A DNA stretch of 64,000 nt from Rhyacophila brunnea (lineage: Eukaryota > Arthropoda > Insecta > Trichoptera > Rhyacophilidae), in NCBI GenBank assembly GCA_022495005.1, contig JAGYXB010001002.1, positions 2,666,001 to 2,730,000 on the forward strand, read 5' to 3'. The position numbers and the translations under genes are program-made. Below, piece after piece: positions 1 through 64,000 of this stretch. The notes below the pieces were generated by a model, which worked only from the letters and a program-made list of their open reading frames with translations, was not told where the DNA came from and did no database searches. How positions within the stretch are numbered: position 1 is the stretch's first letter; every line of letters begins with the position of its first letter.

Positions 1-2568
1 TTCTCTTTCTGCATCAGAACAGTCGCATTGAACTGCATAGTAAAAATGATGGCACAATCGCACCCGCGTTGTAGCTCTCTTATGCAACTTACTCACATAA
101 AATACACCGGCTCTATCGAAATAGATACCTTCCAATCTATATTAGTATCCAAATCGATGCGTTTGACTATTGTCTTTCTATATTGATTTGTTTATGATAT
201 CATTATTAAGTATATTATACAATAATGTTGAAAGATAGAACCTCCATTCGGTAAGTTTTTCTAGTTAATAACACAATTAAATAGACAGTAAAATAACAGA
301 AGAATTGTAAAAAAAATGTCTTATTGTTGAATATTTTAAAAGCTAATGCATTTTACAGCTTGAATATTGAGATATTAAAATAAGTCGATATAATATGATC
401 TATTTGCTACAGATGAAGTCTTGACATTTAGAAATGCATGAACAATTTATGATTTATGAACGAAGATCAACGTGATGTGGGTCACAATTTTTCATATGTC
501 AAGCGAGGATATAAAACTATGACATATTCGCTACCTCGAGACAAACTAATCTAAACTTTTGAATATAGAAAGTTATAATAATTTAGTATAAACGTTTTAA
601 AATAATATAACATATTTTATGTCGTTTAGAATTTATTCGTACTTATTAAAACTTATCATATTTGTGTACCTACCTAATGACGACGTTTTTTAAAATACTA
701 GTATTATTCGAAATTGTAAAAGTACTTAATTTATTTTATACTACAGATTTAATAACAAAAATGTAATATATATTAATATGGGGAACCATTTATAAAATTA
801 CGTAGTAAGTAAGTAATTTGAATACTCACCTAGAAATTTCTATGAAAATTTACTAAATAAAACAAAAATAAAATACCTAATAATAAGTTTGTAAATATTA
901 ATATTAATCGGAATATAATTAACTTTCTTTAATATTTTCATATTTTACAAGCTTCTTATTATTTGTTATATGCAGCTTACTGTTACGTACTTTATTAATA
1001 TTTTTAACATCATTAAAAACTTCGCTTTGTTGAAAACATTTTTCCTCTGATTAAAATATAATTATATATTCATTCATGAAAAGATAGTTCATCACTTTAA
1101 TGAATAACATAACAGCTATAGAATATAGAATATAGTTATTTAAATTTGGGATGGTTATATTACCTATATTATCCGGTTAAATATAAAGGTACCCAATGCA
1201 TCTATTTTTTCTCTTAAAAATATTTATTCATATTAAGGGCGGCATACACATTTTCGTTATTTCCCAATTCCGTATTGTTTTAGCTTAGTTTTTTAACTAT
1301 ATATTTATTGATTATAATCATTTGTTTTTGGTACTTAGTTCACTTTTGTTCTCTCTTTCATGTGGACTTTTATTACAAAATCTTTTGTAAAATCAGTCAA
1401 AGCAAGTGCGTAGTGATCTTAGACTTGAATTTCTGCTCCTGAGACATTCCCAGGCTTAAAAAACTGCTGATGCTTTACATGCAAACATGAGGCCTCGAGA
1501 TACGCTCGATTAAGACGGCTCGCACATCACAACCTGCCTCGTGTGCCTGATAGCCATAAATCAAAACTTCCGAGACCGGTCGGCCAGTGTTGCATGACAC
1601 AACCTCGCACATCTATCTAGCGACAGTCGCACGTAGCCTTCGGAACGTATTGATATTTGAATGCGGTGATCGGCGAGCCGGTATAGGAATGACCATTTCG
1701 TAGGTGTTTCTTTGTAACTTTGACCCTCCGACTCGGAGCCCGAGAAGGATGCAACATATCGATTGCAACAGCTTGATGTTTTTTTCAGACGAAACAGTCG
1801 CATTCGATCAATCTGCGGAGCTCTATTTGGCAACATGTGATTTGTTGTTTCGTTAAATAACGATGACGTCTCATCGACGTATTTTTATGTACATTTTTAG
1901 GCGAGACGAGTTCTGATATGCGAGCCGGATTAGACCGGGTATGGTGCTGGGCAATTTGTTTGCAAGGTTCTATGCTGTGTTGTTTGTTATCAATGAAAGG
2001 TTGACAATGAATCACTTTTAACGAACAGAGTATAATTTTATTTTGGATGGAAAAAAAATTACGTAGGTATATAGATAGCTGTTGGATAATCGAAAAAATA
2101 ATGAAATCTTTTCTGGTGGCGTTCGCGGCTTATGAATAAATCTGTTTGACAAGTTGTCACCTAATTCTATACTATTCTAGTAACGTATCGCACCCTGGCA
2201 GCAAAAACCCTTCTCATTTTTTTTTCAGCTCACAGTTTTGTTCAATGTGATATTTTATCGTAGTAATATTTTACGAGAGGTTTAGAACAGAAGTTGTATG
2301 ATATGATAATATATGACCGTATATTTTCTGAGCAACGATTCTATTATGATTATTTATATTCTCAATTTTTATTCAATTTTTATCTATGAAGTATTACTTA
2401 GATACGATAGCACTAGACACGCAAACTGAAATATTATTTGGGGAAGATTGAATACTCCGAATAATACCTCAGTCTTTATCTTAATATTATTTAGAAAAGT
2501 AATATACCGCCCTTATAATGAATTTTGAAAAAAAGGTGTTCTCTTTTATAGATTGAGAATGAATATTT
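1..2568. other. Unassigned AT-rich DNA with a GC-richer island at about 1430-2030
   Basis: Most of this stretch is AT-rich with no recognisable gene. Between about 1430 and 2030 the base composition shifts visibly toward GC and contains several CG dinucleotides and open frames of up to 91 codons on the minus strand, but I recognise no domain in any frame. The island could be a decayed mobile element or a regulatory region. No host exon can be supported. Confidence 0.5.
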
Positions 2569-3061
2569 ACAAGATAAAAAGAACTTTTTATATACAACGT
2601 TTTTAAATTGTCTGTTGAATCATATTTTAATCTTGACAATTCTATATATTAATAATTTAGGACAAATAAGGCAATTATTGTCAACAAATCATTTTTTTTC
2701 TATTTTGCAACAAACAAACAAATATAGAATACTGAAACGTCATTTTGATTTCCATAGTAACGCACGTATATATTAATAATTTAGTTGCTAGGACCACCCA
2801 CTTAGCAACCAATAATAGTGGATTGGATTACGGATTTCTTCCGAAAATAACTTTTCATACAAAACAGAATTAACTGAAAATGAATTCAATTCTACTTAAA
2901 GATGGCTAAAAGTATTAAAAGAATGCATTGGCATCGTGTTCTGATATATTCTAAAAGTTTCAAATGTCGGGAAGTTAGTTAAAAATCGATTGCAAGATTT
3001 GTACTGGATAAACAACCACCGGACAAACAAGAATATGAGCTAAGAAAAACGTGGTAAAAAT
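2569..3061 (+). repeat. Interspersed repeat, copy 1 (about 490 bp; partner at 25702-26181)
   Basis: This sequence is repeated in the same orientation about 23 kb downstream, with the same order of blocks along its whole length. The blocks include a run beginning acaagataaaaagaacttt, a block with ttagttgctagga, and an end block reading aaaacgtggtaaaaa. Near its 3' part there is an ATG at 2902 opening a short frame of about 26 codons beginning MAKSIKRM. That frame is shared with the other copy and ends at the same stop in both. A further open stretch after the stop (reading RFVLDKQPPDKQEYELRK) is also shared. I do not recognise the family, and no terminal repeats were found at the edges. Confidence 0.8.
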
Positions 3062-3252
3062 CTCTCCTATTTTACCATTTTATATACAAACTGAATAGTC
3101 AGAAAAGCATTCGTCGTTTGTTTTGTGGATAAAAAATAGCATATAATTGTGATTTTTAAATAGCTTATAGGGAATCTAAAAAATGCTTAATATAAATAAA
3201 TATTTTTGGCAATAATGCTGTTTATAATGAACTGTCATAGTAATGTCCCTAT

Positions 3253-3725
3253 CAGTGCTAAAGTGTTGCGGGTAGAGTGTGGAAATCCAGCATACAAAGT
3301 ACACACTAAACTTTATAAGTTTTTAAAAATCAATTAAACACTGCCTAAAGCGAACCATAATAAATATTAAAAAAATATAGAAGTACCTATGGTATTAAAC
3401 AGAATTTAAGATATTTTATACGTAGAAGAATATTTTTCATCTTTTATGGTTTGAAAACCATCTGTAATATGTATTCTTAGTTCAACGAAAACAAATACGT
3501 ATGACTAATAATAATAAGGCTTTATTTTCTTTAAATATACACAGCCTATCCCTACTATTATGGTTTAGTAAAGGTAGAGTTTAATTAAATTAAAAAAATA
3601 CTAATTAATACAATCTGCAATTTGTATCACTGATTCAATGAAAACAAAAACGTATGACTGACATATAATTTAGTGTGCACTATTTATGTCAGATTTCCAC
3701 AGCCTACCTCCACCTTTTGCCACTA
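3253..3725. mobile_element. hAT-type MITE, copy 1
   Basis: The two ends are long inverted repeats. The left end starts CAGTGCTAAAG and the right end, read on the opposite strand, starts at the position equivalent to CAGTGGCAAAAGG. Both continue through matching blocks GTGGAAATC and GCACACTAAA. The flanking octamers are gtccctat (3245-3252) and gtacttat (3726-3733), 6 of 8 identical, which fits a decayed 8-bp target duplication. CAGTGGCG-type ends and 8-bp duplications are characteristic of the hAT superfamily. There is no transposase frame, so the copy is non-autonomous. It belongs with the elements at 59775-60292 and 61008-62848. Confidence 0.8.
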
Positions 3726-4919
3726 GTACTTATTCATATATTCATTTATTATAAATTCTTAATTTAAATATTAATTTAGTAATCACTGAGTCATGTTTCT
3801 TAAAACTAACTACTCTAAACTTAGCATAAATACGTTATTGAAATGACAATGCATTTATTTTCATTTAACAATATGAAAAAAAAAATATTATAGGTCATAA
3901 TTCAAAATATTCCATATATTATGTATATCATAATATATTAATTTAAATGTTATAATATTATATTAATTGCGTAAGTTAAAAGCAAGGGGGATTCTTTCCA
4001 TCATTTACACATTGAGATATGCATATAAAATAATGACATTTTTCTGACAGGTTTTTAGTAACATTGTAAGTTATATAATAATACTATATTAATATAGTAA
4101 TAATATTTTGAGTTTTGTCGAAACTTACTCAATGAAGAAGAAAGTTTTAAGCTGTAATAATGACATTAATAAGAAAATTAATTCATTGCTTAGACTGACT
4201 TAGGCTTACACTTAAACTTTTTTATTTATTTGAACTTACAATAACAATTTGTAGTTTATTTATATATAAATTGTTTATAAAACCAGTTTAAAGATCATTT
4301 AGCAAAACTACTTAAAAAGTAATTATTTAGTTTCTAACAGTTACAAATAAAGTTTATGTAGGTATCGCTTGTATTAATTGCCCTGCGGTTAAATATATCC
4401 GGTAAAAGTTTAACACAAAGTTTACAACATTAATTTTCTTGTAATGGATTAAAACCTTTATTTAACTAGAATAAAACATAATAATCGTAAAGTATTTTCC
4501 TAATAATATATTACACCGATAATTTTGAAATCCGAATATTCTAATATTTCACTACTTTATTGCTGACTATTTGATTCATATTATTGGAGTAGCGTCCCAC
4601 AAACTAGAGTTTGTGCTAGCAGTTATGAATAAACTATTTATTAATATCAAAAATATAAAAATGCCGACTAATGTAAATCAACGACGGTGGAAATCACGTG
4701 CTGTGTATAAAATTCAACAAGTAAAAAGTGTGCGATAGATAGATTTGGAACATGGATGGCAAACCTATGACATATTATTTTTGAGTAACACGCAGACGAA
4801 GTGGGTATGAATTTTGTACGCATAAGTATATTAGATTTTCAAAATCAACCATTTATATAAAGATTCATTATTAATCCATTAATGCGAGCTTTGTTTTGTC
4901 AGCATAAAACAAATAATGC
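3726..4919. other. Unassigned AT-rich DNA
   Basis: The sequence is AT-rich with many short palindromic ATAATATTAT-type runs. I see no gene, RNA or element end here. Confidence 0.5.
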
Positions 4920-5005
4920 TACATTTTCAATAATATGACAAATCTCAGTGTAGGCCCATATGATCCTATTAGGATCGGATATGGTCAAAATTTTTTTAAA
5001 AGATT
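4920..5005 (+). repeat. SINE fragment (3' body and tail only)
   Basis: The segment reads ggcccatatgatcctattag followed by gatcggatatggtc. It matches the tail of the tRNA-derived SINE on the minus strand at 10130-10345 and the plus-strand copy at 29430-29555. The self-complementary GATCC...GGATC core forms a small hairpin and is the most conserved part of the family. The tRNA-derived head is missing. Confidence 0.7.
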
Positions 5006-8000
5006 ACTGTTTTTTTCTACCACCCACCACGTCTTGGCACCCATTATGCTGGCGTAACGAACGTTAGGCGACCTTTAAAGTTGTGCTGAGAGTATGCCAG
5101 TACCAACTTCCCAAGACCTTGGTTGGCATGCACTAGGACTAGAGTGTGCGTGATTATAAGATTACTCATTACGTACTAGATAGGTCAATTTCATTAGAAG
5201 CAATAGTTAGCCACTATATCGACCATATTTTGGTAAACATCAAATTTATATATACTTTTATAAAACATCGTCTTACTAATAGTTTGACTGAAACATGTTA
5301 CGATAATATCCTCACATTTATTATCATCGATAGTATGTTACGCAAAAATGCATGTAAATGTATATTTTTTTAAATATACATATTAGTGGATCGTTATAAT
5401 AATATGACGTAGATTAAATATATGATTTCTGTCATTTTTCATACAGCTGATTTAAATTACAATAATATTGTGTCTTTAATATTTTATGATTTGTCAAAAC
5501 TGATTTTGTGATGCAAATCGGGAAAACAATTCCTATGGTAAACCCTATTGATATTTTTAATTAACTATTTACGCCATATTTACGTTAAAGAGATTATATT
5601 AATTAATAAAATAGAACTATTCAACAGTATTTTGATTTACCTTAGTCTATGGGTTAGATAACTATTGTATTACATAATATATTGAGAAAATCTTTTATTA
5701 ATGTCAATAATATGTTAAAAATAAATGAATTGGAATTGAACTCAAAACATACATAATAAAACTACGTGTTTGTTGCGTTAAAGTTAAATAAAAATAAAAA
5801 CTTTTTTATTCACGCCATTGAGTGAACGGGCATGTGTATCTAGAAAAACAAATAATAATAAAACTATCGCGATACAACTGAACAAAAATGAATCACTGTT
5901 TTTTTGATTGAAAATAATACTTTACTGATTCAGCAAATCGTCAAACAGTTTGTCACGTTTAACATTTATAAAGGGGTAAAGAAAATATCAAAAACGAGAG
6001 CTTCGAATGACGTATTTAGTTTCAATGTCGAAAACTTTATCCTTTGAAAAGTTATGGGTAGGTACTTATTTCTTTACTAAAGTTTTCGAATATTTTTTTT
6101 TCTCCTTCATAACTTCAGAACTCAGGCAAGCATTCAGTTTCGCAAGATTTAGTCTGTATTGCGTTTAAGTCATGTACATTTTGTTGACAATGATATTGAA
6201 TTATTTTTTACGATTTAAAATGCTTCTTTCGACCTTCTGTTGAACGAAGTATTATGAAGTTGATTTGTTTTCCCAATATAATAAGTCATTGAATTATTTT
6301 TCTATTACTACGCCAAGAGTTGCGTTGAAAGCTTCATTTATATTACATTTGATTTGAATCTATCTTCAGTAAATGGAATACAGGGCAAAATATATTTTTA
6401 ACAAACTGCATTTTGTTCAAAATCAATTATAAAACAGGTTACTACAGGTTACAAAATCAATCATAAAACAGGTATTAACATACATCATACAGATTAGAAT
6501 AGATTGATACTAATATTTGTATTTGGCGGTGCTATACTCAATTGGGGTGGATTTTGGATGCCAAAAGAGAGCAGTGACACAGGTATTCAATTCAGGCACT
6601 AACCTTTTATGTTGAAATGGCTGGTGCGCTAAAGCTGGTTCCCTTTTCATGCACTCATGCACTATTAAACTGATGGTGGTTTGTCACACTCACGATTACA
6701 CTTGCGTTTTGGGATGAATAATGGTGACAAATTCAAAATTGATGATAGATGCGACGTTTGCTCAAACTATATCATATTTAGCGCAACGAAGGTCGAACAG
6801 ATGCGTTATGGATGAGTTAACCTATATTGTTAACGCGGCTTCGGTCATATCATATCAGTTCACGGCACGATGGAAGCCGAAGGGGTACTACTGAATAGAT
6901 GAGTCACCCTGTACGCACAGTGGTTTACGGTCAATTCACAAGTGTCGGTATCAACGTTGGTAGAAACTATTTGGTGCCGGGTTAAGGATGAGATTAGGAT
7001 CATAATAAAATTAGCCCAAACAGTAATATTATTAACTACTTATTTATTTTTTATGAAGGCATCTCGAAAAAAGCTGCTTATTCTTTTAATATTAATTACA
7101 TTGATTATATAAACAGATTTTTCCTCATCATTTAGAAATGTATAAAATAAATATGTCAATTCTACATGACCAATTTTTAAAAAGTTTGTTTTTAATACTA
7201 ATTATATTTTATAAGAATATATAAATAATATGCACGTACATAGTTTAAATATATATTATTTATTTCATCGAACAATATAAGTGGTTATTATATATTGTAT
7301 GATACTTATAATATCTATTTAAATATTATTATTAGGTTTTTATAAACTTGAGTAATTGGATACATAATATATTTTATGTTTTTAATTTATGCATTAACAT
7401 TTGTATTAAGAATATAATAATAAATAAATAATAAAATTTTAGTCAATTAGAAAAATGTTGACACGTATTCTTTATGTTTTAAGCTGTAGAGTAAATAAAT
7501 TATTATATTTTCTAATAATAAGTTTAAAGATTTAATTGGAAAACTAAAATGTTTATAATTTTTAAGTAGTTATTTAGTTTTTTTTTATGTCAGTGCTGAG
7601 TAAGATAGTTAGTCATTAATTGTTTTCTTAATGTGTAGTCAGTCACCGTTAGCAAGTCATCAAATCATGATTAGGTACTGTCAGTGCGTAGTCAGACATT
7701 TTTCATTAGTGATTTAATTAATCTTATACTAGACAAAACGACTTCTTAAGAAAAACTTTTTACTTGAGAACTATGTAGTTTCAATTCTAATTGTTTTCTT
7801 AAATTTCTGTCATCTTTTATTTACTATGGCTGTACACTAAAACTAGAGTAGAATTATTACTAAAGGTGATTTTATATAGAACCTTTTCAATTCCAATAGC
7901 AATATGCAGGTATACCTATACTAACAACAACAATAAAATTATCTTTCACAATCTCTATGTGTTTCATCATTTAACAATTTAATTAAAATACAATGGCTGC

Positions 8001-10129
8001 TGCTTTACCAGTTCTTTCGTACAATGTTTAAAAGTTAACATATTGAAATTCCTACGCACAAACATAATATTCTTAATTAAAACTGAACTAATCTAGAAGT
8101 TTACTGGGATATAGCAAAACCAAAAAAACACTCTTTAAGGGTTTCAGAAACGACCTTAAAATAATCAAATAACCTACCGCAACTATTTTCTGTCGATTTT
8201 CTGACCGACAAATTCGACGAACTTTCTGAATCAAACAGATTACAGAATCATCATTGGCGTACTTGTATAGCTGAAACATCAAACAAACGGAATTATTTTT
8301 CGCATAATTTATATAATATAACAATGTGTTACATACCAAAACCAAAATTATTAACATTTGCATGCCTAGAAAACATATTAGACTAGTTGCAGACATAACT
8401 ATTTACCATAACCATATTATATTATAGTTGCAAGTTGTAACACTTGCTAGAATACAACTCTCTTTAGTTTTGGTTATAATCGCAACTCTTTGAAACATTT
8501 ATCTATAACATAATATGACTTAGATGCATCCACAGCTAAGCTTTATCTACTTACTCAATATCAAGCCTAACATACTTACCATGTATTTCAATTATTAGAT
8601 CATCCTCATTGATCATAAAAATATACAGCCCACAGTCTCGCGATAATATTTTTGCAGCAATATTGTTTGAGTGAACCATCTGAAGAAGCGCAGTTATATT
8701 ATAAGTCTTCTAGAGACATCTAGTAACAGCATATTGTGATTCATATAATTTTATAAAATCTATGACTTTTATCTTTGAATAAATTAATTAATCTATATTA
8801 TACCAATCCAAAACCAACAAAAAGAAAAAAGAAGTAAGTAGTATTATACTAGTATACATGACGATTAAAAAAATATAGATATAAGATTTTTTTTTTGGTA
8901 TTTCGAGATACGAATTGAAACATTAAAAAAATATAGCGTATGTATCAATAAAATAAAATTGTAATAAATTACATGCATCATAACATTTTATTACTAGAGC
9001 TACTACTTGAACCTAGTAACATTACACTTCACCGTATTAACAAACTAAACTCTTCATTTTCAAAAACGGGATTCACTGTCACAGCAGTTCTGATATGGAA
9101 CGGGCAAATAATTGATACCACACAAAATTTTCAATAAATTACAATCGTTATAATAATCGCGAAGAATCCGGAAGATTTTATTATCTTTGGTGCCATTGTT
9201 GGCATCATTATTTGGGTATGATTGTTATTTTGAAGCTAGTTATTGAAGAATATTGACCATGCCAAATAATACGTTTTTTTTTAAATCATTTTGATTCTGT
9301 AGTAATTTATATATAGCTATTTATATCCTACCAGGTGTGAGTTTAGTTTAAAAAAAAATAGTATTTGTATTTTATAATAATATCAACATAATAATATAAG
9401 AGTACGCCATTGGATTATCGACCACTCGACGCTTAGTCTTACTATTTTGTAGATATATTTATATTATGGTAATGTAATTACCGAAGACATTTATTGAATG
9501 AATTGCACGCATTCATAATCTTAAATTATAATATGTAATATTGCAATAATCCACATTATAAATTATCAAACTATTTGAATCAATTCAATTCTGTCGTCTT
9601 ATTATTCGATAATTCAGATTATTATTATAAAAACAAACACTTCAATTCGAAAGTTTATGTACGTTTTACTGAATTAATTTATTATTTTAAAACATGACCA
9701 ATTTTATTTATATGAACATTTAAATTTTAAATAATTTTTTTAAACATTTTACTAAACGTTCATTGTAAATAATACTAATATACTAATAATACTAATATTA
9801 TGAAATAAACTTATAATTTTAAAAAGATGTGTGAAATATGCGATTTTGGAAGTTCAATTTTTATTAATCGGTACACCATATTTTATCATTTAAAAAGAGG
9901 TTGAAAAATTCTTCAGACGGTAATACAACAATATTGATAAAAAATAACTCTATTATCTTTTCCACATTCTTAAAACTATTTACAAGAAAGCGGTTTTATC
10001 TTACTGACATTCTCGATAGACAATATCGAACCGAGTAACACTAATTTGAAATGTGATTTTTTTAATGGTACCCAACATGCTGCCAGATTCTAGCATGTTG
10101 TATTGGTATATAATTAAAGTATTTTTCTT
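5006..10129. other. Unassigned AT-rich DNA with a GC-richer patch at about 6520-6990
   Basis: No gene is recognised. From about 6520 to 6990 the sequence is noticeably less AT-rich and contains several CG dinucleotides, but open frames there are short and match nothing I know. Elsewhere the DNA is AT-rich with simple AT runs. A 102-codon open frame at 8088-8396 on the minus strand is hydrophobic and has no recognisable motif. Confidence 0.45.
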
Positions 10130-10345
10130 CTTTTCCGACCATGTCCGATCCTAAAAGGATCATGTGGGCCTCCACAGAGTAGAGGTTTGTATTAAAAGAT
10201 TTTGTTTTTACGAGAAATGGATGTCAGCCACTTGCCCAACCTATTAGGTCCATACCCTGACTCACACACAAATTGAAAAAACAATATGTGTATTTGCCAG
10301 ACCCGGGATTCGAACCTGGAACCCACGGCGTGATAGTCCAACGCG
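10130..10345 (-). repeat. tRNA-derived SINE (best copy in the window)
   Basis: On the minus strand the head contains a pol III B-box-like sequence, AGGTTCGAATCCC, at about 10304-10316. It is followed by GGGTCTGGCAAATACACAT, a body with GGCTGACATCCATTTCTCG, and a tail with GGCCCACATGATCC then GGATCGGACATGGTC. This head-body-tail arrangement is typical of insect tRNA-derived SINEs. Body or head matches occur at 29430-29555, 35050-35245, 32430-32475 and 44720-44805, and the tail recurs at 4920-5005. The tRNA part cannot be folded into a complete cloverleaf, so it is a repeat and not a working tRNA. Confidence 0.8.
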
Positions 10346-12704
10346 TATAAAAAAAAATAATATTGGAATTTAAGAAATTTTGAAAGAAAGTATAATAATA
10401 TTTTTACAATATTTTCAAAAAACATATATTAAATAAATATAATGACTTTAATAAAGAAACGTCAAAAATACACTTTGTAGGGAATTTTCAATATGAATGC
10501 AATAAATTATCAAAATTAATAAATTGTAAAAGTATATTTATTTTTCTACTATTATATAAAATATATTTTCTAAAATTTACACAACAACAACGATGGTAAT
10601 TATACAATACGATTAAAACACGAAATAATTAACATATTATATTATGAATATGTATGGCTTTCCTGGCTACATAATTAATACTTTAAATTTATCATAAAAC
10701 TTATATTGGTTAATTCAATCTAAATTATATAAAAATGTTCTTTCAGCATCTGTTGACAAAACAGCCGAACTAATTTTAAATTTAAATATCATCATGAATA
10801 TTTTGCGTGAAAATTTGTCGTTATTTTACCATGAAATAATAAATCTCATTAGCACCCATTTCAATAAGCAACTTGTGTAAATTTTACGCAAAGTTTTGAA
10901 TGAATAATGAGCATTAAATTTGATGAAATTGTCCAACCGAGAGCAAAACTTCACAACATTATTTTGAACTTATCCTATTAGCGTTATCACTCTAGCAATT
11001 TACAAGACGTAACTTGGTATAACATTATAACATATTAGTATTTCGATTGTAGAACAGGTCTTTTTCTGTACCAATACGTTTCACCAACAATTAGAAACAA
11101 TTTTATGTATTTAAGACATAATATAGATTTAAATAATTGTGCATTTTAAGAATAATAATATTATCAAGCGAAAAATATTTTACAGTAAGTTGAAAAACTT
11201 TGTTTAAAATATAAAACTAATACCATCTATGCGTAGAAATTTAATGCTCCTGCGTAAAATTGGTTTGCGTCTTTGCTGAAAAACTTTATAAGAACACGCT
11301 TTCAAACGCGCAAGGGAGTAAAATAATACATTTTAAAATGGTGCGAATATGTTGTAACAGATGTCTCAAACTAAATTTCTTCACGTCAGTACATACCAGT
11401 TAAATTAATTTTCCAAAAGATGGCAATAACAGAATGCTAGATTGGAAAAACTATACGTAGATACGGTAACCCATAATATTGTCATAATAATATTATAATA
11501 TGTATTATTATATTATTTTAATAATATAATTAAAATTATATCACAATTGTATGGTATATAATATTGTACCTATGGGTAATTAGACACACAAAACGAAATA
11601 ATAATCTCGTAGATGTCCAATCTGAAATATTAAATTACCTTTGGTGCCTTTCCTTTCCACGTGAGTACCCAAAACAGTCAACGCATTTTTTATTTTGGAT
11701 TTATTTTAGATATTAAAATTTATACTAATTTGGTATCTTAGATACTCGCCTAAATGCCAATCACTTGTCTTATCGGCTAATCAGCAATCATATGATACCA
11801 TCTCCAAAACAGTAGGTCACCAGTATCCAAATATCTGTACAAAAAATACAATGTACCTATTTTGGTCGAGTGTTAACTTGTTAATAGCACATAATGGTTA
11901 ACATAGTTTACAACATCGTTATAACACAGGGGTAGTTAACATTTTATGCTAAGGTATCAAAAAAAATATTAAATATATTTGTTCTTGTGGATGGTGCCAA
12001 GGATTTTTTTTAAACATCATTTTTTAAGTTTTAGATTTGCAGTTTTCTCCTAAATAAAATGAGTTAGAGCATAATTATTATGTGTCTAATATTTTTCCGT
12101 CATATATTGAATTCGCCTTCATTTGAGTCTGTTTTCCATACAAAAGAAATATGCATGCATAGTTTAAGGAAAATTCTCACATTTTCCATACATATGTGTG
12201 CCCTTTTAAAATTCCGGTACGTTATGCACTATCCTGGTTGAAGTTTTACAATTTATTATTCTTTCACTAGTCAGCAGAATTTCTTCGCACGCCGTAGGTT
12301 TGGTACAGCTATTCTAAGATAAAACAAAAATATACATTTTTATGAGTAAGTATGTTTGTATTCCTTTTTTTATGTTTCAGTTTGAAAATATATTTAACTA
12401 ACTACATGGTTTAAAATAATATACATTAATACCGTAGCTAGAAATTTGTCACCGTGTTATTCGAACTACACGTAACATAAATAAATAAATAAAATAAAAA
12501 AATAAAAAAGCCTTTTAATTTCTTACAAACAAAAGTAAATGACAGTTAAATGACTACATCTAATGAATATATATATATCAATATATCTATTATGTATAAT
12601 ATATCTATCTATGGTTGTATTATCTACTTATTTTCTAGTTTATATAATAATAATTATTATTATTTTTTATATTTTTGTATATTACATTATATATAATAAA
12701 ATTA
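10346..12704. other. Unassigned AT-rich DNA up to the Helitron
   Basis: The DNA is AT-rich with simple-sequence runs (A-rich AAAT-type repeats at about 12478-12510, AT runs at about 12565-12580 and 12640-12700). I see no gene or element boundary. Confidence 0.5.
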
Positions 12705-12899
12705 CTAGCTGACCCGGCAAACGTTGTTCTGCCATATAAATTATTTCCAGTGAATATTTTGGTTGTTAAATAAAAAATAACGAATGTATCGTAAGTGTGT
12801 GGGGATGGGATCTATGACAGAAAGAGGAATAGAGCGCTGTAGACGATGACCGCCGATAAAAACAAAAAAACATCAACCATTCATTTTCTCAATTCAAAA

Positions 12900-13351
12900 T
12901 GAGTAATAATGTTCATAATGAATGAATTACCTGTGACAGGATCTCGTTGTTTATGGTTTATGCAATATCCGCCTTGTCCCTTCCAGAAAATTAGGGGATA
13001 TTGGAGAGCGTCCTATGAACGGTGTGTGTCAGCGATAAACTCCAGATTATTGTTTCTTCTTCGAATCACGATTTCTCGCGTCGATGTGCGGTCGCCAACC
13101 ATGATTCCAGCAATGTCGTCAACAACAGTCGCATTGAATCGACGTACGTGCTCTCCAGCTGGTGTTTTATCAGGATTGATGACAATAGCGTGATTGTCAC
13201 TTTGCAATTCGTGCATGTGTGCTTTGAAGAATTTCAATAATTCATTGTGCTCATTCAACAGGGCGTCCAGTTCGCCGACGATGCACCTGGCATTAGGCGA
13301 ATTGAGGTTATTGTAGCCGCAACGTGCATCCACATGATTGATGTCCTCACC
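12900..13351 (-). pseudogene. Helitron helicase-like N-terminal domain, downstream copy with a stop
   Basis: The minus-strand frame reads DARCGYNNLNSPNARCIVGE, then LLNEHNELLKFFKAHMHELQ, DKTPAGEHVRRFNATVVDDI and TREIVIRRRNNNLEFIADTH. A stop codon at 13013-13015 falls right after THRS, where related Helitron proteins have a Tyr. Past the stop the same frame continues DALQYPLIFWKGQGGY and NHKQRDPVTG for another 100 bases. The order and spacing fit the N-terminal helicase-like domain of insect Helitrons. The stop and the loss of everything further downstream make it a pseudogene. Confidence 0.88.
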
Positions 13352-13580
13352 GCCGCATGAAGTAGATTTGTAAAAATGTATGTGGTTCGTTTGGCATTGG
13401 CAGCAATGAGCCTACTTTGTGGTATACTTGGCCTTTGATTTTGAACGTAGAATGGAATTGTTGACCATTTGCCGCAGTATTGTGAACTATTTCTGTTGCT
13501 CCGGACGAAGTCATTTGGAAGCATGAATTGAATGTGCGAATGGACTTCAGGAACAGGTTTGAATCTAGAACCGTGCCGCA
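13352..13580 (-). repeat. Duplicate of the Helitron segment at about 14906-15130
   Basis: The segment (from tgaagtagatttgtaaaaat to ggaacaggtttgaatctaga on the plus strand) matches 14906-15125 with few substitutions. In the Helitron sense direction it lies directly before the block at 13130-13351, joined at GGEDINHVDARCGYN, which is the junction expected in an intact Helitron protein. It therefore seems to be the original A-B junction, and the flanking pieces are copies. Confidence 0.8.
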
Positions 13581-13858
13581 TTGAATCGACGTACGTGCTC
13601 TTCAGCTGGTGTTTTATCAGAATTGATGACAATAGCGTGATTGTCACTTTGCAATTCGTGCATGTGTGCTTTGAAGAATTTCAATAATTCATTGTGCTCA
13701 TTCAACAGGGCGTCCAGTTCGCCGACGATGCGCCTGGCATTAGGCGAATTGAGGCTATTGTAGCCGCAACGTGCATCTACATGATTGATGTCCTCACTAG
13801 CGGCGGCTGGTCTAACATCATGCAAGTGCACCGCACTGCTTGCATTGCTATGAAACAT
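13570..13858 (-). pseudogene. Helitron helicase-like N-terminal domain fragment, upstream duplicate
   Basis: The minus-strand frame reads DARCGYNSLNSPNARRIVGE, then LDALLNEHNELLKFFKAHMH and HAIVINSDKTPAEEHVRRFN, and then stops. This is the N-terminal helicase-like domain of Helitron proteins. It repeats the block at 13130-13351 almost base for base. Substitutions include Asn to Ser in the first motif and Gly to Glu in TPAGEH/TPAEEH. The fragment ends abruptly at the junction with the 13352-13580 duplicate, so it is a rearranged extra copy and not a working domain. Confidence 0.85.
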
Positions 13859-13860
13859 CG

Positions 13861-14859
13861 TTCAACATCGTAAATCATATTTTTTCTTCATAGGTTTTTA
13901 ATATTATCGCTCACTTATTGTAATGCAAACCACAAACCGATGTGCCCTTATTCCCAATCGGCACCAACAGGCACTATGCACCGTGTACGTCATCCTCGCT
14001 GAAATCGTTAGCGCTCCGGCAATAATTTTGTTTACTTAAAATGAACCCAAAGCTTAGTATTAACTAAAGCCATTATAAAACAACTTAAACCGTGCTAATC
14101 ATTTACGCCATGCGTAAGTTCCAGAATATCGAGCGCCGACCGGGTAAAATGACATCATATTGTTCTGAGTAGAGAGCAATTACAGATTTGAATTATGGTT
14201 TGTTATTATAGACGCCGCGACTTCACGCCGCGACTTCATGCTCAAATTATGTTTAGTATCATATTTAGCAATCTCGTATGTAAAATGCCTGTTGAACTAA
14301 ATACAATAGAATTCATTATTTTATAAATTTAAAATGGATAAGAAATATAATAGAATGTCGGTAAGATATTTTGATTTATGTGTACTGCAAATTAAATCAA
14401 TGAAGATAAAAATAATTTTGGTACCTACCGCGTTTCCGAACAATTAATATTTCATTATCATGTGTGTTAACTAAATGCGAAATGATGTCGGTTATTTATA
14501 ATAGGTATAAAAAATTATTAATTCATGAATTCTAGTGATAAGCTAATAAATCTTAATACTATTTCACAAAGTGCAGTTTCATAATAATCATTATTCATTC
14601 AGTGTACAAATTGCTAAAGATAATGTACTTATTTAGAATAAGATGGCTTACGTTGAAAGTCAGAGGTATTTATCTACTATAAGAGATGCAATCGTTTCTT
14701 AAAACAAATCCAATAAAGATTTAAGTAACTCGCAACATGTTTTATTAAAAATATAAAATATACAGGTAATTTCCAAAATGTCAATAACGTTTTGTCAAAT
14801 CAAAAATAACGCCGAATTGAATTCATTTTTCAATAAGGTAGGTTTCCAGCGCACCCTCA
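13861..14859. other. Helitron interior with no recognisable coding
   Basis: This stretch separates two pieces of the Helitron gene. It is AT-rich from about 14270 onward. The part at about 13900-14250 is less AT-rich, but no Helitron motif can be read in any frame. It may be captured or expanded filler DNA. I see no gene here. Confidence 0.5.
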
Positions 14860-15613
14860 AAAATTACAATCCAAAAAATCACCGGCCGCCACTGGTCCTC
14901 ACCGCCCATGAAGTAGATTTGTAAAAATTTATGTGGTTCGTTTGGCATTGGCAGCAATGAGCCTACTTTGTGGTATACTTGCCCTTTGATTTTGAACGTA
15001 GAATGGAATTGTTGACCATTTTCCGCAGTATTGTGAACTATTTCTGTTGCTCCGAACGAAGTCTTTTGGAAGCATGAATTGAATGTGCGAATGGACTTCA
15101 GGAACAGGTTTGAATCTGGAACCGTGCCGATGAGCAAGCCGTTCAATGGTTCTGGTGGTATCTCAATTTCTGGTAGTTGCACTTTTCCTGATGCGCAACA
15201 CATCCTGGCTGACTCATATTTTAATTTGAGTGCATGATAATGGGAACATTCTTTGTCCATAGCACCAATCAGCACTTTCGGATGAGCGGAATATTCAATA
15301 TCTGGCTCGTACTCGAATGCGAGACGAAGGAACGAAGCGGATGTAAATGTTCGATGTACTTGTTGGCGTTGTCGGTCATTTGCTCTGCGTGTGTTACGAA
15401 CCGGCGCGCTTGGCTCCGTTCCAATTGTCGTTGTTGATTTCGTTCAGCTCGTGCCTCTTGTGATTGAGATGCACGCAATTGCGACATGCTTACACGCACA
15501 TTTTTGTTTTCTTGTTGGATTTGTTCGTCTGTTCTTTCTGCTCTACTATTTCGCATGTTTGTTGCTTTATTCGTTCGACGGCCCAAATGGCCCCCCTTGC
15601 GTCTTGCTGGCAT
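14860..15613 (-). pseudogene. Helitron RepHel N-terminal region, frameshifted
   Basis: The frame opens at an ATG at 15613 (MPARRKGGHLGRRTN), followed by a highly charged Arg/Gln/Glu-rich region. Near 15320 the reading frame shifts. It then continues in the frame of 14823-15275, with the motifs VLIGAMDKECSHYHALK, CCASGKVQLPEIE, PPEPLNGLLIGTVPDSNLF, SFGATEIV and FKIKGQVYHKVGSLLPMPNE, ending around YFMGGEDQ at about 14890. These are characteristic of the start of insect Helitron RepHel proteins, upstream of the helicase-like N-terminal domain. After GGEDQ the protein reads into unrelated sequence, so the join to the next coding block (now at 13013-13351) has been lost. The product would be a truncated protein with no catalytic domain. 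The duplicate at 13352-13580 copies part of it. Confidence 0.85.
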
Positions 15614-16158
15614 TGCACTGTAATACACGCACATAAAAATAGATAAATAAAATAAATCGTACAAAATTTTGCACGCACTGCGTTGTGGTATGCCGAATGA
15701 AATGTCGCTTCTCTTGAATTCTTCTCGGACGTAGCGCCATCTGTCATTCAACAACATAAATAATTTCGTTCTCTTTGAAATACGAACGACGGTTAAATTT
15801 GTTCACACAAAAATAATAAAATCGCGATTTAAAAATGGGAGGGTGGGGGTAGGAGAGTGAAAATTTGGGGTTATAGGTATTTTTTTATGCCAAATAATAA
15901 AAAAATACAAAAAAAAAATTGTCAAAAAATAAAAGAAAATTTTTCTGGATAGAGATACCCTAATCACCTAGCGGTATGAATATACTTGTTGACCTATTCT
16001 CATACCTAAAAAATATACATAAAAAAATTCATAAAAATCGGTCGAGCCATTTCGGAGGAGTTCGACCACAAACATCGTGACACGAGATTTTTATATATAT
16101 AGAGATATTAAGATTTTTTTTATTTTTGTATATAATAATATTAGATAATGTTTATAAA

Positions 16159-16420
16159 TTAAACAATGATATGTAATTGGTTTGTAAGAACCCCTCTTCG
16201 GGTGAAGGCCTCCTCCAAAGTGTTAATCTCTGGCCTCTCTGGTTTCTTTCTCCAATACCCGTTTGATTGCGTAGCTAAGTATTCGTCTTGTCTGGTTTGG
16301 CCTATCTTTGCATTTAGGTCGCCCATTATTATAAAAGTTGTATAAAAAGTATCAATTTCTTCTTCTTTCGCTATTTCTGTGGGTACGTATACTTGTATGA
16401 GAGATAACACGTAACACACA
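16159..16420 (-). pseudogene. Non-LTR retrotransposon AP-endonuclease domain fragment
   Basis: The minus-strand frame contains LIQVYVPTEIAKEEEIDTFY and then FIIMGDLNAKIGQ. The pair QVYAPT...MGDFNAKVG is the middle of the apurinic-like endonuclease that nicks target DNA in RTE/jockey/CR1-type retrotransposons, and the Asp and Asn of GDLNAK are the conserved catalytic residues. A little downstream the similarity is lost at about 16220. The fragment is about 85 codons against about 230 for a full domain. There is no reverse transcriptase next to it. It sits just outside the Helitron end, so it belongs to older DNA. Confidence 0.75.
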
Positions 16421-17007
16421 AGTGTTTAAAATAATTTTCAAAAATATATTTTTTTTATGATTGTATATTGCATATTATGAAAATTGTTAAAATTGTTATA
16501 CAATAATTCTTTCATAATCGGTTCCATTTTCAGTCTGTAAACTCTTTTTAGGGCAATTTTAAACTTTAATTAGGTATGAACATGAAAACAATGTATGGAA
16601 ATCGGTTGGACATTGAAAATAACATAAAATTGCTCTTACATCAAAGAGTCAACAAATTTAATTTTTTTTTAAAACCTACAGTAAAAAATGTATTGCTCAA
16701 CATGTGAGTGTTTTATTAATTTGATGGCTTCGAAAGCATTCTTAAAACCCTTTATAGGGCAAAGCATTTTTTTCTTCATTTCAAACCGATTTCTACCATT
16801 TTGCATCAGATATTTCATATCTTAAAACAATTTCAATATAAAAATAAAAAATATCTATCAGAAATTTGGAAAAACTATAATTTATGGTGGTTTTTTTATC
16901 AACCAGTGCCCATTCAGGTGTTTTTTTTTTGATTTTATAATATATTTTTTTCAAATAAATCAAATAAATAATGGTTGTAAATATTATTTATTTAGTCATA
17001 AGAAAAG

Positions 17008-17220
17008 TTACATTTCAATTTTTATTTTTTTATACCCATTTACGTAATACTTATCAAAACATAGTATGCAAAGCAGTACATTACATTGCTTACAAAAATA
17101 AGATATGCGTTTTGGCTCTCTAGCCGTACTAGAAGCACATCGACAGCTCTTTTTCTTAGATTTACTCATAATAAACTGAAAAAAAATAAAACATATTATC
17201 GTAACAATACCTACCGACAT
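17008..17220 (-). pseudogene. C-terminal cysteine-rich end of a piggyBac-like transposase
   Basis: The frame is 70 codons. From the internal Met it reads MSKSKKKSCRCASSTAREPK, then RISYFCKQCNVLLCILCFDK, then YYVNGYKK. The spacing C-x-C...C-x2-C-x4-C-x2-C-F followed by a basic tail is the C-terminal zinc-binding domain seen in insect piggyBac-like transposases, which contacts the terminal repeats. It ends about 260 bp inside the right-hand (transposon 3') end, as expected for this family. The N-terminal and catalytic DDE regions, normally about 450-500 residues, are missing. This is a remnant and not a functional gene. Confidence 0.75.
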
Positions 17221-17270
17221 ACAACATTACCATATTACGAAATGACCGCGAAAAATGTAGTATTATGGGG

Positions 17271-17319
17271 GAGGCCTTCATCCAGCAGTTGATAGACCCC
17301 GCTGATTATGATGATGTTA
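17271..17319 (+). repeat. RTE-type retrotransposon 3' scrap
   Basis: The plus strand reads EAFIQQLIDPADYDDV, the extreme C-terminus typical of RTE-like reverse transcriptases in insects. It matches the same stretch at the end of the larger fragment near 61645-61690 on the minus strand. It is a 5'-truncated insertion inside the piggyBac-like remnant. Confidence 0.5.
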
Positions 17320-18030
17320 CTTCTACAGTCAAATATAATACAATACAACCCCATGAAAGTTGCGATTTTTATAGTAATTGAGTACTTTAGCATTCAATTG
17401 ATGTAACAACTAACAAAAAAACACCATTTCTTCTCGGATATTTTGAGAACTTTTCCGATCCCAAATATTCTGAGTAAAAATAAAATATATTTATGATAGT
17501 ATACTATATTCACAATAAAATATAACTATACACAACTGCCTAAGCCGCTTTTTTATGTTTAAAATAATTCTAGAAGTTAGCCGTGCGAATTGCAAATTTG
17601 AGGTTATGTACTTCCCGCTTGGCAATAGAATGATAAAACAAGTACTCTATCATAATATATTTGTAAAAAATATAATGTAAATCGATAAATAAATGCATAT
17701 TAAATAATTATGTACATACCCTTTTTCACAACACATAATATAAATGGGAACAAAATGACTTGCAAAGTCAAGTGTCACTCGCGAATTCATCGAGTCGCGA
17801 CCGCAAACGCGCAATGGCTGATATATCGACCAATCGTTGAAATAATGTTTTGCGAGCGATTGATGTACACTTCATATTAGATGGCTTATTTCGTAACCAG
17901 AGAATGTTCTCGACAACGTCTTGAAGCACTAAGGTTGATATTTCCATATTTAGTGTATGACTTATAGCTCATAAATGAGGTGGTTGATAAATAAACCGTT
18001 TTTGACCTTTGCCCTATAAAGGGTTTTAAG

Positions 18031-18929
18031 AGCGATAATTTTACTTTGAAACCTCGGTTTTCGGGAGCCCTAGGTACTTTACATGGAAATAACAGAAATA
18101 CAAAATATTATCATATTAGCTCGACAAAACTAAAATTGATGGTAATATTTTCAGGGCCTTATTTTTTATCATATTTTCGTTTAGTGGATTGAATTTATTA
18201 AAATAATAAATACAAAACAGTTATGTATTAGTTAGAGAATCACTTAATATGCGCTACCATATTAGGTACGTAGAAATAGTTTATTATACTATGTGCCCCA
18301 TTTTCTTTTGTGTGGTGCGTTAGGTACCGGATTACTTGGGGAAAATTCAAATGATACCTCTAGCTGCGTAACAACTGTGTAGGGTTTCACAGAAAATCCA
18401 CAAAATCAGTGGCTCACGTCATAACAATACATATTATTCAAACATATATATGCATACATCTTTTATATACTAACTTCTAACAAATAATATGTGTAATAAA
18501 TATATTATGCTATATTGTTTGTGCATTCATTAATGTTGTGGCTCTTGCTCAGCATGTATTAGTGTCAGAACAGATATTTATGAAATAAATTACGATACAA
18601 TGTTAAAGATCAGCTTAATAATATAAAGTAAGTAAGCAGCCTATCATATCGGGAGTGCTTAAAATAATATTTAATTAAAAATACATATTGTTGTCATACC
18701 ACAATATTTCATAAAAAAAATAACTTTATTAAACAAAATAGGATAATAATATTATCTGTGAGAGAAGAGAAAACGGAGATTAACTGAAGTCACCACTGTT
18801 GAAGAGAGTAAAATGAAGATTTTGTTTTGTAACTTTGTATATACTCGTATTTATGAAAAAAATACTAATTCAAATCACTTGACTTATTATTTTTATGATT
18901 TACGCATATTGGGGGTATTTATGGAGGCA
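18031..18929. other. Unassigned AT-rich DNA
   Basis: No gene, RNA or element end is recognised. The sequence is AT-rich throughout. Confidence 0.5.
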
Positions 18930-19200
18930 AAAAGATCACGTGGCATACAAAAATGCAGAGACTGCGCTTAATCGGCCACGTACATAGAATGCCGGAGGAT
19001 ATACTGGCGAGGCGGGCTATGTACACAATCCCCGACGTCAAGAGAATACCTGGACGGCCGAAATTGCAATGGCTGGACTGCACCATGTGAGATTTAAAAA
19101 TGCTCGGTCAGAGCAAATGGATCGTCCAGGATGGAGGAAGTTTTTCAAGGAAGCCAAGACCCGCTAAGGGTTATACTGCCATACATGATGATGATTATTA
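18930..19200 (+). pseudogene. Non-LTR reverse transcriptase C-terminal fragment
   Basis: The plus strand reads KMQRLRLIGHVHRMPEDILA, then RRAMYTIPDVKRIPGRPKLQ and WLDCTM, and then a stop. In shifted frames it continues with DLKMLG and FFKEAKTR and closes with a GATGATGATTATTATA tail. The motifs L.W.GHV.RM, GRP...W and the final KEAKTR.GL are the conserved C-terminal end of insect non-LTR retrotransposon proteins. The copy is 5'-truncated and has lost its frame. The same family end is recognisable on the minus strand at 46690-46905. Confidence 0.75.
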
Positions 19201-21059
19201 TAATATGTAATACATTCTGGTTATTTAGTTAATTAATTAATTAATTAATTGGTGTCTTCAAGTAATTTTAAAGACTGTTCTCTATTTTCCTTTCATATAC
19301 TGATTTAACAACTCTAAATCTATGAGTCCTCGATTTTTTAATGTCTTCTTTGATTTAACAACGTAGAATTTAGCTTTTTCTACAAGTATCCTCCACTAAT
19401 TATAGTTATTTACCAACCTTATTCAATTTCACTATATACCTCTCTTCCCTTTATTAATCCTCATCAATACAGTTAATACCTATACATCATTCGAGGTTTG
19501 TATTTAACTTGTTTCCGCAGAATTACCCCCCCCCCCAGCTGGTCAGAATTTTTGGTGTCATATTATCTGACTTTCATTCAAAATTATCTACAGTATTTGC
19601 AATTTACACATAACATCAATAATTTTCTGTTCGGAAAGCTTACGCAACTCAATGAATTCTATTTTTACTGTGGGTTTAACTATGTTACGTACCTAATATT
19701 TGTTTAATGACTGCTATTATATATATATATATATAATAGTTGCTTTATAATCTGTGATCTAGGCCAGGCCCCATATTATAGTACAATAATGTGTTATCTG
19801 AGGTCCCTTTATAATTTTATTAATGAAAAATTTGCCACCGTCCGGTATTTATTGTCTTCTATAATAATATTGAATGTCTAACATTTCTATAATAACAATT
19901 TTTAAGTATGTTATTTGTTATATAAGTAATTAATAATTGAATAGCTGTATTATATCTTTTTATTTAAGGTTTCAATTTACTATACAAGTTTTATTCTTAC
20001 ATATATCGAAGATTTTTAGTTAGCTAATTAAATTCGATATTATAATATAAATTAGAAAATAATTATAATATTGAACCATATTATTATATAATGTATAGGT
20101 ATCAATTAACTTAACATTTTTATGAAACTGTTGATTAACAAAGTTAAATGAATTTTCCACAAATATAATGTTAAAAATAGCTTTTTTTACTTTTCCAATA
20201 AAATCAGAAAATAATTATTTTCGAAAAATTCTTGCGCTGCTCGTTAAAACAAAAGTAGTAAAAACTTTATCAAGAACGCATTACCAGTAAGAGTTTTCAG
20301 AACACTTTTCGATAATGTTATTCCCACCATTGCAAATACTCACCAGCGCCACTGTGCGAGCACAGATGTTCTGGGATAATGACTTTGTAATTCGATTTGA
20401 CCCCACAAGGCGTAACCAGTGGCGTCCTCTGCGTCTCATCTACAGGCTTGAAGGTAAATAAATATACTGGACGAAATAGCTTGCAATTCAATTTGCACGG
20501 CGGTGCGTAAGTGTATTTTTATTTTTGCAGTGATACTAGATACTTCGGCAAAGGTTTTTTTTCTTTCCCTTAAAAGCTCCGCAAGCAAGGTGTATTTTCT
20601 ATTATTTTTTTTGATGGTATTTTTTTTTCAAAATTAATCATCATTAGGGAAAAAAATTAAGGAAATAGAAAATTAGTATCTTTATATTCTATAAAAGAAA
20701 CACATCTTTACAATTAGGTAGTAAAAGTAACACGTACCTACCCATATATTTGTTACTCTACGTAAACACAATTTGTCGCTAACAACCTAAGTGCGAATTG
20801 GTGTACTGTATTCATAATTGTATTACATATTGTAATCTATTCCAATCCTTTACACCGGATCGATACTATAATGTTGTGAGACGTAGTTTTAAGGCAAATG
20901 AAATGATGTGACTTTGAGTTTTCTCTATTTTCCGAGACTGTTAGATTTTCATGAAAATTCTCTTAAGAAACACAATATTAATAGCGGTTAGCGTTAATTA
21001 TTATTAGAAGTAGAAGCATTTTTGCTTCTAAGTGCAGCACATGTGCCTTTACACATTAG
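19201..21059. other. Unassigned AT-rich DNA with simple repeats
   Basis: This stretch contains a TTAA microsatellite (about 19231-19252), a run of 11 C at 19526-19536, and an AT palindrome at 19714-19740. Two sequences like hAT ends (CAGTGGCG type) lie at about 20345-20354 and 20421-20430, pointing away from each other. I see no gene. Confidence 0.5.
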
Positions 21060-21230
21060 AGATTATAAAAAAATGAGAAAAATTTGAAAGCCATTCATAC
21101 ATATTTCATATTCGTTTATCTGAATCAAACAAATAGAAAGAAAATATGCATTTTTCCAAACGCGGGATTTGAACCTACTACAGACACAAGACATTTAAAG
21201 ATACTCCGTTACTAAAATAAATATTAATGT
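21060..21230 (-). repeat. tRNA-derived SINE head, decayed
   Basis: On the minus strand there is a good B-box-like sequence, GTAGGTTCAAATCCCGC, followed by GTTTGGAAAAATGCATATTT. That parallels the head-body junction of the SINE at 10130-10345 (GGGTCTGGCAAATACACAT). Upstream sequence resembles a tRNA D/anticodon region but does not fold cleanly. It is a repeat, not a tRNA gene. Confidence 0.55.
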
Positions 21231-24200
21231 AATGATACCTAAACCTGATATTCTGTCTCTTTCTAAAATTATGTATTTAATAAAAAATTTGGTTCGATAC
21301 TTAAAATAGCAAAAACCTAAGTTTTGGTTTCTCCATTGAAATAGCGTATTCCTAATCTTGCAAAACAATATAATAGAAGATTCTAAAATAGAAAATCAGC
21401 CTCTGTAAGTAATGTTGTGGTTTGTGATATCGTGAGCCCAACTTTTATCAAAGTGGTCATCGGACCATTCATCAATCCTGCCTTAAATCATGAGGGTTGA
21501 CCCTGCATTACTGATTCGGACAGTAAAACTTTATTACAGTGGACAAACTTAACTTAAGTTTCTAGTTCTCGTAACTTTGAATAAAAAATATTTTAACCAT
21601 AGTCCAACAAATTCACAGATCATTCAATAATACTGTGATTTATAAATCACTGTTAGATTACTTTATAATATTATTCTTAATTAGTCATTAAAATCGTACA
21701 GTTTATTTTTCTATTTAATGTTTATATTCCATATTATGTCAAATAAACATGATTATATAAATATTTGGGTGTAATATATTTTCCAATAATATACTATTAT
21801 TGTGAAATGATTTTGATGCAAATAAATATATACAGAAGTCAAATAAATCTTTATATTTTACGATATAATAATATTAAGATATCTTGAAAACCCACAAGTC
21901 AATTGGTAGAGACTTCGTATCCGCAGAAGCCATAAAAACGATGAATGACGAGGGAAAAAATCGTATATTAATTGTGGAATATGATATGGAGAAATTGGCA
22001 TCTGTCGTAAATATTGGACACAGTACATTTAGATATTTTGTATTATAAAAATAGTTCGAAACGTAAATACGGAGACTTTAATACTATGCTTCATTCTACG
22101 CGCAATAAAAATAGTATTTCATTATATAATCAATACGCATTTGAAATCATTTATAGATTGACAAACACTTGGAGAAGAAGCAGGTTATTTACATAAAAAA
22201 TTGTAAACATCATACAAGTAGACTTGTATGGTATTGTGGTTTAAATATCTCACTGTATAAGATGGAACTGTATGTAGAAAGTACTGCTGGTAAAGGAAAA
22301 TCCAGCCAACTTTCCTACGTCATCAAAAAATTTTATAATTACATAATTAGATATCAACACAACACTTCATCTGTTGTCTCAAAGTCTCTGGACTAACAAT
22401 TGTTCGCCAATTTTGATTGATGTAGAATAATTCGGACATCATTATTCAATTAACAATATGTACTAACAGTGAGAGATGACACTAAACATTAAATTGAGCA
22501 TTGCTTACGAGAGAGAAAACAGAGTAACTGAAATCAAAATATAAACCCGCAAATGTAACCCTAATAAAAAGTATAGCAAATTTATCTAGAAATAGAGATC
22601 TAGAAATTTCTAATCTCAGGATAACCATTAGTAGAAAAAATAAATGTTAAATAGAAATAAGAAGACAAGCACAGATTGCCAACAATATATCGAAATATCT
22701 TACTAAAACTGATAAATCCATATCAACGAGAAAATAAAGCTTGCTATAAATTTAATCAGATGCAACATGTATCTATTGTCTAAGGATGTAACCTTAAGAC
22801 ACACATTGTATATATTATCGGATATTATAACTTACTGTAAATTATAGTAATCTCCAGAGAAAATAACCCAGAGGAAGAAAGCATCAATGCAATGGAGTCA
22901 CTAGTGTTGGTTAGTAAATGGAAATGTAAAGTACTGGAAGCTGTGTTTACTCCAGCTGAAAGAAGCATTTTAGCGTTAAAGGTCAGATGGGCATTTTTAT
23001 TTAGAATACGAAGAGTAAATATCCCCCTTTCTTATAACATAATAATGGAAATAAAAAAAAGAGATCAGATATTTAAGAAAATATAATTATAGTTCATGAT
23101 AATGAATCATGTAGCCAATCATCAGTAATTTGAAAACATCTCATACATATACTGACTAGAAAAAATACGACACCCTACATACCCACCTACTACCCTACCG
23201 ACTCTACCCATTCTACCCTACCTTAATCTTATACACTAAAACTGATAGCTATAATCGTCGTAATTAAGCAGGATGCCCGTCGCTTGATTAGAAAAGCACA
23301 CTGGCGCAAATCCAGCGGATACAGATTCAAGTCCTGTCGGGTGTTTTCTTCTACAAAAAGATTTTTTCTAGTGTGTATATGCATTAGATGTTTTCAATTT
23401 TATGTAGGTATGTTTAATATAATATAGAATGTTACATTCTCAAATCTTGTGTCAAATTCGTTGAATAAAAAAAATAGTTTATTAAAATCATCAGTAAGTT
23501 TTTCGAAAACTTATTTCACTATAAAGCTTTAAATCCATGTTCATTAAATTAGGGTTAATTTTCATTATATTAAAATAAAACTCCATGTTACAAATAAGAA
23601 TTATTTAATACTCCCAATCTCTATTGACTTAATACCCACTGAAAACTACGAATAGTGTTGATTTAACATAGTACAACATATAACTTGGGGAAATACTCAA
23701 TAATTCTAAGTAGTGTTAATTTTGCCTATTTAAATATTTGTTTTGATGAAATGTATTCACTGCCCTCTAACCAATCTATGGTACGCTTACCCACGTCAAG
23801 TAGTGTTTGAATGGTACACAGAATTTCAATCGCGGTGCAAATCAATGTCATTTAACTCGCCGGCCATTACATCTAGGTTAACAATGAATGAGAGTAGTTA
23901 TCGATCATTGAATTAATAATCCATTATTAATTTAATAGGAATATATACATGTTCTTTGTCTATAGACATCCTTAGCTAAAGTGCATTACATTAAACTGTA
24001 TGTCAACTAACCAATTGAAATCAATGATACTATTTCTATCTAATACTTTAGAATAAGTATTTACATTATATTCAAGCTTTAGACCCTAGACGTAAGACTG
24101 AGTGTGAACGACTGGAAAAATAGCTAATGATAAAGATGCTCTATGATGATTGTGCAGTCATCTATGGACTTGAATAGTCTGTAGCGTCTGCTTAAGTAAG

Positions 24201-25388
24201 TGATACCTATATAATATTGTTTATGTTGATGTTAATGCCTCCGTGGTGGGGGCCATTCACTGCTTGACTGCAATGGCGTCAATAATAATTATTATCTGAC
24301 ATCATTAAAAATAACCTGACACTTACTTACTTAATTTAGTATTAAGTAGAATAATATATTGATATTATATAAAGATAGAGCTTTAATATTAATAATCTTC
24401 CTATGACAAATTGGAAATTATACTTATTATATTACAGACAGCTCAATCCGGAAGAAGATTCAATATATACTTAGTTTTAACAATGTTACGTCAAATATTA
24501 TGATTTATCAGATTATTTTACTTAAAATTCATACAAATATTAAATCTATAAAATGATTTCTTTTACGTAAGTAACATTTCAAAGATATTATTTTTTAATT
24601 ATAAAAATGTTATAAACAGTAAAGGCATTAAAAAAAACTAAATCGACGATTTTTTGTCAAAAAACGCTTGGGAGTTTTCGCATATGCTAGGCTAAATCAG
24701 CTGGGAGTAAAAGAGTTAAAATAGCACATTAAGTCATGCTGTTTTTATATCAAAGATAATACATTTAATAAACCATTTTTTTTATTCCATGAATAAGGCA
24801 TAATACGTTCATTTAGAATAAAATATAATGCTAACAAAATTTAAATTCTGCTTACAAATAGATAATATTCCTCGGAAATTGTGGTAGTTGACATTTTAAA
24901 TAACTCTGAGAATTTGTGTTAGTGTACGTAAAGTGTTATGACTATTAATTTACTAATTAGCGTTATGCCTATTAACAAGATTGTAATGTTTTGCTATACG
25001 AAAGTTCTATATTTTGCTTGAGTTAACAAATTTAATGCTTTGTTATTGTGGTAACTCCTAAGTATTATTAGGTATAAAGGTATGTAAATTGATTAAATTC
25101 TTAGAAAATAAATATTTGTACTATAAACATTGTAAATAATGAGCTATAAGTTATGTAGTTCTTTCCATATTATGGCATTTTTTATCATAATTGTATGTTT
25201 TTCATTATTCTATAATTTTATTATTATTATTTATCGATAGTAAAAAAAATAACATTATTTATAGATTCAGCGATTTTTAGGAGGGTGCCTCAATAATTAT
25301 TTTAGTTCTGTTATCTCTCGGGTACTATTAACACATACTATTATTGAATACTATCGATGGAAGGTACTTGATGGAATTTGAATTTAAA
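21231..25388. other. Unassigned DNA with one tRNA-like fold
   Basis: Around 21890-23100 the sequence is a little less AT-rich and holds several open frames of 60-75 codons, none with a recognisable motif. A CTACCC-rich imperfect microsatellite lies at about 23170-23225. No host gene can be supported. Confidence 0.45.
23270..23342 (+). ncRNA. tRNA-like sequence, probably a pseudo-tRNA or SINE head
   Basis: A seven-pair acceptor-like stem can be drawn between ATGCCCG and CGGGTGT. There is also a T-arm ACAGA-TTCAAGT-CCTGT (four of five pairs), a four-pair D-stem GCTT/AAGC and an anticodon-like CTGG/CCAG stem. The B-box-like GATTCAAGTCC is close to consensus, but the D-loop lacks the GG pair and position 33 is not T. 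A functional tRNA is therefore unlikely. Confidence 0.3.
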
Positions 25389-25476
25389 TTCTAATGGATT
25401 AAGTTTTGTACTATTCCATTTCAGTATCTAAATGGAATACACAAATGGAATAGTACCACACTTAAATCCATTAGAA
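25389..25476. repeat. Short inverted repeat (hairpin MITE-like)
   Basis: The arm 25389-25421 (ttctaatggattaagttttg and on) is the reverse complement of 25443-25476, with a few mismatches and a 21-base loop. The arms share AATGGAATAGTAC and TCCATTAGAA. There is no coding. It resembles a small foldback element, and the family is unknown. Confidence 0.7.
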
Positions 25477-25701
25477 TAACATTATATGCCCACTTCTCAT
25501 CAATCGACTACCTATTCCAACTGATGAATATTTTTACTTTAGTTATATGTATGTCCCATACCTTAAAAATTGCTTAGACGGGATTATAGATATACTAATC
25601 ATTAATAGGCAGTCGCTAGTCGCACTATCCACTAAAATGCTAAGTAGAGTTTACACGATTTAATGAGTATTAGCATCATAGCAAAATAATACAAAATAAT
25701 A

Positions 25702-26181
25702 ACAAGATAAAAAGAACTTTTTATATACCACGTTTTTAAATTTTCTGTTGAATCTTATAAACTTGACAATTCTATGTATTAATAAATACTTTTTTTGTAC
25801 TTGATAGAAATACTGAATAAATATAGAATACTGAAATGTCATTTTGACATTTCATATTGATTTCCGTAGTAACGCACGTATATATTAATAATTTAGTTGC
25901 TAGGACCCCCTTAGCAACCAATAATAATGTTTTCCTTTTTACGTTTTTTTTTCCGAAATAACTTTCCATACAAATTTACTGAAAATTAATTCAATTCTGC
26001 TTAAAGATGGCTAAAAGCATTAAAAGGATGAATTGTCATTGTGTTATATATTCTAAAAGTTTCAAATGTCTAGCTAGTCGGGAAGTTAGTTAAAAATCGA
26101 TTGCAAGATTTGTATTGGACAAACAAGAAAAAATTTGTACTGGACAAACAAGAATACGAGCTAATAAAAACGTGGTAAAAA
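25702..26181 (+). repeat. Interspersed repeat, copy 2 (partner at 2569-3061)
   Basis: This is the same sequence as 2569-3061 in the same orientation and the same block order, with scattered substitutions and indels. The short frame starting MAKSIKRM is kept. Within it the two copies differ by a 3-base deletion and a 9-base insertion, both multiples of three, and both end at the same stop. Family and function are unknown. Confidence 0.8.
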
Positions 26182-29100
26182 TACGCATTCTCATGTTAGT
26201 ATTCATATATTTGTCAATAAACACTAGTTGGGCAAGCGTTGGGCGGTTTAAACGCGGAGACAAGTAGCGAGTGGAGTGCTAACGATTAATATATTATGAA
26301 ATCGGTTTATATTCACTCGCACTCGCATTTTTACTATTTGTATTAGTATTCAGCTTGTTGACACAAATGTCGGTAACAAAGCTTCATTACACAAGGATAG
26401 TGCTTATTAATAGGATTCACTACTCGCACCAATACAGCCACGTTAAAATATACCGAATTAATAATAAGCATTAATATAGCGACTACTAAAGATAAGTACC
26501 AAGGTCGTGTAAACAAACCTTTAGACAGGTACGTAAAATAAAAACAAGTTATGATACAATCATACCGTTTAAAGACATAAAATGATTTCGTATTTTTAAT
26601 ATCAAGAGAACAATAATATTTTGTTTTACATGTAATTAATACAATTAAACTACGTTATTGTTTTAAACAAAGCTTATTGAATTTACAGAAAGGGTAGATA
26701 TTTCAATGTAAATATTTGCCAAAAATTTAATATTGCTTTTCATTTCTGTTTAATTATAAATCTTATTGCTCTGTTATTCAAACAATCGTACATTTTTACT
26801 GAATGAGTAGACTTTAGAATAAAATTATTTATAAATTAAATACATGAATGTTAGTAAACCACAATTGAAGAAAAATAGTCTTACCTCAATATAAGTAGGT
26901 ACCAAAGGAAATCGTAATTAAAATGTATTGAAAAAAGGTTTTATTATTTTTAATTGCACAATATCTGAGTTATTTGTATTGGCAACTGTTGCGGACTATG
27001 AAAACATCTTTAAAATGATCGACTTTAAAATGTATTAAAGATCCAGATAATTTTCTTCCAATTTCAGATGCACGTAATAGAAAGAGGAGGTTATGTATTA
27101 ATATCTCCTACTCATCTCGTTTATAACAGTGGCGCTGTCTCCGTCTTTCTTTTTCTTTTTTTCTTATTTATTTATTTATTAAGTATACATAGGTATGTAT
27201 ATTATTTAATTTAAAATATTACTAATACTATGACCTCACTATATTCGGACGACGACAAAAGACTGTGAATATAGATTGAAATGGTAGTTTTTGCTAATAC
27301 TTGGAATTCAATGTGGTAAATTATTTGTAGTAAAAGATATTGTTATATATTGAAAAAAAAATATATAAACGAAATATATTTTTTTATTTATTTCAAATAC
27401 GTTACCATATTGTTTTCGAAGTTACGTAATAACCAGCACTACTAACGGAACTCAGCATTTAGATTATAATTTTAATGCACTATTTTTATTACTATAAGAT
27501 TATTAAAGTAGCTGAAGAAGACGACTATTAAACAGGTTCATATCTACCTTAATATGGAGATAATATTATGTGGATTTGTCTTGTTTGTGACATATGTATT
27601 TATCTTAACTTGCTCCATAAGGTTAAGTCGATAAACCAAAATATTATTATCACATTGTCAGTTGAAGGTATAGGACAATGTGTTGAATATACAGTATGGC
27701 TATTTTCTAAGAGGAGCCTGCTGAATTGGGAATTTGCTTCACCTGTTTTGCATATTGTTCCCCCTATGCCTGGTAACATAAAGTTCTAACTGTTTGACCA
27801 AAACAAACTACTGGACAAGTGTCCACACAGTAACAAATATATACTTGTTTAAGTGGGTTTACATCATTATACGTAAACGCCATATCAATCAATAAATAAA
27901 TCGACATTATTTTAATAGTTATTAGTCAACACAAATAATATAATATATAAGATCTTCGATCTCTCTATATCAGGCAGTATCATATTTTGATTCATCGGCT
28001 CTAGTGTTTACTATGTACTAATAATTATTATAATCTGCCGTACATATGAGCTTCACATATTATCTATATTAAGATTATATTTGAACTCAATTGACTAAAT
28101 CACTCAGTATAAGATAGAATTAAGGTGTTGGTAATAATATCGTTATCATAAGATATTTTAAGTATTGTGATATTTACTCTGTATAATTTTAAATCAAATT
28201 TAAAGATATTTTATAATATTACTTTCTAAAGTACAAGAAGATAATAATTTAATAAATATACATACATTATTATTATTGAGGATGATTTGCTAACTGATTA
28301 TTGTAAATAATTTATTAGATAGATAAATAAGAGGTTTTCTTCTTTTGTTCGTACCCTCGTGACTTAAAAACGTGACCTGAATAATTTCTATTTTACAATC
28401 TTCTGTACAACATGGCTCTATTCTTCTCAAAATTTAGGGGAATATCAGACTAGTAGCATTCTTTTTCATCTTTTCTGACCTTCCTATTAACTAAATATGA
28501 TGATTTTTCTATAATAACATCTACCCTGCGGACTATATTACAAAATGTAAACAGTCCGTAAGCGGCAAACTAATGAGTTGAATCTGGAGTCGCTGATAAT
28601 GAAATAATTAGTTCTCTTGACCATGTATGAGACTATGTACATCCGCTTCCAGCTACAAATTTTAAAGTATTGCTATTGCCTAACTCGTCAAAGTCTTGGA
28701 GACATTATAATATTATACAAAGACAATAATATTTGTATTATCTTACTATACGGAATGTAGTCGCTTTGGTAGTGATATAGGTCTTAGAAATCATTTGCAG
28801 TTTCTACATAGTAAAACATTAAGGTGATCTCTAGTTAACAAATACTTCATACAAAAAAAGTAATGCTACAGGCCTACTAAACATCGGAGTTCAGATTTAG
28901 TCGAATTTATTGTGTCAGATGGAGGTATATTGTATTGAGTCATGTTACTAGTTACTACCGTACAATATTTGTTGAGCAATCGTTTCTGAAACCATAGTTC
29001 ACAGGTTTGAATCCCAAAGATTTCTCCAATATTCCTATGTTATTTTGGCGATATGTTGTGTTTGATCCAAAACAAGACCTAATGAGTTGAATGAATAATA

Positions 29101-29399
29101 TGAATTAATACCTACCACCTACTATATAAATACTATATAATGACTAATAAGCAAATGATTAATGATACGTTTTCATAAAAATATTGAAGGTTGTCGTCGC
29201 AGTCCAGTTCTTAAGGTAGTGGTTTCTCAATCAAAGGGTTCATGGTGCGATTCTTGGTGATGTCATAAAACATTATTTATTGGTTGTCTCAAACTTGTGT
29301 ATTACTATTTTCAGTACTATTATTGATACGGATAACGTATCGGCCTTTAAAATCGTGGTTCCAGCGTTCACGTTCCGGATATAATTAATATGCAATTTT
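26182..29399. other. Unassigned AT-rich DNA
   Basis: A less AT-rich patch lies at about 26220-26520. A B-box-like GGTTTGAATCC on the plus strand at about 29010 suggests another decayed SINE head. Open frames are short and unrecognised. There is no gene. Confidence 0.45.
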
Positions 29400-29429
29400 T
29401 TAATGTATGTTTAGGCCAAGAGAATAGAG

Positions 29430-29555
29430 TTAACATGTCTAGCAAGTGGCTAACATCCATATATCGTAAAAACAAAAATCTGTTAAAACAACTTCTATTC
29501 TGTGAAAGCCCATATGATCTTATTAGGATCGGACATGGTAAAAAAGTAATACTAC
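29430..29555 (+). repeat. SINE body and tail, plus-strand copy
   Basis: The blocks agcaagtggctaacatccat, cgtaaaaacaaaaatctg and gcccatatgatcttattagg followed by gatcggacatgg match the SINE at 10130-10345 in the same order. The tRNA-derived head is absent, as is common for truncated copies. Confidence 0.75.
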
Positions 29556-31220
29556 CCTCGTGGTGTTCTATTACATAATTTATTAATATAATAGTAATAA
29601 TCGTAGTCATTTCTTTGCACATGTTCATTACATTTGGGTTTGGTGCAATACATTTTATATTTATATTTTTTGTGGATACCAATTGGTTACTCTGCAAATA
29701 ACTAGTTACTAGTAAATAAATGGAAACTTTTTAAATATAGATATAGTAGAAATTATAAAATTATCAAAATGGAAACAAAACTAATCGTTCAACTAAAAAT
29801 CTGTTTGAATTATAGATTTAACATCATCTCGGTAAAAAGTTTGATGAAAATATTACACCAGATATTTCAACATTATCTTTTGACTAAATTTTGTCTTTGT
29901 AACTTTCTCGTAGTGACAGGGAAACTAAGAGTAATTTCACTATCTTAATGCGAACGCAATATTCAGCCTGAATCGTCGAAACCTTGTAAGCTTTATAGAT
30001 GAACATAATTTAGTTTATCTTATTCATTTGTTTGTCGTCGCCACAAACCATCAGTACAAACTGTTATTTGTTTAAAGCTGATTGTTATTCTCGAAAAGTT
30101 TTCAAATCTTCCTAAGATAAAAATTTATCGACCAGAAATTTAGTCTTAGACCTTTCTGGCACGAAAAAAAATCTTTTAATATATTCTCTTTATTTTCAAA
30201 CTCAACGACCTAGATAAAACCCTTAATCTGTGTTTAATTTGAAGGAAATTTTTTCGTTTCTTTATCTTTAAAGATGCTCTAATCTTTGATTTTATTGTTT
30301 TATCAGGTTGCGTAAGTTTTCAACAGTTTTTAAACCATTGCTATGAGTTTGGACGTCCATTATTAACACCAATTCATTTTGTACATAATTACCAATTAAT
30401 AGTAAGTATCAATTAATAATCCTCGTTATTTGCCAGTCGTCTTATGTATATCCTACCATGTACACTTTCTATCTACATCTACTGAAATTAGATTTGTTTA
30501 AAAAAATACAAGCAAAGGAAATCTCTCTGAAGACATCTAAAAATTGCGGTGATATCAGTTTTAGCGTCTCAATTTCGCTTTCGATTTAAAAAGACGCTGC
30601 ATGTTCGATTGTTTTCTTGATAAATTCATTATGTCTACAACCTAAAATCTGCTACAAACATTTATTTTCTGGTAGTATAGATCTTTCTACAATGACTTAT
30701 TTCTGTAAAACTGTCAGAATGCGTTGAATTGAACGTTAATAAATTGAAATATAGAGGCATCTGGTTCTAACCAAGTACAACAGGGAGGCCCAGATATTCC
30801 ACATCAAGTTCAATATTGTTTCAACAATTTTTATTTTAACCATTTTTTATTATTATTATTCACCTTTCGTGATTTGTATATTTAATAGCCAAAAGCTGTT
30901 GTTACTCTCAATTTTCTACTTGTCGCTAATCAAAACGTTATCTTAATCAAAATAATATTTAATATCAATAATAAATATTGCTATCGCCTGATTTTATTGC
31001 CTTCCAGGACATATAACTAAATCAATTAATTAATTAACATAATTAATAACATAAGTACATACTTATGTCGTCCAATGCCTATTCTTACTCAATAACTTGA
31101 GTACTCGATCGACTAATATAACGATAATTATTGAACAAATTGCTAATATTGTCAACTCTTCAACTTATCTTAGAGTGGACGTGATAATATATTTTTGAAC
31201 CCTTATTATTTCATTCTTTT
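29556..31220. other. Unassigned AT-rich DNA
   Basis: I see no gene, RNA or repeat boundary. The sequence is AT-rich with simple AT runs. Confidence 0.5.
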
Positions 31221-32060
31221 AAAAAAAATCGGTGTGTGTACTTATGTACGCGTATTAGAAGTTATACTTCTTAACAAAATAAAATAATCGCACACCACGT
31301 TAGTCAAAATTCACATCAACCAAAAATATTCATACAGTTAGAAAATAGTTTTCACATAAACTAAATATGTAATACCAAACAAAAGTAACGTACCTATCAC
31401 ACTTAAAAATATTAAGCTTAGTTTTGATAGCTAAACACATATAAAAAGTAGTAGGTACAATTCACAACGCGAAAGAATATTTTTCACCAAGCAAAATAAT
31501 CCATACTCCTTATTCTATGGTCACCATGGTCGGCTATGATCACATCATTGCGCGAGACGTCATGTTTCAGATCTGTCAAATAATAAAGTATGATATAAGA
31601 TAACATTGACATTTTAATAGCCCCATATCAATAAAAACTAGAATAAAGGAGGGCCGCTTTTTGGAGTGCCGCTGGTTTATTTCTAGACACTTTAACTTAT
31701 ATCACTAAATAAATTATTTAATTATTTCTCGTTGATTTTATTTTATTTTGGCCAACAATAATAAATTCGTTTCGTAGGCAACGGAACAATTCTTTGTACA
31801 TATAATCATAAATTTGCTGCCTTGGCAACGGAAAAATTCTAAACTATAATAGTTTACTGTATAATCGTCACGATTGCATTATCATACTGCAGCGTAAAGG
31901 CAGTGCGTTCGGCTGATAACCGAACATACGTGGTTCGAATCCAATCGAGTGCGATTTTTTTCGTGTGAAAAAATAAATTATGTGTTAGGCACACGCCAAA
32001 AATACACTTTGATCTGATTTTCCACAAACGCACCTAAAGAAGTATAACTTCAAAAATATT
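31221..32060 (+). mobile_element. Inverted-repeat element with a tRNA-Ile-like module, copy 1
   Basis: The left part carries tcggtgtgtgtacttatgta followed by cgcgtattagaagttatacttctt. The right part carries aaagaagtataacttc, the reverse complement of the left AAGTTATACTTCTT. The interior blocks (cactttaacttatatcacta, gccaacaataataaattcg, ggcaacggaacaattct, acacgccaaaaatacact) recur in the same order in the second copy at 38491-39037. Copy 1 has about 300 extra bases near the left end. There is no coding. The arrangement looks like a non-autonomous DNA element, but the superfamily is not recognised. Confidence 0.75.
31886..31953 (+). ncRNA. tRNA-Ile(GAT)-like module inside the repeat
   Basis: A perfect anticodon stem, TTCGG-CTGATAA-CCGAA, presents GAT (31915-31917), with T at position 33 and purine at 37. 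A perfect B-box, GGTTCGAATCC, follows. The D region has a GG pair, but the acceptor stem does not pair, so this is not a working tRNA. It is conserved in the second copy at 38861-38929. Confidence 0.55.
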
Positions 32061-35049
32061 TACGCAAAAATCAGCAGACACGTTTTTTATTGGTCAGTAT
32101 ATTCACGTAAGTATTATAGAAATAATTCGCAATGCCCTAAAATATACAGACAATAAAACATATTTATTATTTATATGATTCTGAGCAATGGCACTGTATC
32201 AAAATTATGGCACACGCACGTGATTTGGTCACGCTGAAATTAATCAATATCTATACCTCCGAGATATTATTATCAAATTTCATTAATATTGGCAAACATC
32301 TTTGTATTTTTTTTAATATTATGACGTACTTCGAATTATATAATATATTTAGTAACGAATTCTAAATTATTAAGTAAGTAAATTAATATATATGATTATA
32401 TACGCAGGGTGAAAGTTGTATAAACATTTATTGTAATTTTTACGAGAAATGGATGTTTGCCGATACAAAATCTAAGTAATACATTAAATCGTGTGTATTA
32501 TTTGTTAAAAAGGTTGAATTTTAACTTCTTAAAAAGTAGTAAAGTAAGTAAAAAAAAAAGAATTACAAATTACAATTACAATAGTTCAAATTAAAAATTG
32601 GAGACACTCAGACGCCGTTTAGGAGTTCAGATACTTGAATAACTCTTCTTATGCATTGATTTCGTATTATCAACAATAAATGGTACATTTTTTAGTCTTC
32701 TGCGTGCATTGAATAAAAAAGTTAACATTTTCATTATTTATATTATTATTACGAGAGAATTTCTGTATCGTATCTATAAAATTCGATTTGGCTTTGAATA
32801 AACCAAATTACAGTTTAAGGTTTCAAATTCACATAACGATACGCTATTTCGATGAAAGGAGACAACACGCTGTTTGTATTCCGGATCATACGTCTTCTTA
32901 GTACACTATGTGCAACATAATAAATCACATTTTAAAAATATTCAAGGAAAAACCGGACTATGTCCATTATAATAAAGTTAACAAAAATAAATCATATTGT
33001 ATTAAAATTTTAAAGTTTTAATGTAACCTAACCTAACTTAACAAATCTGATGGATTATTTTAGAGTAGGCTATGACAAAATACATCACCCTGGTCGTGGG
33101 TTTTAGGCTAATTTGGTGCGAATACGTTGTCTATGAAAACTAAAATAAGGAATAGGGCAAACATTTTATATAAAACACTTGGTTTTAGAAGTCTGTGTAT
33201 GGTTGGTAGTATAACTATTTTATGTTGAAAAAATTTAAAAAAATGTCAAGCACATTAAGGACTGCAAAGAAAATACTATTGTCTTTTTATAAACCTACTA
33301 GTAAATAGTAAAAGAAATTGAATGTCGAATCTAAATAAGATAACCAAAAAATCACTAATATCTATTAAAAATCATGCACATAGATATATATTATAAAAAT
33401 TGCGGATGAAGAATATAATCTATATAATACCAATTATTACTAACAATTGAAGCTGGATTTGACAGTTTATGAGTATACTATATAAGTACCAATACAAGAG
33501 AAAAAAGTAATTATTATTTAATCAGAATCCATTTCCAGATAATATAAAAATGAATGTGGCAGACTTTAAAACCAATAGACTCAAATATATAGAAAAAATA
33601 TATATATTATATACGTTGTCAGCGTAAACTGCATTGCTTTCCAAATAAATAAAAACATGACATATGGTTGACAGGTGTTTTTGTTGTTAAAATACTGTTA
33701 TATGTAAATATATGGATTGTTCATCCAAATAAGAATGATTCAATATAATAAAATATATTTAAGTATAAATATTACCTCATTGTAGGTGTGGTAAATAAAA
33801 GAGTAGGTACCAATGTGAAGCTTTAAATTTTGATAATAAATTAAATTAGCTTACATCCTATTTATCATAGTTTTACTTGCGCCCCACTTACAAAGTAATA
33901 ACTTTAGAATATACATACATATTTATAGACATATTTATTGCCTTTTATTTATCTACTTATTAGTTTTTTTATTTTCTTTCTTTCGTGGTTGTAAACTGTT
34001 TGATTTTTTTGAAGTTTTCCCATCTATTTTTTTCCAATTTTTCCAGAGCAAATTTGTGACTCGACGACTCATATCTGGTTTGCGCACACGTTAAACTCGA
34101 AATGAAAACGAATCACAATTTATGCTGACTTTGACATTGACTTCTGCTATTATTCCCAAGTGACCAATATTGGAAACTGCAGTTGGAACGTGGTATGACT
34201 CAATTCAAAGAAAATCTGGACTCAAGCCAAAGAAATTTCCCGCTCAGCCGAATATGCGACTCTTCGCGCTGTCATGCAACGAATAACGAACGGGAATTCG
34301 CATATTTATTTATTTATACTGGCTATTACTCTTGAATACTGAGTATATCTCGCCCGTGTTGGCTTTCATATTATGAATCAACAATATAATGGTAACCAAA
34401 AAATATGAACAGTAAGTATACATACTGTATTTGTAGCGATCAATGACTTCGGGCCTTGTCAGCATTATTTCGACAGTGTAAGAATTAGGAAGTCATTTAA
34501 ACTATCGCACACTCGTCGAATCTACAATCAGCATATTCTACACGCGTGACATTCTTCGATGGGATCGAAACGTTTGAAGTGCAATAATGTAGAAGCCAGC
34601 ATATTTCTCAATTGCAAACTTCTTCAGCAATGACTCGCACTTAACCAAATATTCAAGCATATAATTAGCGGGTCATATTTGATGAGTAAGTCAGTCTAAA
34701 TACATATTAGTATCAATCTTAATCTCAGTCCGATCAGTAAGCTTCGTAACCGTCGCTCCGCACCGCATTTTATTCCACCAAGACCCGGACCTTGGAACAG
34801 TATCATAAGTATTGTAATATAACGCTCTTATAACATACTCTTGTACTAACTATTTACGCTGCAAATAAAACTCGCTCCTCTATTCATCGGAGCAACCACC
34901 ACATCTCGATTTTTCATCTGTCCTCCTGACGACTCTCCATCTACACCTACTGGTCATCCCCAATCACAGCAGCTGTCCCTCAACAACGAGACCCGCCAAA
35001 TATTTATTATTTATTTAATTAGATCTACAATCTGGTATAAGTCTTGGCC
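32061..35049. other. Mostly unassigned; SINE scrap at 32430-32475 and a GC-richer stretch at about 34030-34990
   Basis: At 32430-32475 the sequence tttttacgagaaatggatgt matches the SINE body. A CCTAACCTAACTT run lies at about 33028-33040. From about 34030 to 34990 base composition rises. The part at 34690-34990 has an AATAAA at 34864-34869 followed by a C-rich run, which could be a decayed LTR or transcript end, but no TG...CA boundaries with a target duplication were found. Confidence 0.35.
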
Positions 35050-35245
35050 ACTTTACGAAGAGATTTTGTAATATTGTTTTAAAGAGAAATGGATGTGAGC
35101 CTCTTGCTCAACCTATCAATGCATACTTTGAATACAAACACACATAAAAATAATACGTGAGTTTTTGCCAGACCTAGGGTTTGAACTTGTAACCCTTGAC
35201 TTACCTACCAGGCTGATACTTTACCATCGTTTATTGCTAGCGCTG
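35050..35245 (-). repeat. tRNA-derived SINE, minus-strand copy
   Basis: On the minus strand the head contains GTTCAAACCCTAGGTCTGGC, the same junction as GGTTCGAATCCCGGGTCTGGC at 10130-10345. It is followed by a body with GGTTGAGCAAGAGGCTCACA and TCCATTTCTC. The tail with the GATCC hairpin is missing or unrecognisable. The tRNA part does not fold into a complete cloverleaf. Confidence 0.7.
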
Positions 35246-36643
35246 GATACTAATATGAAAATTATTAATTACCTATATCTTAATAAAATCTCCTGTTGTC
35301 TTCGGCCAAATTATGAGACGGTTAAAGTACTGCACTTCTCTGTAATAGTGTCCGTAGCAGAGGATAAAGCCATTTTAGTGGTTAAACAACCTCTGTGATT
35401 GGTAGAAGTTTATCTTCATTAATAATTCAGGTGATGATTGACAAAGGATTAATTATTATCTTAATGGTAGTTTACCAAGAAAATAATCAAAAAAATAGGA
35501 AGACAGTAAAATTTTTATTACCTAACATATTTAAATAATCATAAAAAGTCATTCATTGTAGTGGTTGGATTACATCCAAAACATAAAATAATTTATAAAA
35601 TTATAATAATATAAAAATGCGAGTGTGAGACTTAATTGAAAATCAAACTCTGGAGAGCGAAGCATAATTTTGTCGATGCCTTTGAAATGTAGTCAATGTT
35701 TCAAAATCCTTCGATCAAACACGATCAGTCACCCAGATAATCTCGCATTACGGAATGAATTTTGATAATATTATGTTTAACATGCATTCTGAAAATTTTC
35801 GGACATATATTATATTGCTCTTCTAGGATATTATATAAATCTGACGTGGCTGGTAGTTTTTGGTAGCCTTCAGGAAATATACCCGAAAGTTATAAAAGTT
35901 TATCTGTGGTAGTTTTCACTCTGCCATGAGAGAAACAAAGCGCCGCAATGAATGGTCGGTTTAATTATATCGTATCATATTATTACACAGTCGATAAATG
36001 GTGATTCTATATATGGTGCAACCTTCATTTATTTCATAATATATAAAATACCTACTAACAATTTATACATATTATCAAAGAATACCCAAAACAGTGCCTG
36101 TATTAATTGCATATATCTCTAAGCTATTTCGCTGTGTTAGGTAATTAAACGGCACTCACTAGTTTTCTTAATTTATCAACACCTAACTTCATTGTTATTT
36201 TAAGTAATCATAGTTCATATTATCCAAACGTGTAGAACCTCATGATTTAATATGGCATCAATGACAGAGATTTTTTTTAAATATACAATACTACGTTAGG
36301 TTAACTGAGGTAGAGGAATGTTAGTAGAAGTAATTAAGAAGGATTTTGTAGAACACGCATGAATGGTGTCCGGAATATTCTATGCCGACAATTATTATTC
36401 TTTGAACACATTCCCTCCGCTCATAATTCATAAATTCCACAACTACTTGAATGAAAAATTCTTCACCTCATACATTGATAAAATGATATTATTTCTCTAC
36501 GTTACAATGTTGGTCCTGATTCCAGACCTGGATTTCCAAACGGGACAAAAGTAGAGTGGCGACACCTCATTGCCTGACGGTTGGTAAACATTTTGAGGTT
36601 TTAAGTTACTTTACAAAGTGAAAACATAATATCTGGGGAGTGA
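35246..36643. other. Unassigned AT-rich DNA
   Basis: No gene is recognised. A 63-codon frame at 36363-36554 has no motif. Confidence 0.45.
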
Positions 36644-37016
36644 GACAACTGGACGCCAGGACAATTGGACGCAGCACTGCCGTAGATACGTAAACAGAAT
36701 ATAGACGATGAATTTTAATAAGTTTATATGTACTACTTAGTAGTTTTAATTCATTTTACTCTTAAAATAATGTTTTTTTTTATTGCAGATTGAGAATTAC
36801 CATGCCTAAAGCTTTATATAAAAATAAAAACTCTTTTTTCGTTGGAACTTAAACATATGCACGATTAAATCATTATTTACGTGTGCATATTTAAATTCTC
36901 ACAAACTAATAAATCATAATACAATAATTTAAATATAAACAATAATATTATTTTTTTTAAGTACGTATAAGTACCTAACGTCTATTTATTTTCGAATTGC
37001 GTGGCGTCCAGTTGTC
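36644..37016. repeat. MITE-like element with GACAACTGGACGCC ends
   Basis: GACAACTGGACGCC at 36644-36657 is repeated perfectly in inverse orientation at 37003-37016. Similarity continues weakly outward on both sides. A second related word, GACAATTGGACGC, lies directly inside the left end. The about 370 bp interior is AT-rich and non-coding. The size and ends fit a MITE, and the superfamily is not recognised. Confidence 0.65.
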
Positions 37017-38490
37017 CCGGCGCCAAAAGGTCCTAGACCCGATATTTGGTAGCGTAGCATCATTTTATTCAGTGACTTGACGTAATAAAATATCGAAGAC
37101 TATAATAAAAGACCGCAGCGGAAAAGACGTCCAACTGTTTGAAAAAAAAATCAGTTTCTCTTCTACATTAAACACATATAAAACACTTATCCCTTTAGAA
37201 GGATAAGGATGGAGCATTATGATGAATGGAGAAAGTACGTCATCAAATACTTACAATGAGATACTGTAGACACGTTCTAACATTTTACAATTTTTTACTA
37301 TTTAAACTGGCTAAAGCTAAAATTGTACTGTTGCAGCACCTTAATGTCTTCATTTGGTGATGCATAATATATATTCGAAAAGACAATTTTATCGTAAAAA
37401 ATTTTAAAATATTATTTAAAAATAAGAAAAATTGTACGTAAAATAGCTTTGATGAATATTAAACATTAAAAGTAGTCACATTTTTATTTATAATATTTCT
37501 TTCAATATGTATGGTAAATAACTATAGGTAGGAAGTAGTCAGGGGAAACGACTCATTTAAATTTGAACGTATGTCTTTCCGTCAATTATATTTCATGTCT
37601 TGTTCTTACTGATTAGGTCATTCGAGTCGTCAATATCAAAAATTCTTATCGAACGCATTCATCAATGCTTGGTTATGCTTGGTTCAGTCTACTGCCTTCA
37701 CAGCGTTTGTAAAGTACAATGACTCGCTCCTATAAAGTGTTTAATAAATACATTGAGTAGATTAAAACGTAGTTTTTAGCCATGACATCTGAATCAGTCA
37801 TGATGTATGCACTTGAAACTTGGTTTAGAACAGGTAGCTTCTGACTTACAATGTTTCGTCTCAGTCATACATGAACGACGCATGTCTAGTAGGATGAACT
37901 ATGTAGGAATTGCAATACCGAATCAAAATACTAATTCCGGTATTAACACTGGTTATCGTGAAATATATAGAAAACACAGACGGATCTAGCAATACTGCCA
38001 ATTAATATTTTTATAAATTTATTGCACTTTTACATTTGAAAATTTCTTTACTTTTTACTCACTATTTGCTAACCGTTTTGTTCAACAAAATTATAGCTCT
38101 CCATTATTGTTTATGAGCTACTTTTTAGTAGATAAACATATAAAAAAGTAGGCAAGGCAAATCCATTATAGTTTAGGTATAAGTATTATTCTATCATGAA
38201 ATATTCGCCACTAGGGCGGAGGTCCCTGATGATTATACAAACAAACAGTTTAGTTAATCGCTATTTCAGTTACATTTAAAAATACACCTGACAAGTCATA
38301 AGACCCCCAACTGCCGAGCTACTGGCAAAAACGTTTAGATACTTTATAAGTACCTACCTATAATGTAAGGGTATTTCGCAAATCGGCACGTATCATTGCA
38401 GGGCACCAAGTACGACGAATAACAACGAATGTAGACCAGCCAAAAAAAAAGTTTTGCTAAACCTTGTTTTAGCTTAATACCTCAAAATAG
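37017..38490. other. Unassigned AT-rich DNA
   Basis: No gene, RNA or element boundary can be supported here. Confidence 0.5.
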
Positions 38491-39037
38491 AAAAAAATCG
38501 GTGTGTGTACTCATGTACGCGCATTAGGAGTTATACTTCTTTGGCGTAACAAAACAAAACTTGTGATAAACTAGATTCTTTGACTAGCTCTTAATTATCT
38601 TGTTAAATTACACACTCAAGAGAAAGGACCGCTTATTGGAACACTGTCAGTTTATTTTTAAACACTTTAACTTGAATTACTAAATTAAATATTTTTTTCT
38701 CGTTGTTTTTATTTTTAAAGTACAAACTGTCACTGACGTTTAATCGTTTGTTAACGTAAGGAATTGCAAATGGCCGACAATAATAAATTCGCTGCTTAGG
38801 CAACAGAACAATTCTAAACTATAATATTATACTGTATAATCGTCACAATTTCAGTATCATACTGTGGCGTTAAGATAGTGCGTTCGGCTGATAACCGAAC
38901 AATCGGTGGTTCGAATCCAATCGAGTGCGTTTTATTTCGTGTGAAAAAATAAATTATGTGTTACATATCACACGCCAAAAATACACTCTAATTTGATTTC
39001 CCAAACGCGTCAAAAGAAGTATAACTTCAAAAAATAT
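38491..39037 (+). mobile_element. Inverted-repeat element with a tRNA-Ile-like module, copy 2
   Basis: This is the same layout as 31221-32060 but more compact. The left block is tcggtgtgtgtactcatgta with ggagttatacttctttggcg, and the right block is gcgtcaaaagaagtataact followed by tc. The inverted ends pair over about 18 bases (AGTTATACTTCTTT plus a GCG-type extension). The interior blocks are colinear with copy 1. There is no coding. Confidence 0.75.
38861..38929 (+). ncRNA. tRNA-Ile(GAT)-like module inside the repeat, copy 2
   Basis: The anticodon stem-loop TTCGG-CTGATAA-CCGAA (GAT at 38890-38892) and the B-box GGTTCGAATCC are identical to copy 1, while surrounding bases differ. The acceptor stem does not form. 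It is best read as a conserved tRNA-derived part of the repeat. Confidence 0.55.
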
Positions 39038-39609
39038 TAAAAAAAAAAAACTGGTATTTCGGTATCAAAAACTATTGCAATCCCTATGGTCCAAGAATTG
39101 TGGGAGGAAATGTTCCTAGATTCATGAAGAATAATACATGAAATAATACTCGAAATTTTCAGTTTCCTAGATGCCCGCGATGATATCTCAGCTACTACAT
39201 AGATGTCGTTATATAGTACATTTTTAAAAGAAACTGTCTTGTTAAAGTTCTTCAATGGTGTACTAACAGCTAAAGTATTCAAGCTCCCAAAAAAACAGGA
39301 GGTACTTAATTATTTTTAATACTTAACGGTAATGCGGCAAATACTTTGCTACTGCATTGCTGTTCATTAATTTCAATACTGCTTAGTAACTCGGCAAACA
39401 AATTTTCCACTAAAATCTTTCCTGTGGGATTAAAAATATGTTTAAAATAACATTACATTTGATAACTCTTAACTTTTTACTTAAACTTAAGTTTTAGTCA
39501 AAATCGCAGCACTAGATTTTTTCAAATGAAAATATTATTCTTTCAAATCATAAATGATTACAATGAGTCTCTCAAACGATATAATAAAAATGTATCAAAG
39601 AATTGTTAA
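39038..39609. other. Unassigned DNA between repeat and mariner
   Basis: Open frames exist on both strands (81 codons on the minus strand at 39037-39282), but they match no known family. Confidence 0.4.
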
Positions 39610-39611
39610 TA

Positions 39612-40910
39612 CGAGGGTGGGTCAATAAGTCCTTAGAAAAGCCGACAGGTGGCGCGACTAGTACTGTAAGCGGTTTGTTTTCATGCAGCGGCACTGCCGA
39701 TTCAGTATGCTGCGAAGTTTCAATCAGATTGGTCGGGTTGTTGTGTGTTTCTCGTACATTTAAAAAAAAAATTTTGCTTGTGGAAAATGGAAAAATGGAA
39801 AATGGAGAAAATTGAGTTTAGAGCTGTTATTAAACATTTTAATATAAAAGGGTTAACAGCAAAGGAAATAAAAAATGAGTTGGATTTAGTTCACGGCATA
39901 TCTGCTCCTTCACTTGCAACTATTTATAACTGGTTAAATGAATTTAAACGTGGTCGTACATCAACAAAGGATGAACCACGCTCAGGACGTCCTGTAGAGG
40001 TGACTACACCAGAAATGATCAATAAAATCCACGATATGGTGTTGAGTGACCGAAGATTAAAGTTGAGTGAGATAATTGAGGTTACAGGGATCTCAAAGGT
40101 AGCGTCATTTCTATTTTACATGACAAATTGGGCATGAAAAATATTTCTGCAAGATGGGTGCCGCGTTTGCTCACAGTCGACAATAAACGCAATAGGGTGG
40201 TGGCCTCTAAAGCCCTGTTGTCGCTCATGCAACGCAATCCGGATGAATTTTTTCGTCGCTTTGTGACTGTAGATGAAACATGGATACACCACACTACTCC
40301 CGAGACGAAAGAACAGTCAAAGCAGTGGATTGCGAAGGCAAACCATGACCAAAGAAGGCGAAAACCGTAAAATCAGCTGGTAAGGTTATGGCTACTGTAT
40401 TTTGGGATGCACGTGGAATTATTTTCGTTGACTATTTGGAAAAAGGAAAAACAATAACAGAGGATTATTATGCATCTTTATTGGACCAGCTAAAAACAAA
40501 ATTGAAGAAAAACGGCCTCATTTAAACAGGAAAAAAATCCTCTTTTATCAGGACAATGCCAGTGTTCACACATGTTTACGATCAATGGCTAAAATTGAAG
40601 AATTGAAGTTCGAATTGGTCGACCACCCACCGTATTCGCCAGATTTAGCCCCAGTGACTTTTTCCTTTTCCCAAACTTAAAAAAATGGCTAAGTGGACAA
40701 CGTTTTTTTTCAAATGAAGAAGTCATCGATCGGACAAATGCTTATTTGAGGACCTTCCGAAAACTTATTTTTCTGACGGTTTAAAAAAAATTGAGAAACG
40801 TCTTACCAAGTGTATTGAGCTCCAAGAAGATTATGTTGAGAAATAAAAAAATAAAATAAAATAAAAACTGTTTTAATGCTTTTTTCTAAGGAATTATTGA
40901 CCCACCCTCG
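39612..40910 (+). mobile_element. mariner transposon, full length but decayed
   Basis: Terminal inverted repeats are CGAGGGTGGGTCAATAAGTC at 39612 and, inverted, the same with one mismatch (AAT for AAG) ending at 40910. The match extends about 29 bases. The element is 1299 bp, the usual mariner size, and is flanked by TA at 39610-39611 and 40911-40912, the expected target duplication. It holds one transposase gene in the plus direction. Confidence 0.96.
39787..40846 (+). pseudogene. mariner transposase, DD34D type, with several frameshifts
   Basis: The transposase cuts and joins the element at TA sites. The start chosen is the ATG at 39787, in frame with FRAVIKHFNIKGLTAKEIKN and the helix-turn-helix region SAPSLATIYNWLNEFKRGRT, followed by the linker motif EPRSGRPVE. 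A one-base loss near 40097 shifts the frame at ISKGS. The next frame carries ARWVPRLLT and the catalytic VTVDETWIHH (Asp at 40272-40274). Further shifts occur near 40331, 40512, 40653 and 40745. Between them stand VMATVFWDARGIIFVDYL, LFYQDNASVHTC (Asp at 40552-40554), and YSPDLAP followed by DFFLF (Asp at 40656-40658). The spacing of the last two Asp residues is 34 residues once the lost base is allowed for, which is the mariner DD34D signature. All catalytic Asp codons survive, but no frame encodes the whole about 350-residue protein. It is therefore inactive. Confidence 0.93.
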
Positions 40911-43900
40911 TACGTGTACGATTGCATATATTTTTATCAATTGCCTAACTTGACGTAAAGCTTCAAAAACCGTCGTTTTCTCAACTCGACCACTATGATT
41001 TTAATCTTGATTAAACCAATGAAATAGTGAGTAAATAAATATATACAAATAATAATAAAAGCAAATTTTTTCTCGACATTTATTTTTGAAATGTTTTATT
41101 CAATTTCATTTTCTACAAGTTTTGAGACAAATAAATCGTAGATAAACTTTTGATTAAATAATATATATCAATGTTAAGTGGCATTTTTTGAATTATATGA
41201 AAAGTTTTATGATACAATATTTGTTATTGAATATAAAACTCATATGATCCATAGTTTTGAGAATACTTGACAATAAGAATTACAGTTTTACTTATGAAAT
41301 ATTAGAAGTACCCATTTAATAATATAATTTACTGTATAAACGTATTTTTTTCACAATATTCTAGAGTCTAGATAAAGCGAATACGGGTTTTAATAATTTA
41401 TTAATATATTATTACATACTTACCCACATGGCTTTTAAAAAATATGTTATTATAAAAAAAAATACTATTGATTAAGGGTATTTTGGTGGAATTTTAATTT
41501 CAATTTCAATAATTGGGCCGGTGAGTGTGCATTATCAAATATGTATAATAATTAAAGTTGCGTTTATGGATTCAAACTCTATTATAATAGTTCATAAAAG
41601 ATTTTTTTGTTAATAATTATACAATATTACATTTGTTTATATTGACAGCTATTTCAAGATATTGCCTAAGAAACGTATATTAAGATCGCTCTAGGCATAT
41701 AGTGTTTTAAGATAGAAAACTCAAAAATCGTAGAATTAAAAAAAAACTTTGTTTTTTAAACGATTAAAATACACTGGCTTACTTTTATCATGTCACCTCT
41801 AAAGTAATTAATAATTGTGGTAAGCTATGATAACGAAATCTTAAAAATCTTAGATGCAACTCACATTTTTATTTGATTATAAGCTTGTATTTACTTGAGG
41901 GTTGAAGTTTTTTCAAAGAAATTGTGGTTAAAAAAACTTTCAGCATTCTTTTCTTTAAAACCACAAACAAAAGAATAGGTACTTATATTATTTTATTTGG
42001 TCATTATCTTTCTCACAAAGGATAATCATATTAAAATCTCGATGGAATTAGTCTACAAAATCCACAAGGCATTATGTTATATAGATTCTTGAATTATAAA
42101 TGATATTATAATATTATTTGCTATAATATCGTAGGATTTACTATTTTATATATAATTTTCATGTTATTAAAAAATATGTGCTTTAAGATATATTTTAATA
42201 TCTATAGAGTACATTATTTGATTAAAAAATCAAGACGTCTTTTGTATAAATTTTTGTGGGCTCACTAAACATTGAATGCTTGGTTATAATTATTATCATA
42301 AGAAGTTTTAAATAACACACGTACTTCCCAGCTAAATGCAACTTTGTAATTGCTTCACTTCAGTGTCTACACCCGATAAAGGTCATTTATTTAAAGTCAG
42401 CATTTTTAAGCAAATTGACTATTAAAAATATTAAATGATAAATATCTATGCACTTTTCTACGAAACTCAAAGGTTTTAGTGACAATTTACGCGGGCTGTC
42501 AAAAATTACTTTATGGTGATATTATACCTTTCAATGTTGTTTACCTTTTTAAATTATTTGACTAATATATTTAAATCAAACACTAACGCAACAGAAGCAT
42601 TAACATTAAAAAAACTACTTATTACTACTCACATATTGATTTCATAATAATGCACTGGTCAGTCATAATTAATTTAACCTTTATAACGTTTTATAATTAA
42701 TTACAATAGTTACTACGTTTTAGGTATTATTAAAAAAAATGATGAATGAACTATTTGTATAATAATTAATTTAACATTATTATACTCGTACCTACAACCT
42801 TAACGTATTATTAAATATGATACATTGTATGCATAATCTAGAATACGCTAATGAAGATTTAATATAGGCATTAGTCTACTTTACAAGAAAGCATTTTTTT
42901 ATCGTAGTAATTTCTCATATTTCCTAAAATTAAGTATTATATCTTTATAAGTTTTGCAGGCAAAAATTAATAAAACATTGAAGATTTATCGATTGAATAA
43001 TTAAAACATAGGTAGGAATGAGACGATTAATTTTATTCCTTCTACTTTCCTTTTGGGAGAATCTCATTTTAATAATCGTTTTTGGCATGAATAAGAACCG
43101 TTATTAATCAAAGTTAATATTCTGCGTAAATTTTCTTTATTAAAATTGTGAAAAATTTCAATACTAAATATTTTTCTTGGCTTTTCAGCTTTCCCTTTCC
43201 GTATGTTTGTAATCTTGTAAATCCTATCGAATATTGACCAATACATTACATTCATGAAAATTATTTTAACGTATATTTCAACTAACACACAATATGTTGC
43301 AATCATACTACTCAACATTAAATGAATGACACACTTTAATAATATTATTGTTGAAAAATAAACATTAGAGCAATAATAATTGTCATCGTTTCCTCAATCA
43401 TAACTAAATCATTAGTGTCTGCTTTGATTTGTAACTATGACAATATCTATTGTTATAAATGTACTGCGTTAATATAAAAAAGGCCATATATGAATCCTAA
43501 CTCAACTAATCGATTCCATCACGAGACGAACTACTATTGTCACGAATTATTACTCGAAATACTCGTAGTAATCTCTTGGCCATATCAATCTCACCAGTAT
43601 ATCATTAGACGCGATATTAATCTCGACGTTTACATCTTTATTACAGTATTATTTCATTTTTGTACAGACGTGATTCGTTCCCACATCATCAACTTCCAAA
43701 CATACTTGAACACGAATATTATGAAATGGTAAGTGTGTATATACTACGATGCAATAATTATTATCTTACGTAGTATCTATTTTATGAGGTAAATACGTGG
43801 TCTTTTAAAACTTAACAACTTAAACCGTACAAAACCTTCCGTAATTTGGTGACCAGCTTGTTTCGTGGTTTGGTTGAGTACAATTAAGTATTTTTTCTTA

Positions 43901-44719
43901 AGCGATTGTTTCTATTTATATGTCTAACGACCACGTTCAACCTCATATAATATTACTATTAGTGTTTTTATGAGTATTTTATTATTATTATTGTTATAAA
44001 TTTAAAAAAAAAATAGTTATATTTGAAAACTATACAGTAAAAATCACTAAAATATTAATTCAATAATTAACCCATTAAGATGAAATAACCATTATTAAAA
44101 ATATATACCTATATTTGAAATAATAATATAATCAAGCTAGTACAAAAAATGTTAAATCACTATTTTTTATTGTTATTTACATTTATAGCAATCATACAGT
44201 ATCATGATTTATAGCAAAGTTATTTAAAATTATCCAAACAGCAATAAGCTACAGAATTAAAAAAAACATAACTTAATAATAATTCAATGTAATAGTGTAC
44301 AAATCAAAATAAAAAATATAAACCAAATAAAATGTATCATGGGTACTGCTAAAAGTTGACAAGTCTCGAAATCATGTTATAGAGTAATTGCAATTTGAAG
44401 TTTAATATTCCCTCTAAGATCAGGCATAATGCTAATTTTTTTGTAGGTACATAATGTGCATGTATATATCGCATCACCTTGAATTTTTTTTCTAGCATTC
44501 ATATTTATATAGACACATAATCCGTTGTTCACTCTAATTACCCAAATTATCGATTTACCAACTTTTGGCAGCACCCATGATATTTAGGTAATATCCACGT
44601 TACAATTTAATAGTGATTTATCACTACTCAAGAAGAGATTTTTGTCTTTTTTTTTACAAGAAATTAATTTTAGTCACTTTTTCAACTTAGTAGTCCATAA
44701 TACACATTGTTTTTCTATG
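40911..44719. other. Unassigned AT-rich DNA
   Basis: No gene or recognised repeat. Open frames of 80-84 codons at 43064-43318 and 43490-43732 lack motifs. Confidence 0.5.
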
Positions 44720-44805
44720 ACATTAAATTTTTTGCCCAACCCGAGATTTGAACTCGAGAAAATTATAAGCTTAACACGTAGCCGCTCGACTACCATGGAA
44801 TTACC
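44720..44805 (-). repeat. tRNA-derived SINE head, minus strand
   Basis: On the minus strand AGTCGAGCGGCTACGTG is followed by a T-arm-like TCGAG-TTCAAAT-CTCGG with five pairs (one wobble). Then comes GTTGGGCAAAAAATTT, which parallels GGTCTGGCAAATACACAT at the head-body junction of the 10130-10345 SINE. The acceptor stem does not pair, so it is not a functional tRNA. Confidence 0.55.
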
Positions 44806-45469
44806 TATGTTAATTAATAATAAATAATTGGTTTTGTAATAACACGATTGATTAAATAATATTGTTTTACGATAATGAAAACACACTGACAGTGATTTGT
44901 ACATTTTTAAGAATGTTTACATAATTATTTTAACAATCGAGTTTATAAACGTGATTTATAGCCGGAAATTTGATTATAGTGATGAAACTATTGTTCTTTT
45001 GCAACGGTTTTACTATTATGAGTATATTCCAGGTATTCCGCTACTACAATTTATATCTCATTACAAAGCATTTCAATCAAATATACACGTTCACTATTGC
45101 GCTGGCACGCTAGCGGCAGTCGTAAAAAGCCTCGCGAATTCACCAACCCTTTTATTTACGGAATATACAAATGTAGATAAAGGTTAAATCAAAACAAAAA
45201 GCGGTCGTTAAATGCATTAGATTCCACTCGGCTGTGAGTGCGACATGCGATTTAAAACTTACCTTAATGACACAAAACAACCATTCCGCTTCTCTACGAC
45301 CGTTTATATCCACGTGTATTTGAATTAACGTCAATGTTTTGTAGCGGTGAAGAATTTAAAATCGTTCCTAATGAAATTACTCAATCGAAATTTCTTATGC
45401 AATGCTTCTTTGTAATTATAAATAACTAAAAGCAGATTTAAATACTTTTGTAAGTGATTAATCAACATC
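44806..45469. other. Unassigned DNA
   Basis: A 96-codon frame at 44897-45187 starts with a hydrophobic stretch but shows no recognisable domain. No gene can be supported. Confidence 0.4.
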
Positions 45470-46310
45470 ATCATCAGTGGCCTAAGTCGGCTCACATATC
45501 AAAACTAGTCTCGTCTGCAACGTGTCAAATACGGCGATGTGACGTCATCGTTATTCACAAAATACACGTTGTCAAATGGAGCTCCGCACATTGGTAGAAT
45601 TCAACTTTTTAGTTTGAAAAAAAAACATCTAGTGCTGCTAGCAACAAATTGCATGCGTCTCGAGCTGCGATTCAAAACGCCAGAATGCATACGCACCCCT
45701 ACGAATTGGTAATTCTTATACCAACTTGCCGGTCGCCGCATCCCAATAAATCCACGTAATCCACGTAAATCCACGTAACTGTCGCTACGTGTCTATGTGC
45801 GCGGTCTTCATATGCAACATCAGAGCAACATTCTTAGTAGGTTTGATTTATGACTGTGCGGCAGATGGGCAAGTTAAGATGTGAGACCCGGCTAACAGCA
45901 CAGGTCGAATCTTAGCCTCTTATAAGATCTCCAACTCCCCCCGTCCTGGACCAATGTCTTCAAGGTATCTGCGCCAGCCGTTCTAGCATCTTTGTTGACA
46001 CCGTCCAACTACAGAAGATCTGAGCCTGCCAGTCAACCTCCAACTGTCAGGTCTGGTATCCAGAATTTACTTAGGCGGTTGAATACTGTCCGTTTTTGCT
46101 CACACATGGTTGGCTTGGAGTCTACTAAATCTAATAAATTAGGAGAGACATTCATGAATTGGAAGAAGTTATAGAGCTCTAGGTTATGCTGAAAACGCCA
46201 TTCTTTTCCTTCTAGCATGAGTCCATATATCACATTCAACACCTTCTTCTTATATATATCGAGCACACACTCATCGGTTTCGATGAGAGTCCAACTCTCC
46301 GACAATTCTT
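45470..46310 (-). pseudogene. Non-LTR reverse transcriptase C-terminal half and 3' end
   Basis: On the minus strand the frame at 46305-46033 reads SESWTLIETDECVLDIYKKK, VLNVIYGLMLEGKEWRFQHN and LELYNFF. This is the post-palm region of insect non-LTR retrotransposons (compare YGSETWTLT...LRKIFGP...W). It then breaks into other frames with GWRRYLEDIG and EAKIRP. The last about 400 bases, ending with CCACTGATGATGATGTT, look like a 3' tail. The palm with the YADD-type motif is missing, so this is a 5'-truncated, decayed copy. Confidence 0.75.
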
Positions 46311-46689
46311 ACGGCAGAAGAAAATACACAAGCGATGATTTTATTTCACGTGTTTGACAAATCTGGCATATATAACCGAACTAATATGAAGGCACCTGGA
46401 TGCTTAGATCACTATTAGTATAATAATATTCGTTATAAAAAATAATATGTCTGTTTTGTTCATAGACTTAACATAACTTATAATGAGTCCAATATTTTAG
46501 TACCTTTTCATACAATTAGGTAAACTGTGTATACACTTTATTTTATTCTAAAATTAGTATCTTTCTACTGTCATAAGTGTGTAAATTATTAATGGAAAAA
46601 ACATACAGAGTACCTACACCAAAATGATATTCCATATATTATAAAAAGTAAGTCTAAATGTAACTACTTTATCATAATGTCATAATCAC

Positions 46690-46905
46690 CATCATCCTGA
46701 GTGACACCACAACCCAGGCCGGGTCCTAGCTTCCTCCATAAACCTCCATCACCTCGGACCCTCAGCCAGTATCCACCAGCTGTCTATATCTGCTGCTCTA
46801 GAATGTTTGTTGATACCCTCCAACTACCGGAATTTGTGCTTGCCAGTCGACCTCTGACCAACATTCTCATATTGCGAGAATGGACATTATTCATTGGATA
46901 GTCTC
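46690..46905 (-). pseudogene. Non-LTR reverse transcriptase C-terminal fragment, second copy
   Basis: On the minus strand fragments such as RFMEEARTRPGLWCH followed by a GATGATGGTGATTATGA tail correspond to the final residues and 3' end of a non-LTR protein. The same terminal motif is seen at 18930-19200 (FFKEAKTR..GLYCHT). Upstream, GRLASTNSGSWRVSTN resembles the region at about 45960-46040. The copy is short and frame-broken. Confidence 0.55.
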
Positions 46906-47170
46906 TATTCTCGAGACATGTCCCACACATTATAATCTACCAAGTGGTTATTAGTAAATAAAATAACATCAATTCATAATAAATACACATTTTTCATATA
47001 TATTTCTAGTAATGTATATAAATATAGCCTACCAATAAAAAAATAAAAAATCCAGTGCTTATAATAATCCATTAGTAGTATTTCCTTTATAAATGTATGT
47101 CATATCGATGTCATGAGCTTTCAAATATCTTACAATAAGAAATTTAATACATTATGTATAACAACCACTA

Positions 47171-47345
47171 CTACTTTACCCTTTTATGATTTAGTAAGAG
47201 AGCACAGGGCATGCACATGATCACGCCACTTTCCTCGATCCATCGCCATTTGCATGTAAGACCTGCAGCATGTGGATCGCTTTTTTGTAGTCCTCTGCAG
47301 AGGAGCTTCAAATACCGTTTATTCAACATAATTATATGTTTATGT
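47171..47345 (-). pseudogene. Possible non-LTR reverse transcriptase tail
   Basis: On the minus strand the frame MAMDRGKWRDHVHALCSLTK ends in a stop. D.G.WR..VHALC is a common final motif of insect non-LTR retrotransposon proteins. Only about 25 codons support the call, and the surroundings show no further motifs. Confidence 0.4.
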
Positions 47346-48300
47346 ATATCTCTGAAAAGAGGCATATAACCAGAATAAACGTCTCACCATTTGAGTTTTT
47401 ATTATCAATGTCTCTACCGAATCATAAATATAAACTTATATTATTAAAAGTATTTTAATTAATACGCTTGATTGATAAATAAATATTTGTAAAAATTGTT
47501 TAGCAATATACAATATTAGTACCAACCAAAGGTATATTGTTCTGCAATTAATATTCATTGCAGAATAAATAATTTTCACACTACGTAATTTAAAATGAAA
47601 GGATGTAATCAAATTTCAATTAGTAAAAATATTAATTTATTAAGAAGGAATTGTTATTAATAAATAATATTTTGTACCAAAAACTGACCTCTACCTACAT
47701 TATAATAAGGATAGTGCTAAATATCAGAAACGTACCATTTTACGTAAATAACATACCATTTTTTTTGTTCAGATATTGAATGGAATTATTTACCTTGTAC
47801 ATATTATATTATATTTTATCAGGCTTAATGCATAACTGCCTTATTAACGACTGACAGTGATTACAATAATTAATATATATATGTATTTGACATTATTTTA
47901 TTAAACTATTAATCAGTGGCTGGTAAAAAAAAATAATGAATAAATTTGAATCAAAAAAATATTTCTCTGTCGCTATTTCAATGCAAAGAAAATCTTTTGA
48001 AATCTAAAATAGTTCATTATAAAATATATATTCATAGAAAATATATTGAATTTAAAGTATTACTATGCTTTCAAATATTAAATATTATTTTTAGTAAGTA
48101 CCTATCCTTCAGCCAAAGTCGTCTGGACTATTTCGTTTTATATTATATTGTCTGGAGTTGACGTCATATTGTTGTTTATTTGTCCTCTTGAATGTTTGCT
48201 GTCGATATAAGGTTGATTCAATGTGTCAACATAATATTGAACACTCCACTGTTATAGCTAGATAATAAAATAGTTCTCAGTGTAAGCGCAACAATTTTTC
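47346..48300. other. Unassigned AT-rich DNA
   Basis: No gene or repeat is recognised. Confidence 0.5.
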
Positions 48301-48703
48301 TCGCGGGAAATTCCCACATCCACGGCGTCCTGCAGTCTCTTGCTAACGTTATACCGACCGTTACCTTCCGTTACATGTATAGACCAATTCATATTAGATG
48401 ACCTATGTTATATTCTAATTTTATCTGTATTTTTCATATTGCACTCTTCATATTTAACTTATTTTAGCACCATTATACATTTTTTAAATATAATAATAAT
48501 AATATCAATAAATATTTGTTGCATAGTAATAATAATATCAGTAGTATATAATTTCAGTGAGACGTGCTTGTGTGGAAAATATGTTACTATTTGGTTAATT
48601 TTGCCCAGTAATCACCCACGCGGAAGAGTTAAATATAATTCTTTGAAACCACAAGCTTGCATTCGATTCTTGCTTCTTACTGTCGAACAATATCTTCTTG
48701 GCT

Positions 48704-48850
48704 ACGTGTTAAAACTGTGAACTAACAAGATCCTCCCATTTTTAATCGCACTTCGATTATAGCGCCTTCTGGTTAGCGACGAGTTGTCCACGTGTTAAAA
48801 CTGTGAACTATTAAGACCCCTCCTATTTAGTCGACGAAAGCGACTTCCGG
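48704..48850 (+). repeat. Tandem duplication of about 86 bp
   Basis: The sequence acgtgttaaaactgtgaact at 48704 recurs at 48790. The bases after it are alike but diverged in both units (aagatcctcccattt against aagacccctcctattt, and a shared cttc(t/c)gg). It is a decayed two-unit tandem repeat next to a less AT-rich stretch. No gene is seen. Confidence 0.65.
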
Positions 48851-49179
48851 CTTGTGCCTAAATCTTTTTGTTGAACAGTACATAGGTATTGTTTTTTCAA
48901 TTGTCTATATACATAGCATAGACCCACTTGGATAGGTGAATATTTAAGAACCAATCATTTTACGAAGTATATTTATTTATTATGTGTCAATAGTGTCTAT
49001 AATTTAGAGAAGAGTGTGAAAATGCTATATTTAATTTCGTTAATAATTATTAATAATTTCATCAATTAAAAGTTTCTAACAATAATATAATATTTAAATA
49101 TAATACATATGGATATGTACTACTTAATTAGATTTTAAAGCAATAATAATATTATTTTACCAATAAAAATATATGTTTC

Positions 49180-49507
49180 GCTCAGCTATCGGAGCGTGTC
49201 CTAAATCATCCCTGTGTGCTGTAGTTCTGATACGCGCGCGCTTTGACTAATACAGCCTTCGCGGCGAAAGGGTCCGCGGCGCTGGAGCCTTCCAGTTAGT
49301 ACGCGTTCGCCACGCCGGAAAGCTTTACCTTCGATAACGGAATTTCCCTGCGTTAAGTAAATTCGTTTAACGAAAGTTTTCGCGCACTTTCATATTCGGT
49401 TAAAAGTTCGTTAGCTCACTTGATTTGTTTAACTCGTTGGTGCTTCTATGGTATACACTTTGTTGATTGATATTTAACGTGTTTTTATTTCAGTTTTTGT
49501 TCTACAG
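49180..49507 (+). promoter_or_regulatory. Candidate promoter and 5' UTR exon
   Basis: This is the most CG-dinucleotide-rich stretch of the window (gcgcgcgctttgac, gcggcgaaagggtccgcggc, cgttcgccacgccgg). It is followed within 200 bases by TTTCAGTTTTTG, whose TCAGT fits the arthropod initiator, and by CTACAG/GTATGT at 49507/49508, a good splice donor. Alternatively ttatttcag is an acceptor and the 17 bases before the donor are a tiny exon. No coding follows in the window, so a downstream exon would lie in the next kilobases or beyond. The call is an inference from composition and signals only. Confidence 0.3.
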
Positions 49508-52500
49508 GTATGTTTGTTTTTATTTTATAAAATATGGTACGCATTATTATATAATACTTCAAACTCAGTTTTTAATCTGTATTTAAAAACATATTTTCAA
49601 TACTTCACTGTAATATAACATGTTTATAGTTAAAACCGAAATATTATAAAGTGATCATCGACATTTTTTTAATTTTTTTTGTGTATGGTGAAAAATTGTA
49701 ATATAATTCTTACCATCTACTGTAACTTTTATTGATGTTAATATTATTAACATAATAATAAATTAAGATGTTCAGAAAATTTAGAAAAAAATCAGTTATT
49801 ATTTTTATCTATTATTCACTTGTATTCGCTCATGATATAATTTAAATATATACATCATTTTACATTAAATATTTTTATAAAGTTTTATAAAATGAATAGG
49901 TAATAAATATCATACCGATTCCAAAAAACATACATTTATAAGTTATAAAATGTATCAATAGATAGGTATATGCGAATATATTATATGATTTTCTTTGAAT
50001 CAGAAAGGATTTGGGTAAAATTAATTAATGTCTGTGAATTACATTAGAGACATTTATTATGTTAATGTTATTATTTAACAATAAAATTATATTTTGTATA
50101 ACTAATATAACGATATTAGATTGACATTACTAAGTTGAAACCGTTCATTCTTCCTGTCATTGTGACATGTTGCGCTGACATATTAAATTAGAAACTGACA
50201 CGCAAATATTTGAAAACAATCAGGGAATATTCAATAAGCTTTAGTAAGGATACATATTATATTATAGATATCAAGCACCTTGAGACATGTTCGAATGAAT
50301 AGAAACAAATGAAATACCTACAAAGAATATTAAGAATCGATCGCTTTTCACCCAGGTACATTGTGTCAAAACTAATTCGTTCATATATATGCGCATCTAT
50401 TACCATTGTTACGCGGTATTAATTGAATTGACATTTTTTTAAATGCTTTACTATATGCATAATCACAATAATTTGAACAAATAACTAGCTTAATTGAAAC
50501 ACGGTTTCTTACATAGAGTATCATTATTATTATTGAGAAACATGCTTATTTTTGTATTCGATAAAGTTTTTATATAAAAAATATCTAATTTATAAAAAAT
50601 GTTACCAATCTTATCAAATATTCATTTTATCAAAAATTTAACAAAGTTATCTAGTCAGTATAAATTTTATTGTAACATAAAATTTTATTACTTATTTCAA
50701 CGCAACAAAAATATATATTAATCTAAAATATTACTGTATTTATAAATAAATAGTTGAAATACCAATAATACATTAAATATAATGATATAATGTTCTAATA
50801 TTAATATCTACTTTACATGACTGATGTACAATATAAAACGAAAACAGAAATCTTTGTCTCCAATAAAATTGTATGTTATGATTATTTTTATGCTACATAA
50901 TTATACTTTAATCAACATATTTACAGTCGTTTATAGAAGGATTATTTTGTTATTTTTTTATTGTGATCAGTAGAATTTTCCATATGGGGCAACTTTTTAA
51001 TATAAATATAAAATTTTACGTAACTGTATTAAAAAAAACGTACCATATTCATATAATATATTAAGTGTGTTACTCATACAGATATTTAAAAATCTAAAAA
51101 TATTTATTTTTATTTTCAACAATGATAGTTATTATTTTGATAAATAGTATGTACAACTTAGTTCATTAATTATGTTTTTCTATGGTTTTTATGTAACTTT
51201 TTGTGAATAGGACAATATATTATTTCGAATTCAAACAATTTGATAAATGCTTCCATTCAACAATAAAAACCAATAGCAAGGCCAAATTACCATTTTTAAA
51301 TATGTAAAATATCTAAATGTTTGGAGGATACTATGAAAATAAGTATTTTTGTATGCAAAACAGCTTTTTAGACACACCAGAGTGAATTTGGTGAAAATTT
51401 CGCGCAATAAATCCAGTTCATCACGATTCCAGTTTTTTCTACAAAATCTGACGCGAATATTTTAGCTTTAGTTATAAGGAAAGCTCGGGATTTTTTTTTA
51501 ATATTCAACGAACCTTTTTAGTGAGGCCACATATGAAAACACTACGAAAGTGATAAGTGACGCCAGCCGTCGGCAACCGAGTTTTAAGACAAGCGAACAC
51601 TTTTTCATATGAAAACATGATGAAATTGCTAAAATTAAGTGTGCTTTGGGCTCGCTTTTATAATTCTATTGAAGTAAAAAAAAAAAACAACTTTAAAACA
51701 AAAACGGTAGGTGGGTATAATAACTTGGTGTCAGTTTGATTAATATTATATTTTATAATAATATTAGATAATATTGTAAAGCACATAAACCTACAATATC
51801 AAAATGAAAAGCTTAGTACTTTCTGTATTATTAAATATCTCTGGGTTTCAGGTAAAATTACTTAAATTATAATTTTATTCACTCACGCTTAAAGATTTAC
51901 TATTTGGAATAATTCCTATTCTCTTTGATTCATATTTTTGTTGATTTTAGTGATATTAATATGTAGCCTTTTCCATTTAGGTTTAGATGTATACTATATA
52001 GTATATAAAACAGTATATATATATTTTTTATATCACTTTATTACGCGTACAAAAACAACTTAAGGGCGGACGTGCTCAGCGTAGGTCAAAATAAAGCTTT
52101 TATTGCATTTTAAAACCATGATCCTGGACATTCCTTAAACGTTGTAGATGATCTATTTATATAATTTTAAAGCCTTGTTATCTTTAATATTTATTTTAAA
52201 CATTTGATGACTGCAAAAAGTATTTTTATTACATAAAATAGTGTTCTTTTAAACCTCTCGCTCTAATGTTTTAGAATATAGTCATATTTCAGTACATGAA
52301 TGTGCAGCGGTGTTAAGATTTTTTACATTTACTAATTTTTAAACGCATGTATAAAACCATCAGTATAATTTATATTGACATTATTATAGTGAAATATTTA
52401 CGATACAAAATTATATTGATAATCTCTGTGATCCCAAATTTGACAAGAATTAGGCATTTTATTATTCAAAAATGGGCAAGATTAACACATTTGAAAATAA

Positions 52501-52575
52501 TTCTAAAGATACTAATTATAAGCTATGTCTTTGACCATTCAAGTGTGATAAAAATTATGGAGTATACACATAAAG
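49508..52575. other. Unassigned AT-rich DNA
   Basis: If the promoter call is right this is intron. Otherwise it is intergenic. No exon-like frame is seen; the longest are 60-81 codons without motifs. Confidence 0.45.
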
Positions 52576-52675
52576 GAGTAAGATTATGTTAATGTGCGTG
52601 TTTGCCTAACCGATTTTTTTTTATTTTTTTTTAAACGGTACATGTTCAAACACGCGCGTTAACGTGATCTTACTT
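52576..52675. repeat. Short foldback repeat
   Basis: The arm 52576-52604 (gagtaagattatgttaatgt and on) is the reverse complement of 52647-52675 with about five mismatches in 29 positions. The loop is T-rich. The arms share GTGTTTG and GTAAGAT. It is a MITE-like hairpin of unknown family. Confidence 0.65.
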
Positions 52676-53468
52676 CCTACTTCAATTTAAGTTTCCTGTT
52701 ACACAAAAAGGATAACGTTACATGCAAATTTTTTATTTTAAATTATTGACATTTAAATTCAACATCAACTTGAATATACATCCGTCATACCTATATACAT
52801 CTTGCTGATAACATTAAGATATAACTCATTCTCCGGTAAAATATAATATTCAATATAAAGGTATTTGACCTTTAACCAATATTGTTTTCGCGGATGGCAC
52901 ATTTTCATTTTTATATGCTACGCTAAATATATTTAAGGGGTTTCGCTATGTTTACTAAAATATAATAGGGTTCCGTGTCTCAAGAAAATTGAGCAACGCA
53001 ACTCTCAGCTAACAGCATCAGTCATGACCATTAAATTACATTACCTATTTTTTATGTAGTATAATATTATTTATATTTAAAACGAGTAAATTGTAGAATG
53101 AAATCGTATTTTTTTTTCTTTCGTATAAAGCATTTTCAACATCCGAATATTTCTTCCTGATTCGTATAAGTGTCAAAATGTTGTAACTGCAAAACGTAGT
53201 TTATTGGTTCAATCAACAAAAACTTTCTTTTTGTTGGCTACAAAGGAATTTCTGAAGGACATTTATAATAATATTAATATATACATTTTCTCTGTATTTT
53301 AGATTTAATAGAGATAAAATCAAAAAAAGCACCTAAAAAACATAATGGCATAAATATTTTTTTATTTATATTTAAAAATTATTAAGTAAGAGTAGTTTTA
53401 AATGGTAATATTTTTAGTTGAAGAAATATTTACTCATGATGACGATGCCAATATAAGATTTTTGGTAC
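52676..53468. other. Unassigned AT-rich DNA
   Basis: No gene or repeat is recognised. Confidence 0.5.
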
Positions 53469-53580
53469 TTTGAAAATACCCGATATACTGGATTATTGGG
53501 TTAATTTAGGTTGGGTTAGGTTAGGTTAGGTTTGGTTAGGTTAACCTTACAAATAATCCAGTATATCGGGTATTTTCAAA
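53469..53580. repeat. Perfect 29-bp inverted repeat enclosing TTAGG-type repeats
   Basis: Arm 53469-53497 and arm 53552-53580 are exact reverse complements over 29 bases, with the core ACCCGATATACTGGATTATT. The 54-base loop holds GGTTGGGTTAGGTTAGGTTA and GGTTTGGTTAGGTTAACC. TTAGG is the canonical telomere repeat of most insects. The perfect arms in otherwise decayed DNA point to a recent or conserved foldback element. No coding is possible at this size. Confidence 0.9.
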
Positions 53581-56099
53581 ATGTGTTTGCCGCTGTATTC
53601 CTCATAACCGAACTGTACCGATTTTTAAATGATATTAGAGTTAATTATTATATTAAAAGTGTAAGAGAGCTAATTTTAACCAAGGCTTGAAAATCCCAAG
53701 TTATGAATAAAATGACATTTAATTTATCAATTTCGCCCATTTTGTACTAGCAGTTTCGCGTAGTTTTATTTACAAAAAATATTTTTATTATTATTTATTT
53801 CAATAAAAAAATACTTCTTTCGATATTTTTATACCTGCCTGAAATAATTTGTTAAATACATTTGATAACCCCAAAGCATTTGAAATCAATGTATAGTTAG
53901 ATGAGTAACGATATTTTTGTTATAATAACTATACATTTTATTATAATAAGTATTACTTTTATCTAAAACTAACAAAACAAAATATACCACACCTATATTT
54001 GTGCTAGGATCAAAATATTTTAACAGCTGATACTATAATTGAATGATGTTGTTAATCATTCAGAAAATATATTATTATTACAGATTTTATAATTTAATTG
54101 ATAATATGAGATTAGTTGCTAATATTCTTTGTAATATTTTGTAATATTTTGATACTAGAGATCACATTTTAAAAAATCCTATACAAGTAAAGTTGTTAGA
54201 TTTTAGTTATGTTGAAAAATTTACCATTTAAATATATCGGCTGTGACAAATTAGATACATTATTTCTAATCAATTACGCCCATATGTCACAGGTTGCTAA
54301 CACACTACTAAGACTTAGGTGGGGTCCTTAAACCCCAGGTAAAGTAACACGATCAGCGAAATGGAGTACCAGAGCAAACAACCACCAGTTTTTTTTATTA
54401 TTGTCTCATATAATCTATAGAAGCCATCACAAGGTGAATTTTGGTAATATAACATGGAGAAAATCAATGTTCCACCATTTTTGTCGTGTAAGTAAATATT
54501 GTGTGTAAGTATTTTTATATTTTTTAGGGGGAATTAATTTGCCTCTCGATTAGTTTGTTTTAGGTCGAATATCAATTCAATGGAATATTATTACTCCGAA
54601 ATATGATCATTATATAATATTCAAAGGACTCTATTTTATTAAAAGTTTTTCATATTATAAATTAGATGACGACTTTATTTACATAACGTATGGAGTCATA
54701 TTCATTTTTTATTAATCAACCAAGTTATATTTTTTAATTTTTAATTGTCGTTATAAAAATGTTATATGAAGAGAAACGTATTACAAATAGTTTTAAATTG
54801 AATCAATTTCATAATGAATATCCGCATATATATATATATATATATGTTTCTAGTATGCCGTAATTAGGAAGGGGCTAATATTATTAATGTTCCGGTCGTT
54901 ATTGTCGAAATATTTGAATTATTTCCCATTTCAACACGTTCTTTGTCACTCCCGATGTGCCTGTTTTTGAACCACAACTATCATACCTCAAACTTATTTG
55001 GTACAGCATTATATAATAAACTTATATTATAATATATAACAATTTGCATCCCGATTTGCCTATTATCTTACAAATAAAAGTATTGCAACTCCTTTTTAGA
55101 GACAAGTGAGGGTCGGGAGACCAAAACTAACTAGTTGAACTATAAAAAAAAATATGCAGCATCAGTGAAGAATTTTATTCCCAATGCGTACAATACATTC
55201 ACGTGATTATGCAAACCCCGGGTATTTATGTGATTTTTTAACTCGTATTACCACTACTATACTACATACTACCACTACATCTACTAACTGCCATTAGGTA
55301 TCTAGATTGCTAGCAGTGTTTAAAAGAAAATAATATTATATATTATAATATATGGTTTTGCTCAGAAGTTTCTATTTCCCTCACTTAATATCGTTATCTA
55401 TCTCGTCTCAGACTCCTAGCTTAAACAAAATTACACGACAAATACTAAATGCTGACTCTTTTTAAAATATATATTCCTTTTACAAACGTTTTTTTTTTCC
55501 TATATAAACATTTACTAGTCAATAATAAAATTTTAATATTACTTAAGCAAATTTATCTTTTTTATGGATAGTATTATCAAGTGTACTAAGAAGATACTGA
55601 GCCAGACGGTCGTTATGAGGAAGATTATTTATTTATGGAGTTAGATTAATTTGAATATTACTTTCTGCTTGTCAACTAGAGTTATTATGTGATAAAGTAT
55701 TATTTTTAGCAGAGTGGACCACGAGGCGAATAATATAATATTTTAGTAGCTTAAATAGTTTAAGTAGTTTATATTATAGCTCTCTTGTAAAGTTTTAAAT
55801 TAATAATCGCACCCTTTTAACCCATAGCTTACGGGCCGCACAAAATTGTGTTTTTGCTAATTACTTTTCAAATGCAAATTAACACGTTAATTACAAAATT
55901 AATTAAAAGGGCCCGTAAGCATTGTGTTTTTAACACTGTCAATAATATAAGTATATTAAAGTATATTATGTATAATATGAAAAGTAGGAATATTTAACTT
56001 TATAAAGAGTTACTGAATAAGAGATATTATAATATGTTTAATTTAAAATAAAAACAAAACGGTAGTAAATATCAAAATGTTTTTTTTTTATTTTCAAGA
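53581..56099. other. Unassigned AT-rich DNA
   Basis: It contains an AT dinucleotide run at 54826-54845 and a short inverted repeat (gcttacgggcc at 55826-55836 against gggcccgtaagc at 55910-55921). No gene is seen. Confidence 0.5.
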
Positions 56100-56870
56100 T
56101 AAATGTATAATATAAATGACCGCTTCCGGATTTTCTTAAAAATTTGATTCAGAAACACATTTTCGGTCACTTTCCCGTATTTATAAATAAGCGCTTATTT
56201 CACCAATGCTACGGACAATGTTGGTGTAATTTCATTGAGTACTTGTGGTGTTTTGTGTTAAACCATTGATTTAGCCACAGAAAAAAGTCCAATGGAGTTG
56301 TATCGCATGATCTTGATGGTTAGTTTCAACGGCATTTTTTGTGATTAAATGGTCACTACAGCTTATTCTCAATAAGTTGATTGTGCGACGATCTGTGTGC
56401 CATGTCGCACAATCTTGTTGGAACCACAATATATCGTCTAGAATAAAATCATCTAATTCATGCCAAAAAAAAACAGTAATCATGTTTCTGTAGTATTTTC
56501 TATTGACAGTAACTGCATTAGCTTCGTTTTCGTTATCGTTTTAAAAAAAAAGGTCCAATTACACCTACAGAGTATAAACTACACCGAATAGCTAATTTTT
56601 GTAGATGTAAAGGTATTTTAAGAATACCATGACGTGTATTTTCATTATTGTTCAAATGCAACAATTGTGTTTATAAAATAAACGAAGTTATTTATGCAAT
56701 AATGAGCTTTATCGCTGAAGATGATTTTTTCGAATTAAATTGTTCTAATAGATTCATTAACGTTGTGATAGATTTTAAAATGTCTTTTACGGTGTACCTA
56801 CAACTGTATATCGTTCCATGATGATTTGCCAAATAATACTGAACAGAAATGTTAATTTTAGTAGGAATCA
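56100..56870 (-). pseudogene. Second Tc1/mariner-superfamily transposase, heavily decayed
   Basis: On the minus strand and in broken frames, the order is EKIIFSDKAHYCINNFVYFI (first catalytic Asp), then NANAVTVNRKYYRNMITVFF, then WHELDDFILDDILWFQQDCA followed by TWHTDRRTINLLRISC. The second catalytic Asp lies in FQQD.AT.HT. A frameshift then hits the region corresponding to LTPLDFFLW, and a C-terminal stretch follows. This order is that of insect Tc1/mariner-superfamily DDE transposases with the WFQQDGATCHTAR motif. It differs from the element at 39612-40910, being a different family on the opposite strand. Inverted ends were not found. The longest intact frame is 70 codons, at 56271-56483. 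Confidence 0.75.
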
Positions 56871-57381
56871 GAAAAAAATGGCAGCTATGACGTTTAAAAA
56901 TCTATAACACTAATTTTATAACCGTTTACTAGATTTTAAAAAAATCAAAAAGGATAATAATTAGCTATCGTATGCTTAACAAATTGCTAAAAAAACATTC
57001 TAGACCTACTTAACTATAATACTTATATCAATATATATGAGTAAAAACTTCATTATTAAACTACAGTGTATTTATATTACATAACCTAAATTTAAAATAC
57101 ATTAATACCATAAATATTGTACCTACCATGAGCTTAGCCATGGCTGCTTCAAGCAAAAGCTTTTCCACCCTTTCAAAATAATATTACATTTTGCCCTGTT
57201 CCCAATGGTGTCAATAATTATTAATGAAGGCATGCGCACGAAAAGCCATGTCAATATTACCGAGGCACAAATATTTCTGTCTTCTTACGACTCTAAAGTA
57301 AAACTATGATATAAAGCCTTCCATAAAAAATTGACGTGACTTACACCGTCTTATGATGTATAAGTTTAGTAACGTTGTATA

Positions 57382-57402
57382 ATTATTTATTTATTTATTT
57401 AG
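57382..57402 (+). repeat. TTTA microsatellite at the 3' end of the jockey-like fragment
   Basis: A run of ttatttatttatttattta lies just downstream, in the minus sense, of the reverse-transcriptase tail at 57469-57975. Such tetranucleotide tails are frequent at the 3' ends of non-LTR insertions. Confidence 0.55.
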
Positions 57403-57468
57403 AAAAAGAATATTACGGCATTACAGCGATTTGCCAACGCGTCATTGTACATAATAAATAAAAATGTC

Positions 57469-57975
57469 TTAATTACAAATAACAACTAATATAACAAGAA
57501 AGTAGAAAAGACAGCATGTGTTTATGTAAATATTAAAGAAACACGATATATACAAATTTAACCTATTTAACACGTCCACAAACATTAAAAATAAATTTAC
57601 CTTTATGTTGCCATCAAATAAGTTAATCGCACGATACACAGCATCATGAAACATAACATTTGTTCTGCGACGAGGTATCATGAAGACCATAGAGTTACGA
57701 GTGATATTGGTGGGAACATGAAAATTAATATTTGCCAGTATATACGGATTATAAATGAACCCACGAAGAAGTAAAAAGAAATGCTTTAAAAGAGCAATCA
57801 CTCTTCGGGTGGACAGGAATTGCATTGATTGCATATTCAGAAGAAAACGAGTTGGAAAATTCATTTTATTTTCATTATCATAAGGAAAAAACCCGTTTGT
57901 TCTTAAGAAGAGAAATCTAAGAAATCTATTGTGGACTCGATTCAACTCAATTGTGTGGACTCCTAGTATCATAAA
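57469..57975 (-). pseudogene. Jockey-like non-LTR retrotransposon, C-terminal end of the reverse transcriptase ORF
   Basis: The minus-strand frame of 167 codons contains IELNRVHNRFLRFLFLRTN, then MQFLSTRRVIALLKHFFLLL, ILANINFHVPTNITRNSMVF and MIPRRRTNVMFHDAVYRAIN, followed by LNRLN. The series IE.VQ.RFLRF, R...L..L..L..G, L..I.F.VP...R....F, and RTN...P..R....N is the conserved C-terminal region of jockey-type reverse transcriptases in many arthropods. The palm and endonuclease are absent (5' truncation). A final stretch rich in Phe, Ile and Cys probably lies beyond the real stop of the family. The open frame is unusually long for a dead copy, so the insertion may be fairly young. Confidence 0.7.
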
Positions 57976-59439
57976 TAATAATTTGTTACTATAGATCTAC
58001 CATCATAAATTGGCATTTCAGCGAGGGCGCTAGTATGACATTGAGAATATTACCATAACTAACAAAAAATGGTAATTTATAATTTTTTATTGGTAGTAGA
58101 TTTCTGTACAAATATTATGCAATCCATAATTCGAGAAACATGTTGTAAAATTAAATGGCATTTGTAACAAATTTATCCTCGATAGACAATTTTAGTTTCA
58201 AATTTGACCGGCTGCCAACTTACGATGGTAGATCTTTAGTAATGTATTATTTACGTAAGCATTTACGTCACCCTTTAACGACCAAGTATCATCAAGTCGT
58301 TTGGCAAGCACAAGGTTACTTTCCCATCTTCTTTGGTCCGTTTTGCGCCGTATGAAACCTGCAGCGTGTAGATAGTTTGTGTAGCAACGCTACAAGGTAA
58401 AGGGGGTTGGTCATGGTGGAATAATTGAGGCTGTGCTACAATGGTATGGTATGTCACGAACTCAAGTGTCTGTAATTCGGTCGTACCAATGTTACCCTAA
58501 TATTCGGTGAAGACATTGATTCGCATATCACTCCGTATCTAGTAAAATGGTTTGTCTCAGAGCCATACGGGACCACGTTATCTGTGCACCATTAGTAATA
58601 CAAATTGGGAGGGCAATAACTATCTTTAATCAAAGCGTTTCGGATATTGATATATTCCACTTACGTGAGGGTGAATTTAGATGGACGTTGTTTTATAAGT
58701 TTTTAAGATAGGGTCTAATCAACCTAGTTTACTCTGTGTGCTTCCATGTACTTTTATTTTTCTTATTGTATTATTATTACTAACATTACCCTGTATTTTT
58801 ATTTGAAAAATTGTTAACACTTACTTTATGTCATATCGTGAACGATTTGAATTTATAATTTGTCATGTTCATTAATTATAATAATATGTAAAATAAATAA
58901 ATTTTAAATATACGCGCCTTGAACAAACATTATTGATGACGATGAATGTGAGGATCAATTAATGTCATTTGTTCAATGCATTCGTATATTATATACTTAT
59001 CTTAATTATCAACCGTGCATATAAAAAAATGGTATGGGGTGGATCCATTTCTAAAAAATATTCGTAATGGAATAATTTAATTAATTAAACTGGTGCCACT
59101 GATTTTTAGTTATATCCCGTGCTTAAGAAAATATTCCTCAAGCTCAGAGCCTCCGTGCTTTAAGGCGATACTTCAGTAAAACGGCAAATAATTTTAACTA
59201 TAGGCGCGACGAAATTTTGAACTCGCTGGCAGTCTGAGAACGAACGTCAAGGTGTCAATACGTCAATTTGATTCGTGATGGCGACGGGGGTATTAATTCT
59301 TAAATCGTGTAAAGATGACTAAAAACGTTACCCATTTACTTTAAAAAGAAAAAAACATGTCAATGAATATATTATTATTGTTACTAATAGAACAATAAAC
59401 AGAACATTAAATGGACACATGTTGGATTTATATGAAAAA
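57976..59439. other. Unassigned DNA
   Basis: A 66-codon frame at 58155-58355 shows no motif. A few less AT-rich patches (58200-58460, 59150-59330) are unassigned. No gene is supported. Confidence 0.4.
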
Positions 59440-59520
59440 ATATATATCGGTCGGCATGCGTCATTTGCACCCGCGACCTGTAATCCGCGCATCGCCTAGC
59501 CACGATCATTTTAGACCATG
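59440..59520 (-). repeat. Possible tRNA-derived SINE head
   Basis: On the minus strand GGCTAGGCGATGCGCGGATT is followed by ACAGGTCGCGGGTGCAAATG. This has the outline of a tRNA anticodon to T-arm region, with a degraded B-box, and runs into an AT-rich body. It differs from the SINE family at 10130-10345. Confidence 0.35.
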
Positions 59521-59774
59521 CCCCAACTGAGGTATAGCTTTAATGCTAGCGATGTACTACTAGTGGGATACTCACCTGATAGTTGCTGTGACTTGTCTCA
59601 GTCACAGAAAATTACTGTTTATGAGCGGGCTAATGATATTTGTTAATAAAACTGTGAGTTTCCGTTTGTGTTATCCACACCCCGCTAACCTGTTTTTTCA
59701 AATAGCGTCTTATAAATATAACCGAATTTGTAATCAACATTCCGATCAATACTATTTTCTGAATATATATACGA

Positions 59775-60292
59775 CAGTGGCGAAGAGTAAAGAAAGGTTG
59801 ATAAGATTCGACATAATTTGTGTACACTTAACTTTTTCAACCGAACGTATTTGTTTTTATTCAACTAAGACTACAATATGTACATTTATTAGTGTTTATT
59901 AGTTTTTAAAATTCAATAAAATCCTGCCTTACCCAAGTCATAGTTGATAATAGTAAAAAAATATTCGTTTATCTATAAAACATCTAAAAATATCTGATTA
60001 AACCGTACATCATATTGTTAAATATTTTATAGACGGAAGAATATTTTTTATTGATTATGATTTGGTTAGGCAGTGTGTGCACAATTTTTGTCGGATCACC
60101 TATAATAGCACACCTAAACTATTATGGTTGGGTTTAGGCAGGGTTTAATTGAATTTTAAAAACATACTAACATCATCTGCAATAGTATGTACCTACTATT
60201 AGTTCAAAGAAAACAAATAAATCTGACTGACAAAGTTTAGTGTGCATTATTTATGTCGAATCTTAACAACCTACTTCCACTCCTCGCCTCTG
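59775..60292. mobile_element. hAT-type MITE, copy 2 (most complete)
   Basis: The left end is CAGTGGCGAAGAG at 59775. The right end, read inversely, is CAGAGGCGAGGAG from 60292. The inverted arms remain alignable for about 200 bases, with matching blocks AAGATTCGACATAA, TATTTGTTTT and TTTTTAAAATTCAAT. Octamers atatacga (59767-59774) and atacacga (60293-60300) are 7 of 8 identical, an 8-bp target duplication typical of hAT. At 518 bp with no transposase it is non-autonomous. Confidence 0.88.
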
Positions 60293-61245
60293 ATACACGA
60301 TATAAAAGTGCATACAATTGATTATGACAAATAAAAAAATGGAAAAAGTTTTGGTGATCAAATAAATATTTATATCTGTTTTAAAACATTAAGGGAAGAT
60401 TTCCTATTCAAATAATCTACTACTTATAAACAGTAAGGAATAATATAATTATAACTGTATACAAAACAAGCAGACCAACGAAGGTCAACTAGAGGTATGT
60501 TAGTAAAATTAGGGGGTTTTTTTTTCCAGAAATACTATTCTCAAAGTTTTGTTGTTAGCCATTTCGGGCAACATGGCCGAGACCCCATCTTATATTATTT
60601 GATCAAACTTTACCACGTCCGTAAAAATATACAAACACTTAATGTCTTCTAACTTTCCGGGTAAACAAGAGTAAAAACAGAACTTTTGCTGGTTTTTGTA
60701 CCCTTAAATCTTCAAGTCCTTTTCAGAAAGTAGCCCATAAAGAATCTTATGCAGGAACCCTAATAATTTACTACGGATACTTTCTTATAACCTCGTGACG
60801 TTTAGGAAGGTTTTCCCCTTATTTATATATATATTATAATTAAAGCAGTTTCACTGTAATATTTTAAGTTTAAGTTACATAATTTTTCCTTTGGGTATAA
60901 TTAAGTTAAAAATATATAATATATTTTATAAAAAAAAAACACTAAATAAAATTCTATACATAATTATAATAATGTATACAATTATCATAATATTATAAAA
61001 TAGACATCAGTGGCGAAGGATGGAGGTAGTCTGTTTAGATCCGACATAAACGGTGCAAACTAAACTTTGCCAGTCGGACGTAGGTATTTGTTTTTATTCA
61101 ACTAAGACTACAACAATGTGTAGATAGTGTTAGTTAGTTTTTTTTAATTCAATTACTCTGCCCGATACAAGCCGTAATAGATAATAGTCAAAAATATTCG
61201 TATTAATTAAATAATTTTAGGTATTTTATAGATAGAAGAATATTT

Positions 61246-62775
61246 CTGTACCTCAGAGGCAGATGGATGCAAGTGCCAAATACCCAATTGTTCAGGAGAG
61301 CCAAAAAACCATTTTTATTTTAAAGGAATACTCATAACTTCCAAGAAAATATACATAGAATGATCAATATTTTTTTTATTCTAATTCAATTAAAGTACTT
61401 CTGGAATATGTAAGAAAGGAATAAATATAATACAATTTTATATCTAAAAAAATAAAATAAAAAACGTAGTGTGGATTTGCATCCTTCTGTCTCTAAAGAT
61501 ATATTGTTAATGTGGATTTGTATCTTATTAACCTAGCCAAAATAAAACAATTTATAAGTTTAAAAAAAATATAGGTATAAATAATAACAAATCAAAACAC
61601 GTTTTTTTTTAAATTTTATTATGTCATTATTATCATCAGCCTGAATCTATTCACTGCTGGATGAAGGCCTCGCTAATCTCCAAGCTGATTCCACTTCTCT
61701 CGTTCCTGTGCATTGCGTTGCCAAGTACTTCCTCAGAACTTTATCATTTCATCGATCCAGCGGCCTCTAGGTCTACCTTGCGGACGTTTTTTACCTTTTG
61801 GATACTACTGGATGACTAAATTTGTCCAACGATTGTCTCTTCTTCGAGCTATGTGTCCAGTCCATCTCCATTTGATGCTTTTAATGAACTCTATTACATC
61901 GCAAACCCTTGTCTGCTTTCTTATTCACTCATTCCTCTTTTTTCCTTTTTTCCTTTCGCATTATGCCCAGCATGCACCTCTCCATACCACGTTGTGCTTC
62001 TCTAAGTTTCTCGATCTCTCTTTTACTTAAGGTCAATGTTTCATACGCATGTGATACCGGGAAGCACACACTGGTTGAACACTTTGCGTTTTAGGCACAG
62101 TGGGAGGTTATTTTTGAAGAAATTATTCAGGCGGCCAAAAGCACTCTATATATACATCCATATATAGACACTTGTTGTGCCAGATAGATGTAGTTTTTCA
62201 CCTGTTTGAGCTGAATGCCATTGATGAGGATCTCTTTTTGGCCCGCAAAGCAGTTGAACATGACTTTCTTCTTTGATATATTTATTTTCAAGCCTACTTT
62301 GTCGCTAACTTCAGCTAGTTTCTGCATTCTGCTTTGGAGGTATTCTGAGTCTTGCAAACTACTATGTATTGTCATCGGCAAAGCGCAGATGACTCATGTA
62401 TTCTTCATTTATGGGGACTCTTGTCATTTCAGTCAAGTTGCCTGAATAAGTCTTCAATGTACGATTGTATAACCTTGTCGGACTCCTTTGCTGATAGGAA
62501 ATGCGTAATGGTTTATGAAGATGTTGTTGCGCTACTGTATATATTATTGAAAATATTTATATAGCGCCCGGGGATTCCTTGATTTCTGAGTGCATCGAGT
62601 ATTGAAAATTTCTTTATGGAATCGAACGCTTTCTTATAGTCTATAAAACCCATGGATAGCGGCAGCTTGTATTCCCGTTACCGCTCTGATGACTTGGATA
62701 TGTATGGTCTTCTTATTCTTAAAAAACTCATTTTCCCCAAAAACGGAGTTGCATCCGTCTGCCTCTGAGGTACAG
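61246..62775. mobile_element. TIR element nested in hAT MITE copy 3
   Basis: Ends CTGTACCTCAGAGGCAGATG (61246) and its inverse (ending 62775) match over 27 bases with one mismatch. The interrupted MITE sequence, compared with the uninterrupted copy at 60040-60070, is restored exactly if ATTT (61242-61245 and 62776-62779) is a 4-bp target duplication. A third, diverged end-like word (ttgcatccttctgtctcta) lies inside at 61477-61500. The interior includes an RTE-like reverse-transcriptase fragment on the minus strand. No transposase was found, and the superfamily is not assigned. Confidence 0.75.
61640..62720 (-). pseudogene. RTE-like reverse transcriptase, palm to C-terminus, decayed
   Basis: On the minus strand, across several frames, the order is SMGFIDYKKAFDSIKKFSIL (first palm motif with the catalytic Asp), GIPGRYINIFNNIYSSATT, the FADD catalytic motif near 62385, and SLQDSEYLQSRMQKLAEVSD. 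Then come KVGLKINISKKKVMFN, INGIQLKQVKNYIYLAQQ, REAQRGMERCMLGI, IKSIKWRWTGHIARRRDNRW, GRPRGRWIDEMIKF and finally EAFIQQ plus a TGATGATAATAATGAC tail. This is the palm, thumb and C-terminal region of RTE-type non-LTR retrotransposons of insects. The endonuclease is absent, and stops and shifts interrupt every block. The scrap at 17271-17319 ends with the same residues. Confidence 0.85.
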
Positions 62776-62910
62776 ATTTTTTATCGATTAAGATTTGGCT
62801 TAATGAATTTTAAAAAAAACTATCCAGCACCATCTGTAATATTATGTATTATAATATAATAATCTGGTGGTAGTAGTTGTTGATAATTATTAATTAGTGT
62901 TTATATTTTT

Positions 62911-63016
62911 CGTTATTTCGGCCATTCGGGATTAAGACCTTCGGGATTTTAACCTTTGGGATTTTAACTTTCGGGATTTAGGCTTTCGAGATTTCGGGCA
63001 TTCGGGATTTCGTCCG
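62911..63016 (+). repeat. Degenerate short tandem array of TTCGGGATTT units
   Basis: About six units of 14-18 bases follow each other, with variants cattcgggattaagac, cttcgggattttaac, ctttgggattttaac, tttcgggatttagg, ctttcgagatttcggg and cattcgggatttcg. It is not coding. Its role is unknown. Confidence 0.75.
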
Positions 63017-64000
63017 GCAACCTTTTTTATTCACTTCAACTATATTAAATATATGATAATAGATTTGTTCAGGTTAAATAAGCTTAATCACTCATGGTGG
63101 TAAATGGTATATATTTGATATCGCATTTTCACCGTCAAATTCAATGATAAATAAAATTATCAGCATCCAAACTACATATTATTCAAATAACGGTAAACTG
63201 TAATGCTGTCAACGTAAATTACAAGATAAAAAAAATATGAGATATCACAAAACGTACGTTATATTCAAAGCATCTCTTTATGTTTACATATCTTACATCA
63301 CTAGTCTCACCAAAACATGCTTTCCCTCCACCATTCACCACGTCATGTATATAAATAAATTTTAGAGCTTTTACTATGATATAAAGAACAAGAAACTTCT
63401 TTCAACGTTATATTAGAAGCATCCTAAGAAAAACTTCCTAACACTCTTGTAGTGAATGGCATGCATTAGATTGTTCAATACTCCAGTTTTTTACTTACTT
63501 CGTTCGAATTAAGAGAAAAGCTTTTCTAATAAAAGCTACTGTTATAAAAGCTTAACAATCACACCTTCCGGATTACAATAAATAGCCTACTAGCCAACTG
63601 ATTGACATCCTGCCAATAATCACATAATATTTCACTTTAGTGTGTATCAATCCATTGTTACAAACATATCAATACTATACTCATTTCAATCGAATATTCA
63701 ATAAGTAGGAATATTATCAATTTTGTATGTTTTTCAATAAATATCATATTACATATTGGAATAAAATAAAGCTTGTATCCAATATATATCTTTCCATATC
63801 TAATAAATAAATAAATATATATTATTATATTCTCTAGTTTATTATTTATTCAATATGTTTATACTGGTTTATTGCTATTGTTTCCCTTAAGACATTTCTT
63901 TCATATTTTGAATATTACATTATTTTATAGGAATTTACCTTACCCAGCATTACTGCCGCCCATTTTTTATGAAGCACGTGTATTATTTATTTTGACTCTT
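63017..64000. other. Unassigned AT-rich DNA
   Basis: No gene, RNA or element is recognised to the end of the window. Confidence 0.5.

What the first reader, a model, noticed from the sequence alone, without database searches (positions are those of the whole stretch)
53469..53580. Insect telomere-type TTAGG repeats held between perfect 29-bp inverted arms
The two arms are exact reverse complements over 29 bases, while nearly all other repeats in the window are eroded. The 54-base loop is a degenerate TTAGG array (TTAGG is established as the insect telomere unit). A foldback element carrying telomere-like DNA could come from break repair, telomerase-assisted healing, or a MITE family that spreads interstitial telomere repeats. 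The transcript would fold into a 29-bp hairpin that could feed small-RNA pathways.
Basis: partly seen in the sequence, partly recalled or inferred. Interest (0 to 1): 0.75.

Follow-up and report, generated by a model that had tools for sequence, protein, structure and literature searches.

The report
Jumping-gene relic carrying telomere-like repeats
This is one damaged copy of a very common, non-coding jumping gene, in what is probably an arthropod genome, whose copies carry a short array of telomere-type TTAGG repeats in their middle; it is an ordinary kind of mobile element with an unusual cargo, not a scar of chromosome repair.

Summary
The perfect 29-bp arms and degenerate TTAGG loop are real, but the unit was cut too short. 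It is a 156-bp copy (53464-53619) of a MITE family whose majority sequence is 189 bp: 74-bp terminal inverted repeats (TIRs) beginning GGTAC, an inner (TAACC)n/TTAGG array, and 8-bp target-site duplications. The window copy has lost 34 bp of its left TIR, so the "arms" are what remains of a longer TIR; GATTTTT on both sides is its target duplication.

The family is huge: one 23-base TIR word has 2,948 + 2,940 matches in the 1.087-Gb genome; the reversed control has 0. Of 40 loci taken in contig order, 35 had paired ends; 19 of 35 had exact 8-bp duplications and 35 of 35 had at least 3 AACCT/AGGTT units. The array's start is recognisable in 28 of 30 parsed copies and its length varies, so it was inherited, not added here by telomerase.

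Structure fits the Merlin superfamily. One of 13 Merlin-type transposase loci carries the family's first 15 bases in the right place, at one end only: likely, not proven. Whether the host's telomeres are TTAGG was not established.

The parts
53457..53463 (.). left target-site duplication GATTTTT (7 of the family's usual 8 bp)
   Evidence: identical 7 bases abut both ends of the element; 8-bp duplications in other copies
53464..53468 (+). outermost 5 bases (GGTAC) of the left terminal inverted repeat
   Evidence: 24 of 27 aligned copies end GTACC at the corresponding end and 26 of 27 begin GGTAC at the other
53468..53469 (.). junction of a 34-bp deletion that removed positions 6-39 of the left terminal inverted repeat in this copy
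   Evidence: removing 34 bp from the intact end reproduces the window sequence exactly
   Evidence: 29/29 complementary to 53552-53580
53498..53545 (+). family interior: degenerate TTAGG-type array ending in an inverted unit (GGTTAACC)
   Evidence: tandem repeat, period 5; same interior in other copies
   Evidence: many family matches end at query position 420 = 53619, some run on up to position 437; TIR length 74 bp in the majority sequence
53620..53626 (.). right target-site duplication GATTTTT

Best explanation
The feature is a non-autonomous DNA transposon (MITE), probably of the Merlin superfamily, in an internally deleted copy. A transposase supplied by another element would recognise the GGTACAGTTCGG... 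ends and insert the unit with an 8-bp target duplication. Between the TIRs the family carries a (TAACC)n/TTAGG-type array that was captured in an ancestor, is copied with the element, and grows or shrinks by five-base slippage. In the window copy a 34-bp deletion removed most of the outer left TIR, leaving 29 bp that look like complete perfect arms. Shown: family, ends, target duplications, shared array, deletion. Inferred: Merlin transposase as mover, a single capture, slippage.
For: 40 scored candidates each (of 1,047 and 1,642 first-look candidates). Exact 8-bp duplications in 21 of 28 paired copies of the similarity-ranked set (L010 with a one-base offset, L013 and L014 printed there as 9 bp) and 19 of 35 of the contig-order set, all at offset 0. 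74-bp TIR in the majority sequence of 27 copies. 5,888 end matches against 0 for the reversed-pattern control. Array with a recognisable start in 28 of 30 parsed copies (by eye) and element lengths often in 5-bp steps (184, 189, 194, 199). Window copy flanked by GATTTTT on both sides and lacking exactly 34 bp. Merlin: ends begin GG and the duplication is 8 bp, as PMC8101967 states for Merlin (passages). 13 matches to DDE_Tnp_IS1595 in this genome, one of them (L089/L097) with GGTACTGTTCGGTTA 539 bp upstream in the same orientation; expected by chance 0.00013 in the 13 loci.
Against: No autonomous partner with both ends was found. The Merlin locus with the shared end matches over 15 bases only; no right end was found downstream in the 4.5-kb stretch at up to 3 mismatches, and its frame has a stop. 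Among the other 12 Merlin loci only L087 and L095 show anything like the end, with 3 mismatches and downstream of the transposase. A family with about one end per 185 kb can lie near a transposase by chance, and L090 has such a neighbouring family fragment. The window copy's duplication is 7 bp, not 8. Sixteen of 35 contig-order copies lack an exact 8-bp duplication: 3 have 7 matching bases and 13 none. In one search, 1 of 28 has 7 and 6 none.
Confidence: 0.94

Rival explanations
1. Same MITE, but mobilised by a hAT, P-superfamily or MULE transposase, which also give 8-bp or near-8-bp duplications (recalled).
For: 8-bp duplications do not by themselves separate these superfamilies (recalled knowledge); Tetris, a foldback element, has 8-9 bp duplications in its complete copies (PMC4079207 passages).
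Against: The ends begin GG, as in Merlin, not with the CA(G) that I recall for hAT and P; the only transposase locus found with the same first 15 bases is Merlin-type. Only the Merlin domain was searched for in the genome, so the test is one-sided.
Confidence: 0.3
2. Repair scar: telomeric repeats added or captured at a double-strand break, with an inverted duplication of flanking DNA, as described for some horse interstitial telomeres.
For: Such loci exist: at one horse locus, telomeric insertion came with inverted duplications of 38 and 53 bp (PMC7215372 passages).
Against: The same ends and array recur in a large family with target duplications.
Confidence: 0.01
3. A functional hairpin-RNA or microRNA precursor.
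For: Very stable fold, z = -10.1 and -12.5 on the two strands.
Against: No Rfam match in the window at gathering thresholds; the fold follows from the TIRs of a multi-copy MITE; no transcription evidence was available.
Confidence: 0.02
4. Element without target duplications of the Spy type, inserted between AAA and TTT inside a palindromic target.
For: Within the 29-bp arms, AAA...TTT flank an inner repeat; considered before the genome copies were seen. The Spy target rule is recalled; its main paper was not held and other Spy papers were seen as a listing.
Against: The intact family end lies 39 bases outside the arm in full copies, and copies carry 8-bp duplications.
Confidence: 0.01

Closest known systems
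MITEs with hitchhiking microsatellites, e.g. lepidopteran (GTCY)n 'mobile microsatellites' (Coates et al. 2011, seen only as cited in PMC9659126)
   Same: short non-autonomous inverted-repeat element carrying and dispersing a variable tandem repeat
   Different: repeat here is the TTAGG-type pentamer; sequence relation to the lepidopteran elements was not tested
Merlin superfamily DNA transposons (PMC8101967, passages)
   Same: 5'-GG ends, TIR within 24-462 bp, 8-bp target duplication; Merlin-type transposases present in the genome
   Different: no coding capacity; no full-length partner with both ends found
Tetris foldback element of Drosophila virilis (PMC4079207, passages)
   Same: long inverted ends, internal tandem repeats, 8-9 bp duplications, no autonomous copy found
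   Different: Tetris repeats are about 220 bp and lie inside the TIRs; here a 5-bp array lies between them
Short interstitial telomeric sequences inserted at double-strand breaks (PMC7215372, passages)
   Same: short degenerate telomere-type array inside a chromosome
   Different: not a one-off insertion: the array is inherited cargo of a transposon family

Membership tests
MITE (non-autonomous TIR transposon) | terminal inverted repeats shared by many copies | tested here: met
   74-bp TIR in majority of 27 copies; 5,888 end matches, reversed control 0
MITE (non-autonomous TIR transposon) | constant-length target-site duplication | tested here: met
   exact 8 bp in 21 of 28 and 19 of 35; window copy 7 bp
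MITE (non-autonomous TIR transposon) | short, no coding capacity | tested here: met
   sampled paired copies 152-593 bp, 33 of 35 at 152-259 bp; too short for a transposase
Merlin superfamily | ends 5'-GG, TIR 24-462 bp, 8-9 bp duplication | tested here: met
   against the definition
Merlin superfamily | ends shared with an element encoding a DDE_Tnp_IS1595 transposase | tested here: inconclusive
   left 15 bases shared by 1 of 13 transposase loci; right end not found
Interstitial telomere from break repair | insertion lacking transposon ends | tested here: not met
   family ends and target duplications
Interstitial telomere of this host | unit equals the host telomere repeat | not tested
   the (TTAGG)10 search of the genome did not complete
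hAT, P or MULE superfamily | ends and transposase of that superfamily | not tested
   only the Merlin domain (PF12762) was searched in the genome

The most novel reading that the evidence does not exclude
A Merlin-type MITE has seeded thousands of telomere-type arrays through an arthropod genome, giving dispersed binding or break-healing sites for telomere proteins and a reservoir from which new telomeric or satellite arrays can grow (one copy, L047, already has a 69-base perfect run).
Probability: 0.12. Interest if true: 0.6.

Novelty: new member of a known kind. Interest (0 to 1): 0.3.

Why it matters
It shows that short interstitial TTAGG-type arrays can be transposon cargo rather than marks of chromosome fusion or break repair, which matters when such arrays are read as evidence of ancient chromosome ends or when TTAGG probes or k-mers are counted. 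My paper searches on this point (listings, plus passages of the papers named) showed no MITE described with a TTAGG array; the library lacks most subscription journals, so this is weak evidence of absence.

Tried and rejected
Before the genome answered I considered a mariner-type insertion with a TA duplication in an 18-bp palindromic target, and a Spy-type insertion without duplication. Four of 7,548 TA sites in the window have palindromes that long, three of them simple repeats, and the real family ends refute both ideas. Exact arm words were absent from viral contigs and genome contigs, as were a loop pattern and two TIR words in viral contigs; the tool warns that the window's own genome may be left out there. 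The 4.67-kb span between perfect family ends at L039 looked like an autonomous element, but its interior is another element with ends CAGTGGTCGGCAAACC and target duplication GGTTAACC lying in the array. I call it hAT-like from recall; none of the seven frames given to Pfam matched a hAT family. Host naming failed: the Helitron search (301 proteins, best 120 listed) named spiders, aphids, wasps, flies and others, and the Merlin search (265 proteins, best 120 listed, mostly unnamed) named molluscs, a spider, a sea spider and a sponge. So 'insect' is not proven; arthropod is my inference. A search with the L097 Merlin stretch did not complete.

Rows dropped: L025 (333 bp) and the unpaired L028 were left out, and the window locus L009 was replaced by the window copy. 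The 40 loci follow the order of the list (capped at its first 100 places), leaving out the window and L039, L040, L042, L043, already fetched; each locus has at least one exact end word. Of those four, L039 has an 8-bp duplication, L043 has one too but almost no array, L040 matches over 7 bases and L042 shows none. L010 and L011 appear to be one locus on two contigs (complementary duplications), and L050 and L055 share flanks, so copy counts include duplicated sequence. The threshold of 3 units can include two from the conserved AGGTTAACCT stretch, so copies at 3 have little array left. Duplications were sought within 3 bases or 2 bases of the ends. My notebook entry repeats the counts; the entry overstates the count (22 of 30), the right count being 21 of 28 paired.

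Full report
What was checked. The two arms (53469-53497, 53552-53580) are exact reverse complements over 29 bases around a 54-base loop. In 40 simulated 64-kb sequences with the window's dinucleotide frequencies the longest comparable repeat was 16 bp. The loop holds a TTAGG array, 7.6 copies at 87% match.

What it is. The window's own genome (G000, 1,086,822,381 bases in 2,118 contigs; window = C6:2666001-2730000) was searched with 53440-53610: 40 candidates were scored out of 1,047, and most matched from 53469 to the end of the query; many matched again in reverse from about 53543. A wider query, 53200-53900, gave 40 scored of 1,642 candidates; apart from the window itself, forward and reverse matches stopped between query positions 379 and 437, often at 420, which is window 53619, with 298 to 318 for short matches to the left arm.

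Anatomy of the family. In 30 loci (one of them the window), 28 had both ends within 400 bp; 21 of these 28 show an exact 8-bp target duplication, one shows 7 bp and six none. The majority sequence of 27 copies is 189 bp: it begins GGTACAGTTCGGTTATGAGG and ends in the complement, and its two halves match as a 74-bp TIR with two mismatches. Within single copies the two TIRs differ at 1 to 6 of 58-70 compared positions, so a perfect run of 29 is unremarkable. Substitutions against the majority average 3.3% (left TIR), 3.8% (array) and 2.6% (right TIR) in this set, which was ranked by similarity to the window and so may lean young.

Less biased sample. The 23-base TIR word GTTCGGTTATGAGGAATACAGCG has 2,948 forward and 2,940 reverse matches with up to one mismatch; the reversed control has 0. 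Forty loci taken in contig order from that list gave 35 with paired ends, 19 of 35 with exact 8-bp duplications, 3 with 7 bp, 13 with none, and 35 of 35 with at least three AACCT/AGGTT units (mean 6.7, range 3-18). Interior edges could be parsed in 30 of the 35; by eye 28 of those 30 begin with a recognisable form of GTTAACCTAACC, L053 and L082 do not, and the far edge ...TAAACTAACCCAAA is common but more variable. The number of TAACC units varies, and perfect runs reach 69 bases in L047. Against a strict rule, L043, outside this sample, has nearly lost the array.

The window copy. It is 156 bp, 53464-53619, flanked on both sides by GATTTTT. Relative to the intact end it lacks exactly 34 bp of the left TIR, from after GGTAC to before TTTGAAAA. 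This deletion explains why the arms seemed to stop at 29 bp and why no target duplication abuts them.

How it works. Best reading: a non-autonomous element moved by a transposase made elsewhere, with the TTAGG-type array as passive cargo. The inferred order of events is capture of the array once, spread with the element, and pentamer slippage in place. Ends beginning GG with 8-bp duplications fit Merlin as defined in PMC8101967 (passages). The genome has 13 matches to the Merlin DDE domain, which rings in 1 of 14 named control genomes. One, L089/L097, carries GGTACTGTTCGGTTA, identical over 15 bases to the T-variant family end, 539 bp upstream and in the same orientation; chance expectation over the 13 loci is 0.00013. 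The local match stops there, no right end was found downstream in 4.5 kb at up to 3 mismatches, the frame has a stop, and of the other 12 loci only L087 and L095 show 3-mismatch likenesses, downstream of the transposase. I put the Merlin assignment at about 0.65.

What it is not. Telomerase healing or break repair at this site is excluded by the copy family. A horse interstitial telomere with inverted duplications (PMC7215372, passages) was the nearest precedent for that idea. No Rfam family matches the window at gathering thresholds.

Novelty. MITEs that carry and spread microsatellites are known, for example lepidopteran (GTCY)n elements, as cited in the review PMC9659126 (passages), and the foldback element Tetris carries internal tandem repeats (PMC4079207, passages). 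The telomere-type cargo at this scale is the notable part. Whether TTAGG is this host's telomere unit is unknown because that search did not complete. The pea aphid, as one arthropod example, has TTAGG telomeres (PMC2826372, passages).

Noticed in passing
window 39610-40912: Mariner-like element with 19-bp perfect inverted ends TACGAGGGTGGGTCAATAA and transposase fragments (weak Mos1-type HTH and DDE_3 matches).
   Followed up: partly
window 13013-15802: Helitron-like remnants; one frame (14826-15443) has relatives named from spiders, aphids, wasps and others at up to 88% identity over part of its length, suggesting a widely shared element.
   Followed up: partly
window 16740-18031: Pair of perfect 25-bp inverted repeats TCTTAAAACCCTTTATAGGGCAAAG, about 1.3 kb apart, probably an element's ends.
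   Followed up: no
window 59802-60265: Nested inverted repeats (15 and 16 bp perfect) that look like another, older MITE.
   Followed up: no
window 33025-33041: Short TAACC run not seen as part of a copy of this family.
   Followed up: no
window 62925-63012: Tandem repeat of about 15 bp, unit TTCGGGATTTAGACT.
   Followed up: no
L039 514-5184: An element of about 4.5 kb (hAT-like by recall) inserted inside the array of a family copy, with GGTTAACC on both sides.
   Followed up: partly
L090 1000-2004: Open 335-aa Merlin-type frame with a fragment of this MITE family about 200 bp downstream.
   Followed up: partly
L010 and L011: Copies on two contigs with complementary target duplications: probably one locus assembled twice, so genome-wide counts include duplicates.
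   Followed up: no
L002 / L029: Copy whose flanks are themselves inverted (TGAAGAAAATATTT / AAATATTTTCTTCA): a palindromic target or insertion into another inverted repeat.
   Followed up: no
L029 and L032: Two copies with different flanks share the same 12-bp deletion in one TIR, hinting that a TIR-deleted subfamily still moved.
   Followed up: no
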